From Methylovorus menthalis (GTDB lineage: Bacteria; Pseudomonadota; Gammaproteobacteria; Burkholderiales; Methylophilaceae), in the NCBI RefSeq assembly GCF_020523625.1, contig NZ_JAJAQH010000006.1, forward strand, positions 1,178,001 through 1,242,000: a stretch of 64,000 nucleotides of DNA, given 5' to 3'. Position numbers and translations under genes: made by a program. Below the pieces are notes generated by a model, which searched no databases, was not told the DNA's origin, and was given only the letters and a program-made list of their open reading frames with translations. This document shows positions 1 through 64,000 of this stretch, piece by piece; positions within the stretch are counted from its first letter, which is position 1, and every line of letters starts with the position of its first letter.

Positions 1-543
1 TGCATGTCACGGCAGATCGCCATGGTGCGCGGTGACCGCGATGCGCTGGATGCTTTTTTCAGGCAGATCGAGCTGGACCAGGGCTTTGTGCCTTTTTATG
101 AATATGCCTCGCGCTTTGGCGAGGTCATTGTCGCCAGTGATGGTATCGATCATGCCATCCACATGGCGTTCCGCCAGTCGGCGTTTCCTGCGGTGCAGGT
201 ATTTTCCAATCATCTCGAGTTTGTGCCCAACGGCATCGCCATCCGCTTTCCTAATCGTCGGGCTGATTGCCAGGGCGGCAACGGCAATTGCAAATGTGCC
301 ATTGCCCGTGAGCAGTCCGCCATCTCGGGCGGCCCGGTGATCCTGATCGGCGATGGCAAATCGGATGCCTGCATTGCGCGGCAAGCCGATGTGGTTTTCG
401 CCAAGGGCAAGCTGATTGATTACTGTCAGCAGCAGGATATCCCCTATCACCCTTTCTCCACTTTCAAGGACGTTCTGGAGGCCCTTCGTACCTGGCCGCT
501 GGAGCACAACGCATTCCCAACCGCCATTCACGTTAAAGGATAA
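1..543 (+). CDS. HAD-superfamily phosphatase (IB type), 5' end missing
   Basis: The reading frame is open from the first base and ends at 543, so only the C-terminal part of the protein (about 180 residues) is in the window. The N-terminal DxDGT nucleophile motif of HAD enzymes lies outside. The motif IV region is visible as IGDGKSD, followed by a typical cap/tail arrangement (ADVVFAKGKL), resembling phosphoserine phosphatase and MtnX-like phosphatases. It is likely to dephosphorylate a small metabolite. The next gene begins 11 bases downstream, so it looks like part of the same operon as the aminotransferase, acyl carrier protein and ketosynthase. The true substrate is unknown. A Cys pair in NGNCKC may bind metal, but that is not established. 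Confidence 0.75.
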   Translation, partial: CMSRQIAMVRGDRDALDAFFRQIELDQGFVPFYEYASRFGEVIVASDGIDHAIHMAFRQSAFPAVQVFSNHLEFVPNGIAIRFPNRRADCQGGNGNCKCAIAREQSAISGGPVILIGDGKSDACIARQADVVFAKGKLIDYCQQQDIPYHPFSTFKDVLEALRTWPLEHNAFPTAIHVKG

Positions 544-554
544 ATACGGCAATC

Positions 555-1928
555 ATGGAAACCAAGATCATCGAAATCCTGGATAAAAACAGCAAATACT
601 GCTCGCACGGCGACACGGTCAACTATGCCGATCCGCCTAAAGTCTTCGAGGGCTGTGACGGCAGCTTTTTGTTTGATGAGCGGGGCACGCCCTATCTCGA
701 TTGGCAGATGTGGTACTCCGCCGTCAACTTTGGCTACAAGAACAAACGCATTGCCGACACCCTGAAAAAGCAGATTGATACGCTGCCTCAACTCGCCAGC
801 CAGTATCTGCACCGCGAGAAAGTCGAGCTTGCCGAAATCGTATGCAAATACATGGAAGACAAATACGGCGTTAAAGGCCGGGTGCATTTCAATGTGGGTG
901 GTGCGCAGGCGATTGAAGATTCGCTCAAGGTTGTGCGCAACCATACTGGCAAAACCCACCAGTTTGCTTTCATGGGCGGCTATCACGGCCGCACCCTGGG
1001 CGCCTCGGCCATTACCTCCAGCTATCGCTATCGCCGCCGCTTTGGCAACTTTGCCGACCGCGCGCACTTCGTGCCCTACCCTTACTGCTTCCGCTGCCCG
1101 TATGACCTGAAAGTGGAAAGCTGCGACACCTATTGCCACAAGGAATTTGAAAAACTGTTTGATACCGAATACCAGTCGGTGTGGGATGAAAAAGCCCAGC
1201 AGTGCGAATTCGGCGCCTTTTACATCGAGCCCATGCAAGGTACTGGCGGTTATATCATCCCGCCTGAGGGCTACATGAAAAAGCTGCAGGAATCGCTGAA
1301 GAAACGCAATGTGCTGCTGGTGGCGGATGAAATTCAGATGGGCGTCTATCGCACCGGCAAACTGTGGTCGTGGGAAAACTTCGACATCGTTCCCGACATC
1401 TTTGTATTCGGCAAAGCCATTACCAATGGCCTGAATCCACTCTCCGGCATCTGGGCACGTGAGGAATTGATCTCCCCCGAGAAATTCCCGCCTGGCTCCA
1501 CCCACTCCACGTTTGCTTCCAACCCGCTCGGCACCTCGGTGGCGCTGGAAGTATTGAAGATGACGCAGGAGGCTGACTTTGAGCCGCATGTACGGCAACG
1601 CGGCGCGTATTTCCTCAAGCGCCTGCATGAGCTCAAGGCGCGCTGGAAAGTGGTGGGCGATGTCAGCGGCATGGGCCTGGCGCTGCGTATCGAGCTGTGT
1701 GAGAAAGATGGCTTTACCGCCAGTCGCGCCCTTGCCGACCGCATGTTCAACGAAGGCCTGAAGGGCGATCTGATGGTAGAGGGCAAGCGCTATGGCTTGG
1801 TGCTGGATATTGGCGGCTACGAGAAAAACGTCATTACCCTGGCGCCATCTCTCCTGATTACCGAGGAAGAAATCGACCTCGGCATTCAGCTGTTCGAGCA
1901 GTTGCTGCATCGTTGCGGAGCCGAATAA
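555..1928 (+). CDS. Class III PLP-dependent aminotransferase
   Basis: The protein is 457 residues, the usual length for omega/class III aminotransferases. The PLP-binding Asp is in ADEIQMG (about 258), the PLP lysine is Lys287 in FGKAITNG, and the conserved GGYHGRTLG loop is at about 141. An unusual Cys cluster, C178-x2-C181-x8-C190-x3-C194, sits in a surface insertion also known in some archaeal and bacterial members of the class and may bind metal. It lies between a HAD phosphatase and a hydrolase/ACP/ketosynthase set, so the amino acceptor may be an acyl-derived ketone or aldehyde rather than a central metabolite. The family assignment is firm; the substrate is inferred only as lipid-like. 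Confidence 0.88.
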   Translation: METKIIEILDKNSKYCSHGDTVNYADPPKVFEGCDGSFLFDERGTPYLDWQMWYSAVNFGYKNKRIADTLKKQIDTLPQLASQYLHREKVELAEIVCKYMEDKYGVKGRVHFNVGGAQAIEDSLKVVRNHTGKTHQFAFMGGYHGRTLGASAITSSYRYRRRFGNFADRAHFVPYPYCFRCPYDLKVESCDTYCHKEFEKLFDTEYQSVWDEKAQQCEFGAFYIEPMQGTGGYIIPPEGYMKKLQESLKKRNVLLVADEIQMGVYRTGKLWSWENFDIVPDIFVFGKAITNGLNPLSGIWAREELISPEKFPPGSTHSTFASNPLGTSVALEVLKMTQEADFEPHVRQRGAYFLKRLHELKARWKVVGDVSGMGLALRIELCEKDGFTASRALADRMFNEGLKGDLMVEGKRYGLVLDIGGYEKNVITLAPSLLITEEEIDLGIQLFEQLLHRCGAE

Positions 1929-1999
1929 GTGCAGCGCGGCCGCCACATGCATTGCGCCATGCCAACCACCGCCAGCACCTTCGCCGGAGTCAATGCAGC

Positions 2000-2833
2000 A
2001 TGAGTCTTGAGCAATTGATCGGTGAAAACGGCTTTATCGAAGGCAAAGGGCAGGACGCCGTGCTGCTGGTGCATGGCCTTACTGGCACTCCCGCTGAGAT
2101 GAAGCACTACGGCAAAGTGCTCGCCCGCAAAGGCCTCACCGCCGTATGCCCGGTGCTGGCCGGGCACTGCGCCTCGATAAAAACCCTGAAAGCCACCACC
2201 TGGCTTGATTGGGTCCACTCGATCGAGGTGGTGTTTCTGGAAATGCGCAAGCGCTACCGCAAGGTGTTTATTGCCGGGCTTTCCATGGGCGCCCTCATCG
2301 CGCTGCTGGTGGCGGCCCGCTATAAAGAGGCCGTCGCGGGCGTCATTCTGCTATCGGTCACGCTGTTTTATGACGGCTGGAACATGCCGCCATTCAAACA
2401 ACGCTTCCTGCTACCCATCGTGTTGTATACCCCGCTCAAGCATGTGGTGCATTGGGAAGAAACCGCGCCCTACGGCATCAAGTGCGAGCGCACCCGGGCG
2501 CTGGTAGCGGCGATTCTGAATAACAAGGATGCCCAGACCTCCGAAAAAATCGGCTATTTCAAAACCCCCGCCACGGTGATTCTGGAAAGCGTGCGCCTGA
2601 TCCGCCAGGCCAAAAAACAGCTGGCGGAAGTGGTATCACCAGTGCTGATCGTGCACTCCACCGAGGATGACATGGCAAGCATCAAAAACGCCTATTATGT
2701 GGAAAAGCGCCTGGGCTCGCGCGATATCCAGACCATGTATATCAGCAATACCTACCACGTATTAACCCTGGACAAACGCAAGGACGACGTTGCGAAGCGC
2801 AGCGCCGAGTTTTGCCTTGCCCTCGCTCACTGA
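2000..2833 (+). CDS. Alpha/beta hydrolase (carboxylesterase/thioesterase-like)
   Basis: With the start at ATG 2000 the protein is 277 residues and begins just before the conserved core; an upstream in-frame ATG at 1913 overlaps the aminotransferase and gives an arginine-rich extension without homologous character. The oxyanion motif HGLTG (25-29), the nucleophile elbow GLSMG (Ser95), an acid at Asp223/224 in HSTEDDM and His253 in NTYHVLTLD form a complete catalytic triad. The family contains monoacylglycerol lipases and Est30-type carboxylesterases. Next to an acyl carrier protein and a ketosynthase, an acyl-thioester or ester hydrolase role is plausible. No signal peptide is seen, so it should be cytoplasmic. 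Confidence 0.85.
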   Translation: MSLEQLIGENGFIEGKGQDAVLLVHGLTGTPAEMKHYGKVLARKGLTAVCPVLAGHCASIKTLKATTWLDWVHSIEVVFLEMRKRYRKVFIAGLSMGALIALLVAARYKEAVAGVILLSVTLFYDGWNMPPFKQRFLLPIVLYTPLKHVVHWEETAPYGIKCERTRALVAAILNNKDAQTSEKIGYFKTPATVILESVRLIRQAKKQLAEVVSPVLIVHSTEDDMASIKNAYYVEKRLGSRDIQTMYISNTYHVLTLDKRKDDVAKRSAEFCLALAH

Positions 2834-2849
2834 ACCGATAAGGACCATC

Positions 2850-3110
2850 ATGGAAAACACCTTTGAAACCGTCAGAACGCTGATCGCCGAAAAACTCGAA
2901 ATCGACAAATCGACGATTACACCGGATAGCGTACTGACCGACCTCGGGCTGGATTCGCTCGACACCTTTGACATCATTTTTGAGGCGGAAGATACATTCG
3001 GCATCAAAGTGCCCACGCCCAAAGAAGAAATCAAAACCGTGCAGGATGTAGCAAACTTGCTGGACCAGCTGCTGCAGGAACAAGCGCCCAGCCTGCAGGT
3101 GCAGAAGTAA
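2850..3110 (+). CDS. Acyl carrier protein
   Basis: This 86-residue acidic protein has the phosphopantetheine attachment motif GLDSLD with Ser36. Its helices and acidic character are typical of type II acyl carrier proteins. The start is ATG 2850, preceded by AAGGA at a suitable distance; an earlier in-frame ATG overlaps the hydrolase end and adds a non-conserved stretch. It lies 5 bases before a ketosynthase gene. No fabD/fabG/fabH genes are adjacent, so it is probably a second, dedicated ACP carrying a specialised acyl chain for this operon rather than the housekeeping AcpP. Confidence 0.93.
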   Translation: MENTFETVRTLIAEKLEIDKSTITPDSVLTDLGLDSLDTFDIIFEAEDTFGIKVPTPKEEIKTVQDVANLLDQLLQEQAPSLQVQK

Positions 3111-3115
3111 GCATC

Positions 3116-4351
3116 ATGGCAAACACCCGTCGCGTCGTCATTACCGGCATGGGCATCGTCTCGCCGCTGGGCAATACCGTAGAGACATTTGGGCTGAACC
3201 TGATGCAAGGCGTATCAGGCATCAAACGTCTGGAGACCGACTTCAGCGATCAGCTGGAAATCAACATCGCCGCCAGCGCCGACTTTGATGGCACCCAGCA
3301 CTTTTCCAAAAAAGAGCTGACCGTGCTTGATCGTGTGAGCCAGTTTGCGCTCTATGCCACCCAGCAGGCACTGGACAATGCCGGGCTGGACGCTGACAGC
3401 ATAGCCACCGACAAAACCGGCTGTTACCTCGGCACCGGCATGGGCGGTGCGGCCTCCACCGAAGAAGGCTACCACCGGCTTTTTAAAGAAGGCCAAAGCC
3501 GCCTCAAACCGTTTACCGTGCTGATGGCGATGAACAACGCCGCCGCCTCGCACATTGCCATGCATTACGGTCTTGGTGGCCCCAACCTCACCTACACCAC
3601 CGCGTGCTCATCGTCTGCCATTGCCATTGGTGAAGCGAGCCGCCAGATAGCTTACGGACACTGCGATTACATGCTGGCCGGCGGTAGCGAAGCGCTGCTC
3701 ACCTACGGCACCATCAAAGCCTGGGAAGCATTGCGCACGCTGGCAAAGGTAGATGAACAAAACCCGGCCGCCTCCTGCAAACCATTCTCGGCTGACCGCA
3801 GCGGGCTGGTGCTGGGCGAAGGTTGTGCCATGTTTGTGCTGGAAAGCTACGACTCCGCCATGGCGCGCGGCACCACCATCCATGCCGAAATCGCAGGCTA
3901 CGGCACCGCCAACGACGCCAGCCATATCACGCAGCCCTCCGTCGCTGGTCAAGCACGCGCTATGCAGGCCGCGCTGGATAATGCCGGGCTGGCGCCGGAG
4001 CAGATTGACTACATCAATGCGCATGGCACCGGCACGCCGCTGAATGACGCCACCGAAACCGCCGCCATCAAGCAGGTATTCGGCCCCCACGCTTACCAAC
4101 TCGCGGTCAGCTCCACCAAGTCCATGCATGGTCACCTCATGGGCGCCGCAGGTGCGGTTGAGCTGGTGGCCACCACGCTGGCCCTGCAAGCGCAATTGCT
4201 CCCGCCCACCATGCACCTGCAGCAGCCCGACCCCGAATGTGACCTCCACTATGTCGCCAACCACGCCACACCAGAGCAAGTGCGGTACGCCATGAGCAAT
4301 TCGTTTGCTTTTGGCGGCACCGGTGGCGTCATCATCCTGAAAAAGAGCTAA
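3116..4351 (+). CDS. Beta-ketoacyl-ACP synthase (KAS II/FabF-like)
   Basis: The 411-residue protein has the full thiolase-fold ketosynthase signature: nucleophile Cys164 in TTACSSS, His303 in NAHGTGTP, and His340 in KSMHGHLMGAAG. It therefore should perform decarboxylative Claisen condensation on an ACP-bound chain. It is directly behind the ACP gene and 4 bases before the GNAT-like gene. Sequence alone does not separate a FabF paralogue from a specialised ketosynthase, but the company of an aminotransferase and an acyltransferase argues for a dedicated pathway. Confidence 0.92.
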   Translation: MANTRRVVITGMGIVSPLGNTVETFGLNLMQGVSGIKRLETDFSDQLEINIAASADFDGTQHFSKKELTVLDRVSQFALYATQQALDNAGLDADSIATDKTGCYLGTGMGGAASTEEGYHRLFKEGQSRLKPFTVLMAMNNAAASHIAMHYGLGGPNLTYTTACSSSAIAIGEASRQIAYGHCDYMLAGGSEALLTYGTIKAWEALRTLAKVDEQNPAASCKPFSADRSGLVLGEGCAMFVLESYDSAMARGTTIHAEIAGYGTANDASHITQPSVAGQARAMQAALDNAGLAPEQIDYINAHGTGTPLNDATETAAIKQVFGPHAYQLAVSSTKSMHGHLMGAAGAVELVATTLALQAQLLPPTMHLQQPDPECDLHYVANHATPEQVRYAMSNSFAFGGTGGVIILKKS

Positions 4352-4355
4352 CGCC

Positions 4356-5429
4356 ATGCAACCTGATTTAAGCCATTACCAGCCCGACACCCTTTCCGCC
4401 TTTGAGGTCGAAACCGGCTTCAGCGCCGCCAAGTTCCTCGAAGAAAACTGGAAAGCCCTGCTGCAGGACGACATTGAGGGCTATCGCCTGCATCTGGCTT
4501 TTGATACCGGCCACACCCCCGGCTTCAAAACCGGCTACATCGGCATTCGCAAAAACCAGGTGCTGCTCTGCATCGCGCCCTACTTCGTCACGCAATATGC
4601 GCTCGAAAGCAGCCTCAAAGGCACCATGCAAAACATCCTCTCGCAGGTAAAAGAGCAACTGCCCAGCCTCATGACCATCAAGATGCTGTGCGTAGGCTCG
4701 CCGGTCACGGACTCCTGCAAGCTCGCCATCAGCCGCGAGTACCCTTTCGACCCCGCACTGATTCAGGTGCTGAACCGCACGCTGGCCACCATTGCCAAAA
4801 AAGAAAACGCCACCTTGATCGCCTTCAAGGATGTCAAAGACGCGGATTACCAGCTATATGGCCCAGCGCTCAAAGACCTGGGCTACAACGCCCTGCCCAG
4901 CATGCCGCTCGCCATCAACAAAATCACGCATGGCTCTGTGCAAGACTACCTGGCCAGCCTGAGCGCAAAGCTACGCACGGACATCCAGCAAAAACTCAGC
5001 ACAGCCCGCGACATTCGCATAGAAGAGCACCAAGGCATACCGCCGCATCTGGACGACATCTACAATCTTTACCTTGAATCCCACGCAGGCCAACAGTCGC
5101 AATCCGAGCTACTGACCAAGAAATTCTTTGAGTACGTCGCTGGTCTCATGCCCGAGCAAACGCGCTTTGTGCTGTATTTCAAGCAAAACACCCTCATCGC
5201 CTTCAACCTCCTGCTGCATCATCAAGGTGTCGTGCTGGACAAATACATCGGCATCAACCCAGCCGCCAATGCCCAGCACCATATTGATTGCTTAAGCTGG
5301 ATACACAACATCGAGATGTGCATACGCGATGGCTTTCACACCTACCAAAGCAGCCGCGAGGTATACCACACTCGCAACACCATGCCCGCCAAGCTGCACG
5401 ACACACACACCCTGCTCAAGCTGGCCTGA
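4356..5429 (+). CDS. GNAT-like (BioF2/FemAB-type) acyltransferase domain protein
   Basis: This 357-residue soluble protein resembles the large GNAT-like family with two tandem GNAT folds seen in FemAB and BioF2-type acetyltransferases (for example the IAFNLLLHHQGVVLDKYIGI and NIEMCIRDG stretches). It starts 4 bases after the ketosynthase stop and closes the operon. In this context it could join an acyl chain, delivered by the ACP, to an amine produced by the aminotransferase. That role is inferred from neighbours. No membrane segment or signal peptide is visible. The gene ends 167 bases before tRNA-Ser. Confidence 0.65.
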   Translation: MQPDLSHYQPDTLSAFEVETGFSAAKFLEENWKALLQDDIEGYRLHLAFDTGHTPGFKTGYIGIRKNQVLLCIAPYFVTQYALESSLKGTMQNILSQVKEQLPSLMTIKMLCVGSPVTDSCKLAISREYPFDPALIQVLNRTLATIAKKENATLIAFKDVKDADYQLYGPALKDLGYNALPSMPLAINKITHGSVQDYLASLSAKLRTDIQQKLSTARDIRIEEHQGIPPHLDDIYNLYLESHAGQQSQSELLTKKFFEYVAGLMPEQTRFVLYFKQNTLIAFNLLLHHQGVVLDKYIGINPAANAQHHIDCLSWIHNIEMCIRDGFHTYQSSREVYHTRNTMPAKLHDTHTLLKLA

Positions 5430-5596
5430 TCGCAAGGCTGGTGAACCAGGATAGTGATGGGGCCATGGTAGAGGGTTGTTTCAGCAACACACCCTGCCTG
5501 GCCCGCAAGCGAGTGCCCCACAAAAAGTACAGCATCAAAAGCCGATAATGGTAGAATAGCGCCCTCATTAGCTGGGCAATCCAGCAACCGAGTCGC

Positions 5597-5686
5597 GGAG
5601 AGGTGGCAGAGTGGTTGAATGTACCTGACTCGAAATCAGGCATACGTGCAAGCGTATCGAGGGTTCGAATCCCTCCCTCTCCGCCA
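5597..5686 (+). tRNA. tRNA-Ser (anticodon CGA)
   Basis: A 90-base class II tRNA is readable by eye. The acceptor stem GGAGAGG pairs with CCTCTCC at the 3' end, followed by G and an encoded CCA. The anticodon loop is CTCGAAA within the CCTGA/TCAGG stem, giving CGA. The T arm is GAGGG-TTCGAAT-CCCTC and there is a long variable arm as expected for serine. A possible -10 box TAGAAT lies at 5552-5557. Serine tRNA genes are common integration sites, and a decayed island follows directly. Confidence 0.97.
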
Positions 5687-5918
5687 GAACACCTCAACAT
5701 CCTCCTATCAAACAAGCACTCTTGGCGGCAAATGCCAAGAAAGAGTTGGGTTAACTCGCCTCAGCTTTATCCTTTTTTCATGTATTAAAAGATCTGCAAT
5801 CCAGTCTGGAATGTAGCGCTGCCTTCGATTGTTAGTTATATTCCTTTTGATAGGGAATTATGATGCTCCACTTTAAAAGCTGATCCGAAAATAGCTCACA
5901 AAAAAGCAAATAACTAAA

Positions 5919-6833
5919 ATGGAACTAATTGACAACATCAACCGATTACTGGGCGACGATTTAAAGAAATCACTTACTCCAGGCGCGCGGTTGAAAGTTG
6001 CAGCCTCGTGCTTCTCGATGTACGCCTACGAGGCTCTCAAAGCTGAGCTGGAGCAAATCGAGTCGGTCGAGTTTATCTTCACCTCACCCGCTTTCGTACC
6101 TGATGAAGTCACAGATAAATTACGGCGTGAGCATCGAGAGTTTCACATACCAAAGCTTGATCGCGAACGCAGCCTCTATGGCAGTGAGTTTGAAATCCAG
6201 CTTCGCAATAAGCTCACCCAACGAGCTGTCGCAAAGGAATGCGCTGACTGGCTAAGGCGCAAGACGACATTTCGCTCAAACAAAACCAAGTCTCCCATGC
6301 AGCACTTTGCGGGCGTTCAAGCTGACGAAGCCAGGGTCGCGTACGTTCCTCTGCATGGCTTTACTGCAGTTGATCTGGGATATCAACGAGGCAATGCCGT
6401 ATCCAATTTTGTCCACCGCATGGACGAACCGACGGTTACGGCACAGTACCTCAATCTCTTCGATCAAATCTGGAGCGATGAAGAGAAACTCGAGGACGTG
6501 ACTGCGCAGATATGCGAGCACATCGCATCGGTCTACCAGGAAAACTCTCCTGAGCGCATCTACTTCCTGATGCTCTACAACATTTTTAATGAGTTTCTTG
6601 AAGACATCAGTGAAGATGTATTGCCGAATGATCGGACTGGCTATCAAGAAACGCTTGTATGGCAGAAGCTCTTCAACTATCAGCGTGATGCCGCCACAGG
6701 CATCATCAACAAGCTGGAAACATACAACGGCTGCATCCTGGCGGATAGCGTAGGCTTGGGCAAAACATTCACCGCACTGGCTGTTATCAAATATTACGAG
6801 CTGCGAAATAAATCTGTACTGAAAGTGCATTAA
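5919..6833 (+). pseudogene. 5' fragment of a PLD-like/SNF2-family helicase
   Basis: The 304-residue frame matches the start of large (about 1,000 residue) helicases with an N-terminal phospholipase D-like domain followed by a superfamily II ATPase. Walker A is present as SVGLGKT near residue 276. The frame then stops about 20 residues later (NKSVLKVH), so the DEAH box and all later helicase motifs are absent. Such genes are usually found in restriction or defence islands. The protein cannot be a working helicase. Immediately after the stop, the 3' part of an unrelated island gene begins, suggesting an internal deletion joined two genes. Confidence 0.75.
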
Positions 6834-6838
6834 TTAAA

Positions 6839-7417
6839 GTGGCCGGTGACCTCAAGCGGTGCATCATGATGAATGGAACCGCCCATGATTATGGCAACCT
6901 GCCGGAGTCTGACAAGGCGGACATGGCTTTCTTTATGGACCAGATCCGCATTGTGCTCCCCGTGCTCGGTTTCGACTTTTTGCGCGAATCCCCTCGCCCC
7001 TCTTCCCCATTGGTGGAACAAAATATTAGCAGCACACCTGGTTCGATAAGTTCTCCACGTTTTACCATTGAGAGCGGCAAGCTGGGGGTTAAGGCGTATG
7101 GACAGGAGATTGATGGGCTATTTGTGGTCATGAGCGGTTCTAAAACGCGCGGCGAATGGATCACAACCAACACCGGAAACTATAAAGGTTTATACGATCG
7201 ATTAGTTGCTACCAAAGTGCTTATTCATGATGCCGATGGACAGCTGACTTTTGCCGAGGATTATGCGTTTGATAGCCCTAGCGCTGCAGCTGCCGTTATT
7301 TATGGTCGAAACGCAAACGGCCGAACCTCGTGGCGCATTGAGAGCACTGGCCAATCTTATGCAGACTGGCAAGACCAGCAACTTGTGAACCTTACTCCAA
7401 AAGCTGAAATAGACTAA
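6839..7417 (+). pseudogene. 3' fragment of a GIY-YIG/DUF4357 protein
   Basis: A frame opens at GTG 6839 five bases after the helicase fragment and encodes 192 residues. The N-terminal stretch (DLKRCIMMN to VLPVLGFDFLR) and the C-terminal DUF4357 domain (TGNYKGLYDRL, then SPSAAAAVIYGRNANG and W..W) match the last half of proteins that start with a GIY-YIG nuclease domain; no GIY-YIG motif is present here. There is no convincing ribosome-binding site before 6839. It is best read as a remnant joined to the helicase fragment by deletion, although a short DUF4357 protein could still be made. Confidence 0.65.
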
Positions 7418-7483
7418 CTTCTTTCTTCACCGGCTCAACTTTCCAACTGGACAAACCCTAAAAACTTGGCGAAACTTGGGCCG

Positions 7484-8911
7484 ATGCGCAAATTCCTGAC
7501 CATACTGCTGGCCCTTCTTTGCTCGGCCTGCGAGCAATCTGGCGACAGCCCCGCCCACAGGCCGCTTACCAAAGCGTTGATTGTGGTAACGCACAACGGG
7601 CCGAATACCTATTATGTAGATGGCGAGAACCAGAACGCGGGGTTTGAGTATGATCTGGTGCAGATGTTTATGAAGGATCTGGGGCCGGAGTACAGCGCGA
7701 AGTTTTTGGTGGTGGGGAATATTTCGCAGGTGATCCCTACCCTGGTGAAGGGGCAGGCGCATTTTGCGGCGGCGGATTTGAGTATTACCAAGCTGCGCCA
7801 GCATCTGGTGAAGTTCAGTGTGCCCTACCAAACCACCCAGCAAAAAGTCATCTACAACGATTCGCAAAGCAAGCCGCCAAGAACCATCAAAGACCTTATC
7901 GGCAAACGTATTGCGGTGCCTGCGGGAACAAGCTATGCCGAGCGCCTGCGTGAGCTGAAGGAGCGTGCGCCTGCCCTGCAATGGGAGGAGCTGAAGAGAG
8001 CCAGTGCGGATGAGCTGATGGAACAGGTGGCGGATGGCTCGCTCGATTTCACGGTGGCGGATTCGCATCTGGCGAATATGCTCAAGAATTACTACCCCAA
8101 CCTGGCGGATGGCATGAGTGTCGGCAAACCGGAGCAGGTGGCTTGGGCGTTCCCCAAACGCGGGCAGAGCTGGATTTACCAGCGGGCAAATGTGTTTATG
8201 GAGAAGATCAAGAAAGATGGGCGGCTGCGCAACCTGATTGACCGGTATTACGGACATAGCGAGCGGCTGAACCCCATGGACGTGACAAACTTTCTGGTGC
8301 GCACGCGCAATGTACTGCCGCAGTATGTGGGGCTTTTCAAGCAGGCGCAGGAAATCACCGGGCTGGATTGGCGTTTGCTGGCGGGGGTGAGTTATCAGGA
8401 GTCGCATTGGGATAGGTTCAACACGTCACCCACCAATGTGCGCGGCATGATGATGCTCACCGAAGACACAGCGGACCGCCTGGGCGTAACTGACCGGCTG
8501 GATGCGCGGCAAAGCATTTTGGGTGGCGCGCGCTACATTGTGATGCTGAAAGACATGCTGCCGGAGCGCATACAGGATCCGGACCGCACCTGGCTGGCGC
8601 TGGCGGCGTACAACATCGGCTTTGCCCACCTGGAAGATGCGCGCATTTTGACCAAGCGCCTGAAGCTAAACCCGGATAGCTGGGCGGATGTGAAAAAAAC
8701 GCTGCCCTTGCTTAATCGTGCAGAGCATTACTCCACGCTAAAATATGGCTATGCCAGCGGCGGTGCGCCGGTGGTGTTTGTGGAGTCCATCCGCACGTAT
8801 CACAAGATTCTGGAGCGCTACGAACCCAAGCATCAGCCAGTGTTGCCGGATTTCAATCTGGTGAATGCGGGCATGACAACGGGGATAGCGCCCTACCAAC
8901 CTGTACCGTAA
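7484..8911 (+). CDS. mltF: Membrane-bound lytic murein transglycosylase MltF-like
   Basis: The 475-residue product combines an N-terminal periplasmic SBP_bac_3 (solute-binding-like) domain, about residues 30-255, with a C-terminal SLT lysozyme-like domain, about 275-430. The catalytic Glu is Glu306 in VSYQESHWD. The start at ATG 7484 gives a short signal peptide ending at CSAC (Cys16), an imperfect lipobox that suggests a lipoprotein; a TTG six codons earlier is a less likely start. MltF cleaves peptidoglycan non-hydrolytically to give 1,6-anhydromuramyl products at the outer membrane. The gene follows the decayed island and precedes a divergent-function antiporter on the same strand. Confidence 0.9.
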   Translation: MRKFLTILLALLCSACEQSGDSPAHRPLTKALIVVTHNGPNTYYVDGENQNAGFEYDLVQMFMKDLGPEYSAKFLVVGNISQVIPTLVKGQAHFAAADLSITKLRQHLVKFSVPYQTTQQKVIYNDSQSKPPRTIKDLIGKRIAVPAGTSYAERLRELKERAPALQWEELKRASADELMEQVADGSLDFTVADSHLANMLKNYYPNLADGMSVGKPEQVAWAFPKRGQSWIYQRANVFMEKIKKDGRLRNLIDRYYGHSERLNPMDVTNFLVRTRNVLPQYVGLFKQAQEITGLDWRLLAGVSYQESHWDRFNTSPTNVRGMMMLTEDTADRLGVTDRLDARQSILGGARYIVMLKDMLPERIQDPDRTWLALAAYNIGFAHLEDARILTKRLKLNPDSWADVKKTLPLLNRAEHYSTLKYGYASGGAPVVFVESIRTYHKILERYEPKHQPVLPDFNLVNAGMTTGIAPYQPVP

Positions 8912-8933
8912 TGTTCGACCAGTCAGAGTAACC

Positions 8934-10688
8934 ATGCACGCACTCTCTTTCATTCAGGATCTCGCTGTCATCATGCTGGTGGCGGGGTTTGTGACGGTCG
9001 TCTTCCAGCGCATCAAGCAGCCGGTGGTGCTGGGTTATATCCTCGCCGGGCTCATCATCGGGCCGCATACGCCGCCATGGCCTCTGATTCATAACCAGGA
9101 GACGGTGGAAACCCTGGCCGAGCTGGGTATTGTCTTTCTGATGTTTTCGCTGGGGCTGGAATTCAACCTGCGCAAGCTGCAAAAGGTGGGCGCCACGGCC
9201 TTTGTGGCAGCCATTACCGAGATTGTGGTGATGGTGTGCATAGGCTATGAAATCGGCCAGTATTTTGGCTGGAAAGTCATGGACTCGATTTTTCTGGGTG
9301 CCATGCTAGCGATCTCGTCGACCACTATTATCGTCAAGGCTCTGGAAGAGCTGGGCATGAAGCGGGAACGCTTTGCGCAGCTGATTTTCGGCATTCTGAT
9401 CGTGGAAGATATTCTCGCCATCGGCATCATCGCCCTGCTCTCCGGCATGGCGGCTACGGGCACCGTCAGCACGGGCGAGGCAGTGGGCACCATAGGCAAG
9501 CTGGTGCTGTTTATGGTGGTGTCGCTGGTGGTAGGCATCCTGGTAGTGCCGCGCCTGCTGGATTATGTGGCTTCGTTCAAGCGGCATGAAACCCTGCTGG
9601 TGAGCGTGTTGGGCCTGCTGTTTGGCTTTTGCCTGCTGGTAATTAAAATGGATTACAGCATCGCCCTGGGCGCGTTCATGATCGGCGCCATTATGGCCGA
9701 AGCCAAGCAGATACGCGCCATCGAACGGCTGATTGAGCCGGTGCGCGATATGTTCAGCGCCATCTTTTTCGTCACCATCGGCCTGATGCTGGACCCCAAC
9801 GCCATCGTCGAGTATGCCGTGCCCATCATGGTGATTTCAGCAGCCGTCATCCTCGGCAAAATCATCTCCTGCGGCACCGGCACCCTGCTGGCTGGCAACG
9901 ATGGCCGCACTTCATTGCGCGTGGGCATGGGGCTGGCGCAGATCGGCGAATTCTCCTTCATTATTGCCACGCTTGGCCTCACGCTGAATGTCACCAGCCA
10001 TTTTCTGTATCCGATTGCCGTGGCCACATCGGTGGTCACCACACTACTGACGCCTTACCTTATCCGCGCGGCTGACCCGCTTTCCAATCGGTTGACGCAA
10101 CGGGTTCCTGGCAAGATCGCCCGCTTTTTTGACTGGTACCAAGGCTGGCTGCAAGGCGAAGGCAACGCCGAAGACCGGGCATTGCTCGCCAGCCTCTATC
10201 GCAAACTCATATTGCAGATATTCGTGAATGTATGTCTGGTGGCGGCGCTGTTTGTTGCGGGGCGCCATTTGCTGGCGAGCCCGCTCTTGCACTTGCCCGC
10301 CTGGGCCGGAGAAATCGATTTGAAAAAATCGCTGATCTGGGGCAGCACCCTGCTGCTTTCAGCGCCTTTTCTGATTGCTGCTTTTCGCAAGCTGCAAGCG
10401 TTCAGCCTGCTGCTGGCTGACCATGCCACGCAGACGCTGGCCAGCGCGCAGGCTGATAAAGTCCGGCGCATCATCTCACGCGGCATACCGGCCATCTCGC
10501 TTGCTTTCATGACCATCCTGCTATTGATGCTGAGCTGGCCGCTGATCCCCAGCCTGAAGCTGACATTGGCCGTGGCGGTGATTGTGGGCTTGCTGTTCAT
10601 TATTCTGCGCCGCTGGTTTGTGCGCATGCATTACCTGCTGCAAATCTCGCTGCTGGAGACGCTGAACCAGAAGAAAGACGAGCACTAG
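8934..10688 (+). CDS. Kef-type (CPA2) cation:proton antiporter without RCK domain
   Basis: The 584-residue protein has a CPA2 antiporter core of roughly 12 membrane helices (residues 5-380), including the conserved stretches GYILAGLIIGP, FSLGLEFNL and GLAQIGEFSF. E. coli KefB/KefC carry a cytoplasmic TrkA-N/RCK NAD-binding domain at the C terminus. Here that domain is absent and is replaced by about 190 residues with several further hydrophobic segments and a charged linker. It probably exchanges K+ or Na+ for H+ across the inner membrane, with regulation different from KefB. A bidirectional terminator follows at 10765-10790. Confidence 0.85.
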   Translation: MHALSFIQDLAVIMLVAGFVTVVFQRIKQPVVLGYILAGLIIGPHTPPWPLIHNQETVETLAELGIVFLMFSLGLEFNLRKLQKVGATAFVAAITEIVVMVCIGYEIGQYFGWKVMDSIFLGAMLAISSTTIIVKALEELGMKRERFAQLIFGILIVEDILAIGIIALLSGMAATGTVSTGEAVGTIGKLVLFMVVSLVVGILVVPRLLDYVASFKRHETLLVSVLGLLFGFCLLVIKMDYSIALGAFMIGAIMAEAKQIRAIERLIEPVRDMFSAIFFVTIGLMLDPNAIVEYAVPIMVISAAVILGKIISCGTGTLLAGNDGRTSLRVGMGLAQIGEFSFIIATLGLTLNVTSHFLYPIAVATSVVTTLLTPYLIRAADPLSNRLTQRVPGKIARFFDWYQGWLQGEGNAEDRALLASLYRKLILQIFVNVCLVAALFVAGRHLLASPLLHLPAWAGEIDLKKSLIWGSTLLLSAPFLIAAFRKLQAFSLLLADHATQTLASAQADKVRRIISRGIPAISLAFMTILLLMLSWPLIPSLKLTLAVAVIVGLLFIILRRWFVRMHYLLQISLLETLNQKKDEH

Positions 10689-10764
10689 CCATTAAAAAGC
10701 GGGTAAGGCTTGGAGCACTGCACTGCCATGCCCGACCAAACAACAAGCGCTATTCTGCGCATAA

Positions 10765-10790
10765 AAAAACCACCTGATCCGGTGGTTTTT
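10765..10790. terminator. Bidirectional rho-independent terminator
   Basis: AAAAACCACC at 10765-10774 pairs perfectly with GGTGGTTTTT at 10781-10790 around a 6-base loop. The A and T runs on each side make it usable on both strands, between the plus-strand antiporter and the minus-strand serS. Confidence 0.9.
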
Positions 10791-10857
10791 TATTTGGCGT
10801 TGAGAGTTATCGCCAGCCTGGTATCAGCCCAAGCTTGCCACGCTCCCCATGCCGGCC

Positions 10858-12162
<1,305 letters not shown>

Positions 12163-12180
12163 TTATTTCTGCTTGATAGT

Positions 12181-13503
12181 TTATTTCTTCTTGGGGGCAC
12201 GCAGGGCTTGCGCATCCAGCTCGCGCAGCCTTGCCATTTTTTCGGCAATCTTGCCTTCGAGTCCGCGCGGCGTGGGCACGTAAAACTGAATGGCCTCAAG
12301 ATCATCGGGGAAATACTGTTCGCCCGCAGCATAGGCATCCGGCTCGTTGTGCGCGTAGCGGTATTCCTTGCCGTAATCCAGCTCTTTCATCAGCTTGGTC
12401 GGCGCGTTGCGCAGGTGCAAGGGCACATTGCGCGATTTATCCTGCGCGACAAAGGCTTTGGCCTGATTATAGGCCATATAGGCGGCGTTGCTCTTGGGTG
12501 CCACGGCGCAGTAGATCACCGCATTCGACAATGCCAGCTCACCCTCGGGCGAGCCCAGCCGCTCGTATATCTGGCAGGCTTCTAGCGTCATGGTCTGCGC
12601 ACGGGGGTCGGCAATGCCGATGTCTTCCACCGCCATGCGAATCAGGCGGCGGCCCAGGTAAAGCGGGTCGGCCCCGCCATCAATCATGCGCAGAAACCAG
12701 TACAACGCCGCATCAGGGTTGGAGCCGCGCACCGATTTATGCAAGGCGGATATCTGGTCGTAAAACGCTTCGCCGCCCTTATCAAAGCGGCGCAGCTTGC
12801 TCGCCATGGTGCTTTGCAAAAACTCGGCATTGATCTCGGTCAGACCACTGGTCAACGCCGCATTGAACAAACCTTCGACAAAATTGAGCAGGCGGCGCGC
12901 ATCACCATCAGCATAAGCCAGCACCTGCTCTTTCACCTCATCGCTCAGCACCATATCGGGGGCCATATTGGCGCGGGCACGTTCCAGCAGTTCGGCAAGG
13001 TCCGCTTCGGACAAGGCTTGCAGCACAAACACGCGCGCCCGGCTCAGCAAAGCGCTGTTGACTTCAAACGATGGGTTTTCAGTCGTGGCGCCGATAAAGG
13101 TGATCAGGCCACTTTCAACAAACGGCAAAAATGCATCCTGCTGGCCTTTGTTGAAGCGATGCACCTCATCGACAAACAGAATGGTGCGGCGGCCGGATTG
13201 CTGCAAGGTGTGCTGGGCGCGTTCAACGGCTTCACGGATATCCTTGATGCCAGAAAGCACCGCCGACAGAGGAATGAATTCAGCATCGGCCGTATTGGCA
13301 ATCAGGCGTGCCAGCGTGGTTTTGCCGACGCCCGGCGGCCCCCACAAAATCATCGAAGGCAGCTTGCCGGACTGGAACGCCAGCCGCAGCGGCTTGCCCT
13401 CACCCAGCAGATGCTTTTGGCCGACCACATCATCCAGCGTGGCTGGGCGCAAACGCTCGGCTAAGGGGGCATCGGGGGTATTCGGCTGAAAAAGATCGCT
13501 CAA
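12181..13503 (-). CDS. rarA: Replication-associated recombination protein RarA (MgsA)
   Basis: This 440-residue AAA+ ATPase has Walker A GPPGVGKTT (Lys61), Walker B FVDEVHRFNK (about 110-119), the sensor 1 region FIGATTENPSF and the C-terminal MgsA tetramerisation region. RarA acts at stalled replication forks and interacts with SSB. The order lolA-rarA-serS with ftsK upstream is common in proteobacteria, where the genes often form one transcription unit. The gap to lolA is 22 bases. Confidence 0.96.
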   Translation of the reverse strand: MSDLFQPNTPDAPLAERLRPATLDDVVGQKHLLGEGKPLRLAFQSGKLPSMILWGPPGVGKTTLARLIANTADAEFIPLSAVLSGIKDIREAVERAQHTLQQSGRRTILFVDEVHRFNKGQQDAFLPFVESGLITFIGATTENPSFEVNSALLSRARVFVLQALSEADLAELLERARANMAPDMVLSDEVKEQVLAYADGDARRLLNFVEGLFNAALTSGLTEINAEFLQSTMASKLRRFDKGGEAFYDQISALHKSVRGSNPDAALYWFLRMIDGGADPLYLGRRLIRMAVEDIGIADPRAQTMTLEACQIYERLGSPEGELALSNAVIYCAVAPKSNAAYMAYNQAKAFVAQDKSRNVPLHLRNAPTKLMKELDYGKEYRYAHNEPDAYAAGEQYFPDDLEAIQFYVPTPRGLEGKIAEKMARLRELDAQALRAPKKK

Positions 13504-13525
13504 AACAGTGTCCGCAGGGAAAAGG

Positions 13526-14155
13526 CTATTCGCCTACGACGTCCGCACCGGCAGGCGGCACAAAACGAAACGCCTGTGCGGCCAGTGTGGGGTTGCGCTC
13601 AATCTGGCTGAACTCGATGAGCGTGCGGTGACCAAAGCTATCCAGCAATTCCATCTGCGCCAGTTGATCGCCCTTGAAGCCGATCATGATCTGCTCGAAG
13701 CCGCTTTCTTTTTCGCGTGGCGTGGCCTTCACCCATTCCAGCCCGCTCTGGTTGCCGCCATCCTGCAGGGCAAAGCTTTTTTCCATTTCCTTGCTGCCGG
13801 CCAGCATGGCAGCCGGGCTGGAGCCTATCGCCTTGCTCAGCGAGCGCACGGTCACCTGATTCAGCTCGGGGTCATACAGCCAGACCTTTTGGCCATCGCC
13901 GACGATCTGCTGCACATAAGGCTTCTGGTAATCCCAGCGAAACTTGCCGGGGCGCTGCAATTGCATGTCGCCAGTGACTTCCTGCACCTTGCGGCCTTGT
14001 GCATCGGAGACGGTCTGCTTGAATTGCGCCTTAAGCCCTACCGTATTCTGGTAAAAGGCCTTGAGCCGCTCGGGGCCATCGGCCTGTGCCAAAGCGGGGG
14101 CCAGCATGCTGGCGCTGGAGAAAGCCAGCAGAAGGGTCTTCAGAAAAAATCGCAT
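13526..14155 (-). CDS. lolA: Outer-membrane lipoprotein carrier protein LolA
   Basis: The 209-residue product starts with a Sec signal peptide (MRFFLKTLLLAFSS, cleavage after ALAQA). The mature part has the LolA fold features, for example the PGKFRWDYQKPY segment and the GDGQKVWLYDPELNQV segment. It ferries lipoproteins through the periplasm from LolCDE to LolB. It is 3 bases after the ftsK stop and is probably co-transcribed with ftsK and rarA. Confidence 0.96.
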   Translation of the reverse strand: MRFFLKTLLLAFSSASMLAPALAQADGPERLKAFYQNTVGLKAQFKQTVSDAQGRKVQEVTGDMQLQRPGKFRWDYQKPYVQQIVGDGQKVWLYDPELNQVTVRSLSKAIGSSPAAMLAGSKEMEKSFALQDGGNQSGLEWVKATPREKESGFEQIMIGFKGDQLAQMELLDSFGHRTLIEFSQIERNPTLAAQAFRFVPPAGADVVGE

Positions 14156-14158
14156 CAG

Positions 14159-16498
14159 TTACTCGCTATGGCTGTTAGGGGCTAAAACTTCACGGTTACC
14201 GTTGCTCTGCATGGCAGAGACCAGGCCCGCACGTTCCATATCTTCAATCAGGCGGGCAGCGCGGTTGTAGCCTATGCGCAACTGGCGCTGCACCGAGGAA
14301 ATGGAGGCACGACGCGACTTGAGCACAATCGCCACGGCCTCATCGTACAGCGGATCAGCTTCACCACCGCCGCCACCTTCAGCACTCTCGCCAGCTTCGC
14401 CACCTTCTTCGGTGGCACCGGTGAGGATGCCTTCAATATAGTTGGGCTCGCCCAGAGTCTTGATGTGCTCGACCACGCGATGCACTTCCTGATCGGACAC
14501 AAACGCACCATGCACGCGCTGCGGATCGCTGGTACCAGGCGGTTGATACAGCATGTCACCCTGCCCCAGCAAGGCTTCGGCGCCCATCTGGTCAAGAATG
14601 GTACGCGAGTCGATCTTGCTGGATACCTGGAAGGCAACCCGGGTGGGGATATTGGCCTTGATCAGGCCGGTAATCACATCGACTGACGGACGCTGCGTCG
14701 CCACGACCAGGTGGATGCCGCAGGCACGGGCTTTCTGCGCCAGACGGGCAATCGGCTCTTCCACCTTCTTGCCTACGACCATCATCAGATCGGCCAGTTC
14801 GTCGATGATGACGACAATCACCGGCAGCTCTTCCAGCGGCTCGGGGCTATCTGGCGTGAGCGTGAATGGATGTGGAATGCTCTTGCCATCTTTGGCGGCA
14901 TCGCGGACTTTCTGGTTGTAGCCTGCGAGGTTACGCACGCCCAGCACCGACATCAGCTTGTAGCGCCGCTCCATCTCGGCTACGCCCCAGTTCAGCGCAT
15001 TGCCTGCCTGGCGCATGTCGGTAATCACCGGCGCCAGCAAATGCGGAATACCGTCATACACGGACAGTTCCAGCATCTTGGGGTCAATCAGAATCAGGCG
15101 CACCTTGCTGGGCTCAGCCTTGTAAAGCAGGCTCAGAATCATGGCATTGATGGCGACGGACTTACCCGAACCAGTCGTACCCGCGACCAGCACGTGCGGC
15201 ATCTTGGCAAGATCAGCCACCACCGGCTTGCCGGAGATATCCTTGCCCATGGCGATGGCCAGCGGCGAATTCATGTCGGCATACACCTGCGAGCCGAGAA
15301 TCTCGGACAGGAACACCACCTGACGTTTGGGATTCGGAATCTCCAGGCCCATATAGGTTTTGCCGGGGATGGTTTCCACCACGCGCACGCTGATCACCGA
15401 CAAGGCGCGTGCCAGATCCTTGGAGAGATTGGCCACCTGGCTGCCCTTGACGCCAGCGGCAGGGTCGATTTCATACCGGGTAATCACCGGGCCGGGCAAG
15501 GCTGCAATCACCTTGACCTCAATACCGAAGTCCATCAGCTTGCGCTCGATTAGGCGCGAGGTGAATTCCAGGGTTTCGGCAGATTGCACTTCCACCACGC
15601 CACTGGGCTCATCCAGCAAATGCAATGGTGGCAAGGGTGAATCCGGCAAGGTTTCAAACAAGGGCGACTGGCGCTCTTTTTCAATACGGTCGCTCTTGGG
15701 AATCTCCAGTGCGGGCGCCTGAATCTGGATAGGCGGCCGATCTTCGGTGCGCTTGCGCTGGTTATCAACAAATTCGGTACGCAGCTGCTCGGCCACCTTG
15801 CCCAGCTTGCGGTCCTGCCGGTCCTGCCATTTGTTGCGCACATAGGCATACGCCCACTCCAGGGCGCCACCCAGCTTTTCCGTCATCATGATCCACGACC
15901 AGCCGGTAAACAGGCTGAAGCCGACCGCCATCATGAGCAGCAGCGCCATGGTCGAGCCCGCAAAGCCGAGCATGCCGCGCAACAAGCCATCGACGACGGT
16001 ACCAAGCATACCGCCAGGGCCCTGCGGCAGCTGTGCTGGCAGGGTCGCAACATGTCCAAACTCCAAGCTTGCAGACGCCACAAGCAACAAACCAAAACCA
16101 ATAAAATTGAGGAGCAGCAATGGTTTGCGGCTGGCCGCGACAACTTCCAGGCGCAAATACACCAGCCAAATGGCATAAAAGGCAAACACCGCCAGCCACC
16201 ACGCCGAGAAACCAAACAGATAAAGCAGGATATCCGACAGCCAGGCGCCCACCGTGCCACCTGCGTTATGAGTCACCGCGGCATCACTGGCGGTGTGTGA
16301 CCAGGAAGGGTCATCGCGCTGGTAAGTCACCAGGATAATGGTGAGATAGAGGCCGACAACCACGAGTCCAAGCCACCAGGCCTCCTTGACGATACCAGAG
16401 GTCTCCGGACGGGGCGTCTCGCGCTTGCTGTTTAATGGAAGATTTTTTTTCTGGAAGAACAAGATGATCAGGCTATCCGGACAATGGTTAAGCAACAA
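14159..16498 (-). CDS. ftsK: DNA translocase FtsK
   Basis: The product (up to 779 residues) has four N-terminal membrane segments (about 42-60, 92-115, 127-145 and 178-200), a short linker, and the RecA-like motor. Walker A is GTTGSGKS (440-447) and Walker B is at [13 protein letters not shown] winged-helix gamma domain (last about 65 residues, [27 protein letters not shown]) reads KOPS sites. FtsK links septum formation to chromosome dimer resolution. The short linker is typical of non-enteric FtsK. The start is uncertain: no ATG is available near the N terminus, and the frame begins at TTG 16498, with another TTG 12 codons later. Confidence 0.95.
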
Positions 16499-16704
16499 TA
16501 AATCGTTAACGGTTATTATATGAACAACGAGCGAATTATATCAGCTATGGCTGGTACTGCTCGCATTCCTCACGCACCGCTTAGCGATACTTATCAGGCA
16601 AATTTACAGAATCAATTTGCACTATTAATTTCGAGAACCTACCATACATAAAAATTGTCTGGCATAACGTTAACCACAACAAAAGAAAAGGATGGATAAA
16701 CCTC

Positions 16705-18173
<1,469 letters not shown>

Positions 18174-18199
18174 GGCATCGTGGCGGAAGCCAGCATGCG

Positions 18200-18240
18200 C
18201 GCACGGCAATAGGCAAACGCCCTGCCGTGCGTTTTTGTTT
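18200..18240 (+). terminator. Rho-independent terminator after trxB
   Basis: CGCACGGCA at 18200-18208 pairs perfectly with TGCCGTGCG at 18223-18231. It is followed by TTTTTGTTT, on the plus strand 27 bases after the trxB stop. Confidence 0.9.
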
Positions 18241-18310
18241 GCGATGTTGCTGCTTGAGCATTAAAGCGGCTATTGTTTAACTGATTCAGTTGCTTAACTG
18301 GTAAATTTTC

Positions 18311-18859
18311 GTGACTGACAAACCAGAGCATGACCCATTGGACGAAGATGAGCTGCTTTTTCGCGAGGCAGTGAAAGGTGCTCGTCCCCTGCAATCGTCC
18401 AAGGTTGCGTTTACACCGCCACGCCCCAAACCCATCCCCAAGCAATTCATTCGCGATGAGCGTCAAGCCCTGATGGACTCGCTCAGCGATCACTACATCC
18501 CCGCTCACGAACTCGAGAGCGGCGAAGAGCTTTTGTACCTTCGTGAAGGCCAGTCACCAGCCATCCTCAGTAAGCTACGACGCGGCCACTGGGTGGTGCA
18601 GGCAGGTATTGATCTGCATGGTCTGGTGGTGGATGAAGCCCGGCTTTATGTGGCGGAGTTTCTCGCGGACTGCAAGAAACGCGGCATACGTTGCGTGCGC
18701 ATTGTGCATGGCAAAGGGCTGGGGTCGCGCAACCGCGAGCCCGTGCTCAAGCACAAGCTGCGCAACTGGCTGATGCAAAAGGACGAAGTGCTTGCCTATG
18801 CCCAGGCACGCGCCACCGATGGCGGCAGCGGTGCCGTGATTGTATTGCTCAAGGCTTGA
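18311..18859 (+). CDS. Smr-domain protein (putative endonuclease)
   Basis: The 182-residue protein starts at GTG 18311. An N-terminal variable region (1-90) is followed by a C-terminal Smr domain with the LDLHG-like motif as IDLHGLVVDEA (about 100-110) and the HGKGLGS motif (about 135). Stand-alone Smr proteins such as YdaL have nuclease activity in vitro, and related Smr proteins act in DNA repair or ribosome rescue. It follows trxB on the same strand but is separated by a terminator, so it is likely its own unit. The biological role is not fixed. Confidence 0.88.
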   Translation: MTDKPEHDPLDEDELLFREAVKGARPLQSSKVAFTPPRPKPIPKQFIRDERQALMDSLSDHYIPAHELESGEELLYLREGQSPAILSKLRRGHWVVQAGIDLHGLVVDEARLYVAEFLADCKKRGIRCVRIVHGKGLGSRNREPVLKHKLRNWLMQKDEVLAYAQARATDGGSGAVIVLLKA

Positions 18860-18917
18860 TTTCTCAGCCAGAGCGTTCTGCCCCAAATCTTCAGAGCATT
18901 CACATATCGCAATGAGG

Positions 18918-18962
18918 CCCTCAACTCAGACCAAGGCATATAGCCAACCGCTGAGGGTTTTT
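18918..18962 (+). terminator. Possible terminator after the Smr gene
   Basis: CCCTCA at 18918-18923 pairs with TGAGGG at 18952-18957, followed by a T run. The 28-base loop itself contains GGC-atata-GCC. The long loop makes this moderate. Confidence 0.45.
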
Positions 18963-19085
18963 CACATGTTTAAAAGTATTTTTCAGTTGTAAGCAAACCA
19001 TAAGGTTGGGTGCTTAGCATGCGCACCATGCCATCATAAACAGGTGGCAAAATTTGACCTTTCGAATAGCTGCAGGAAAGTGCCC

Positions 19086-20372
19086 ATGAAACACCGCTAC
19101 ATCGTATTGCTGCTTTGCACGCTAGGCTTGGCATCGATTGCCCATGCGGACGCGTTATCAGACTTACAACCATCCGATTTGCAACATTTGAGCCTCTCTC
19201 AAGCCGAGCGACTGCTGCAGGCCAATAATCGCGAAGTCCTCTTTGCCCGCCGCGCGCTGGAAGGTTCGCAAGCCGACAAACTCAGTGCCGGTCAGAAACC
19301 CAACCCAGTGCTCAGCCTCAGCAGTACCAATTTCAAACTGCATGGCAGCAATGGCAATGGCGGCCTGCAGGATAAAACCCTGGACAGCATTGTGCGGGTT
19401 GACCAGCTGATAGAACGCGGCGGCAAACGGGAGCTGCGCACCGCCGTGGCCGAAGACGCTATCAAGGCCTCCCGGTTTGATCTGCAAGACAGCATGCGCC
19501 AGCAAACCCTCAACCTGCGCTCGAGTTATTACGATCTCCTGCTCGCCCAGCAAGCCGAGCTCCTGCAGCAGGAAAACCAGGCCATTTTTGACAAGGTATT
19601 GCAATCCGCCGAGCTACGCCTCAAAGCTGGCGATATATCGGCGACGGATGTTGCCCGTATTCGGGTAGATGCCTTGCGTGCCAAAAACGATGTCCGCCAA
19701 GCCCAGGCGGATCGCGAGAAGGCACAAGCCATCCTGGCGTACATGATAGGGCAGGAAAGAAATGCCTCCAGCCTGCGCCTGACCGATGAATGGCCTACGC
19801 TGACCAGTGCGCCAGATACCCAGAATACCGATGTGACATTGCTGGACCAGCGTGCCGATATCCAGGCCGCCGCCGCCCGCACCGCCCAAGCCATGGAAGC
19901 GCGCAAGCTTGCCGAGTCGCTGCAGACGCGTGACATTACCGTGGGGGTGCAATATGAACATTACCCAGACGACAGCCGCAATACGGTAGGTGCAGCCGTC
20001 AGCATCCCGCTGTTTACCAATTACCAATACCAGGGCGAAATCGCCAGGGCCGAGGTCAACCTGACAACCGCCGAGGAAGCCCGGCAGCAAACCCAGGCCA
20101 TTGCCCTGGGTGAAATCTCACGTGCCCGTGCTGATCTCAATGCCGCCATCGACAAGGTGCGTCGCTACGATGAGCAAATGCTGGCTGAAGCCAAGACCGC
20201 TGCCGATGCCGCCGAATTTGCCTATCAGCATGGCGCCATGGGCGTGACCGATCTGCTGGATGCACGCCGTGTTTACCGAACCTTGCAACTGGACGCCGCC
20301 AATGCGCGCGCTGACTATGCAAAATCCCTGGCTGCCTGGCAGGCAGCCACCCAACCACAGGAAGCTCCGTAA
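19086..20372 (+). CDS. czcC: CzcC-type outer-membrane efflux protein
   Basis: With ATG 19086 as start, the 428-residue protein has a clean signal peptide (MKHRYIVLLLCTLGLASIAHA) and the two repeated OEP alpha-helical hairpin regions of TolC-like channels. It is the outer-membrane part of the three-gene heavy-metal efflux operon. The next gene starts 1 base after its stop. The gene symbol is by family and order only, since metal specificity cannot be read from this component. Confidence 0.88.
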   Translation: MKHRYIVLLLCTLGLASIAHADALSDLQPSDLQHLSLSQAERLLQANNREVLFARRALEGSQADKLSAGQKPNPVLSLSSTNFKLHGSNGNGGLQDKTLDSIVRVDQLIERGGKRELRTAVAEDAIKASRFDLQDSMRQQTLNLRSSYYDLLLAQQAELLQQENQAIFDKVLQSAELRLKAGDISATDVARIRVDALRAKNDVRQAQADREKAQAILAYMIGQERNASSLRLTDEWPTLTSAPDTQNTDVTLLDQRADIQAAAARTAQAMEARKLAESLQTRDITVGVQYEHYPDDSRNTVGAAVSIPLFTNYQYQGEIARAEVNLTTAEEARQQTQAIALGEISRARADLNAAIDKVRRYDEQMLAEAKTAADAAEFAYQHGAMGVTDLLDARRVYRTLQLDAANARADYAKSLAAWQAATQPQEAP

Positions 20373-20373
20373 C

Positions 20374-21492
20374 ATGAACCGCAGCATTATCTCTCTCAGC
20401 CTGATCTGCCTCAGCGTCGCATCTCCTGGATGGGCCGCCGACAAGCCGCGTAGCGCCCCCCCTGCCCCTGCCTCACAGGAGGTGGTGTTGAAACCAGGGT
20501 CAACCCAGTTCTCCAGCCTGAAAATGGAAGCTGTCACCGCGATCCCCGCGCCTGCCAGCGAGCCACTGAACGGCAAGATTGCCTTTGATGAAAACCATAC
20601 TGTACGCATCAGTTCCCCCGTCATCGGCCGCGTGGTCAGCATCAGCGCGCAGCTCGGTGATAGTGTGAAGTCCGGGCAGGCACTGGCGGTGCTCGATTCC
20701 CCCGATTTGGGCACCGCCTTGGCGGATCACCGTAAGGCGCAAGCCGACTTGCAACTCAAGAAACAGGCGCTGGAACGCAGCCGCCTCTTGCTGGAAGGTG
20801 GCGTCATTGCCCGCAAGGAATTTGAAAACAGCCAGGCCGACATGGCCGAATCGCAGGCAGAAGCCGCCCGCACATCGGCCATGCTGAGCAACCTAGGCAC
20901 CCACGGCAGTGTGAATGGCGAGAGCTTCAGCTTGCGCAGCCCGATCAACGGCATGATTGTGGATCGTCAGATCAACCCCGGCAGCCAAGTACGTCCGGAT
21001 GCTGCCAGTCCCCTGTTCATCATCAGCGATCCGAACTCCCTGTGGGCATCGATTGATCTGCCGGAGCGTGACTTGTCCAAGGTATCTGTAGGGCAAGCGC
21101 TGACGATTGAGGTGGATGCTTATCCTGGCGAAACATTCAGCGGTCGCGTATTGACCATCGGTGGCATGGTGGACCCAGCCACCCGCCGCATCCAGGTGCG
21201 TTGCAGTGTAGATGGCAAGGGCCGCCTCAAGCCTGAGATGTATGCCCGTATCACCCCATTGCAAAGCTCACAAGATAAGGTCATTCGCCTGCCTAACAGC
21301 GCGCTCATCACCGAGGGCTTGTATAGCTATGTGTTTGTGGAGACATCCCCCGGTCATCTGCAAAAACGCCGCGTAGAGCTGGCCACACAAGCCCGCGACT
21401 TTGCCACCGTCAAAAGCGGCCTGGCATTGGGCGAGCGTGTGGTGACCTCGGGTGCCATTCTGCTCAATTCCGAGCTGGCCGCAGGCAAATAA
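20374..21492 (+). CDS. czcB: CzcB-type periplasmic adaptor (membrane fusion protein)
   Basis: The 372-residue protein starts at ATG 20374 with a signal peptide (MNRSIISLSLICLSVASPGWA). It shows the split lipoyl/barrel-sandwich domain (ISSPVIGRVVSISAQLGDSV, then LRSPINGMIVDRQINPG), a helical hairpin (about 115-175) and a beta-barrel region. It would bridge the inner-membrane pump and the outer-membrane channel. No His-rich metal-binding N terminus is seen, unlike CzcB of Cupriavidus. Confidence 0.9.
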   Translation: MNRSIISLSLICLSVASPGWAADKPRSAPPAPASQEVVLKPGSTQFSSLKMEAVTAIPAPASEPLNGKIAFDENHTVRISSPVIGRVVSISAQLGDSVKSGQALAVLDSPDLGTALADHRKAQADLQLKKQALERSRLLLEGGVIARKEFENSQADMAESQAEAARTSAMLSNLGTHGSVNGESFSLRSPINGMIVDRQINPGSQVRPDAASPLFIISDPNSLWASIDLPERDLSKVSVGQALTIEVDAYPGETFSGRVLTIGGMVDPATRRIQVRCSVDGKGRLKPEMYARITPLQSSQDKVIRLPNSALITEGLYSYVFVETSPGHLQKRRVELATQARDFATVKSGLALGERVVTSGAILLNSELAAGK

Positions 21493-21504
21493 GGCGATCC
21501 CACC

Positions 21505-24500
21505 ATGTTGGAAAAACTGATTACATTCTCCCTCCAGCAGCGCGTGTTTGTGCTGCTGGGCACCTTGGCCGTGATTATTTCGGGCTATTTTGCCGTTCAA
21601 AACCTGCCGATTGAGGCATTCCCGGATGTAGAAGATGTACACGTAGGCATCGTCACCCAGGCTGCCGGGCTTGCCCCGGAAGAAGTCGAACGCGTGGTAA
21701 CCCTGCCGATTGAGCATGAGATGAGCGGCGTGCCGCATCTGATGCAAATGCGCTCGGTCTCCATTACCGGCCTGTCTGTGGTCACCCTGACTTTTTCCGA
21801 ACACACGGATGACTATTTTGCTCGTCAGCAAGTGCTTGAGCGCTTGCAGGGCGTTGGTTTGCCTGCGGCTTACCAGCCCACCCTTGCGCCGCTGACCACC
21901 GCGGTAGGCGAAATCTACCGCTATCTGGTCGAGGCGCCCAAGGATATGCCACAGCGGGAAATCCGGGCGATTCAGGACTGGCAGATCATCCCCATGCTGC
22001 GCACGGTGCCCGGCGTAGCCGACATCACCAGCTTTGGTGGTGCGGTCAAGGAATACCAAGTCCAACTCGACCCTTACCTGCTGAAGAAATTTGATATCAG
22101 CATTGATCAGGTCAACCAAGCCTTGGGCAATAACAGCAGCAACGTCGGCGGTGGCCTCATGCACCGTGGCGATGAAGCGTTGGTAGTGCGCGGCATAGGC
22201 CTCTTCAAGAGTATTGATGATATTGGCCAGACCGTGATCACCTCGCGTGATGGTCGCCCGATTGTGGTCAGCGACGTCGGCCAGGCCGTGATTGGTGACA
22301 AGACCCGCTCGGGCATTGTGTCCTATAACGATCGCGATGACGTGATCGAGGGCATTGTGCTCATGAACAAGGGCCAGAACCCGGCCAAGGTGATTGAAGC
22401 GCTGCGCGAAAAAGCCAAGGAAGTGAACGCCAAGCTGCCACCCGGCGTGCGTATCGCACCCTTCTATGACCGTACCAGCCTGATCGATCATACCGTGCAT
22501 ACCGTCACGGAAAACCTCATCGTCGGTGCACTGCTGGTGGTGGCAATTCTGATCGTGTTCCTGCGCAATTGGCGCGCGGCGCTGATTGTCGCCAGCGTCA
22601 TTCCCTTGTCACTGCTGTTCGCCTTCATCATCATGGATATTCGTGGTGTATCGGCCAACCTGATTTCGCTGGGCGCGGTGGACTTCGGCATCATCATCGA
22701 TAGTGCCGTGGTGCTAGTTGAAGCGCTGATGGTGCGGCTGGCGGTGACCGAGCTGGATAAATTCCCGCAGCAGGCCAGCTATGGCTGGCGCATCCACACA
22801 CTCAAGCAGACCGCCATTGAGATGGGGCGCCCTATCCTGTTTTCCAAGCTCATCATCATTTTGGCGTTCTTGCCCATCTTCACCTTCCAGCGCGTGGAGG
22901 GCAAAATCTTCTCGCCCATGGCGTTTACCCTGAGCTTTGCCTTGCTCGGCGCCATTTTGCTGACGCTCACGCTGGTACCTGCCCTGCTCTCTTACACCAT
23001 GCGTCGTGAAGATATGGCCGAGAGCCATAGCCCATGGCTGGAAAAAGTGCAGCAAGGTTACCGCAACTTTCTGGTACGCATGGGCACCATGCGCAAGCGG
23101 GTGGTGCTGGTTTCTGTTGGCTTGCTGGCCATCTCGGTCCTGCTGGCACCGCGGCTGGGTTCCGAGTTTCTGCCACGGCTGGATGAAGGCAATATCTGGC
23201 TCACCATCAGCCTGCCACCCTCCACCAGTCTGGAAAAAACCAAGGAAGTGGAACGGCATGTGCGCAAGATATTGCTGGGCTATCAGGAAGTACATCTCGT
23301 AGTGAGTCACGTTGGCCGCCCAGACGATGGCACCGACCCCAAAGGCCCTAACAATATCGAGATCCTGGCTGACCTGAAACCCAAGGACACCTGGAAATTC
23401 GCCAGCAAGGAAGCGCTGATCAAGGATATGTCGGCCAAGATACACACTATCCCCGGCATTCCTACCAACTTCTCGCAGGTGATTCAAGACAGCGTGGAGG
23501 AAGCCTTGTCCGGCGTGAAAGGGGAAATTTCCGTCAAGATCTTCGGGCCAGACCTGGGGATTCTGGAATCCAAGGCCGACGAGGTGGTGGATGTATTGAA
23601 CAGCATAAAGGGTGCAACCGATGTTGCTGCGATCCGTATCTCAGGCAACTCGGAGCTGGATATTCAGCTGGATCGGGCACGCATGGCGCGCTATGGCCTG
23701 CAGGTAGGCGACGTCAATAGCACCGTGCAAACGGCGCTGGCTGGCAATGCGGCCAATACCTTTTACGATGGTGATCGCCGCTTTGATGTCACGTTGCGTC
23801 TGGACAAGGAATATCGCGATGCTGTCGATGATATTGCTGAACTGCCGATCGCCTTGCCCAACAATGCAGGCAGCATTCCCTTGAGTGAGATTGCCGACAT
23901 TCAGGTGAAGCAAGGTGCATCCCGCGTGGGGCGTGAAGGTGTATCGCGGATAGTCGCGATCAAGGCCAACCTGATTGACCGCGACCAGGGCAGTTTTGTG
24001 CAGGAAGCCATGGCCAAGGTCAAACAGCAAGTGCCATTGCCACCCGGCTATAACATCACCTGGGGCGGCCAGTTTGAGAATCAGCAACGCGCCATGCAGC
24101 GGCTGGAAGTGATTGTGCCTTTATCCCTGATGCTGATCTTTGTGCTGCTGTTTACCGCATTCAAGTCGGTACGCAATGCGCTGCTGGTACTGATGATGAT
24201 TCCATTCACGCTCATCGGCGGCTTGGGCGGCTTGTGGCTGGCGGGCTTGCATTTGTCGGTGTCGGCTGCAGTGGGCTTTATCGCCCTCGCCGGTATCTCG
24301 GTGCAAAACGGCGTGATCATGGTGGAGCAGATCAAGCGCATGATACTGGATGGCGTGAGCGTCAAGGATGCCGTGCTGGATGGCGCCGTGGCCCGCTTGC
24401 GGCCTATCCTGATGACGGCGCTGATGGCAGGCCTGGGCTTGCTGCCTGCGGCGCTGTCGCACAGCATAGGCTCTGAAACGCAACGCCCGTTTGCCGTGGT

Positions 24501-24612
24501 GATTGTGGGCGGTCTGGTGACAGCCACCTTCTTCACCCTGCTGTTGCTGCCCTTGCTATTCCCTACGTTCTCGGATGAGGCGCGCAGCAAACCCTGGCGC
24601 AAAGAGCAATAA
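21505..24612 (+). CDS. czcA: CzcA-type heavy-metal RND efflux pump
   Basis: The 1,035-residue inner-membrane protein has the HME-RND architecture: 12 membrane helices and two large periplasmic loops (about 35-335 and 565-870). The fourth helix carries DFGIIIDSAVVLVEA, in which Asp393, Asp399 and Glu406 match the three charges essential for proton/cation transport in Cupriavidus CzcA (D402, D408, E415). It therefore looks functional. Likely substrates are divalent cations such as Co, Zn, Cd or Ni, but the exact metal cannot be told. It ends the operon and is followed by a strong terminator. Confidence 0.92.
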   Translation: MLEKLITFSLQQRVFVLLGTLAVIISGYFAVQNLPIEAFPDVEDVHVGIVTQAAGLAPEEVERVVTLPIEHEMSGVPHLMQMRSVSITGLSVVTLTFSEHTDDYFARQQVLERLQGVGLPAAYQPTLAPLTTAVGEIYRYLVEAPKDMPQREIRAIQDWQIIPMLRTVPGVADITSFGGAVKEYQVQLDPYLLKKFDISIDQVNQALGNNSSNVGGGLMHRGDEALVVRGIGLFKSIDDIGQTVITSRDGRPIVVSDVGQAVIGDKTRSGIVSYNDRDDVIEGIVLMNKGQNPAKVIEALREKAKEVNAKLPPGVRIAPFYDRTSLIDHTVHTVTENLIVGALLVVAILIVFLRNWRAALIVASVIPLSLLFAFIIMDIRGVSANLISLGAVDFGIIIDSAVVLVEALMVRLAVTELDKFPQQASYGWRIHTLKQTAIEMGRPILFSKLIIILAFLPIFTFQRVEGKIFSPMAFTLSFALLGAILLTLTLVPALLSYTMRREDMAESHSPWLEKVQQGYRNFLVRMGTMRKRVVLVSVGLLAISVLLAPRLGSEFLPRLDEGNIWLTISLPPSTSLEKTKEVERHVRKILLGYQEVHLVVSHVGRPDDGTDPKGPNNIEILADLKPKDTWKFASKEALIKDMSAKIHTIPGIPTNFSQVIQDSVEEALSGVKGEISVKIFGPDLGILESKADEVVDVLNSIKGATDVAAIRISGNSELDIQLDRARMARYGLQVGDVNSTVQTALAGNAANTFYDGDRRFDVTLRLDKEYRDAVDDIAELPIALPNNAGSIPLSEIADIQVKQGASRVGREGVSRIVAIKANLIDRDQGSFVQEAMAKVKQQVPLPPGYNITWGGQFENQQRAMQRLEVIVPLSLMLIFVLLFTAFKSVRNALLVLMMIPFTLIGGLGGLWLAGLHLSVSAAVGFIALAGISVQNGVIMVEQIKRMILDGVSVKDAVLDGAVARLRPILMTALMAGLGLLPAALSHSIGSETQRPFAVVIVGGLVTATFFTLLLLPLLFPTFSDEARSKPWRKEQ

Positions 24613-24660
24613 GCGCGACGTTGCCAGCCCTGGCAATAGGGCTGGTCACCGCAATAAAAA

Positions 24661-24690
24661 CGCCCGGACAACGATGCCCGGGCGTTTTTT
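24661..24690 (+). terminator. Rho-independent terminator of the czc operon
   Basis: CGCCCGG at 24661-24667 pairs with CCGGGCG at 24678-24684. It is followed by TTTTTT and preceded by AAAAA, so it may also act for transcripts from the right (ispF side). Confidence 0.92.
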
Positions 24691-24726
24691 ATTGATGCGA
24701 TCGACATAATCGCTGATGCTGAATAA

Positions 24727-25209
24727 TTAAATCTGGAAACGTTGCAGCAGACAGACTGCCTCGGCCGCAATGCCCTCTTCACGGCCGACAAAACCCAGCT
24801 TCTCGGTAGTCGTGGCCTTTACGTTGATCGCATCGCGCAACAGGTTGCAATCCTCGGCAATGTTGGCGCACATCTGGTCGATATGGGCAGACAGGCGCGG
24901 CGCCTGCGCCATGACGGTGGCATCGATATTGACAATAGCGTAGTGCTTGGCGCGTATGAGCTTGACGACGTGACGCAACAGCTCGCGCGAATCAATGCCC
25001 TTGTAGCGCACATCGGTATCCGGGAAGTGTTTACCAATATCGCCCAGCGCCGCCGCGCCCAGCATGGCATCGCAGATGGCATGCAGCAGCACATCGGCAT
25101 CCGAATGCCCGAGCAGGCCTTTGCTGTGCGGAATATCCACCCCGCCGATAATGCAGCGACGCCCTTCAATCAATTGATGCACATCAAAGCCATGGCCTAT
25201 ACGTATCAT
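24727..25209 (-). CDS. ispF: 2-C-methyl-D-erythritol 2,4-cyclodiphosphate synthase
   Basis: The 160-residue protein starts [13 protein letters not shown], where Asp9 and His11 are metal ligands. The [15 protein letters not shown] segment with a further His and the C-terminal [15 protein letters not shown] are typical. It closes the CDP-ME phosphate ring in the non-mevalonate isoprenoid route. Its start codon overlaps the ispD stop by 4 bases, indicating translational coupling. Confidence 0.97.
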
Positions 25210-25925
25210 GCTTGCTCTCCTTGGGTCTGGTCAGCCCGCAGGATGGCTTCAGCCAGCCAGAGATCCTGCGGATAGGTAATTTTAATATTGCGCAATTCGC
25301 CTTGCACCAGCAGCGGTTTAAGGCCGAGCGCCTCAATCGCTTGTGCTTCATCGGTGGGAATATAGTCTGCCAGTTGCCGCGTGTGCTCCAGCGCGCGTTT
25401 CAACAAGCCATGCGGAAACATTTGCGGCGTCTGCGCCTGCCACAGCGCATCGCGGGGTTCAGTACGCTGTACTCGCTGCTCAGGGTCAGAGCGTTTCAGC
25501 GTATCAGCCAGCGGAATCGCCAAAAGCCCGCCTACGCTATCCTGCTGCACGGCATCAATAAGGCGTTCCAGCAACTGAGGAGTCAGCATCGGGCGGGCGG
25601 CATCGTGCACCAGCACCCAGTCATGCTCATCTACCAACTCCTGCATGGCATGGAGGCCATTCAGTACCGACTCAGAACGCGTATTGCCGCCCTGGTAATG
25701 CACGTGCAGACGGTCAGATATCGGGAGATCAGCCTGGTTAGCCCAGATATCATCTTCGGGATTCAGCACCACATGCACACTGCTGATACAGGGACTGGCG
25801 AGAAAAAGATGAACGGTTCGCAGCACCACGGCTTGCCCGAGCAAGGGTAGATACTGTTTGGGAAGAGAGGCCTGCATGCGGCTACCAGAGCCACTTGCCG
25901 GGATCAGGACATGACTTTTTTGCAT
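25206..25925 (-). CDS. ispD: 2-C-methyl-D-erythritol 4-phosphate cytidylyltransferase
   Basis: The 239-residue protein has the nucleotidyltransferase start [12 protein letters not shown] with the conserved Lys in [10 protein letters not shown], and the VHDAARPML segment that binds Mg-CTP. It forms CDP-ME in the MEP isoprenoid pathway. It is directly upstream of and overlapping ispF, the usual arrangement in proteobacteria. The fds operon ends 124 bases upstream on the same strand. Confidence 0.96.
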
Positions 25926-26049
25926 GCCTCGATTCTAGCATGCCGACTTGGCGGGAACAGATGAAGGTTGAAACAGGAGAAGACTATTGGCTGAGAGAAG
26001 CATGATCCCCGACAGCCAAACGCCGCGCTTCAAACAGCAGGCAAACAGG

Positions 26050-26274
26050 TTAAATCAGTTGTCCCACATGCTGGCGTACAGCGTCGGTGACTATCGCATC
26101 TAGGCCCTGGCCTTGCTTGTCATTCACATGGCTGACCAGTTGCTGGCGCATGTTGTGCGCCCAGAAGCGTTTGATATGGCTAACAATTTCATTTTTTGCC
26201 AGCTCGCGATCAGGGTATGCAGAAAAAAACGTGCCAATCTGGTTGGCCATGGTAATCAGATGCTCAATGTTCAT
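26050..26274 (-). CDS. fdsD: NAD-dependent formate dehydrogenase delta subunit
   Basis: The 74-residue protein (MNIEHLITMANQIGTFF start, IKRFWAHNMRQQL middle) matches the small FdsD subunit that follows fdhD in the fds operons of Cupriavidus and methylotrophs. It has no cofactor motifs and helps form the active FdsGBAD complex. It starts 9 bases after the fdhD stop and ends the operon. Confidence 0.93.
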   Translation of the reverse strand: MNIEHLITMANQIGTFFSAYPDRELAKNEIVSHIKRFWAHNMRQQLVSHVNDKQGQGLDAIVTDAVRQHVGQLI

Positions 26275-26283
26275 GTCGACTCT

Positions 26284-27132
26284 TCAAAAATCCCCGTAAA
26301 TAATCTTTTCTGCGCCTGCATACACCACGTGCTGGTGACTGCGGGTAAACCCGACCAGTGCAATTCCGCTGTTTTCTGCCACGCGGATGGCTAGGCCAGT
26401 AGGTGCCGAAATCGCCACCAGCATGGAAATCCCGGCTGTCACGGTTTTTTGCACCATTTCATAACTCGCACGGCTGGTCGTTAACACAAAGCCTCGCCTG
26501 TCATCACCGGCGCGGGCAATCGCCCCTATCAACTTATCAAGCGCATTGTGCCGTCCCACGTCTTCGCGCACCATGCGTATCTCGCCTTCGGGGCTCACCC
26601 AGGCACTGGCATGGGTAGCGCCCGTCAGCGCTTGCAGCGGCTGGCTTTTTTGTATGCTTTCCTGCGCCCGCAAAATCGCGCGGTAATCAAACTTCAGGTC
26701 CGACGCCACCACTTTATCGGGGATACGCAGCGCCTGTTCCAGGCTCTCCGCCCCGCACAAACCACAGCCGGTACGCCCTGCCATGCTGCGCCGCCGCTCC
26801 TTGAGATTGGCAAAGCATTCGCTGGCAATCTCCATGCGCAATTCAACGCCTTTTTCCTGCGGCACGATATCCAGCCCGTAAAGATCATTGGGCTCGCGCA
26901 AGATGCCTTCGCACAGCGAAAACCCCAGTGCAAAATCTGCCAAGTCATCCGGCGTTGCCAGCATCACTGCATGCGAAATATCGTTGTAAATCATGGCGAC
27001 TGGCATTTCTTCAGCCACGCGATCCTGCAATGCCGTTACGCCATTTCCTTCTTCATCAGCACGCCATTTTCTGACGGGATAGAGACCGGTAATGTCCAAC
27101 CCGGTCTCTGCATTGACTAATTTTTCACTCAC
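26284..27132 (-). CDS. fdhD: Formate dehydrogenase accessory sulfurtransferase FdhD (FdsC)
   Basis: The 282-residue protein carries the sulfurtransfer Cys pair C123-x2-C126 in GRTGCGLCGAESL and the DVGRHNALDKLIG motif. FdhD/FdsC moves sulfur from a cysteine desulfurase to the bis-MGD molybdenum cofactor, needed for the active FdsA. Its place between fdsA and fdsD is the classical fdsGBACD order. Confidence 0.95.
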   Translation of the reverse strand: MSEKLVNAETGLDITGLYPVRKWRADEEGNGVTALQDRVAEEMPVAMIYNDISHAVMLATPDDLADFALGFSLCEGILREPNDLYGLDIVPQEKGVELRMEIASECFANLKERRRSMAGRTGCGLCGAESLEQALRIPDKVVASDLKFDYRAILRAQESIQKSQPLQALTGATHASAWVSPEGEIRMVREDVGRHNALDKLIGAIARAGDDRRGFVLTTSRASYEMVQKTVTAGISMLVAISAPTGLAIRVAENSGIALVGFTRSHQHVVYAGAEKIIYGDF

Positions 27133-27138
27133 ACATCT

Positions 27139-29985
27139 CTACTCAATCCGCGCCTCTTTAGCTGTGTTATGCGCAAAAGCAATCTGCTCTTCACTGAACT
27201 GCCGATAGCTGCGCTGCCAGTCGGAAAGTTGTGAAACACGGGTCACCTGCACCGCGGTTACCTTGAACTCAGGGCAATTGGTCGCCCAATCAGAGTTATC
27301 GGTGGTAATCACGTTGGCCCCGGACTCAGGATGGTGGAAGGTGGTGTAAATGACGCCAGGCTGCACGCGCTCGGTAATCTTGGCGCGTAGCACCGTTTCA
27401 CCGGCGCGGCTGGCGATTCCCACCCAGTCACCTTCGCTGATACCGCGATCTTCAGCATCGTGCGGATGGATCTCGACCATATCCTCAGGATGCCAGGCCA
27501 CATTCTCGGTACGTCGTGTCTGCGCGCCTACATTATATTGCGAAAGGATACGGCCAGTGGTCAGGATCAATGGATACTTGGCGTTGACCTTTTCCGTGGT
27601 GGGCACGTACTGGGTAATGAAGAACTTGCCCTTGCCACGTACAAACTCGTCTATGTGCATGGTCGGCGTGCCATTCGGGAATTCATCCGTGCAAGGCCAT
27701 TGCACGCTGCCCAGCTCGTCCAGCTTCTTGAAGCTGACGCCGGAGAACGTCGGCGTTAGCGCCGCAATTTCATCCAGAATGTCCGAGGCATGCTTGTAAT
27801 GCATGGGGTAGCCCAGCGCCGTGGACAGCTTGGCGGTGATTTCCCAGTCCTCATAGCCATTTTTCGGGGTCATGACGCGACGAACAGGCGAGATACGACG
27901 CTCGGCATTGGTAAAGGTGCCGGTCTTCTCCAGGAAAGATGCGCCTGGCAGGAACACATGGGCATACATCGCGGTTTCATTCAGGAACAGATCCTGCACG
28001 ATGACGCACTCCATGGACTCCAGCGCGTGGGTAACGTGTTGGGTATCCGGGTCAGACTGGGCGATATCCTCGCCATTGCAATACAGCGCCTTGAAGCTAC
28101 CTTCAATCGCCTGATCCAGCATATTGGGAATGCGCAGACCCGGGTCAGCCGACAGTGGACGGCCCCAGGCCGACTCGAACAAGGCGCGCGTGGCATCGTC
28201 CGACACATGGCGATAGCCAGTGAACTCGTGCGGCATGGAGCCCATGTCGCAGGAACCCTGCACATTGTTCTGGCCGCGCAATGGGTTAACGCCTACGCCT
28301 TCACGCCCGATATTGCCTGTGGCCATCGCCAGATTGGCAATCCCCATGACCGTGGTCGAGCCTTGGCTATGCTCAGTCACGCCCAAACCGTAATAGATCG
28401 CGGCATTGCCACCCGTCGCAAACAAGCGCGCGGCTGCACGCACCTCGGCTGCCTTGATGCCCAGCTCGCTTTCAAGGGCTTCAGGGGAATTTTCTGGCTT
28501 GGCGACAAAGTCGCGCCACATTTCAAAGGAATCCCACTCGCAGCGGGCTTTTACGAATTCTTCGTCTACTAGTCCTTCGGTCACCACCACATGGGCCATG
28601 GCCGAGATCAGCGCCACATTGGTACCCGGGCGCAGCTTGAGGTGGTGATCTGCCTTGACGTGTGGGGACGATACCAAGTCAATCGCACGTGGATCCGCCA
28701 CGATCAGTTTGGCGCCCTCACGCAGGCGACGCTTCATTTGCGAACCGAATACCGGGTGGCCATCGGTGGGGTTGGCGCCTATCACCATGATGACGTCTGA
28801 CTTCATTACCGAATCAAACGTCTGGGTGCCAGCAGACTCACCGAGGGTTTGCTTCAGGCCATAACCCGTTGGCGAATGGCACACGCGAGCGCAGGTATCG
28901 ACGTTATTGCTGCCGAATACGGCTCGCACCAGCTTTTGCACGACATAGACTTCTTCATTGGTGCAGCGCGAAGAGGTAATGGCGCCAACCGATTCCTTGC
29001 CATATTTGCCCTGAATACGCTGAATCTCACTGGCGGCATACGAAATTGCCTCGTCCCAGGACACTTCCGTCCACGGATCGGTAATGCTCTTTCGGATCAT
29101 GGGTTTGGTAATACGATCCTTATGCGTGGCGTAACCCCAAGCGAAACGCCCTTTTACACAGGAGTGTCCATGATTGGCGCCGCCATCTTTGTTGGGCACC
29201 ATGCGGATCAACTCTTCGCCTTTCATCTCGGCATTAAACGAGCAGCCAACGCCGCAGTAGGCGCAAGTGGTCGTCACGCTATGCTCGGGCTGGCCATGCT
29301 GTATCACCGACTTTTCCATCAGGGTAGCGGTCGGGCAAGCCTGCACACAGGCACCACAAGACACACATTCGGATTCCAGGAAATTATTCACACCAGAGGC
29401 GACCTTGGATTCAAAGCCACGGCCCTGAATGGTGAGCGCAAACGTGCCCTGGGTTTCTTCACAAGCCCGCACACAGCGTGAGCAAACGATGCACTTGGAA
29501 GGATCAAACGTGAAATATGGATTGGAGGTGTCTTTTTCGGCGCGCAGGTGGTTTTCACCTTCGTAGCCATAGCGCACTTCGCGCAGGCCCACAGCGCCTG
29601 CCATGTCCTGCAGTTCGCAATCACCATTGGCGGCACAGGTCAGGCAATCCAGCGGGTGGTCGGAGATGTAAAGCTCCATCACACCGCGGCGGATATCCGC
29701 CAGCTTGGGACTTTGCGTACGGACTTTCAGCCCGTTATCGACCGGTGTGGTACACGATGCAGGATATCCGCGACGGCCTTCAATCTCGACCAGGCACAAA
29801 CGGCAGGAGCCGAATGGGTCCAGACTGTCTGTTGCACATAATTTCGGAACGCTGACGCCAGCGACCATGGCCGCATGCATGATGGAAGTGCCAGCAGGCA
29901 CCGTGACCTCTGTGCCATCAATATTGAGGGTCACTTGCTGATCAGAATGGCTGGCTGGGGTACCGTAATCTTTTTGGTGTTCCAT
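27139..29985 (-). CDS. fdsA: NAD-dependent formate dehydrogenase alpha (catalytic) subunit
   Basis: The 948-residue protein has an N-terminal 2Fe-2S domain (Cys50, 61, 64 and 78) and a His/Cys-rich 4Fe-4S region (about 110-123). Two 4Fe-4S motifs follow (165-175 and 207-217), then another cluster at CAYCGVGC (241-248) and the bis-MGD molybdopterin domains. The metal ligand is cysteine, Cys369 in ARVCHSPTGYG, not selenocysteine. It oxidises formate to CO2 and passes electrons to FdsB. In methylotrophs this is the last step of dissimilatory C1 oxidation and a major NADH source. Confidence 0.97.
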   Translation of the reverse strand: MEHQKDYGTPASHSDQQVTLNIDGTEVTVPAGTSIMHAAMVAGVSVPKLCATDSLDPFGSCRLCLVEIEGRRGYPASCTTPVDNGLKVRTQSPKLADIRRGVMELYISDHPLDCLTCAANGDCELQDMAGAVGLREVRYGYEGENHLRAEKDTSNPYFTFDPSKCIVCSRCVRACEETQGTFALTIQGRGFESKVASGVNNFLESECVSCGACVQACPTATLMEKSVIQHGQPEHSVTTTCAYCGVGCSFNAEMKGEELIRMVPNKDGGANHGHSCVKGRFAWGYATHKDRITKPMIRKSITDPWTEVSWDEAISYAASEIQRIQGKYGKESVGAITSSRCTNEEVYVVQKLVRAVFGSNNVDTCARVCHSPTGYGLKQTLGESAGTQTFDSVMKSDVIMVIGANPTDGHPVFGSQMKRRLREGAKLIVADPRAIDLVSSPHVKADHHLKLRPGTNVALISAMAHVVVTEGLVDEEFVKARCEWDSFEMWRDFVAKPENSPEALESELGIKAAEVRAAARLFATGGNAAIYYGLGVTEHSQGSTTVMGIANLAMATGNIGREGVGVNPLRGQNNVQGSCDMGSMPHEFTGYRHVSDDATRALFESAWGRPLSADPGLRIPNMLDQAIEGSFKALYCNGEDIAQSDPDTQHVTHALESMECVIVQDLFLNETAMYAHVFLPGASFLEKTGTFTNAERRISPVRRVMTPKNGYEDWEITAKLSTALGYPMHYKHASDILDEIAALTPTFSGVSFKKLDELGSVQWPCTDEFPNGTPTMHIDEFVRGKGKFFITQYVPTTEKVNAKYPLILTTGRILSQYNVGAQTRRTENVAWHPEDMVEIHPHDAEDRGISEGDWVGIASRAGETVLRAKITERVQPGVIYTTFHHPESGANVITTDNSDWATNCPEFKVTAVQVTRVSQLSDWQRSYRQFSEEQIAFAHNTAKEARIE

Positions 29986-30005
29986 GGCTATCTCCTAAAT
30001 ACTGC

Positions 30006-31559
30006 TCAGGCCGCTTGTGCTTTTTTATTAAGGCCGAAATCTTCTGGAAAATGGTTGATTGCACTCAACACCGGGTATGGCGTCATGCCGCCCAGTGCGC
30101 AGAGGGAACCATTCAGCATCGTGTCGCTGAGATCGCGCACCAGGGCAATGTTCTGCGCGTGGTCGCGACCTTGCATGATCTTGTCCATGACTTCCACGCC
30201 ACGGGTTGAACCGATGCGGCATGGCGTGCATTTGCCGCAGGACTCAATGGCACAGAACTCAAAGGCGTAGCGGGCCATTTTGGCCATGTCCACTGTGTCG
30301 TCAAACGCCACAATGCCACCATGACCGAGCACCGCCCACAATTTGGAAAACTCTTCGTAATCCAGCGGCGTATCAAACTGCGATTCCGGCAGATAGGCAC
30401 CCAGCGGGCCACCAACCTGCACGGCACGGATAGGACGCCCCGTGGCCGAACCACCGCCAAAGTCATACAGCAACTGACGCAAGGTAACGCCGAAGGCTTT
30501 TTCCACCAAGCCACCATGCTTGATATTGCCTGCAAGCTGGATAGGCAATGTGCCGCGGGAACGCCCCATGCCGTAGTCACGGTAGAAGGCGCCGCCTTTA
30601 TCCAGAATAATCGGCACACTGGCAAAGGAAATCACGTTGTTGACCACAGTCGGCTTGCCGAACAAGCCTTCAATCGCGGGCAATGGTGGTTTGAAACGCA
30701 CCAGACCGCGCTTGCCTTCCAGGCTTTCCAGCAGCGAGGTTTCTTCACCACAGACATACGCCCCGGCTGCGCGACGCACCTCAAGCTCAAAGGCATGGCC
30801 ACTACCGAGAATATTCGGCCCCAGGTAATGCTTTTCACGAGCATGCTGAATAGCTTCGTTGAGCACGGCCAGCGCATGCGGATACTCGGAGCGCAGGTAG
30901 ATATACCCTTGCGTTGCCCCCACTGCCAGCGCAGCAATCGTCATGCCTTCAATCAGGACAAACGGGTCACCTTCCATGATCATGCGATCTGAATAGGTGC
31001 CGGAATCCCCCTCATCGGCATTACAGACGATGTATTTCTGGTCGGCTTTGCAATCGTGCACGGTTTTCCACTTGATACCTGTCGGGAAAGCCGCGCCACC
31101 CCGGCCACGCAGGCCAGAATCTGTCACCTCTTGCACAATCTCGGCAGGCTGCAGTGCCAGTGCGTTTTGCAAACCACGATAGCCATCATGCGCCAAATAG
31201 TCGGTGAGGGATACAGGGTCGGTAATGCCGACACGGGCAAAAGTCAGCCGCTCCTGCTGCTTGAGCCATGGCAACTCATCGGTAAGGCCCAGACGTAGCG
31301 CATGAGCGCCGCCTTCCAGAAAACCTGCAGCGAACAAGCCGGGCACATCACTTACCTCAACCGGGCCATAGGCAATGCGGCCAGCAGGCGTTTCCACTTC
31401 TACCAGCGGCTCAAGCCAGAACATGCCGCGCGAGCCATTACGAATGATTTCAACCGCCACATTATTGCGCGCTGCGTGCTCGGCAATCGCCTTGGCTACT
31501 TTTTCCGCCCCCAGTGACAAAGCACTGGAGTCACGGGGAACATAGATACGGGTCATCAC
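30006..31559 (-). CDS. fdsB: NAD-dependent formate dehydrogenase beta (diaphorase) subunit
   Basis: The 517-residue protein resembles NuoF with a fused N-terminal thioredoxin-like domain (about 1-90), as in known Fds[11 protein letters not shown] (152-161) is the FMN/NADH site. The 4Fe-4S motif [13 protein letters not shown] lies near residue 440, and a fourth Cys occurs in NGSLCALGG. It takes electrons from FdsA and reduces NAD+. Its start overlaps the fdsG stop by 4 bases. Confidence 0.97.
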
Positions 31560-32026
31560 GCCACTCCCTTCGCTTCGGCAATAATCGCATCCAGCCGGTT
31601 GGGGCTGACGCGGCCATAGACTTCTTCATCCACCGTAATCGCCGGTGAGCAGGCGCAGTTGCCCAGACAATACACTGGCTCAAGGGTGATGCTGCCATCA
31701 GACGTCGTCTGGTGATAATCAATGCCCAATGTGGCTTTGGCATGCGCCTCGAGTTCGGTAGAGCCCATGGACTGGCAGGATTCGGCGCGGCATATCTGAA
31801 TGACATGACGTCCTGGTGGATGGGTGCGGAAGTGGTGGTAAAAGGTGACGACGCCGTGAATTTCGGCCACCGAAAGATTCAAGGCTTTGGATATGCTGCC
31901 ATAGCTCTCCTCCGGCACATATCCCACGTCGTCCTGTATGGCATGCAGTAAAGGCAACAACCCGCCAGGCAGCGCCTTGTGTGCAGTAATGTGCGCGTCA
32001 ATACGCGCTGCTTGCTCAGGTAACAC
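31556..32026 (-). CDS. fdsG: NAD-dependent formate dehydrogenase gamma subunit
   Basis: I choose GTG 32026 as start because AGAGGAG lies 5 bases before it and the sequence from there ([13 protein letters not shown]) is the conserved beginning; the longer frame from 32122 covers the promoter. This gives 156 residues. Cysteines in [10 protein letters not shown] and CLGNCACSP are the four 2Fe-2S ligands of the NuoE-type fold. It is an electron relay in the FdsGB module and is the first gene of the operon. Confidence 0.93.
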
Positions 32027-32095
32027 AACATCTCCTCTACTACAAAACAACTTGGTTTTTATTATTCGAGTTCGTTGAGACTGCCTGTTTACATT

Positions 32096-32122
32096 TTGAT
32101 ACAATTTTAGAAACCATGTCAA
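32096..32122 (-). promoter_or_regulatory. Candidate sigma-70 promoter of the fds operon
   Basis: On the minus strand TTGACA (32122-32117) is followed after 15 bases by TATCAA (32101-32096), a little short of the ideal spacing. A start point near 32088 would give a leader of about 60 bases before GTG 32026. Confidence 0.45.
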
Positions 32123-32426
32123 ATCACAAGTTCATTAATTTTTCATGGTGGCGCAGGGTTTAAACAGGGGGTTGGAATTTAGCATGCACAATCGCAGTCT
32201 CATGCTTGCATCATTTCAGATTGGCTGAAAAATGATCTATGCAGGATATATATAGCCAGAAGCAATGGATTGTGCCTACACTAGTCAATTAACCCCACAA
32301 AAATCGGGGTAATTACACATGCTGATCCTAACCGCATGAGCTGTACAGTGATTTATAAGTCGTTATAAAAATATGTTTCATGTTGTTGTTTTTTAGTATT
32401 TTTCAATAACTCTTGGAGGAGTTGCT
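32123..32426. other. Divergent intergenic region between fds and the aldehyde dehydrogenase
   Basis: No gene is seen in this AT-rich stretch. It must hold the aldehyde dehydrogenase promoter. An imperfect inverted repeat at 32287-32314 (AATTAACCCC ... GGGGTAATT around a 9-base spacer) is a possible operator. TTGGAGGAG lies just before the ATG at 32427 as a strong ribosome-binding site. I could not fix a -35/-10 pair. Confidence 0.5.
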
Positions 32427-33947
32427 ATGAGTCTGGAAAGCTTGAAGGGCCTGGGTGTTGAGATTCCATATCAGGCCAAATATGACAATTACATTGGCGG
32501 CAAGTGGGTAGCTCCAGTGGATGGCGAGTATTTCGATAACATCAGCCCGGTCACTGGCAAAGTGTTCTGCAAGATCGCCCGCTCCACCGATAAGGATGTC
32601 AACCTGGCACTGGATGCTGCACATGCAGCCAAGGACGCTTGGGGCAAGACCTCCACAACAGCTCGCTCCAATATCCTGCTGAAAATCGCCGACGCGATGG
32701 AAGCCAACCTGGAAAAAATTGCGATTGCCGAAACCATCGATAACGGCAAGCCCATCCGCGAAACCATGGCGGCAGATATTCCTCTCGCCATTGATCACTT
32801 CCGTTACTTTGCCGGTGCTGTGCGCGCTCAGGAAGGTGGCATCAGCGAAATCGACCACGACACCGTGGCCTATCATTTCCATGAACCACTAGGTGTTGTC
32901 GGCCAGATCATTCCCTGGAACTTCCCTATCTTGATGGCCGCATGGAAACTGGCACCAGCTCTGGCTGCAGGCAACTGTATTGTCATGAAGCCTGCCGAAC
33001 AAACCCCGGCTTCCATTCTAATCGTCATGGAGATCATCGGTCACCTGCTGCCGCCTGGTGTATTGAATGTGGTCAACGGCTTTGGCGTAGAAGCAGGCAA
33101 GGCACTGGCTACCAGCCCACGCATCGCCAAGATTGCGTTTACCGGTTCCACCTCCGTGGGTCGCCTGATCATGCAATATGCATCGCAAAACCTGATTCCA
33201 GTGACGCTGGAACTGGGTGGCAAATCCCCCAACGTCTTCTTTGAAGACATCATGGATGCCGACGACGCCTACTTCGACAAGTGTCTGGAAGGCTTTGCCC
33301 TGTTTGCACTGAACCAGGGCGAAGTCTGTACCTGTCCTTCGCGTGCATTGATTCAGGAATCGATCTACGAAAAATTCATGGAACGCGCATTGAAGCGTGT
33401 CAAGGCAATCAAGCAGGGCAATCCGCTGGATGCTTCGACCATGATCGGCGCGCAAGCATCGAGCGAACAGGTCGAGATCATCATGTCTTATATCAAGCTG
33501 GGCCGCGAAGAAGGTGCGGAAGTGCTGACCGGCGGCAATGTGACCAAGCTGACTGGCGAATTGAGCGAAGGCTATTACATCGAGCCTACCGTGTTCAAGG
33601 GCCACAACAAGATGCGCATTTTCCAGGAAGAAATTTTCGGCCCAGTATTGTCGGTCACCACCTTCAAGGATGAAGCCGAAGCGCTGGCCATTGCCAATGA
33701 CACCATGTACGGCCTGGGCGCCGGTGTATGGACACGTGATGGCAGCCGCGCATTCCGCATGGGCCGTGGCATTCAGGCTGGTCGCGTCTGGACCAACTGC
33801 TACCACCTCTACCCTGCGCATGCCGCCTTTGGTGGTTACAAACAGTCGGGCATCGGTCGTGAAAACCACAAGATGATGCTGGACCACTACCAGCAAACCA
33901 AGAACCTCTTGGTCAGCTACAGCCCGAACGCCTTGGGCTTTTTCTAA
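32427..33947 (+). CDS. NAD-dependent aldehyde dehydrogenase (AldB/ExaC type)
   Basis: The 506-residue protein has all aldehyde dehydrogenase landmarks: Asn165 in IIPWNFP, Glu262 in LELGGKSPN, and catalytic Cys301 in [12 protein letters not shown]. The [13 protein letters not shown] region and the length match the AldB/ExaC acetaldehyde dehydrogenase group. It probably oxidises acetaldehyde or other short aldehydes, which may arise when methanol dehydrogenase acts on higher alcohols. A strong terminator follows, and the DUF779 gene often linked to this family comes next. Confidence 0.92.
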
Positions 33948-33975
33948 ACCCCTGCTGTTTTAAGGGGTCATAACA

Positions 33976-34020
33976 GCGAGAGCGACGGAGCCATTCCCCG
34001 TCCTCTCGCTTTTTCATTTT
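33976..34020 (+). terminator. Rho-independent terminator after the aldehyde dehydrogenase
   Basis: GCGAGAG (33976-33982) pairs with CTCTCGC (34003-34009) and GACGG (33984-33988) with CCGTC (33998-34002), leaving one bulged C. A TTTTT-C-ATTTTT run follows. Confidence 0.9.
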
Positions 34021-34062
34021 TGATTTATGCTACGCTCAGTGGCGCTTGAACAGGAGTTACCT

Positions 34063-34437
34063 ATGACAGCAGCACGCATTGTGGCCACCCCCGCAGCAGA
34101 AGCGCTCATTGATGAGCTTAAGGCCAGGCATGGCAATCTCATGTTCCACCAGTCCGGTGGTTGCTGCGAAGGCAGCGCCCCCATGTGCCTCCAGGAAGGG
34201 GAATTCATGATAGGTGGCTCGGATGTGAAATTGGGCGATGTGCATGGCGTGCCTTTTTATATGGCGAAATTCCAGTTTCAGTACTGGGAGCACACGCATA
34301 TGACACTGGATGTAATCCCCGGACATGGCGGCATGTTTTCGCTGGAGCAGGCGACCGGCAAGCATTTCATTATACGATCCCGGCTGTTTACTGACGAAGA
34401 ATGGCACCAGCTCGCGCCGATTGAAACGTGTAGTTAG
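34063..34437 (+). CDS. DUF779 protein
   Basis: With ATG 34063 and CAGGAG before it, the product is 124 residues. It contains the DUF779 core HQSGGCCEGSAPMC with several cysteines and a His near the C terminus (ITFKHFIIRS-like segment HFIIRSRLF). This family occurs beside AldB/ExaC-type aldehyde dehydrogenases in many proteobacteria and actinobacteria, and its function is unknown. The Cys-rich loop could bind metal or react with aldehydes, but that is speculation. Confidence 0.88.
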   Translation: MTAARIVATPAAEALIDELKARHGNLMFHQSGGCCEGSAPMCLQEGEFMIGGSDVKLGDVHGVPFYMAKFQFQYWEHTHMTLDVIPGHGGMFSLEQATGKHFIIRSRLFTDEEWHQLAPIETCS

Positions 34438-34603
34438 TCACAGCAGGAATTAACCGTTACCCTACTCATAAAATAGCGCTTTCAAAAACTTTGGCACAAA
34501 AGCAAACTGCTTATTTCGACTAACCACACTTGCATGCGGTCTTATTTAAAGACGGCCCAGCTACCTTTAATCCTGTTTAAAGCAGCCAAGCCTATGGAAA
34601 CCC

Positions 34604-37213
34604 ATGAAACTCTTTAACCGAAAATTACGCTATGCAGCCATTCGCATCCCGCTGATCTATTGCGTATTTGCGGTCCTTTGGATTATGGCCTCCGACCAAG
34701 TGCTGGCATTACTCCTTCCCGAAGCCACCAGAATCACGCATTTCCAGACCATCAAAGGCTTGCTGTTCATCCTCCTAACGGCGGGCCTCCTGTATCTTCT
34801 GATCAGCCGCCAGCAATTGCTGGCATCGCGCTATAACAGCCTGACTGTACATGCCAACGACAGCATTTTGCTGTTCGATCACACTGGCAAACTGGTAGAC
34901 GCCAATGCCCGGGCATTGCGCATGTACGGATATACGCGCACGGAAATGCAGCAAATACATGCCCGCCAGTTGTTACCAGATGAAGCGAGTGATTGGCGCA
35001 GCTGCTTGCTGGCGGAATCTCAACACGATGGCATTATTTTCGAGACAGAGCACAAGCGTGCAGATGGCATTGCATTCCCGGTGGAAGTCAGCGCCTGCCT
35101 GCTGAGAATTGGCGGTCATGATTACATTCAGGCCATTGTCCGCGATATTACCGAGCGCTTGCGCGTACTCGAAAAGCTACGCGATAGCGAACAATTGCTG
35201 ACGGATATGTCCGCTATCGCGCATATTGGTGGCTGGGAATTTGACGTTGAAACGGGCATTGGAAGCTGGACACGGGAAGTCGCCCATATTCACGGCGTGG
35301 AATTCAAGGACAACATTTCTGTCGAGTTCGGGCTAGGCTTTTATGAGTATGAATCTCACAAGAAAATTGACGCCGCCGTCAAAAATGCCATTGAACATGG
35401 AACACCTTACGATCTGGAACTAGAGCTGGTCACAGCGCGCGGTATTCGCAAATGGGTGCGCACCGTATGTACGCCAAAAATCACCGATGGCCGCGTAGTC
35501 AAGCTGCAAGGTTCTTTTCAGGATATTAGCGACCGCAAAGTGGCTGAGGACAAGATGCGTCTCGCCACCCTGGTGTTTGAAAACAGCAGTGAAGCCATCA
35601 TGGTAGTAGATGGCGATAGTCAGATTTTGTCGGTGAACCCGGCATTTACTGAAATGACAGGCTATACCGCGCAGGAAGTGGTCGGGAAAACCCCGAAAAT
35701 CCTCGCTTCCGGAAAGCAGGATCGAAAGTTTTATGAAGAGATGTGGCATCTGCTGGATAGCAATGGCAAATGGCAAGGCGAGGTGTGGAACCGCCGCAAG
35801 AATGGGGAGAGCTATGCCGAGTGGCTGACAATAGATACCATTTACAATGAAAATGGCGAAGTCATCCGCCGTGTAGCCCTATTCTCGGACATCACAAAGA
35901 ACAAGCAGAATCAGGAAGTTATCTGGCGACAGGCCAACTTTGATCAGTTAACGGGCCTGCCTAATCGGCGCATGTTGCACGACAGGCTCAATCAGGAAAT
36001 CCTCAAGGCGGATCGTAACAAGCAAAGGCTGGCGGTGCTGTTCCTGGATCTAGACCGATTCAAGGAAGTGAACGATACCTATGGCCACCTGATGGGCGAC
36101 CAACTGTTGCAAGACTCCGCACTACGATTGCTACACTCGGTACGTGAGTGCGACACAGTGGCGCGATTGGGCGGTGATGAATTTGTAGTGATTTTGTCCG
36201 GGCTTGACGATAAAGATGTCGTGCAGGACATCGCTCAATCCATCCTGAAAAAGTTTGAGGCGCCCTTCCAGTTGGACAACGACCTCACGCATGTCTCGGT
36301 CAGCATAGGCATCACGATTTATCCGGAAGATGGCAACATCGGCGAGGTGTTATTCAAAAATGCGGATCAAGCCATGTACGTGGCAAAAAGTAATGGACGC
36401 AATCGCTATTCGTATTTCACCGCCTCCATGCAGGCACATGCCCAAAACCGCATGCGCCTTAGCAACGACTTGCATCTGGCGCTCCCTGGGCAGCAATTTG
36501 AGCTGTATTACCAGCCGATCATTGACCTCGCGTCTGGGCAAGTGCTTAAGGCCGAAGCCTTGCTACGCTGGCAACATCCCACACGCGGCATGATTCCCCC
36601 GGATCAATTCATTCCTCTGGCAGAAGAAACCGGGCTGATTGTGGATATAGGCAATTGGGTATTTTACGAGGCGGCACGCCAGGCAAAACGCTTGCAATCG
36701 CTACATCATGCTGGTTTTCAGATCAGCATCAACAAATCCCCTGTGCAGTTTCATAACGAAACCAATGGGCATCAAGCCTGGATAGAATTTCTGCTGATGA
36801 ACGGTCTCCCCCGGCAAAGTATCGTGGTAGAAATTACCGAGGGGCTGCTGATGCATACCGACGAAAGTATTTCTGCCCAGCTGCTGGGGTTCCGCGATGC
36901 AGGGGTGCAGGTGGCACTGGATGATTTTGGCACGGGCTATTCATCCTTGTCATATCTCAAGAAATTTGACATTGATTACCTCAAGATAGACCGGATTTTT
37001 GTGCGCAATCTCAGCCGCAACTCCAGCGACATGGCTTTGTGCGAGGCGATCATCATCATGGCGCACAAGCTGGATATCAAAGTGGTGGCGGAAGGCATTG
37101 AAACGGAAGAGCAACGCGAGCTATTGCAGCAGATAGGCTGTGATTTCGGGCAAGGTTATCTCTTCTCCCCGCCGCTGCCGGCTCCAGCATTTGAGGCTTA
37201 TCTCAAACATTGA
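34604..37213 (+). CDS. Membrane PAS-GGDEF-EAL c-di-GMP protein (three PAS domains)
   Basis: The 869-residue protein has two N-terminal membrane helices (about 15-32 and 47-67), three PAS domains (about 80-195, 200-310 and 320-440), a GGDEF domain (about 445-605) and an EAL domain (about 620-865). GGDEF is intact (RLGGDEFVV) with an RxxD inhibitory site (RECD) five residues before it. The EAL domain keeps its catalytic set: EALLRW, NKS, EITEG, DDFGTGYSS and LKIDR. It could both make and break c-di-GMP, with PAS domains sensing redox or small ligands. Confidence 0.93.
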   Translation: MKLFNRKLRYAAIRIPLIYCVFAVLWIMASDQVLALLLPEATRITHFQTIKGLLFILLTAGLLYLLISRQQLLASRYNSLTVHANDSILLFDHTGKLVDANARALRMYGYTRTEMQQIHARQLLPDEASDWRSCLLAESQHDGIIFETEHKRADGIAFPVEVSACLLRIGGHDYIQAIVRDITERLRVLEKLRDSEQLLTDMSAIAHIGGWEFDVETGIGSWTREVAHIHGVEFKDNISVEFGLGFYEYESHKKIDAAVKNAIEHGTPYDLELELVTARGIRKWVRTVCTPKITDGRVVKLQGSFQDISDRKVAEDKMRLATLVFENSSEAIMVVDGDSQILSVNPAFTEMTGYTAQEVVGKTPKILASGKQDRKFYEEMWHLLDSNGKWQGEVWNRRKNGESYAEWLTIDTIYNENGEVIRRVALFSDITKNKQNQEVIWRQANFDQLTGLPNRRMLHDRLNQEILKADRNKQRLAVLFLDLDRFKEVNDTYGHLMGDQLLQDSALRLLHSVRECDTVARLGGDEFVVILSGLDDKDVVQDIAQSILKKFEAPFQLDNDLTHVSVSIGITIYPEDGNIGEVLFKNADQAMYVAKSNGRNRYSYFTASMQAHAQNRMRLSNDLHLALPGQQFELYYQPIIDLASGQVLKAEALLRWQHPTRGMIPPDQFIPLAEETGLIVDIGNWVFYEAARQAKRLQSLHHAGFQISINKSPVQFHNETNGHQAWIEFLLMNGLPRQSIVVEITEGLLMHTDESISAQLLGFRDAGVQVALDDFGTGYSSLSYLKKFDIDYLKIDRIFVRNLSRNSSDMALCEAIIIMAHKLDIKVVAEGIETEEQRELLQQIGCDFGQGYLFSPPLPAPAFEAYLKH

Positions 37214-37322
37214 AGCGCTAACCCACACCAGTACACTGACTATGATGGCAGTGATACCAGGTAGCGACCACGTTGCGTAAGATTGCATATACAGATCACT
37301 GCATTCATCACAAACGATGGGC

Positions 37323-37510
37323 AAAAAAATACCCGCCATCGGGGATAACAGCGGGTATAACAGGCTCACTCATCAGAGAGAGTCACAACATTAAGAGTCA
37401 GGAAATGTTGTGAGTTCATAATAGAGGCCTTCTGGTTTTCGATCTGTCGGCATTTGTCTGATATGCATGTCAGACATCCGGTTCACCCGCATGGCGAGCG
37501 CGGAGGCTCT
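37323..37510 (-). ncRNA. Candidate structured small RNA 1 (copy upstream of cfa)
   Basis: Read on the minus strand, three structures occur in order. First is a long hairpin domain: outer stem AGAGCCT/AGG-CTCT at 37510-37504 and 37430-37423, inner stem TGTCTGA/TCAGACA at 37455-37476. Second is a perfect 10-bp hairpin (37383-37392 with 37404-37413) with a CU-rich loop. Third is a rho-independent terminator (37330-37336 with 37351-37357) ending in seven T. The neighbouring protein genes are on the plus strand, so it needs its own promoter; TTGAAA and TAAGGA spaced 16 bases apart lie just upstream. It closely resembles the element at 38966-39158. Confidence 0.6.
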
Positions 37511-37751
37511 TGAATTCCTTATCCGCTCGGCATACCCTTTCAAAAAACACAGAACGAACCCCTTCATCAGGCATTAGCTGCCTTCAGGTCTTGCTGGCAT
37601 TGGTATTGCCAGGAACTGAGTGGGCCCATGGAGTTCTGATTTCTGTATCGTCCCCATCCTCTTCGCTGTGACTCAGGGGAAAAACGCGTTCATCCGGTTC
37701 TTGTCGATGCTTAACAGTGGTGCCCACACGCCACTTTAGTCATGGGAGTGA
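37511..37751 (+). other. cfa leader/promoter region with several hairpins
   Basis: No gene is seen here. On the plus strand three adjacent short inverted repeats occur: AGGCA/TGCCT (37569-37583), CTGGCA/TGCCAG (37594-37612) and GAACT/AGTTC around the palindrome TGGGCCCA (37613-37636). They suggest a structured cfa leader. The region also must contain any promoter of the minus-strand RNA candidate at 37323-37510. GGGAG at 37745 is the cfa ribosome-binding site. Confidence 0.4.
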
Positions 37752-38930
37752 ATGGTTGTGCACAAGCTAACAGAAACAACGCCGTTTTTTCGTCAGCCAT
37801 CGCGACCACAACCCGAGCCGCCGCGGGTAATCAGTGATCTCCTGGCTGATGTCGGGCTTACCATCAATGGCACCCAGCCTTGGGATATCCAGATTTACGA
37901 TGAAAAAGTCTACCAAATGATCCTATATAAAGGCTCGCTGGGGTTTGGCGTGGCGTACATGGAAGGCTTGTGGGAAGCCGAACAGCTTGATGAAACCTTT
38001 CACCGCTTGCTGAGCGCTGATCTGGATCGCAAGTTAAAAGGCTGGGCTCGTTTCCGCTTGTTGGCTGAAGCCGTGCGGCATCGCCTCTTCAATTTGCAGT
38101 CACAAGAGCGCGCATTTACCGTGGCCCACAAGCACTACGATATTGGCAACGATGTCTTCGAGGCTATGCTCGACTCTTCCATGAGTTACTCCTGCGCCTA
38201 CTGGGAGCATGCCGACAATCTGGAACAAGCCCAGCAGCACAAGCTCGACATGATCTGCCGCAAACTGGCTCTCAAGCCCGGTGAACACCTGCTGGAAATC
38301 GGTTGCGGCTGGGGCGGTCTGGCTCGCTACGCGGCTGAGCATTACGGCGTCAATGTCACGGGGATCACCGTTTCCAGGGAGCAGCAAAAGCTGGCCCAAC
38401 AGCGTTGTGCGCACCTGCCAGTCGACATTGTGCTGATGGACTATCGGGATTTGCGTGGCCAATACGACAAAATTGTTTCCGTCGGCATGTTTGAGCATGT
38501 GGGGCCAAAAAATTATCCTGTTTACTTCCAACAGGCGCACGATCTACTCAAGAAGGATGGCCTTTTTTTGCTGCATACCATAGGCAATTACGTCACAGCC
38601 CCCAACACCGATGCATGGATAGACAATTACATCTTCCCCAATGGCAAGATTCCGTCAGCGACCGAAATTACACAAGCCATTGAAGACAAATTCATTCTGG
38701 AAGACTGGCACAACTTTGGCCAGGATTACGACCGCACGCTGATGAGCTGGTGGCAGAATTTCAACGAGGCATGGCCAACGCTTTCAGCGCAATATGGCGA
38801 ACGGTTTTATCGCATGTGGCGCTATTACCTGATGTGTTGCGCAGGATACTTTCGCTCCCGGCAGGGCCAGCTATGGCAGCTGGTATTGAGCAAACGTGAA
38901 AAGAGGCAGGTTTATCGCTCTGTCCGCTGA
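37752..38930 (+). CDS. cfa: Cyclopropane-fatty-acyl-phospholipid synthase
   Basis: The 392-residue protein has the N-terminal lipid-binding region and the SAM-dependent methyltransferase domain with LLEIGCGWGGLARYAAE (about 178-194). The CFA-specific stretches HKHYDIGNDVFEAMLD and SVGMFEHVGPKNY are present. It adds a methylene group from SAM to cis double bonds of membrane phospholipids, usually in stationary phase or under acid or solvent stress. It is between the two structured RNA candidates and near a FadL-type porin. Confidence 0.97.
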   Translation: MVVHKLTETTPFFRQPSRPQPEPPRVISDLLADVGLTINGTQPWDIQIYDEKVYQMILYKGSLGFGVAYMEGLWEAEQLDETFHRLLSADLDRKLKGWARFRLLAEAVRHRLFNLQSQERAFTVAHKHYDIGNDVFEAMLDSSMSYSCAYWEHADNLEQAQQHKLDMICRKLALKPGEHLLEIGCGWGGLARYAAEHYGVNVTGITVSREQQKLAQQRCAHLPVDIVLMDYRDLRGQYDKIVSVGMFEHVGPKNYPVYFQQAHDLLKKDGLFLLHTIGNYVTAPNTDAWIDNYIFPNGKIPSATEITQAIEDKFILEDWHNFGQDYDRTLMSWWQNFNEAWPTLSAQYGERFYRMWRYYLMCCAGYFRSRQGQLWQLVLSKREKRQVYRSVR

Positions 38931-38965
38931 CCCATTCTTTGAAAAAACCATTAGAATCAGTAGAC

Positions 38966-39158
38966 AAAAAAATACCCGCCGTTGGGGAAACGACGGGTAT
39001 ATAACGAAGGGTTGTGCAATACTTCTATTAGGGAATGAAAATATTGCAGAACCAATGGTATAGATTTCTTATTCATGCTCTCAGACGAGTTTGTCTGTCG
39101 ACTTTGTAGGATTAGTCCTACAAGCTTCGACGGGTAACCAGACGCCGTTTGAGAGCAT
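38966..39158 (-). ncRNA. Candidate structured small RNA 2 (copy downstream of cfa)
   Basis: Read on the minus strand it has the same layout as the element at 37323-37510. The 5' domain has a perfect 9-bp outer stem (39158-39150 with 39083-39075), a TCGA stem and a perfect 8-bp stem-loop TTGTAGGA/TCCTACAA (39104-39123). A second hairpin, TGCAATA/TATTGCA (39015-39048), follows. A terminator with ATACCCG/CGGGTAT (38972-39000) ends in seven T. It sits between the convergent cfa and fadL-like genes, so the terminator may also end the fadL transcript. Confidence 0.6.
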
Positions 39159-39299
39159 TTGTTTTTTTATGGATTATCAATCACTTAATAAGTAATGCTT
39201 ACTGTCCACGTTGGGTTTGATAGCTAATCGCGCAAATGTAACAGTTTGTAAAAGTTTCCCGGATGGCGATTTTCACCAACCTCTCTTGTATTTCCCCCT
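39159..39299. other. Short gap before the fadL-like gene end
   Basis: No gene or clear terminator directly follows the fadL-like stop at 39300. An AT-rich stretch at 39160-39195 could be the promoter of the RNA candidate at 38966-39158; I see no convincing -35/-10 pair. Confidence 0.3.
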
Positions 39300-40571
39300 T
39301 TAAAACCACCTGCTCCATTGCACCGAGATAATATTGACATTGCTATCGTAGCTGCCGGTTATACGCCCATTAAAGCCTGCAGATGCGCTGCTTTGGTTGT
39401 CATCAATATGAGCATCCCGCAAAAACAAATGCGCATAGCCAACATCGAGTCGGTCTCTATCTGATATATCCCAGCCAGCCCCCAGCGTAAGCCAGAGCCT
39501 GTCGTTGCCGGGGATGCGCGTTGTACGGTCACGTTCGCTCATGGCTTCTTCATCATAGGCCACACCGGCACGCAGCTTCCATTGCGGGTTGTAGCGATAA
39601 CTTACGCCCAGCGAATACCGCATGGTGTTTTGCCAATTTTCGGGAGTCAGGCTAAGGACAGTGCCGTTGCTATTGAGGATTCTCAATTCGTTGAACTGGC
39701 TCCAGCGCGTCCAGCTGATATCCCCCAGCAGCTCCCATTGCGCATTCAAATGATGGATAGCACTCAGCGAGAAGGATTCCGGCAAGTCCAGATTGGCGCT
39801 GATCTTGCCGTTATTGGCCGCCAGTGCCTGACCAAACTTTACCGTGCCTTCCAGATGCTGCACAACGCGGGAACGGTAAGCGAGGCCAATGCGGGTATCG
39901 CTGGCAAGTTGATAGATGGCGCCCAGATTAAACCCATAGCCCCAATCATCACCTGAGATATTGGCAGTACTCTCGCTCGTGACGAGATTCACCGCACGCG
40001 TCAGCTCGGCATCCGCATACATCACGGAGACCCCCAGCCCCAGTGACAGGCGATCACTTACCCGAAACGCAATCGCGGGGTTGATGTTGTAGGTTTTTAG
40101 CTCGGATTTCACCGCCTGAAAGCGCCCTATCCAGCCCTTGTCATATTCGGTCTTGAGGCCGAATGGCGCATTCACCGAAATACCCAGTCGTATATCCGGC
40201 GTTACCACATGCGAGTAGTAAAAATTGGGCACCACCGCCCAGTCGCCGATGTTCCCGCCTTCATCTGTGCCAGGCCGACCCAAGGCACTCACCGAGCCCT
40301 CGTTATTGAAATGCCCCGATGGACGAATGGCATGCGCGCCTACGACCAGTTGTGATTGCGGTAAATACACCATGCCAGCCGGGTTGAAATACACCGTGGA
40401 GGCATCCTCAGCGCTGGCGGCAGCGCCTGCATAGGCGTTGCCCATGGCACTGACACTTTGCTCAATGAGGGAAAACCCTGCGCCATGCGCCGTTGAGGGC
40501 AGGATAATGGAGATGGCTAGTACCGAAAGTGCTCTGAACAGCAGACTTGCCACAATATGGTCATTCCGCAT
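39300..40571 (-). CDS. FadL/OmpP1/TodX-family outer-membrane transport protein
   Basis: The 423-residue protein begins with a signal peptide (cleavage after STAHG or AHGA) and then the FadL plug signature AGFSLIEQSVSAMGNAYAGAAA with EDASTVYFNPAGM. The rest is beta-strand rich and ends in Phe (WSRWF), typical for outer-membrane barrels. Members transport long-chain fatty acids or hydrophobic compounds such as toluene. Beside cfa this fits lipid handling, but the substrate is unknown. Confidence 0.92.
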   Translation of the reverse strand: MRNDHIVASLLFRALSVLAISIILPSTAHGAGFSLIEQSVSAMGNAYAGAAASAEDASTVYFNPAGMVYLPQSQLVVGAHAIRPSGHFNNEGSVSALGRPGTDEGGNIGDWAVVPNFYYSHVVTPDIRLGISVNAPFGLKTEYDKGWIGRFQAVKSELKTYNINPAIAFRVSDRLSLGLGVSVMYADAELTRAVNLVTSESTANISGDDWGYGFNLGAIYQLASDTRIGLAYRSRVVQHLEGTVKFGQALAANNGKISANLDLPESFSLSAIHHLNAQWELLGDISWTRWSQFNELRILNSNGTVLSLTPENWQNTMRYSLGVSYRYNPQWKLRAGVAYDEEAMSERDRTTRIPGNDRLWLTLGAGWDISDRDRLDVGYAHLFLRDAHIDDNQSSASAGFNGRITGSYDSNVNIISVQWSRWF

Positions 40572-40611
40572 AATCCCCCCGCTTTTTTATTTTAGTAAGG
40601 TGTCTGTTTTT

Positions 40612-42942
40612 TTAAAGTGTGTGCTCAAATACCGATAGCTCCGTAGGCCTGCCATACAGATACCCCTGATACGCATGGCATCCCACCTGTTCAAGAAACA
40701 CTTGCTGATACGGCTCCTCAATTCCCTCTGCAATCACATCCAGCCCCAGGTTTTTGCTCATGGCGATAATGGTTTGCACAATCACGGCGCTGTCATTTTT
40801 GGGTGCGTTATCCTGGATCTCACGCACAAAGCTCTGGTCTATCTTCAAGGAATCCAGCGGCAAGCGCAGCAATAGCGAAAGCGAAGAATAGCCAAGCCCA
40901 AAGTCATCCATGGAAAGCGAAACGCCTATGCTTTTAAGCGCCTGCATCTTGCTGACAATGTCATCAATATTCTGAATCACCAGGCTTTCTGTCAGCTCTA
41001 GCACCAGCAATTTTTCGTTGCAACCGCTTTCGAGCAGGGCATGGCGCACCTGCTCAACGAAGTCAGTCTGGCCAAACTGCATGGCACTGACATTGACCGC
41101 AAGCCGCAAGTGACTGGTTTTGGCATGGTGACTCCACTTGCCCAGTTGCATGCACGCCTGCTGCAACACCCAGTTGCCAATGGGGATAATCAGACCAGAC
41201 TCCTCTGCCAATGGAATAAACTCCGCAGGCGAGACCATGCCGCGCTCCGGGTGATGCCAGCGTAGCAATACCTCCGCCCCTGTGGTCTGCAACTGACCAT
41301 CGACTTGGGGCTGGTAATAAAGCTCAAACTGGCCTAGCGAAAGCGCAAAACGCAGATCATTTTTGAGGCTGGCACGCAAATCGATCACCGGCAGCATGCT
41401 TTCATCAAAGAAGCGGTAATTGTTGCGGCCCGCCCGTTTGGTTTCATACATGGCAGCATCTGCCCGCTTCAGCACTTCTTCCACATGCATGCCTTGGCGC
41501 TGGAATATGCAGATTCCAATACTGGCGGAGCATTGATGCTTGTAGTTTCCCAAATCAACCGGCAAGGCGATATCCCCAAGAATTTTTCCCGCAATTTGGC
41601 TGGCCGTCTGGATGGCTGCTTCTTCATCCCGCCCAATATCTTCCAGCAGCAGCACAAACTCATCCCCGCCAATGCGCGCTACGGTATCGTGGTTTCTCAC
41701 CGCCCGTAGCAGACGCGTCGCCACCTCTTTCAGCAGCAAATCACCAAACGCATGGCCGCGACTGTCGTTCAGTGTCTTGAAGTTATCCAGATCAATAAAC
41801 ATCAACCCGCCAATGCGTAGTGAACTGCGGCTATTGTTGAGTGCCTGCGAAAGCCGCTCCATCAATAGCCGTCTATTCGGCAGATTGGTCAAAGCATCAA
41901 AATACGCTAGGCGCTCAATCTCATCCTGCGCCTTCTTGTAGGCCGTCTCATCTTGAATCAGCGAGGCAAACCCAATAATGCGGTTCTGGTCGTTCTTGAT
42001 CGCGGTATTAAACCATTCGCAATGAATCACCCGGCCATCGCGCCGCACATTGTCATGCTGCCAATGCTGGCCACCGGCCTCATGCGCCAGCTTGTTCATG
42101 ATCTCCTGAGCCATCAATCGCCCCTCTACAGGCACAATAAAACTCATGTGCTGCCCCATCGCTTCCGAAGGCGGATAACCGAAAATATGCTCCGCAGCCG
42201 CATTCCAAGAGGTCACCCTGAAGCCTACATCCCACTCGATGACCGCCAGCGGCGTATGATCGATATGCAGCTTTTGTCGCTGCGCCATAGCATTTATCGC
42301 CTCCTGACGTTGGTGAGCCGTAATGCGCAAGACGATGTTTTCGCGTAAACGATTGGCCAATTTAAAGCTGGCAATCGAGACGTATAAAATGAAAAGCAGC
42401 AGATTCACTGCCATGAGCATGGAAAAGTGATTGCCATCCCAGAAAAACCGCGGCAGCCCCAGCAGCACCAGTCCACCAGCAAAAGCAAACGCAGTAGGCT
42501 TATCAGTCGCATAAGCCATGACCGCCCCGCCACACACCCCCGCCAGCGCGAGCGTCAAAAATGCCTGATGCGCCGTATCGTCAGGATAAAAAAGAAAAAT
42601 GCCAGACAAACCCCAGGCAACCCCGCACAGGCCGGACAACGCGCGGAACCAGTTAAGCCAGAAAACAGGATGATAGGAATGCGCGGGCGTGCGCAGGTAA
42701 ACCCAGACCAAGGCCTTGCGCAGGATGTAGGCAATCAGAAAAAAAGTAATCCAGGCCAGGCTGACGGACAATGGAATCACGTCCGACTGCACATACACCA
42801 GCAAGCTTGCCACAATAGTCGCAAATACAAATGAACGTGTGCTGCTGGCGTAGAGCATCTCTACAATTTCCAGTGTCAGATCTGCATGGTTGCCCGAATA
42901 CAGAAAATCCCCTGGCGACGGCTGATATCCATTCCCTGACAT
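40612..42942 (-). CDS. Membrane PAS-GGDEF-EAL c-di-GMP protein
   Basis: The 776-residue protein has an N-terminal module of about six membrane helices (30-200), one PAS domain (about 220-340), GGDEF (about 345-510) and EAL (about 520-775). GGDEF is intact (RIGGDEFVL) with an RNHD inhibitory site. In the EAL motif the alanine is valine (EVLLRW), but the catalytic Glu is kept, as are NVSAMQF, ELTES, MDDFGLGYSS and LKIDQ. It could act as cyclase, phosphodiesterase or both. The start at 42942 has GGAG at a good distance. Confidence 0.93.
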   Translation of the reverse strand: MSGNGYQPSPGDFLYSGNHADLTLEIVEMLYASSTRSFVFATIVASLLVYVQSDVIPLSVSLAWITFFLIAYILRKALVWVYLRTPAHSYHPVFWLNWFRALSGLCGVAWGLSGIFLFYPDDTAHQAFLTLALAGVCGGAVMAYATDKPTAFAFAGGLVLLGLPRFFWDGNHFSMLMAVNLLLFILYVSIASFKLANRLRENIVLRITAHQRQEAINAMAQRQKLHIDHTPLAVIEWDVGFRVTSWNAAAEHIFGYPPSEAMGQHMSFIVPVEGRLMAQEIMNKLAHEAGGQHWQHDNVRRDGRVIHCEWFNTAIKNDQNRIIGFASLIQDETAYKKAQDEIERLAYFDALTNLPNRRLLMERLSQALNNSRSSLRIGGLMFIDLDNFKTLNDSRGHAFGDLLLKEVATRLLRAVRNHDTVARIGGDEFVLLLEDIGRDEEAAIQTASQIAGKILGDIALPVDLGNYKHQCSASIGICIFQRQGMHVEEVLKRADAAMYETKRAGRNNYRFFDESMLPVIDLRASLKNDLRFALSLGQFELYYQPQVDGQLQTTGAEVLLRWHHPERGMVSPAEFIPLAEESGLIIPIGNWVLQQACMQLGKWSHHAKTSHLRLAVNVSAMQFGQTDFVEQVRHALLESGCNEKLLVLELTESLVIQNIDDIVSKMQALKSIGVSLSMDDFGLGYSSLSLLLRLPLDSLKIDQSFVREIQDNAPKNDSAVIVQTIIAMSKNLGLDVIAEGIEEPYQQVFLEQVGCHAYQGYLYGRPTELSVFEHTL

Positions 42943-43189
42943 ATCCTCTCCGTGCTGCTCTTATTATTTTTTACCCTTCATTAAGGTATCGTCGCATGCA
43001 CTTTTTTCTTTAATTTTCCTCATGCAGACAAGTACATGCTACTCCTCTGCCGGCAATACAGCACGTTATTGCGCTCGCAGGAAAATCTGCACAACATGGT
43101 TTGCATAAGCACACGAGCAAGCGCAATTGCACTACCATACGGATGCGTCGCAATACGAATCACGAAACCAGACAGGACATCACAAGCAC

Positions 43190-43516
43190 ATGAGCAAGAT
43201 CATCGTTGAACACAATCCCTCAAAAGACCATCTGGCCGCATTGAGCGTTACCAAATGGCCTACCTGGAAAAAAGAAGTCTCCGTATTTCCATGGGTATTT
43301 CCTGAGCAAGAAATCGCCTACCTACTGGAGGGCGAATGCATCGCCACCCTGGAGAACGGCGAAACAGTGAAATTCGGCAAAGGGGATCTCGTCACCTTCC
43401 CCGCGGGCCTTAAAATTGAGTGGGAAGTAAAACAACCGCTGTACAAACACTACAAGCTCGACGGCAATGCCCTGACACAGGTATTCAGAAGAATCCTTCT
43501 TAAAATCAAAGGCTAA
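43190..43516 (+). CDS. Small cupin protein (DUF861/EutQ-like)
   Basis: With ATG 43190 the protein is 108 residues and consists of one cupin barrel. The conserved WPTWKKEVSVFPWVFPEQEIAYLLEGE and FGKGDLVTFPAGLKIEWEV segments place it in the cupin_3 (DUF861) family. The usual metal-ligand histidines are mostly absent, so metal dependence is unclear. An in-frame ATG at 43127 adds a His-rich extension without conservation. The function is unknown. A terminator follows at 43555. Confidence 0.85.
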   Translation: MSKIIVEHNPSKDHLAALSVTKWPTWKKEVSVFPWVFPEQEIAYLLEGECIATLENGETVKFGKGDLVTFPAGLKIEWEVKQPLYKHYKLDGNALTQVFRRILLKIKG

Positions 43517-43554
43517 ATTAGGGTTTTCCAGCCAGCCTGGCACCAGCCCCAAAT

Positions 43555-43591
43555 AAAAAAGCCCCACGCTTAATCAGCATGGGGCTTTTTT
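43555..43591. terminator. Bidirectional rho-independent terminator
   Basis: AAAAAAGCCCCA (43555-43566) pairs with TGGGGCTTTTTT (43580-43591). It serves both the cupin gene (plus) and the lysine-rich protein gene (minus). Confidence 0.93.
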
Positions 43592-43663
43592 ATTTGACTC
43601 AAGTTGAGGTAGCGCAACCATGCGCACAGCCTGGTTGCAGAGTCATCACTACGCAGCATTAAC

Positions 43664-44059
43664 TCAACTTAATGCTTTCTTCTTGGTGCCAGGCTTCTTG
43701 GCAGGCGCCTCAGCCTTTGGCAACTCAGGCTGTACCACCTCTTTTTTCTCAGGCGCTTTCTTGGCTGCAGCTTTTACTACAGCAGGCGCATCCTCAGCCA
43801 CGTGCTTGGCTGACTTTGCCTTTGCCTTGGGCTCAGTATCTGCCTTGTTTTTCGCCTTGATCGCATACATGCGCTCGCGCCACTCATGCAATTGCTCATC
43901 CTCAATTTCCAGCTGAATCGCCAGAGCTTCCTCTTTACTGAGCTTGTCCTTTTGCAGACGACGCGGCAATTTACCCGCCATTCTGGAAAGCAACCGCTCC
44001 TGCTCTTCAGCATTCAGTTTCTTGGCCTGCTCCAAATACTCCGGACTACTCATCTTCAT
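43664..44059 (-). CDS. Lysine/alanine/proline-rich small protein of unknown function
   Basis: The 131-residue protein starts at ATG 44059 with GGGGG just upstream. Residues 1-75 are charged and predicted helical (SPEYLEQAKKLNAEEQERLLSRM and KEEALAIQLEIEDEQLHEW). Residues 76-131 are a low-complexity Lys/Ala/Pro/Glu tail ending in AKKPGTKKKALS, like the tails of bacterial histone H1-like proteins. Nucleic-acid binding is possible but not shown. There are no membrane segments. I do not recognise a named family. Confidence 0.75.
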   Translation of the reverse strand: MKMSSPEYLEQAKKLNAEEQERLLSRMAGKLPRRLQKDKLSKEEALAIQLEIEDEQLHEWRERMYAIKAKNKADTEPKAKAKSAKHVAEDAPAVVKAAAKKAPEKKEVVQPELPKAEAPAKKPGTKKKALS

Positions 44060-44226
44060 AATTACCCCCGATTTACATCATTAATTCAAGGGCTCAAGTC
44101 TATAGCAAGCCGCCATAGGCATGCGTTACAGTTTTGCGTCACTTTCATGACAATGCGATTGACCGCCAGCGGCACTGTCCCCAACAAAAAACCTGATGTT
44201 CGCAAGCAACAAGGTAAAATCGACAT

Positions 44227-44688
44227 ATGAATGGAACCACCCTACAAGCACTTCGCCTGTCGCTGGGCTACACCCCGCAAGAAGCCGCCTACATGGTCGC
44301 AGCCGTCCCTCTCGCCACCTGGAAAAACTGGGAAAGCAACGCCCAGCCCATCCCCGACGAAATAGAAAACACCCTGCGCAACCTCGTCAGCTACAAACGC
44401 CAGCTGATCGAAGAAGCCCGCGGCCAACTTCTGCACATCTGCAATGTGCAAGGCATGCCAGAGTCGATCTCACTCACTTACTACGGCACCGAAACCGACT
44501 GGCTCACGCAACAAGACGCCACCGCCGTGCAATGGAAACCCCACTGTATGGCCATGGCCGCCCTCGCTGAAGAATTCCCCGTGATTGAGCTCGTGCTGTT
44601 TGACAACAACGCCTACCAAAGCTGGCTCAATGGCCGACTGGATAGCCAAGTGATGCGTGATCAGTGGGCGTCGGTGGTGACTCGGTAA
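44227..44688 (+). CDS. YdiL/Aca2-like HTH (DUF1870) protein
   Basis: The 153-residue protein has an N-terminal helix-turn-helix (about 6-60) with LRLSLGYTPQEAAYMVAAVPLATWKNWESNAQPIP, the layout of the YdiL/DUF1870 family, which also contains the Aca2 anti-CRISPR-associated repressors. Residues 75-150 form a separate C-terminal domain. It has no phage or anti-CRISPR neighbour here, so it is probably a chromosomal regulator. Its target is unknown. It converges on the chemoreceptor gene. Confidence 0.75.
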   Translation: MNGTTLQALRLSLGYTPQEAAYMVAAVPLATWKNWESNAQPIPDEIENTLRNLVSYKRQLIEEARGQLLHICNVQGMPESISLTYYGTETDWLTQQDATAVQWKPHCMAMAALAEEFPVIELVLFDNNAYQSWLNGRLDSQVMRDQWASVVTR

Positions 44689-44700
44689 GGTTGAGATGAG

Positions 44701-44750
44701 AGCAAGGCTGGCGTCTCAGAGGATTTTTCCTCTTTCGAGCTAACCTTGCT
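44701..44750. terminator. Nested stem-loop between two convergent genes
   Basis: AGCAAGG (44701-44707) pairs with CCTTGCT (44744-44750), and inside it AGAGGA (44718-44723) pairs with TCCTCT (44728-44733). T runs are short, so its use as a terminator for the HTH gene or the chemoreceptor gene is only likely. Confidence 0.4.
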
Positions 44751-47277
44751 ATCCCGCAGAGAAACTCAATTGGCGCACATTGGAAGATTGAGCTGGATCG
44801 GTTTTAAATTTTTTGACAGCCCCGACAAGATTATCCGCTTGCTCCATTAATGATTCGGCGGCAGCCGCAGCTTCTTCAACTAAGGCGGCATTTTGCTGCG
44901 TGACCTGATCCATTAACGTGATCGCGTTATTAACTTGATTGATCCCAGAACTCTGTTCAGCGGATGCAGAGGCAATCTCCCCAATAATCTGGGCCACGCG
45001 TTTAAAAGCAGTTGCTGTTTCATCTATCGTTTTTCCCGCGGCTTCTACTTGCCTTGTTCCATCAATCGTTTTGGACACAGACGCTGTTATCAGCTCTTTG
45101 ATTTCTTTTGCGGCGGTGGATGATCGTTGTGCCAAGTTACGCACCTCTTCTGCGACCACGGCAAAACCTCGGCCATTTTCCCCGGCCCGTGCCGCTTCCA
45201 CAGCGGCATTCAATGCCAGGATATTGGTTTGAAATGAAATGCCATTAATGACACTGATGATTTCTTCAATCTGGTGCGCGCTGGCGTTAATGTCACTCAT
45301 GGTGTTAATCACCTCGCTCATGGCCTCGCCGCCCTTGACCGCGATACTGGAGGCTTCATTGGCGAGTTCGTTGGCGTGCCTTGCGTTGTCGGCATTCTGC
45401 TTCACCGTAGAGGCTAGCTCCTCCATGCTGCTGGCAGTCTCTTCAAGCGAACTTGCCTGCTCTTCCGTTCGTTGGGACAGGTCATTGTTTCCATTGGATA
45501 TTTCACTGGCGCCTTGATTGATTGTTTCGGCAGCCAGCTTCACGACCACAATCGGGTCCGCAATTAATTGCAGGGTTTGATTAATTCCCTCCACAATTTT
45601 CTTGAAGTCCCCTTCATGCTGACTAGAGTCTGCTCTCACATAAATGCGGCCGTCCTCAGCGGCATCGACCAATACCTTGGTATCTTGAATAAGGCGATTA
45701 ATGGCGAGAATACATGTATTCAAATTGGATTTAATGATGTTGAAATCACCTTTAAACTCCTCATCAATCGACTTGGGTATTGAGCCTTTGGATATCTGAC
45801 TTATGTAGGAGGCTGCAATATTCAATGGGCCTACGACGCCATCCAGAGTGGAATTCACACCATCGACAATTTTTCTATATTCGCCAAAATGCTTCTGAGC
45901 ATCGGCTCTAATCGCCAAATTACCTTCTGCCGCACTGGCCGCCAGTAAAGAGGCATCTTCAACCAGGCCATTGATGGCATCTATACACTGGTTGATATTG
46001 AGTTTCAGGCGCTCGAAATCCCCATGGAATGATTGATCAATCTTCTTGGGAATACTTCCCTTGGATAGATCATCGATATATTGGGCGGCCAGGTTCAAAG
46101 GCCCGATCACCGCATCCAGTGTATGGTTGAACCCATCGACAATCCTCTTGAAATCTCCTTGATGCTTCGTGGCATCCACGCGGACAGACAGGTTTCCTTC
46201 TTGAGCGGCTTTCGCCAGGGTATCAACATCGACAATCAGATGTTTCAGGTTATTTCGCACCTGCTCAATGGTGTCGTTTATAAAGGCTTGCTTGCCGGGG
46301 AAGAGCTCTAATGGAGCGTTGAAATTCCCCTCTCCAAACTCCAGTACTACCTTTAACGCTCGCCGATTCAGGTCAATATGATCGGCGACCATATTGTTCA
46401 CCCCTGCGACCATGGATTTGTAAGAGCCCTGGAATTTTTCCGTTGCGACATGCACATCAATGTCGCCAGCCTTGTGCGCAAAAGACATTTGCTGAACATC
46501 CGAGATAAACGTGTTAATTGTTCTTGCCATGGATTGCATCTCGATCAGCAGCTGCCCCGTTTCATCCCGATGCACTGGAATGGACGTCTCTTCCAACTGC
46601 CCATGTGAAATGTTTTTTGCCATTTGGAGTGCTTTGTTTAATGGCTTGGTAATGGAATGGGTCAATATCCAGGCGATCAAGAACCCCATGATTAATATAA
46701 TCACCGACAGTATGATGACCCACTTGATGGCGGCGCTTACCGTCGCTTTCATATGGGCGGAAGCAATCGAAGTATTGCGATGGTTGAGCTCCAGCAGCTC
46801 GCCAAGCGCAGCATTCACCGGCTTGTCCGCGCCTTTGACGGATTTATCCAACGTGGCAATATCCGTCCCCGCAAGCTTGAGCTGCATGACCTGAGCCTGT
46901 GCCACTTTGTAATCAGCAACACCTTTTGAGATCTTCTCGAGTAAGAGAGACTCCTCCTCTGACATGGTGCCCAAGCGTTTATAGCTTTCCATGCCTTTTT
47001 CAATATTCGCCATGCTTTGCGCAAACTTATCCGCGTACTCCCCGCCACGCAGAACATAATTTTTAAAATAATGAATCCCATCTGCCAGGCCTTTCGACGC
47101 GGTGTCGATGGCATCGCGCTTTTGCAGGGTAATGGATTCAAAACTCTCCCATGTTCGGCTCACATCATTCACCTGAAGCACGGCGAACACTGAGCTGCCA
47201 ATCATTAATGTCATGATGACGACAAAGCCTATGGATAGCCTGGTACCCACACGAAAGTTCTGTAGTTTGGATAGCAT
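44749..47277 (-). CDS. Methyl-accepting chemotaxis protein with repeated HAMP-like modules
   Basis: The 842-residue protein has a first membrane helix (about 10-30), a periplasmic four-helix-bundle-like region (about 31-185), and a second helix (about 186-208). It continues with a HAMP domain and then at least three repeated HAMP-like units of about 90 residues ([57 protein letters not shown]). The signalling hairpin has the conserved tip [21 protein letters not shown]. It should control CheA. Multi-HAMP receptors often report cytoplasmic or stepwise signals. The ligand is unknown. Confidence 0.93.
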
Positions 47278-47599
47278 ATGGAAACCTCTAGGGTTAATAG
47301 GTAAGACTGACGCACAGAAACTAAAAGGATCAATTACTTATCGTCAGCTTATAGATAAACCTTAGATGAACTATTTATGACAAATTTATGAAATTACGCC
47401 GGGCTAGCAGAGGGAAAGACCTGCCACTGTTCTGAAACGAGCATACAGCGCCTTCGCCATTGAACGAGAGATCATTAGTTAACCAATAGAACCCTACTGT
47501 TTGAACACCAATAGCGGCTATGGTGTTCGAGGCTAACTTTGTGCGAGGCGAAAGACGCTAATTGAGAAATCAGCAAAGCGAGTGTACTGGGACAATAGG
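47278..47599. other. Non-coding gap upstream of the chemoreceptor gene
   Basis: No gene is seen in these 320 bases. The chemoreceptor promoter should lie near 47290-47400, which is AT-rich. I see no clear repeat, RNA or terminator. Confidence 0.4.
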
Positions 47600-47937
47600 T
47601 CAGTAAAGGTGGATACGAGCGTTAACCCAGATTTCAGGGATAGTCCTCCTCCGACAAAAACAATCCAACGCATGATCATTCACCATACCTACGGCTTGCA
47701 TCCAGGCATATACAATCGTGGGCCCACGAACTTGAAGCCTTTTCTTGAGTTCCTTTGAGATTCGTTCAGAGAGTGGTGAATTCGCTACCCAGCATTGTCC
47801 ATCACCCTCGATCACCTTGCCGCCAGTGATCGACCAGCAAAAATCACGGAAGCTTCACCACGGCTTTCCATTTCGCAGTAAATCTGCGCGCCCCGAATAG
47901 TCGCCTCTATTTTGGCCCGGGCGCGGATGATGCCAGG
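47600..47937 (-). pseudogene. tag: Remnant of 3-methyladenine DNA glycosylase I (tag)
   Basis: On the minus strand the C-terminal half of Tag can be read in two frames. The upstream part gives GIIRARAKIEATIRGAQ (from about 47934), then IYCEMESRGE. After a frame change near 47850 the rest follows: WSITGGKVIEGD, ANSPLSERISKELKKR and VYAWMQAVGMVNDHALDC. The zinc-site His and Cys of MVNDHxxxC remain, but the N-terminal half with the catalytic core is missing and the frame is shifted. The amtB end abuts the break, so this is a dead fragment. Confidence 0.8.
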
Positions 47938-47952
47938 TCGGATATGGAATAT

Positions 47953-49161
47953 TTAATCATCCCCCAGCGCACTTAAATGTGAAGTTGCAGGTATTTTATG
48001 GATGCTCAGATCAGCGCCCATGTATTCTTCCTCCTGCGTCAGCCGGATACCAACCACAGCCTTGAGCACGCCATAAACCAGCAATCCTCCAGCCAATGCG
48101 ATCACCACGCCCAGCGTTGTGCCAATGAGTTGCGAAACGATGTTGACGCCGCCCATGCCGCCTAGAGCTTGTGAGCCAAAAATACCGGCGGCGACACCGC
48201 CCCAGGCGCCGCACAGGCCATGCAGTGGCCATACGCCGAGGACGTCGTCGATTTTCCAGCGGTTTTGCACGTAGGTGAAGGTCCATACGAATAGCAGGCC
48301 AGCGACGCCACCGGTGACCAGGGCGCCCAGCGGATGCATGACGTCAGAGCCTGCGCAGACGGCGACCAGGCCAGCGAGCGGGCCATTGTGTACAAAGCCG
48401 GGGTCGTTGCGACCGAGGATGACGGCGGCGATGGTGCCACCGACCAGTGCCATGAGGGAATTCAATGCGACCAGGCCGCTTACGGCATTGAGGGTTTGGG
48501 CGGACATGACGTTGAAGCCAAACCAGCCGACGGTGAGTATCCATGCACCCAATGCCAGGAATGGGATATTGGATGGCGGAAATGCATGCAGACGGCCATC
48601 TTTGCTGTAGCGGCCGTGGCGGGCGCCTAGCATGATGACGGCGCCGAGGGCGATCCAGCCGCCCATGGCGTGTACCACCACGGAACCGGCAAAGTCATGG
48701 AAGGCGAAGCCGAATTGCTGCGTGAGCCAGGCTTGAATACCGTAATGGCCGTTCCAGGCGATGCCTTCAAAGAAGGGATACACCAGCCCGACCAGGGCAA
48801 ATGTCGCGGCTATTTGCGGATTGAATTTGGCACGTTCGGCTATGCCGCCAGAGATGATGGCGGGAATCGCAGCGGCAAAGGTCAGCAGGAAGAAAAACTT
48901 GACCAGCTCATAGCCATTCTTCGCGGCCAGCACATCGGCGCCGTGCATGAAATCTACGCCATAGGCAATGCCATAGCCGATGAAAAAATAGGCAATGGTG
49001 GATACCGAAAAATCCACCATGATCTTGACCAGCGCATTTACCTGGTTTTTGCTGCGCACCGTGCCCACTTCAAGGAAGGCAAACCCGGCGTGCATGGCAA
49101 GCACCATAATCGCCCCGAGCAATATAAAAACAACATCATTTGCTGACTGCACCGACTCCAT
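47953..49161 (-). CDS. amtB: Ammonium transporter AmtB
   Basis: With ATG 49161, which has AGGAG upstream, the protein is 402 residues with 11 membrane helices. Recognisable Amt features are FAFLEVGTVRSKNQVNALVKIM, FAGSVVVHAMGGW (first pore His) and WPLHGLCGAWGGV (second pore His), plus the C-terminal EEEYMGADLSIHKI segment that docks PII proteins. No cleavable signal peptide extension is visible, and no glnK is adjacent. A sigma-54 promoter and two NtrC-type sites lie upstream, so it should be made under nitrogen limitation. Confidence 0.95.
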   Translation of the reverse strand: MESVQSANDVVFILLGAIMVLAMHAGFAFLEVGTVRSKNQVNALVKIMVDFSVSTIAYFFIGYGIAYGVDFMHGADVLAAKNGYELVKFFFLLTFAAAIPAIISGGIAERAKFNPQIAATFALVGLVYPFFEGIAWNGHYGIQAWLTQQFGFAFHDFAGSVVVHAMGGWIALGAVIMLGARHGRYSKDGRLHAFPPSNIPFLALGAWILTVGWFGFNVMSAQTLNAVSGLVALNSLMALVGGTIAAVILGRNDPGFVHNGPLAGLVAVCAGSDVMHPLGALVTGGVAGLLFVWTFTYVQNRWKIDDVLGVWPLHGLCGAWGGVAAGIFGSQALGGMGGVNIVSQLIGTTLGVVIALAGGLLVYGVLKAVVGIRLTQEEEYMGADLSIHKIPATSHLSALGDD

Positions 49162-49199
49162 TGCGTACTCTCCTGTGAAATTTTTGTTTGGCTCAAAAG

Positions 49200-49216
49200 A
49201 GCAAAATTCAAGCCAA
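49200..49216 (-). promoter_or_regulatory. Sigma-54 promoter of amtB
   Basis: On the minus strand TTGGC (49216-49212) and TTGCT (49204-49200) match the -24/-12 elements, with exactly seven bases between TGGC and TTGC. The start point would be about 49188, giving a short leader with AGGAG before ATG 49161. Confidence 0.85.
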
Positions 49217-49268
49217 TACAGCAAGTTATTGTTTATTCAGGATTTCGGTATTTGGTTCGTTGAGACTT

Positions 49269-49285
49269 TGCACATTTAAAGTGCA
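49269..49285. promoter_or_regulatory. NtrC-type enhancer site 1
   Basis: TGCAC-N7-GTGCA perfect dyad, close to the NtrC consensus, about 90 bases upstream of the predicted amtB start point. Confidence 0.75.
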
Positions 49286-49298
49286 TTTGTCAGTGCAG

Positions 49299-49315
49299 CG
49301 CACGTTAAGTGTGCA
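49299..49315. promoter_or_regulatory. NtrC-type enhancer site 2
   Basis: CGCAC-N7-GTGCA, one mismatch from the dyad. It is centred 30 bases (about three helical turns) from site 1, the usual phasing for cooperative NtrC binding. Confidence 0.7.
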
Positions 49316-49378
49316 TTAGGTGGATTAAACGGCGGAATTTATGACTTCTGCCAGGATATTGCGCCTGAAAATGGGGCA

Positions 49379-50401
49379 TCAGCGCTTTGTCTGGTACCAA
49401 CCCTGACTGCGATTCACCAGTTGCACGATGAGCAGCATGACGGGCACCTCGATCAGCACACCAACCACAGTAGCCAGCGCCGCGCCGGAATGAAAACCGA
49501 ACAGACTGATGGCGGTGGCCACGGCCAGCTCGAAAAAATTGCTGGCGCCAATGAGGGAAGAAGGTCCGGCAATCGCATGCGACTCGCCCACTTGCCGATT
49601 CAGCCAGTAAGCCAGCCCAAAATTGAAGAAGACCTGCACCAGAATCGGCACCGCGAGCAGCAGGATCACCAGCGGCTGCGTCATGATCGCCTGCCCCTGA
49701 AACGCAAACAGCAGCACCAGCATGAGCAGCAATGCCAGCATGGACCATGGCCCGGTTTTCTCCAGCACGGCATTGAGGCGGGGCGTGCCTTGTTGCAGCA
49801 GATGTTTGCGCCAGCCCTGGGCGATGATCACGGGGATCACGATGTAAAACAGCACCGACACCATCAGGGTGGTCCACGGCACATGAATGGACGATAACCC
49901 CAGCAACAGCGCCACGATGGGCGCAAAGGCGATGACCATGATGCTGTCATTGAGCGCCACCTGCGAAAGCGTAAACAGCGGATTGCCATTCACCAGTCGG
50001 CTCCAGACAAACACCATGGCGGTACAGGGTGCGGCGGCCAGCAGAATCAGCCCGGCGACATAACTATCCAGCTGCTCTGCCGGTAAATACGAGGAAAATA
50101 CCTGATGGATGAACAGCCATGCCAGTAACGCCATGGAAAAAGGCTTGACCGCCCAGTTGATGAAAAGCGTGACGGAGATGCCTTTCCAGTGCGATTTCAC
50201 TTCGCTCAAGGAACGAAAATCCACTTTCATGAGCATGGGAATGATCATGACCCAGATCAGCAGGCCCACCAGCAGATTGATCCCCGCCCACTCCAGGCCA
50301 GCAACGGCTTCAAACCACGCGGGCAGCCATTGCCCGAGCATGACGCCGACCACAATGCACAAGCCCACCCATAGCGAAAGATAGCGCTCGAATATATTCA
50401 C
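49379..50401 (-). CDS. acr3: ACR3-family arsenite efflux permease
   Basis: The 340-residue protein has ten membrane helices and the Acr3 signature: the conserved Cys in LLAAAPCTAMVFVWS (about residue 129) and the Glu in VGVLIEVPVML. It expels arsenite as an As(OH)3/proton exchanger. No ArsA ATPase gene is present, as expected for Acr3. Its start overlaps the arsC stop by 4 bases. It is the last gene of the operon arsR-arsI-arsC-acr3. Confidence 0.95.
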   Translation of the reverse strand: MNIFERYLSLWVGLCIVVGVMLGQWLPAWFEAVAGLEWAGINLLVGLLIWVMIIPMLMKVDFRSLSEVKSHWKGISVTLFINWAVKPFSMALLAWLFIHQVFSSYLPAEQLDSYVAGLILLAAAPCTAMVFVWSRLVNGNPLFTLSQVALNDSIMVIAFAPIVALLLGLSSIHVPWTTLMVSVLFYIVIPVIIAQGWRKHLLQQGTPRLNAVLEKTGPWSMLALLLMLVLLFAFQGQAIMTQPLVILLLAVPILVQVFFNFGLAYWLNRQVGESHAIAGPSSLIGASNFFELAVATAISLFGFHSGAALATVVGVLIEVPVMLLIVQLVNRSQGWYQTKR

Positions 50402-50910
50402 AACGCCTGTTCCTGTTGTGTTTGCACTATCGCTTGCATGTGCTGCCGAATGGCATCAGGGTCCAGCTGGTTCAGGGGTAAAGCCATCAGCTGGGCAACG
50501 CAGCCTTCTATCTGCTGAAAAATGCGCTTAAACGCAGCACGCTTTTCATCATCCGTGCCCTGCACGGCCGCCGGATCTTCAAATCCCCAGTGCGCGGCGA
50601 TGGGCTTACCGGGCCATACCGGGCAAAGCTCGCCTGCGGCGTTGTCACATACGGTAATGATGAAGTCCATCTGCGGCGCATCCGCCTGGGCAAACTCATC
50701 CCAGCTCTTGCTGCGCAAGGCGCTGGTGTCATAGCCTATCGCGGCCACTTGCTCGATGGCATACGGGTTCACCTTGCCATTGGGGTGGCTGCCCGCGCTG
50801 TAAGCCTTGAAGCGGCCCTGCCCCAGCATATTGAACAAAGCTTCCGCCATAATGCTGCGGGCGGAGTTTCCCGTGCATAAAATCAGTACCTTAACCACGT
50901 TCTCGCTCAT
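50398..50910 (-). CDS. arsC: Arsenate reductase (low-molecular-weight phosphatase type)
   Basis: The 170-residue protein has the P-loop C12-x5-R18 in LCTGNSARSIMAE and two further cysteines, Cys88 and Cys96 (TVCDNAAGELCPVW). These allow the disulfide relay typical of thioredoxin-coupled ArsC. It reduces arsenate to arsenite for export by Acr3. Thioredoxin reductase is encoded elsewhere in this window. The C-terminal about 30 residues extend beyond the usual length. Confidence 0.95.
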   Translation of the reverse strand: MSENVVKVLILCTGNSARSIMAEALFNMLGQGRFKAYSAGSHPNGKVNPYAIEQVAAIGYDTSALRSKSWDEFAQADAPQMDFIITVCDNAAGELCPVWPGKPIAAHWGFEDPAAVQGTDDEKRAAFKRIFQQIEGCVAQLMALPLNQLDPDAIRQHMQAIVQTQQEQAL

Positions 50911-50929
50911 GTTTGTGCCGTCCAGATAA

Positions 50930-51415
50930 TCAGCAACAGCCGGGTTTGGCGTCTGCCGGTTTTGTTGCTTTGCCTATCATGGTGATCGGCACACAGCACT
51001 CACCTTGCGCAGCAGGCTCCGCCGCCGACGCACCAAACACGGGGATGGCTTCCAGCGTGTGATAGGTTTCCCATGGCACACCCTGGGGATCGGTAACCCA
51101 GTATTTGTCGGACTTGGCATAACAACAGGCCGCGCCCAGTTCAGGCTTCACCTGCGCTGCTGTCTGCTGCTCTATCGCCTGCAGGCGAGTGTGCATCTCC
51201 GTCAGTTCACCTTCGTTTTCGACTTGTATGCCCAGATGATTCAGGCCAGCGGGCGCGTTGCGCATGGAGATGGCAAAGTTGATGCGAGGATCATCCAGCA
51301 TCCACTTGGCGTAATCGGGCTTGAGCACCGCCGGAGCCGCGTTGAACAGCGCCGAATAAAACTGGATATTGGCGTCAAGGTCGTCCACCGCAATATGGAT
51401 ATGCATGCGTTTCAT
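50930..51415 (-). CDS. arsI: ArsI/CadI-like VOC-family dioxygenase
   Basis: With ATG 51415 (AAGGAG upstream) the protein is 161 residues. It has the ArsI hallmark vicinal cysteines Cys97-Cys98 in GAACCYAKSDKYWVTDP, metal-ligand candidates His5 (or His7), His60 and Glu116, and a Cys-rich tail with two more CC pairs. ArsI enzymes use Fe2+ and O2 to split the C-As bond of trivalent organoarsenicals such as methylarsenite. CadI-annotated homologues without proven activity also exist. Its place between arsR and arsC supports the arsenic role. Confidence 0.87.
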   Translation of the reverse strand: MKRMHIHIAVDDLDANIQFYSALFNAAPAVLKPDYAKWMLDDPRINFAISMRNAPAGLNHLGIQVENEGELTEMHTRLQAIEQQTAAQVKPELGAACCYAKSDKYWVTDPQGVPWETYHTLEAIPVFGASAAEPAAQGECCVPITMIGKATKPADAKPGCC

Positions 51416-51417
51416 GG

Positions 51418-51741
51418 TTAAGCTCCTTTGCTTGCGCAATCGAGTGAGATGCAGGCGGTTCCGCCGCAACAGTTTTCAGTGAGGAATGCCAGCAGATCAT
51501 TCATGCGGGCAAAGTTGGCCGAGTAAATGACAAAGCGCCCTTCTGTCCTGGCGCTCACCAGCTCGGCATGCGCCAGCTCCTTGAGGTGGAACGACAGCGA
51601 TGAGGGCGGGATAGAAGCGAGTTCGCTGATCTTGCCAGCCGCCAGCCCCTCTGGCCCGGCCTGAACCAGCAGACGAAATACCCCCAGGCGCGATTCCTGG
51701 GCCAATGCTGCGAGTGCTTTTACTGCTGATGTATTTTCCAT
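51418..51741 (-). CDS. arsR: ArsR-family arsenite-responsive repressor
   Basis: The 107-residue winged-helix protein has the recognition helix PPSSLSFHLKEL (about 45-56). The metalloid-binding cysteines are at the C terminus: Cys91-Cys92, Cys97 and Cys102, the arrangement of the Acidithiobacillus-type ArsR rather than the ELCVCDL type in helix 3. It should repress its own operon and release DNA on As(III) binding. The start codon lies 6 bases after a -10 box, so the message is likely leaderless. Confidence 0.93.
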   Translation of the reverse strand: MENTSAVKALAALAQESRLGVFRLLVQAGPEGLAAGKISELASIPPSSLSFHLKELAHAELVSARTEGRFVIYSANFARMNDLLAFLTENCCGGTACISLDCASKGA

Positions 51742-51775
51742 ATTTCTATAATAGTCGAAATATGGAAATGGTCAA
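51735..51775 (-). promoter_or_regulatory. ars operon promoter with ArsR operator over the start codon
   Basis: On the minus strand TTGACC (51775-51770), 16 bases, then TATTAT (51753-51748), then 6 bases and ATG of arsR. A perfect 12-bp inverted repeat (51735-51746 with 51757-51768, 10-base spacer) spans the -10 box and the start codon. It is the obvious ArsR operator. Confidence 0.85.
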
Positions 51776-51776
51776 C

Positions 51777-51804
51777 CTGTTTTTCTTAATCTGTTTTTCT
51801 TAAT
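51777..51804. repeat. 14-bp perfect tandem duplication
   Basis: CTGTTTTTCTTAAT occurs twice head to tail (51777-51790 and 51791-51804), just upstream of the ars -35 box. Confidence 0.95.
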
Positions 51805-51977
51805 AGGCGAAGCTGATATTGCGAGCCTGAGTCATCGAACTTGTGTTTGCCCATTTGTCGCTGCGCGCCATGCAGCCCCGCACCCACACATCAGAAAATT
51901 CAATGATAAGAAGCGGAGTGCAGGCAGGGAGGCAACGCGCTAGATTGCCGCTCATCCTTTTGATTGAGCGTAAAATT

Positions 51978-53060
51978 ATGTGCAGTTTCTTAACAAGTGC
52001 GCCCTACCCCATGCCCTTGACTGATCCCCGTTGGCAACAGATTCAGCAGCGTAACCCGGCGGCCGAGGGCTGCTTTTTGTATGGCGTTCGGACCACAGGC
52101 ATCTATTGCCGCCCGACCTGTGGCGCGCGCACGCCCAAGCCGGAGAATGTGCAGTATTTCCGCTCGGCGGCGGAGGCCGAGCATGCGGGGTTTCGCGCAT
52201 GCAAACGCTGCAAGCCAGCCCTGGCAACTGCAGATGCTCAAGCACCTCATGTTGAAAGCATTACCCAGGCATGCCGCCACATTGAGCAGGCAGAGCACGT
52301 GCCCAGCCTGCAGGCTTTGGCAGAGATGGCCGGGCTCAGTGTTTCGCATTTTCATCGCCTTTTCAAAGCGGCCACTGGACTGACCCCCAAGGCGTATGCC
52401 ATGGCACACCGCAGCCAGCAGCTACGGGAGCATCTGCAAGCCAGCCGCAGCGTCACTGATGCCATGTTGGAGGCAGGCTTTAACAGCAGCAGCCGTTTTT
52501 ATACGCAATCTGGCCGCCTGCTGGGTATGACGCCCACGCGCTACCAGCAAGGCGGGCGCGGCATGCTGATTCGTGCGGGAATATCGCCATGCAGCCTGGG
52601 CACCTTGCTGGTCGCCGCCAGCGAGCGCGGCGTGTGCGCCATTGCCATGGGCGATGATGCCGCCAAGCTGCTGCAGGAATTACATGCCCGATTCCCCCAT
52701 GCCAAGATCGTGGAACAGGATGCGGTGCTGGAACAGCAGCTGGCATCGGTATTGCGCTTTATCGAGACGCCGGCGCTTGGCCTGGATTTACCGCTGGATA
52801 TCCAGGGCACGGCCTTTCAGCAGCGGGTGTGGCAGGCCTTGCGGGATATTCCTCGCGGCAGCACCATCAGCTACCGCCAGCTCGCCGAGCGCATAGGCAA
52901 ACCCAAGGCTATCCGCGCGGTGGCAAGCGCCTGCGCGGCCAATAGGCTGGCAATGGCGATCCCATGTCACCGGGTAGTGGGCAGCGATGGCCGTTTAACA
53001 GGCTATCGCTGGGGAATTGCGCGCAAGCAGGAATTATTGAAGCGCGAAGCCAGTCAATGA
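51978..53060 (+). CDS. ada: Bifunctional Ada: transcriptional activator and O6-methylguanine/phosphotriester methyltransferase
   Basis: From ATG 51978 the protein is 360 residues, close to E. coli Ada (354). The N-terminal zinc domain has Cys44, Cys48, Cys75 and Cys78; Cys44 would accept methyl from phosphotriesters. An AraC-type HTH pair follows (about 95-190), then the O6-MGMT domain with Cys330 in AIPCHRVVG. It repairs methylation damage and activates its own regulon. A start at 52011 is also possible; earlier in-frame ATGs add a non-conserved extension. A methylotroph would meet methylating stress, but that link is inference. Confidence 0.94.
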   Translation: MCSFLTSAPYPMPLTDPRWQQIQQRNPAAEGCFLYGVRTTGIYCRPTCGARTPKPENVQYFRSAAEAEHAGFRACKRCKPALATADAQAPHVESITQACRHIEQAEHVPSLQALAEMAGLSVSHFHRLFKAATGLTPKAYAMAHRSQQLREHLQASRSVTDAMLEAGFNSSSRFYTQSGRLLGMTPTRYQQGGRGMLIRAGISPCSLGTLLVAASERGVCAIAMGDDAAKLLQELHARFPHAKIVEQDAVLEQQLASVLRFIETPALGLDLPLDIQGTAFQQRVWQALRDIPRGSTISYRQLAERIGKPKAIRAVASACAANRLAMAIPCHRVVGSDGRLTGYRWGIARKQELLKREASQ

Positions 53061-53174
53061 AGAGGTGCCCATGTCATACGCCTGTCGACTTCGCGGGTAT
53101 ACACTGGAGCCCTCACCCTTAACACACCGCCATGGCTGCCAGCACCATGGCCTTATCACCGGAGCCACTTAGCC

Positions 53175-54683
53175 ATGTTTGAATCCGCCGAAATTGGCCA
53201 CAAGATAGACCGGGAGGAATACAAGAAACGCCTGCCAGCATTGCGCGAAGCCCTGCTCGATGCGCAATACGATATGCTGCAAAGCCGCAAATTTCCGGTG
53301 ATCGTGCTGATCGGTGGCGTCAATGGCGGTGGCAAGGGAGAAACCGCCAATATCCTCAACGAATGGTTTGATCCGCGGCACATCAATACCTTTGCCTTTG
53401 GCCCGGCCACCAGTGAGGAAAGCCAGCGTCCGCCCATGTGGCGTTTCTGGCAATCGCTGCCACCCCAGGGCGAAATCGGCATTCTGTTTGGCTCCTGGTA
53501 TAACGACCCCATCACGGACAAATCCCACGGCAAGATCAAGAAAAATGCGCTGGATAAAGCAATAGAGGACATCGTGCGGCTGGAGCGCATGCTAACCGAT
53601 GAAGGCACCTTGCTGATCAAGCTGTGGTTTCACTTGAGCAAGGACCAACAGAAAACCCGCATCAAAAGCCTGCAAAAAGACCCAGCCACGCGCTGGCGCA
53701 TTACCGACCAGGATATGGCCGAGCTGAAACTCTACGACAAGATCAAGAATGTCAGCGGTCATGTCATCCGCGAAACCAGCACCGCGTTTGCCCCATGGGT
53801 GATTGTGGAAGGCTATGACGCCAATTATCGCAATCTGACGGCGGGCCAGGTAATCCTCGAGGCCATACGCAACCGGCTGGATAACAAGCCGCGTCCGCCC
53901 AGCGCACTGGCGGCGCCTTTCATGCCGCCATTGGACCAGTTACGCATAGTTGACACCCTGAATCTTGATCAGTCACTGGGCAAGGAAGAATACAGTCTGC
54001 AACTGGAGAAAACCCAGGGCAAACTGAACCAGCTGACCCGCCACCCCGCCTTCAGAAAACTCTCGGTTGTGATTGTGTTTGAAGGCGTGGATGCCGCAGG
54101 CAAGGGCGGCAGCATACGGCGCATCACACAGGCGCTGGACGCCCGCAGCTACAACGTGGTGCCGATTGCCGCGCCCACGGAAGAAGAGCGCCAGCATCCC
54201 TACCTGTGGCGTTTCTGGCGGCATCTGCCTCGCCGCAGGCGCATCACCATTTTTGATCGCAGCTGGTATGGCCGGGTATTGGTGGAACGCGTGGAAGGCT
54301 TGTGCGCCGATGCCGACTGGCAACGCGCATATGCCGAGATCAATGACTTTGAAGAGCAGATCGCCGAACACAACACCCTGGTGGTGAAATTCTGGCTGCA
54401 GATCAGTCCGGAAGAGCAGCTGGCCCGGTTTGAAGCACGAGAAAAAACCGCCTTCAAACGTTTCAAGATCACCGAAGAAGACTGGCGCAACCGCAGCAAA
54501 TGGGATGCTTACCAGGACGCCGTGTGCGACATGATAGACCGCACCAGCACCGGCCAGGCACCGTGGACATTGATCGAGGCAAATGACAAATATTTTGCGC
54601 GCATCAAGATACTGAAAACGCTGTGCGCGCGTCTGGAAGAGGCGCTGGAACAACAGGAAAAGCTGGAAGGCAACAAAACGTAA
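53175..54683 (+). CDS. Two-domain PPK2 (polyphosphate:AMP phosphotransferase type)
   Basis: The 502-residue protein contains two fused PPK2 domains. The N-terminal domain has the P-loop GGVNGGGKGE (about 47-56). The C-terminal domain has GVDAAGKGG (about 304-312) and the lid FDRSWYGRVLVERVEG. In the N-terminal copy FGSWYNDPI replaces FDRSWY, suggesting loss of catalysis there, as known for class II PPK2. Such enzymes phosphorylate AMP to ADP with polyphosphate. It stands alone on the plus strand. Confidence 0.92.
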   Translation: MFESAEIGHKIDREEYKKRLPALREALLDAQYDMLQSRKFPVIVLIGGVNGGGKGETANILNEWFDPRHINTFAFGPATSEESQRPPMWRFWQSLPPQGEIGILFGSWYNDPITDKSHGKIKKNALDKAIEDIVRLERMLTDEGTLLIKLWFHLSKDQQKTRIKSLQKDPATRWRITDQDMAELKLYDKIKNVSGHVIRETSTAFAPWVIVEGYDANYRNLTAGQVILEAIRNRLDNKPRPPSALAAPFMPPLDQLRIVDTLNLDQSLGKEEYSLQLEKTQGKLNQLTRHPAFRKLSVVIVFEGVDAAGKGGSIRRITQALDARSYNVVPIAAPTEEERQHPYLWRFWRHLPRRRRITIFDRSWYGRVLVERVEGLCADADWQRAYAEINDFEEQIAEHNTLVVKFWLQISPEEQLARFEAREKTAFKRFKITEEDWRNRSKWDAYQDAVCDMIDRTSTGQAPWTLIEANDKYFARIKILKTLCARLEEALEQQEKLEGNKT

Positions 54684-54743
54684 AGGCTGAACGTGACTAA
54701 ACCCGGCTCGTATTCTCTAGCCGGCATCGCCCTCAGAGAAAAG

Positions 54744-55397
54744 CTAACTCAGCACAATATGCTCAAGCGCTTCGGGATCGCCTATCCAGAAGTAATAAAA
54801 CTCGCGCACCACCACCAGAAACAGACGCCGGGTTTCTTTCATGTCAAACAGCGGCAAGGTATTGTCCACCGCCAGACGATAAAGCTTGGCATCTTGCGCG
54901 GGGGCATCGCGCAGCCTCACCAGCAGCAGCTTCACCAGCTTGATACGGGTTTCCACCACCTCTAGCTCCGCGCCCTCTTGGCGCAAGGCATGGCGGTAGG
55001 CCTTGAGCGGCCAGTTTTCAGCGGTGCTGAACTGAGTTTGATCGAGGCTATCCCACAAGGCTTGCAGGTTTTGGGACAGCGGCTGCCAGGCCACGGCAGG
55101 CGGCGCAAAGCCCGCATCGGCATTCATGGCCGCCACCGCCTTGATATCCTGAATCCAGAAAGGGAAGTATTCACGCGCCACTGCCAGCAGCAAAGGCCAC
55201 TCGGCTCGCGGCAGTTGTTCCAGATGCTTTTCCACAACATCGCGGTAGATGGCGCTATCGGCTGCCTGATTCGCCAGATCGACCGCCAGCGCCTGTAAAA
55301 AACGTTCGCGATGCTGCAGGGTCGCGGCATCAGCGCCTTTGGCTTTCAACAAATTGAGGTAGGCTTGACGGGCCTCTTGCTCACGACTATTGCTCAT
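54744..55397 (-). CDS. Conserved hypothetical protein with internal duplication
   Basis: From ATG 55397 the protein is 217 residues; a longer frame to 55496 adds a non-conserved Ser/Cys-rich stretch. It is mainly helical with no signal peptide. An internal repeat is visible: residues about 51-84 (YRDVVEKHL to REYFPFWIQD) resemble about 173-207 (YRLAVDNTL to REFYYFWIGD). I do not recognise the family. It converges on the PPK2 gene. No clear ribosome-binding site is seen at 55397. Confidence 0.7.
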   Translation of the reverse strand: MSNSREQEARQAYLNLLKAKGADAATLQHRERFLQALAVDLANQAADSAIYRDVVEKHLEQLPRAEWPLLLAVAREYFPFWIQDIKAVAAMNADAGFAPPAVAWQPLSQNLQALWDSLDQTQFSTAENWPLKAYRHALRQEGAELEVVETRIKLVKLLLVRLRDAPAQDAKLYRLAVDNTLPLFDMKETRRLFLVVVREFYYFWIGDPEALEHIVLS

Positions 55398-55726
55398 ACA
55401 TGTACTTGAAATGGAAAGCCTGAATTCTGACGAATCACTATAACTGATAAGGGCGGAAGAATGAAAGGTGCATGCACATGCGCTGGACATCAACACGCTT
55501 TACGCACCACGGCTCTTTAAAAGCGGGGCGGTCAGCCCCATCTTTAATTTGCTTTTCAGGGCATGGTCTCCGTGCAAAAATGGGCAGGGCCGCCATTCAG
55601 CATGCATATCACCATGCCACTGGCGTGCATAAAGCCTTGTTCACTGTAAAAATAGTGAAGTTAGAAAAATAGTGAAGTTAGAAAAATAGTCAACTTAGAA
55701 AAATAACCAACCTAAAAGTCCTGACC
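55398..55726. other. Intergenic region with a short tandem repeat
   Basis: No convincing gene is seen. Weak frames on the plus strand (55472-55672) lack conserved character. The region probably holds the promoter of the DUF3301-gluQ unit and includes the 17-bp repeats at 55651-55718. Confidence 0.5.
55651..55718. repeat. 17-bp tandem repeat, four copies
   Basis: AATAGTGAAGTTAGAAA occurs twice exactly (55651-55667, 55668-55684), once with two changes (55685-55701) and once strongly changed (55702-55718). It sits directly before the GTG start at 55727 and replaces a normal ribosome-binding site. Confidence 0.95.
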
Positions 55727-56038
55727 GTGGAAATTTTATTGATCGTTATTCTGCTCGCCAGCGCCTGGTTCTGGCTGGACAGCATTGGCAGCCGCGAGGC
55801 TGCCATCCAGCATGGCAGCGCCCTGGTGGAACGCACCAACCTGCAATTGCTGGATGAATCCGTGGCCTGCACACGCATACGCGTGGGCCGCAACAGTCGT
55901 GGCCGTGTGCAATTGCTGCGGACTTATGAGTTTGATGTGAGCGCCCATGGCAGTGACCGCATGGCCTGCCAGCTGCAGATGCTGGGGCGCCAGCTGCATT
56001 CCTGGCATATTCCGCCCTATCTGCAGGCGGTGCATTAG
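55727..56038 (+). CDS. DUF3301 protein
   Basis: The 103-residue protein starts at GTG 55727. It has an N-terminal hydrophobic segment (MEILLIVILLASAWFWLDS) that should anchor it in the membrane. The DUF3301 core follows: REAAIQHG, LLDESVACTRIRVGRNSRGR, RTYEFDVS. The family is found next to gluQ and related genes in beta- and gammaproteobacteria, function unknown. It ends 12 bases before gluQ. Confidence 0.88.
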   Translation: MEILLIVILLASAWFWLDSIGSREAAIQHGSALVERTNLQLLDESVACTRIRVGRNSRGRVQLLRTYEFDVSAHGSDRMACQLQMLGRQLHSWHIPPYLQAVH

Positions 56039-56050
56039 GTCATTATCCGC

Positions 56051-56944
56051 ATGCCCTATCGTGGCCGTTTTGCCCCCTCACCTACCGGGCCCTTGCATTT
56101 CGGCTCGCTGATCGCCGCCACCGCAAGCTACCTGCAGGCGCATGCCATGCAAGGCGAATGGCTGGTCCGCATGGAAGACCTGGATACCCCACGCACGCTG
56201 CCCGGCGCCGCTGACCATATTCTGCGCACGCTGGAACACTATGGCTTTGAGTGGCATGGCCCGGTGATCTATCAAAGCCAGCGCCAGGAGGCGTATGCAG
56301 CAGCGCTGGCCCAGCTGCAAGAGCAGGGCGCGATCTACGGCTGCGGTTGCTCGCGCAAGGAAATTGCCGACTCGGGGTACCACGGCATTGACGGTCTGGT
56401 CTACCCCGGCACCTGCCGCGATGGGCTGGCACCGGGGAAATCCGCCCGGGCATGGCGCATCCGGGTGGGCGATCAAGCCATCCATTTTGAAGATGAAATT
56501 CAAGGGCCACAGCAGCAACAGCTGGCTGACGACATCGGCGATTTTGTACTGAAACGCGCCGATGGCCTGTTTGCCTACCAGCTCGCCGTGGTGGTGGATG
56601 ACGGCTGGCAAGGTATCACCCATGTGCTGCGCGGCGCCGACCTGCTGGACTCGACGCCCAGGCAGATTTTTTTGCAGCAAGCGCTCCAGCTGCCGCAGCC
56701 CGGCTATGCGCATGTGCCCGTTGCCACCAATGCCGCAGGCGAAAAACTCAGCAAACAGACATTAGCCCCCGCGCTGGAATGGCAGCATGCCAGCGAACAA
56801 CTCTGGCAGGTATTGCAGTTTTTGCAGCAATCCCCGCCGGATAGCTTGCGGCAGGCACCGCTCGCGGAGCTCTGGGCCTGGGCCGGTGAACACTGGCAGC
56901 TGCAGGTTATTCCGAAAACCCGCCATATTCCCTACCCCATCTAG
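56051..56944 (+). CDS. gluQ: Glutamyl-Q tRNA(Asp) synthetase
   Basis: The 297-residue protein is a truncated glutamyl-tRNA synthetase: [14 protein letters not shown] (HIGH region) near the start, zinc ligands Cys98, Cys100, Tyr118 and Cys122, and a KMSKS-like EKLSKQT. It lacks the anticodon-binding domain. It attaches glutamate to the queuosine base of tRNA-Asp. No dksA is adjacent, unlike in E. coli. Confidence 0.95.
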
Positions 56945-57011
56945 ACCTTGCAGCACTTTGCGCAAGCCTGCTTGCAAAGCACCGGCTTAGCCTCCATGTT
57001 AAAATGAGACC

Positions 57012-57905
57012 ATGAATACACTATCTATCCAGCATCAAGATCTGTTGCATCGCTTCGTTTTCGACAACACCCCGATTCGCGGCAATACCGTGCATCTGGA
57101 CCGTACCCTGCAAAGCGCCTTGCAGCATCAGCAATGCCCGCCTGTGCTGAGAAGCGCCCTGGGCGAGCTGATGGCCGCCAGCGCCTTGCTTTCTGCCACC
57201 CTCAAGATGCAGGGCGGCGCTCTGGTCCTGCAGATTCAGGGGCAAGGCCCGGTAAATCTGCTCGTGGTGGAGTGCACTGCGGAACTTGGGCTGCGCGCCA
57301 CGGCCAAATGGACAGGCGACCTGGAAGGCATGCGCTTTACCGAACTGGTCGGCAATGGTCATTTTGTCATTACCCTGGACCCCAAGGATGGCGGCCAGAC
57401 CTACCAGGGCATTGTGCCGCTGGAAGGCGACAACATCAGCGAAATCCTGCAGAACTACATGCAGCGCTCCGAGCAGATTGCCACGCGCATCTGGCTGTCG
57501 GCCAATGAAAACAGTGCCGCCGGCATGCTGCTGCAAAAGCTGCCAGACCAGCCTGAGCAAGACCTGGACGCCTGGGATCGCATGGGCTTTCTGGCCGATA
57601 CGGTCAAGCCCGAGGAGTTGCTAGGATTATCCGCCGAGCAGATGCTGCAGCGCTTGTTTCATCAGGAAGATGTGCGCCTGTTTGAGCCGCAGGCAGTGAA
57701 TTTCCATTGCAGCTGCTCCCGCACCAGCGTGGGAAACATGCTGAAAATGCTGGGTCCGCAGGAAGTGGCCGAGATACTGGAGGAACAAAGCACCATTGAA
57801 ATACATTGCGATTTCTGTAACGCCGAATACACCTTCGACAAGGTCGACACCGAGCAGCTGTTCAGCCCGGACATTGTTATGCCTGCCACGCAAAGCCGTC
57901 ACTAG
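57012..57905 (+). CDS. hslO: Redox-regulated chaperone Hsp33
   Basis: The 297-residue protein has the Hsp33 N-terminal domain (GQGPVNLLVVECT, then YQGIVPLEGDNISEILQNYMQRSEQ) and the C-terminal zinc switch CSCSR plus CDFC, with four cysteines in the C-x-C and C-x2-C order. Oxidation of these cysteines activates holdase activity during oxidative heat stress. It follows gluQ by 67 bases and is likely transcribed on its own or with it. Confidence 0.96.
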   Translation: MNTLSIQHQDLLHRFVFDNTPIRGNTVHLDRTLQSALQHQQCPPVLRSALGELMAASALLSATLKMQGGALVLQIQGQGPVNLLVVECTAELGLRATAKWTGDLEGMRFTELVGNGHFVITLDPKDGGQTYQGIVPLEGDNISEILQNYMQRSEQIATRIWLSANENSAAGMLLQKLPDQPEQDLDAWDRMGFLADTVKPEELLGLSAEQMLQRLFHQEDVRLFEPQAVNFHCSCSRTSVGNMLKMLGPQEVAEILEEQSTIEIHCDFCNAEYTFDKVDTEQLFSPDIVMPATQSRH

Positions 57906-57989
57906 GCGGCGTGGCCTGGGGCCGAGCGGATCATCAAACTGTCACGAGGGCCGTGCTAATCTGCACGCCCTCTCAGCCTTGGCGTAAGC

Positions 57990-58547
57990 ATGGCCTTTTC
58001 ATTCAAGCGGTTCCAGCAGCACATTCCAACCCGGGATACCATCCTGGCTTCGCGCTGGCTCAGTCCATTCCGCAAGCAATTGCAGGATAGACGGCTGTGG
58101 CGCCTTGAGCGCAAGGCCGTGGCGCGCGGCGCGGCCATCGGCATCTTCTTTGCCTTTATCATTCCCTTCGGGCAATTCTTCGCCGCCGCGCTCACCGCGC
58201 TATTCATGCGTGCCAACATCAGCATTGCCATGCTGGCGACACTGGTCACCAACCCATTCACCTTTCCTCCGGTGTACTGGCTGGCGTACAGCATAGGCTC
58301 GCTATTGATCGGCCAGCAGGAGATAGCGCCACTGCTGGAGCATGCCATCGAAGCTGAACCCATGATGGTGGATATGCACTGGATAGACAGCAGCCTGGCG
58401 TGGCTGAAAAGTGCAGGCTTGCCGCTGGTGACAGGCTTAGCCACGCTGGCCGTGGTCGGCTCAACCGTGACCTATGTGGGGACACTGGTGATCTGGAAAT
58501 GGCGGCAGGATCAGCGCCGCGCTAAACGACGCAAATCTGCGGCCTGA
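57990..58547 (+). CDS. DUF2062 membrane protein
   Basis: The 185-residue protein has the DUF2062 signature: RGAAIGIFFAFIIPFGQFFAA followed by a second helix region (ISIAMLATLVTNPFTFPPVYWLAYSIG) and a third near 150-170. It is an inner-membrane protein of unknown function found in many proteobacteria. It ends with a basic tail (RRAKRRKSAA). Confidence 0.9.
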   Translation: MAFSFKRFQQHIPTRDTILASRWLSPFRKQLQDRRLWRLERKAVARGAAIGIFFAFIIPFGQFFAAALTALFMRANISIAMLATLVTNPFTFPPVYWLAYSIGSLLIGQQEIAPLLEHAIEAEPMMVDMHWIDSSLAWLKSAGLPLVTGLATLAVVGSTVTYVGTLVIWKWRQDQRRAKRRKSAA

Positions 58548-58598
58548 TAGCGCGGTTCGGTCCAGCCAGCATCACCAACCAGACCCGGGAGATTACCC

Positions 58599-59375
58599 CT
58601 AGTTCAGATTCTGCCGCAGACGCTCAAACACACAGATAGACGTGGCCGCAGCCGCATTGAGTGACTCCACCTGCCCCTGCATGGGAATATGAATCTTGCG
58701 GCTGGCCGCCGCTTGCAGTTTCAGGCTGAGGCCCGCGCCTTCATTGCCAATCAGGAATGCCACGGGCTGGCGCAGATCCTGCGCATACAAGGATTCCCCC
58801 TGCATGACCGTCGCCAGCGTCTCCCCTGAAAAATTCTCGGTCAATGCCAGCAAGTCCGACCGCTCCACCACCGGCAACACAAACTGCGCGCCCTGCCCGC
58901 CACGTAGTGCCTTGGGCGACCATGCTTCGGCACAGCCTTCCGACAAGTAGACCACCTGCACGCCCGCAGCTGCCGCGGAGCGCAACATGCTGCCCAGATT
59001 GCCCGGGTCCTGAATATCTTCCAGCATCAGCACAAACTCCAGCGTTTCAGGGATGGCTAGCTGGGGCGTATCTACCAGCGCCAGGATGCCAGTTGGCGTT
59101 GTCACCGGCGATAACTCGGCAAACATCAGCGTCGTCACCATCAGTGTCGGGATATCCGCCAGTTCCTGTATCAGGCCATTCACCTCATTGGTGGACTGCC
59201 CTTCGGCAATAATGAGCTGGCGCGGCATGCCAAATACCGCCATGTAATCCCGCAGCAAATGCGGGCCATCCAGCAGGGTCTGGCCCAGGCGGCGGCGCTC
59301 GCGGGAAGATTCCGCCAGCTTTTTAAGTTGCTTGAAGACAGGGTTGTCGCGCGAGGTAATATGTTTGAAGCTCAT
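58599..59375 (-). CDS. TrmH/SpoU-family RNA 2'-O-methyltransferase
   Basis: The start ATG 59375 begins MSFKHITSRDNP, the conserved start of this family, and gives 258 residues; the longer frame to 59504 is not conserved. An N-terminal substrate-binding domain (1-95) is followed by the SPOUT knot: LEDIQDPGNLGSMLRSAAA (motif 1, with Asn and Arg), LIGNEGAGLS (motif 2) and IPMQGQVESLNAAAATSI (motif 3). It should methylate a ribose in rRNA or tRNA using SAM. The exact target cannot be told. Confidence 0.93.
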   Translation of the reverse strand: MSFKHITSRDNPVFKQLKKLAESSRERRRLGQTLLDGPHLLRDYMAVFGMPRQLIIAEGQSTNEVNGLIQELADIPTLMVTTLMFAELSPVTTPTGILALVDTPQLAIPETLEFVLMLEDIQDPGNLGSMLRSAAAAGVQVVYLSEGCAEAWSPKALRGGQGAQFVLPVVERSDLLALTENFSGETLATVMQGESLYAQDLRQPVAFLIGNEGAGLSLKLQAAASRKIHIPMQGQVESLNAAAATSICVFERLRQNLN

Positions 59376-59578
59376 GGCAGGTTCCAGGGGGGAGTGCCGG
59401 CATTTTACCCGATTACGCCAACGGGCCGTAGGCAATGCCGAGACGAGGTTTGCAAAAGATGGCGTTCGGGGTAATACTTTTGCACCCGGACCTGTCGCCG
59501 GCATGGCATGTGATCATCACTGATCGACACCATAAGCCATCCGGCTACGCCAGCACCAGCCGAAGGAGTATCCAACAC

Positions 59579-60217
59579 GTGAATACTGATTTTATTCTGG
59601 CGGCAATTGATGCCGTCAATTCCGCCATCCTCAGCCATGAGGCCGATATCGAGGGCCTGGACCGCGACATTGGCGATGGTGATCATTACATCAACATCAA
59701 GCGCGGTTGCGCGGCAGCCGCCGCCATGCGGCCAGAGCTGGTAAGCCTGCCTACCGATGCCGCCCTGCAAAAAATCGGCATGAAAGTGCTGTCCAGCATA
59801 GGCGGCGCTTCCGGCCCGCTGGTTGCCAGCTTTTTTCTGGAGATGGCAAAAGCCATCAAGCTCAAGGCACCCGTTTCGCTCGCCGATCATGCCGCGCTGT
59901 TTGCGGTTGGCGTAGACGGCATTCAGCATCGTGGCAAAGCCCAGGTGGGCGAAAAGACCATGATGGATGTCCTGATACCGGTATCTACCCTTTTCACCCA
60001 GCTTGCGAGCACGCATGCCGAGCTTGATGCAGTCCTCCTGAATGCCATCAAGGCTGAAGCAGAAAAAGGCATGCTGGCCACGCGCGACATGCTGGCGACC
60101 AAAGGCCGGGCTGCCGGGCTGGGAGAACGCGCCATCGGTCATATCGACCCCGGTGCAAAAAGCTGCCAGGTGATGATCCATGCCGTGTGCGACATGCTGC
60201 TGGGCCAAGCCCATTAA
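59579..60217 (+). CDS. dhaL: Dihydroxyacetone kinase subunit DhaL
   Basis: From GTG 59579 (AAGGAG ten bases upstream) the product is 212 residues. The nucleotide/Mg site has Asp28, Asp33 and Asp35 in LDRDIGDGDH, and GGASGPLVASFF is the second loop. DhaL holds the nucleotide and passes phosphate to DHA bound by DhaK. The usual order is dhaK-dhaL; here it is reversed. No dhaM (the PTS phosphodonor) is in the window, so it may use free ATP or a distant DhaM. Confidence 0.92.
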   Translation: MNTDFILAAIDAVNSAILSHEADIEGLDRDIGDGDHYINIKRGCAAAAAMRPELVSLPTDAALQKIGMKVLSSIGGASGPLVASFFLEMAKAIKLKAPVSLADHAALFAVGVDGIQHRGKAQVGEKTMMDVLIPVSTLFTQLASTHAELDAVLLNAIKAEAEKGMLATRDMLATKGRAAGLGERAIGHIDPGAKSCQVMIHAVCDMLLGQAH

Positions 60218-60280
60218 GGCATCGCCCAAGCATTGCCCTGACTCAAATAATAGCCATCACAAAAAGCAGGAGGAGACCCC

Positions 60281-61270
60281 ATGAAAAAATTCATGAACCA
60301 GCCCGACACCATGCTCACCGAGAGCCTGCAAGGGTTTGCCGCCGCGCATGCGGACCTAGTGACGCTGCATCTTGATCCCAACTACCTGGTGCGTGCCCAA
60401 AAAGCCCAGAACAAGGTAGCCGTGATTTCGGGCGGCGGCTCTGGCCACGAGCCCCTGCATAGCGGTTTCTTGGGATATGGCATGCTGGATGCGGTGTGCC
60501 CCGGCTTTGTGTTTACCTCGCCCAGCCCGGACCAGATGCTGGCCGCCGCCGAGGCGGTGGAATGCGGCAAGGGCGTGCTCTTCATCGTCAAGAATTACGC
60601 GGGCGATGTCATGAACTTTGAAATGGCAGCAGAAATGCTGTCCTGTGAAAGCGCCACCGTGCTGACCAGCGATGATGTGGCGGTAGAAAATTCCACCTAC
60701 ACCACGGGGCGTCGCGGCGTCGCGGGCACCGTGATCGTGGAAAAAGTGGTCGGCAGCCTGGCAGAAACCGGAGCCGACCTGGCCACCTGCAAGGCGCTGG
60801 GCGACAGAGTCAACCGGCGCACAGCCTCCATGGGTGTGGCACTCACCAGCTGTACGGTACCGGCCGCAGGCAAACCCACCTTTGAGCTGGGCGAGCAGGA
60901 GCTGGAAATGGGCGTCGGCATTCATGGTGAACCCGGCCGCCGCCGCGAAGCCATGCGCCCCGCGGATGAGATTGTGGCAGACCTGGTCAAGGCGATACTG
61001 CATGATCTGGCCCCCGCCTCTGGCAGTGAAATCCTGCTGCTGGTCAATGGCTTTGCCGCTACACCGCTGATGGAGCTTTACCTCTTGTACAACAGCGCCG
61101 CACGTTTGCTGCAATCCCATGGTCTCATCATCAGCCGCTCGCTGGTCGGCAACTACACCACCGCGCTGGATATGGCAGGCGCCTCGATCACAGTGTGCCT
61201 GCTTGATGACGAGATCAAGCAGCACTGGGATAGCCCAGTACATACCGCCGCCCTGCGTCGGGGCATGTAA
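60281..61270 (+). CDS. dhaK: Dihydroxyacetone kinase subunit DhaK
   Basis: The 329-residue protein has the substrate-binding motif SGGGSGHEPLH (50-60) and the His that forms a hemiaminal with DHA, His215 in GVGIHGEPGR. With DhaL it phosphorylates dihydroxyacetone to DHAP. It lies 63 bases after dhaL and 58 before rpiA, likely one operon. Dihydroxyacetone salvage would feed the RuMP-cycle sugar phosphates in a methylotroph, an inference. A related family phosphorylates erythrulose. Confidence 0.93.
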   Translation: MKKFMNQPDTMLTESLQGFAAAHADLVTLHLDPNYLVRAQKAQNKVAVISGGGSGHEPLHSGFLGYGMLDAVCPGFVFTSPSPDQMLAAAEAVECGKGVLFIVKNYAGDVMNFEMAAEMLSCESATVLTSDDVAVENSTYTTGRRGVAGTVIVEKVVGSLAETGADLATCKALGDRVNRRTASMGVALTSCTVPAAGKPTFELGEQELEMGVGIHGEPGRRREAMRPADEIVADLVKAILHDLAPASGSEILLLVNGFAATPLMELYLLYNSAARLLQSHGLIISRSLVGNYTTALDMAGASITVCLLDDEIKQHWDSPVHTAALRRGM

Positions 61271-61328
61271 CCTTGTCTGCACGTCCGAATAACCGCCTCA
61301 TCACGCTCACGCGAAAAGGAGCAGCATC

Positions 61329-62006
61329 ATGAACGACAAACAACTGGTAGCCGAGCATGCCGCCAGCCTGGTGGAAGACAGCATGATCGTCGGCCTAGGC
61401 ACCGGCTCCACCGCCAATTACTTCATCGAAGCGCTCAGCCGTCGCCAGCGTGACGAGGGCCTGCGCATCACCACCGTGGCCAGCTCCACCATCAGCGCCA
61501 TCAAGGCAGCCGAGCATGGCCTTTCACTGCTGGATATCTCGCAACTGGGGCATTTTGACCTTTATGTGGATGGTGCCGATGAAATCACGCCGGGGCTGAC
61601 CCTGCTGAAAGGCCGCGGCCAGGACCTGGTCATGGAAAAACTGCTGGCGCGTGCCGCCGAGCGCTTTGTGGTGGTGGCGGACAAGAGCAAGCAAGTCAGC
61701 CGCATAGGCGAGAAATTCGTGATTCCCGTTGAAGTAATGCCAGCCGCCTGGAAGATCGTCCGCCACGCGCTGGAAAAAGCCAACGGCGAGGCCGAGCTAC
61801 GCCTGAATGCCACCAAGGATAACGTCGCCGTCACCGCCCACGGCAGCTATGTGCTGGATGTGCGCTTCCCCGATTGGCTGGACGATGCCGAGCTGGATAT
61901 TCTGCTCAACAACACACCCGGCGTGGTTGAGCATGGCGTATTTCGTGGCCTCGCCAGCCTGGTGTTGATTGCCGACCAGGGGCAGGTGGAAGTGGTGTCT
62001 GCATGA
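61329..62006 (+). CDS. rpiA: Ribose-5-phosphate isomerase A
   Basis: The 225-residue protein shows the RpiA motifs: GLGTGSTANYFIEAL (about 19-33), DLYVDGADEI with active-site Asp residues (about 77-86), LKGRGQDLVMEKLLA with the conserved Glu (about 93-107), and NNTPGVVEHGVF near the C terminus. It interconverts ribulose-5-P and ribose-5-P. In RuMP methylotrophs this enzyme is important for regenerating the formaldehyde acceptor. GGAG lies before the ATG at 61329. Confidence 0.97.
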   Translation: MNDKQLVAEHAASLVEDSMIVGLGTGSTANYFIEALSRRQRDEGLRITTVASSTISAIKAAEHGLSLLDISQLGHFDLYVDGADEITPGLTLLKGRGQDLVMEKLLARAAERFVVVADKSKQVSRIGEKFVIPVEVMPAAWKIVRHALEKANGEAELRLNATKDNVAVTAHGSYVLDVRFPDWLDDAELDILLNNTPGVVEHGVFRGLASLVLIADQGQVEVVSA

Positions 62007-62065
62007 GGGGATTTTTTTCAGGAGCAGATTTGTTAAGGGCTAGATTGCTACATACTGCATCTTCA

Positions 62066-62602
62066 ATGAAGTCACCGCGTCCGCGGTTTGTCATAGCGCA
62101 ACTCGGCGCGGGCTTGTGGCTCTGCGCGGGCCTTATCGGCAGCCATCCCGCACTTGCCGCCGACGCCTTGCGGCCGGGGTTATGGGAAACCAGCATCAAG
62201 CTCAAGCTGCACAATATGCCGCAGATTCCTGACGAACAGCTGCAGCAGCTGGAAATGCTGGGCATACAGCTGCCGGTGGGCAATCAGCCCATGACCGTGC
62301 TGCAATGCCTGACACCCGAACAGGCCAGGCTCGAAAAGCCCATCGTACCCGCCAATGACCAGGGCTGCGTCATCCGCAATTACCGCCATGCCGGTAAACA
62401 GGTGAATGGTGATGTGGTATGCTCCGGCAGCTTGCAGGGTACCGGCAAATTTACGATGCAGTTGCAGAGCGACACCGCATTCAAAGGCCAATTGACGGCG
62501 CAGGGCACCAGCAATGAGCTGGGGCCTATCGACCAGACCACCGACTTTAGTGGCCGCTGGGTACAGGCTGCCTGCAATGCAGACACCCCTACCTTTCCAT
62601 GA
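62066..62602 (+). CDS. DUF3617 periplasmic protein
   Basis: From ATG 62066 the protein is 178 residues with a Sec signal peptide (hydrophobic core GLWLCAGLIGS, cleavage after ALAAD). The DUF3617 core is RPGLWETSIKLKL, then VLQCLTPEQA, QGCVIRNYRHAGKQVNGDVVCSG, and a final GRWVQAACNA. Four cysteines could form two disulfides. The function is unknown. An in-frame ATG at 62003 overlaps the rpiA stop by 4 bases and is a less likely start. Confidence 0.88.
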   Translation: MKSPRPRFVIAQLGAGLWLCAGLIGSHPALAADALRPGLWETSIKLKLHNMPQIPDEQLQQLEMLGIQLPVGNQPMTVLQCLTPEQARLEKPIVPANDQGCVIRNYRHAGKQVNGDVVCSGSLQGTGKFTMQLQSDTAFKGQLTAQGTSNELGPIDQTTDFSGRWVQAACNADTPTFP

Positions 62603-62683
62603 TGTCGGTGCACCCTTTGCTGCCCCGGCATCTGATGACCCTAACCCGAGCTTTTAACCCGCTTATCACTGAGTCTTTATTTC

Positions 62684-63397
62684 ATGCATCTTGAACGTAT
62701 CCTCCACGCACAGGGCTTCGGCTCCCGCAAAAACTGCCGCATCCTGGTCCGCCACCATGCGGTGACAGTCAATGGCGAGCCTTGCGATAACCCCTTTGCC
62801 GATTTTGACACTGACAAGCTGGCATTCACGGTGAACGATGAGCCATGGGAGTATCGGGAAAAGGCTTACCTGATGCTGAACAAGCCTGCCAACTACGAGT
62901 GCTCGCACAAGCCTCAGCATCACCCCAGCGTGTTTGCCCTGCTGCCGCACCCGCTGCTGGAACGCGGCGTGCAATGCATAGGGCGGCTGGATGAAGACAC
63001 GACCGGCCTGATTCTGATGTCGGACGATGGTCAGTTCATACACCGCATGAGCTCGCCAAAATGGAAAGTGCCCAAGATATACGAAGTTGGCGCCAAGCAC
63101 GCGGTGGATGCTGAACAGATACGCCAATTGCTGGAAGGCGTGCAACTGGTGGATGAGCCTGCTCCCATCGTAGCCCTGGCCTGCAAGCAGATCAGTGATC
63201 AGGTGCTGCATCTGACATTGGCAGAAGGCAAATACCACCAGGTGAAGCGCATGCTGGCCGCCGTGGGCAATCGGGTGGAAAGCCTGAAGCGTATTCGTAT
63301 TGGCGAGCTGGTATTGCCAGACGACCTGGCGGAAGGCGAATGGCGCTGGCTTACCGAAAGCCAGCTGGCCTTGTTGAATGGCGCAGCCCGCGCCTGA
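62684..63397 (+). CDS. rsuA: 16S rRNA pseudouridine(516) synthase
   Basis: The 237-residue protein has an N-terminal S4 RNA-binding domain (LERILHAQGFGSRKNCRILV) and the RsuA/RluB/E/F catalytic motif GRLDEDTTGL, with nucleophile Asp103. The Leu-rich strand KRIRIGELVLP is typical of the C-terminal part. The closest fit by length and N terminus is RsuA, which modifies U516 of 16S rRNA. RluE/F-type members differ in the same places, so the target is likely but not certain. Confidence 0.88.
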   Translation: MHLERILHAQGFGSRKNCRILVRHHAVTVNGEPCDNPFADFDTDKLAFTVNDEPWEYREKAYLMLNKPANYECSHKPQHHPSVFALLPHPLLERGVQCIGRLDEDTTGLILMSDDGQFIHRMSSPKWKVPKIYEVGAKHAVDAEQIRQLLEGVQLVDEPAPIVALACKQISDQVLHLTLAEGKYHQVKRMLAAVGNRVESLKRIRIGELVLPDDLAEGEWRWLTESQLALLNGAARA

Positions 63398-63668
63398 TGA
63401 TCCTAAGCACGGTGGGGAAAGTAGCCGATAACATCGCTATGCCACCGCTGCAAAAACCATCGATGCCGCATCCGCCACAGCTCAGCACCAAGGCCGGATG
63501 GGCAAGATTGGGCATGGAACCGAATCTCATACCCGCAAGTCACAGGCATTACCGTATAATGCGGGTTCCTGCGCTTCACCAATGACCGCAGCATCCCTCA
63601 CATCACCCCATCTCGTTGCCTGAATTGGTATGCTCACAAAGCAATAGGCAGCTGCAGGAGTTTTAACC
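63398..63668 (+). promoter_or_regulatory. Promoter and leader of the rhlE-like gene
   Basis: TATAAT at 63555-63560 is a perfect -10 box with no good -35. ACCCGCA (63531-63537) and TGCGGGT (63560-63566) form an inverted repeat around it. A start near 63567 would leave a leader of about 100 bases before TTG 63669, with AGGAG at 63656-63660. Nothing else is seen between rsuA and here. Confidence 0.5.
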
Positions 63669-64000
63669 TTGTCTACCGTTGTTGAAAACGCCGCTGGCTT
63701 TGCCCAGCTCGGCCTTGCCGAACCCATTTTGCGTGCTATTGTCGATGCTGGCTACACCACGCCCACCCCTATTCAGTTGCAGGCCATCCCTCAGGTATTA
63801 ACCGGGGGAGATCTGCTCGCTGGCGCACAGACCGGCACCGGCAAAACTGCGGGTTTCACTCTGCCGCTGCTGCATCTGCTGCAAGGCCGCCCCGCCAAGA
63901 ACAAAGCCGGGCAGCCGCGCTGCCTGATCCTGACACCCACGCGCGAGCTGGCCGCACAGGTGGAAGAATCCGTACAAACCTATGGCAAATACCTGCCGCT
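63669..64000 (+). CDS. rhlE: DEAD-box RNA helicase (RhlE-like), 3' end missing
   Basis: The frame opens at TTG 63669 with AGGAG eight bases upstream and runs off the right edge. The first 110 residues show the Q motif ([19 protein letters not shown], then [11 protein letters not shown]), Walker [17 protein letters not shown] and motif Ia [13 protein letters not shown]. The DEAD box would lie beyond the window. RhlE-type helicases unwind RNA in ribosome assembly and at low temperature. The subtype is inferred from the N-terminal sequence only. Confidence 0.85.

Follow-up and report, generated by a model that had tools for sequence, protein, structure and literature searches.

The cfa locus and its two predicted minus-strand RNAs

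The window is the whole 64,000-nucleotide stretch of Methylovorus menthalis DNA that was analyzed. In it, the cfa gene is flanked by two structured elements on the minus strand, here called RNA1 and RNA2 (Table 1). A gene for a PAS-GGDEF-EAL protein is found on either side, and the second of these is probably in one operon with the fadL-type transporter gene. Upstream of cfa there is also a palindrome, TGGCATTGGTATTGCCA (window 37595-37611), that, read towards cfa on the plus strand, has the spacing of a sigma-54 promoter (GG, 10 nt, GC); on that strand it is intact in the other two Methylovorus species.

Table 1. Positions of the genes, RNAs and RNA elements (window positions unless a contig is named; G000 is the genome of the window)
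Feature	Position	Strand	Remarks
First PAS-GGDEF-EAL gene	34604-37213	plus	other side of RNA1 from cfa
RNA1 core	37323..37476	minus	154 nt, RNA perhaps extending to ~37520; between first GGDEF-EAL gene and cfa
RNA1 intrinsic terminator	37329..37358	minus	loop UUAUCCCCGA, then 7 T
RNA1 hairpin B	37383..37413	minus	10-bp stem, 11-nt loop UCCUGACUCUU; predicted to seed pairing with cfa and GGDEF-EAL starts
cfa translation start region	37737..37764	plus	UAGUCAUGGGAGUGAAUGGUUGUGCACA; predicted pairing site of RNA1 and RNA2 hairpin B
cfa, cyclopropane-fatty-acid synthase (CMAS, PF02353)	37752..38930	plus	predicted target
RNA2	38966..39160	minus	195 nt; between cfa and fadL end
RNA2 intrinsic terminator	38972..39000	minus	loop UUUCCCCAA, then 7 T
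RNA2 hairpin B	39010..39053	minus	GGUUCUGCAAUAUUUUCAUUCCCUAAUAGAAGUAUUGCACAACC; predicted seed for cfa start
Presumed promoter/regulatory block of RNA2	39161..39253	minus	conserved; TTTTACAAACTGTTACA box, dyad ATTACTTATTAAGTAAT, GATAAT; function inferred
fadL-type outer-membrane transporter gene (PF03349)	39300..40571	minus	40 bp downstream of second GGDEF-EAL gene
Second PAS-GGDEF-EAL gene	40612..42942	minus	start AUGUCAGGGAAUGGA; predicted target
RNA3	G000:C5:56268-56413	minus	starts in last codons of a DUF4186 gene next to tmRNA gene; own terminator
G018 relative	C1:1215936-1216071 (L199; also L186)		between two tRNA genes and PpiD-like gene

Folding as minus-strand RNA gives -63.1 kcal/mol for the RNA1 region (z -4.0 against shuffled sequence) and -66.9 kcal/mol for the RNA2 region (z -8.1). 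Together with the strong terminators, this confirms the sequence-only reading that had described both regions as structured, with elements in the same order on the minus strand. The RNA1 core consists of a 5' hairpin A, the motif GACAAATGCCGACAGA, the linker TATTATGAA, hairpin B, hairpin C and the terminator; hairpin C is a small third hairpin that the earlier description lacked. In RNA2, ATGCTCTCA/TGAGAGCAT closes a branched 5' domain, which is followed by hairpin B and the terminator, with no small hairpin between the last two. Both terminators are strong minus-strand terminators with 12-pair stems, TCCCC loops and 7 T, and the T-runs are present on this strand only. The 16 identical bases through the T run that had been noticed earlier, GGCGGGTATTTTTTTG, were found in both. 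The terminator pattern ACCCG..CGGGTATTTT occurs in the 2.92-Mb genome at RNA1 and RNA2 only (the reversed control pattern had 0 matches), and a search of all genomes with a 17-base terminator pattern gave chance matches only, Methylovorus mays excepted.

Outside the terminator, direct sequence alignment of RNA1 and RNA2 is not significant (p 0.22), and the case for their kinship there rests on the covariance model. The RNA1 model, R1, retrieves RNA2 over its full length at 36.3 bits (E 4.5e-5 genome-wide), with a match that takes in the CGACAGA motif as well as the 5' hairpin. The compensatory change that had been proposed for the inner stem (TGTCTGA/TCAGACA versus TGTAGGA/TCCTACA) is present and falls in the same columns of the covariance model; shared CGACAGA, which had been offered as further evidence, is by itself at chance level. 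In RNA1, conservation of the long branched 5' domain of the earlier description is poor upstream of 37476, with the inner hairpin alone being fixed.

Conservation in the genus

Each of the three sequenced Methylovorus species has retained RNA1 and RNA2. When the three are aligned, the last ~100 nt of RNA1 (its 3' module, 37423-37323) differ at one base and the ~96-nt 3' module of RNA2 (39061-38966) does not vary, while conservation is lacking in the adjoining intergenic DNA (37200-37300 and 39250-39300) and coding DNA has ~70-90% identity. DNA searches matched both RNAs within the genus only, with a few 22-37-base matches outside it (E 1e-4 to 0.01), and phage sequences gave no match to either.

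RNA1 is conserved from 37476, and because farther upstream just short stretches are fixed in the three species, its 5' end is uncertain; the transcript may start farther upstream, at ~37510-37560. No gene lies upstream of RNA1 on its strand. A sigma-70 promoter scan was uninformative. Upstream of RNA2 there is a block of 93 bp that is presumed to be the RNA2 promoter; an unconserved gap separates it from fadL, and its conservation sets in abruptly. The OmpR-box-like TTTTACAAACTGTTACA together with the near-perfect dyad ATTACTTATTAAGTAAT, which has one mismatch in the window species, suggests a putative activated promoter.

Further members of the family

The covariance search that had been proposed for finding further members yielded a third sibling, RNA3, and a relative in another genus. 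RNA3 was retrieved with R1 (E 5.5e-5) in all three Methylovorus genomes, each of which thus carries RNA1, RNA2 and RNA3. It shares with RNA1 a 30-nt collinear block in which 23/30 positions are identical (dinucleotide-shuffle p about 0.001) and an RNA1-like hairpin B of 8 bp with an 11-nt pyrimidine loop, and the stem of this hairpin shows a compensatory A-U to G-C change between species (GACATG..CATGTC to GGCATG..CATGCC). The DUF4186 gene that it overlaps (L180 1501-2061, G000:C5) has a Methylovorus-specific tail of ~40 residues, the last codons of which form the overlap, and ~48 nt of this coding end are identical in the three species. An origin of the family from this gene was considered and rejected: the domain ends at residue 113, and the genes of other genera mostly match to ~115-137, none with an RNA behind. 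It is more likely that the Methylovorus reading frame extends into RNA3.

The relative outside Methylovorus is found in another genus of the Methylophilaceae (genome G018, genus g17) and reaches 33 bits with R1. It has in common with RNA2 the pattern TCCTACAAA..CAGACAAACTC (p 0.002), and the UUUCCCC terminator loop is also present. That genus gave no close cfa match. A joint model, R3, whose training sequences included the G018 relative, gave no further convincing member among 187 Methylophilaceae genomes. In the joint alignment 91.7% of the cells are paired, versus 34-46% when the partners are slid, and two-sided changes are seen at 16 of the 34 pairs, counts that lean in favour of the structure to which the alignment was fitted. 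When the 3' modules of six sequences were aligned jointly with MAFFT, hairpin B came out poorly aligned.

Pyrimidine-rich loops with complementarity to purine-rich start regions are a feature of every member. Neither RNA3 nor the G018 relative is linked to cfa, and at 27 cfa loci of other Methylophilaceae both the terminator and an R1 match were absent. Linkage to cfa as a conserved trait was therefore rejected (0 of these 27 loci); it is genus-specific. The proposal that RNA1 and RNA2 are sibling sRNAs of the trans-acting type is backed by three-species conservation, covariation, the further members and the lack of coding potential, and we consider it very probable that the two are genuine sibling sRNAs.

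Predicted pairing with translation starts

Pairing of the loops with ribosome-binding sites, which the sequence-only reading had put forward for prediction, was calculated as duplexes against 372 start regions, a sample drawn from the window and from 18 further stretches of the genome. Six loops were looked at, with limits chosen by hand. With the hairpin B loop of RNA1, the start of the second GGDEF-EAL gene, AUGUCAGGGAAUGG, ranks first (-18.2 kcal/mol) and cfa fourth of 372, and with that of RNA2 they rank second and fourth. Shuffled loops ranked a pair of neighbour genes this well in 2 of 600 cases for RNA1 and 3 of 600 for RNA2; for the loop of RNA3, which is unlinked to cfa, shuffles were as good in 127 of 600. 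For the anti-hemB and G018 loops, cfa and GGDEF-EAL fell outside the top 12 of the 372 starts. Only 4 starts (RNA1 loop) and 2 starts (RNA2 loop) of 372 lie below -14 kcal/mol, versus 41-106 for generic anti-Shine-Dalgarno hairpin B loops.

In a 20-nt sliding scan of both RNAs, the neighbouring genes were top-ranked mainly at hairpin B and the linker that follows it. The RNA2 segment UGCAAUAUUUUCAUUCCC placed cfa second (-18.4), a 9-bp match of RNA2 UGCACAACC to GGUUGUGCA over the cfa start placed it first, and a segment of RNA1 hairpin C placed it second. The start sites of cfa and GGDEF-EAL and the pairing loops are invariant in the three species; as stems and loops hardly vary in the genus, covariation gives no check on the targets. 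When a term for accessibility is included, RNA2:cfa and RNA1:GGDEF-EAL rank sixth of 370 and RNA1:cfa drops to rank 80; the long-duplex energies are then near zero because the seeds were not optimised jointly. For the start of fadL itself, pairing is weak to moderate and involves the C-rich terminator loops (ranks 16 and 26). Of the earlier suggestion of a link to cfa or fadL, the cfa part is thus supported by the predicted pairing of loop and ribosome-binding site, but fadL by itself pairs weakly, and the better second target is the GGDEF-EAL gene that precedes it by 40 bp. The chance that cfa and/or GGDEF-EAL are direct targets may be put slightly below even. As a side observation, the RNA1 terminator loop would form 11 bp with the start AUCGGGGGUAAUUAUG of a small Lys/Ala-rich gene (window 43664-44059), the best of the 372 starts, in 2 of the 3 species.

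Comparison with known small RNAs

Neither RNA1 nor RNA2 scores above the cut-off of any Rfam family. The nearest in architecture is anti-hemB (RF02837; ncS04 of Burkholderia cenocepacia), which like RNA1 has a middle hairpin with a pyrimidine loop, a small third hairpin and a UUAUCCCC-type terminator loop. RNA1 shows this element order in a full-length alignment (model 1-81), and RNA2 is without the small middle hairpin. As an assignment anti-hemB was rejected: RNA1 scores 21.4 and RNA2 16.1 bits versus a gathering cut-off of 49.5, among background matches, and the score of RNA1 is no proof of membership, since at E<=1 anti-hemB also has matches in 10 of the 14 unrelated genomes taken as controls. 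A true anti-hemB is found in the same genome at G000:C4:82699-82787 (L223 1501-1589; 67.5 bits), beside a UvrD/Rep-type helicase gene. Of 39 genomes sampled across the order, 30 have an anti-hemB that passes the cut-off, most Methylophilaceae among them (the family was named from Burkholderia), and each of the loci read in G000, G013 and G023 adjoins a UvrD/Rep-type helicase gene. Among their few outside matches, R1 and R3 weakly retrieve true anti-hemB loci (G023, G013, G048 and G019), and therefore the architectures are alike; this likeness may be due either to distant descent or to convergence.

The double-hairpin sRNAs of Burkholderia (RF02278, Betaproteobacteria toxic small RNA; ncS03/05/27/62) resemble RNA1 and RNA2 as dispersed paralogues with a hairpin, a terminator and CU-rich loops. 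These loops are complementary to ribosome-binding sites, which they occlude (PMC5688073), and such unpaired CU-rich stretches are also predicted in RNA1 and RNA2. However, RNA1 and RNA2 are about twice as long and carry a 5' hairpin domain. RF02278 was rejected as a family for RNA1 (16.7 bits versus a cut-off of 50), and it has no match at E 0.01 in G000-G002, the three Methylovorus genomes.

The likeness to the sibling sRNAs of Neisseria and rhizobia that had been drawn earlier holds as a resemblance in kind, but not as membership of a family past an Rfam cut-off. In Neisseria, the pairing loop of the NmsR siblings blocks the ribosome-binding site (PMC9973317). NmsR and NgncR_162/163 are, like RNA1 and RNA2, siblings with stem-loops; the Neisseria pair is adjacent, 78% identical and controls central metabolism, whereas RNA1 and RNA2 are far more diverged, have one gene between them and have their neighbours as predicted targets. 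In E. coli and enterobacteria, cfa mRNA is a target of RydC, ArrS, CpxQ, OxyS and GcvB (PMC6755755, PMC12691595). Those RNAs are unrelated and encoded elsewhere, whereas the genes of RNA1 and RNA2 flank cfa and their predicted site is its ribosome-binding site and start codon. By analogy, RNA1 and RNA2 would resemble the Neisseria siblings and the Burkholderia double-hairpin RNAs in action, and by descent they belong to none of the tested families.

Proposed function and alternatives

At this locus there are two conserved, structured, non-coding minus-strand loci that belong to one small family and have specific, conserved complementarity to the starts of their neighbours. From this we infer a mechanism in which RNA1 and RNA2 are transcribed, each ending in its own terminator, and the poly-U tail would lead to chaperone binding. 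The pyrimidine-rich loop of hairpin B would pair with the Shine-Dalgarno and start regions of the cfa and GGDEF-EAL(-fadL) mRNAs, by which ribosome binding would be blocked and translation repressed. In this way RNA1 and RNA2 may jointly tune membrane cyclopropanation and a c-di-GMP enzyme, and RNA2, with its own conserved promoter block, may respond to an OmpR-like regulator. As a whole, the statement that these are paralogous regulatory sRNAs with their own terminators, the hairpin B loops of which repress the neighbouring cfa and GGDEF-EAL(-fadL) mRNAs, seems to us evenly balanced.

One alternative keeps the siblings as genuine and makes them act in trans on many unlinked mRNAs, by generic C/CU-rich anti-Shine-Dalgarno loops, with the position at cfa being where the duplicates landed. 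The loops complementary to purine-rich starts in all members, the location of RNA3 and the G018 relative away from cfa, the 27 loci of other genera with no member near cfa, and the occlusion of ribosome-binding sites by NmsR and the double-hairpin sRNAs (PMC9973317, PMC5688073) all fit this option, but the RNA1 and RNA2 loops are selective and their best starts are those of the neighbours. We regard it as a serious possibility, though not the favoured one. The narrower form of a locus-tied pair, in which the siblings bracket cfa and jointly gate translation of cfa and GGDEF-EAL/fadL with loops adapted to the local starts, in contrast to that of the unlinked sibling, and thereby link membrane cyclopropanation to c-di-GMP signalling, appears doubtful. 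Another hypothesis derives RNA2 by processing from the 3' UTR of the GGDEF-EAL-fadL operon and takes RNA1 to be a by-product, antisense or leader, of the promoter region of cfa. RNA2 does lie downstream of fadL on the same strand, and RNA3, at the 3' end of the DUF4186 gene and overlapping its last codons, indicates that such an arrangement exists in the family. Yet the block before RNA2 starts abruptly past the unconserved gap, as its own promoter would, and RNA1 has no upstream gene on its strand, and we consider this explanation unlikely.

The two elements could also just terminate transcription, or form the 3' ends of convergent genes, with no regulatory RNA. RNA2 is directly behind cfa, RNA1 is behind the first GGDEF-EAL gene and both have strong terminators; however, with T-runs on the minus strand only, the hairpins are not canonical terminators for the plus-strand genes, and neither the near-invariance of ~100 nt upstream of the hairpin nor the loss of conservation past the T-run would be explained, which makes this option very improbable. 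It is harder still to believe that RNA1 and RNA2 are small protein genes (dual-function RNAs). Open frames of ~26-35 codons in RNA1 and 39-53 codons in RNA2 exist, but coding was rejected for both: an insertion in G002 interrupts the frame of RNA1, and the RNA2 frame reads through the terminator, with species differences that change amino acids and a remainder that is identical including third positions.

The preferred reading remains that of paralogous regulatory sRNAs. The literature searched has an RNA-seq study of M. glucosotrophus (PMC3728764) and gave no sRNA report for Methylovorus, and most likely this is an unnamed sRNA family of a known kind, with three paralogues per Methylovorus genome and specific start-site predictions. 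RNA1, RNA2 and RNA3 would be paralogous sRNAs with a kept scaffold and a pairing loop that diverges by genomic position. If confirmed, sRNA control of cfa, so far a matter of E. coli, would reach a methylotroph through unrelated RNAs that flank the gene, and membrane lipid modification would be tied to a c-di-GMP enzyme.
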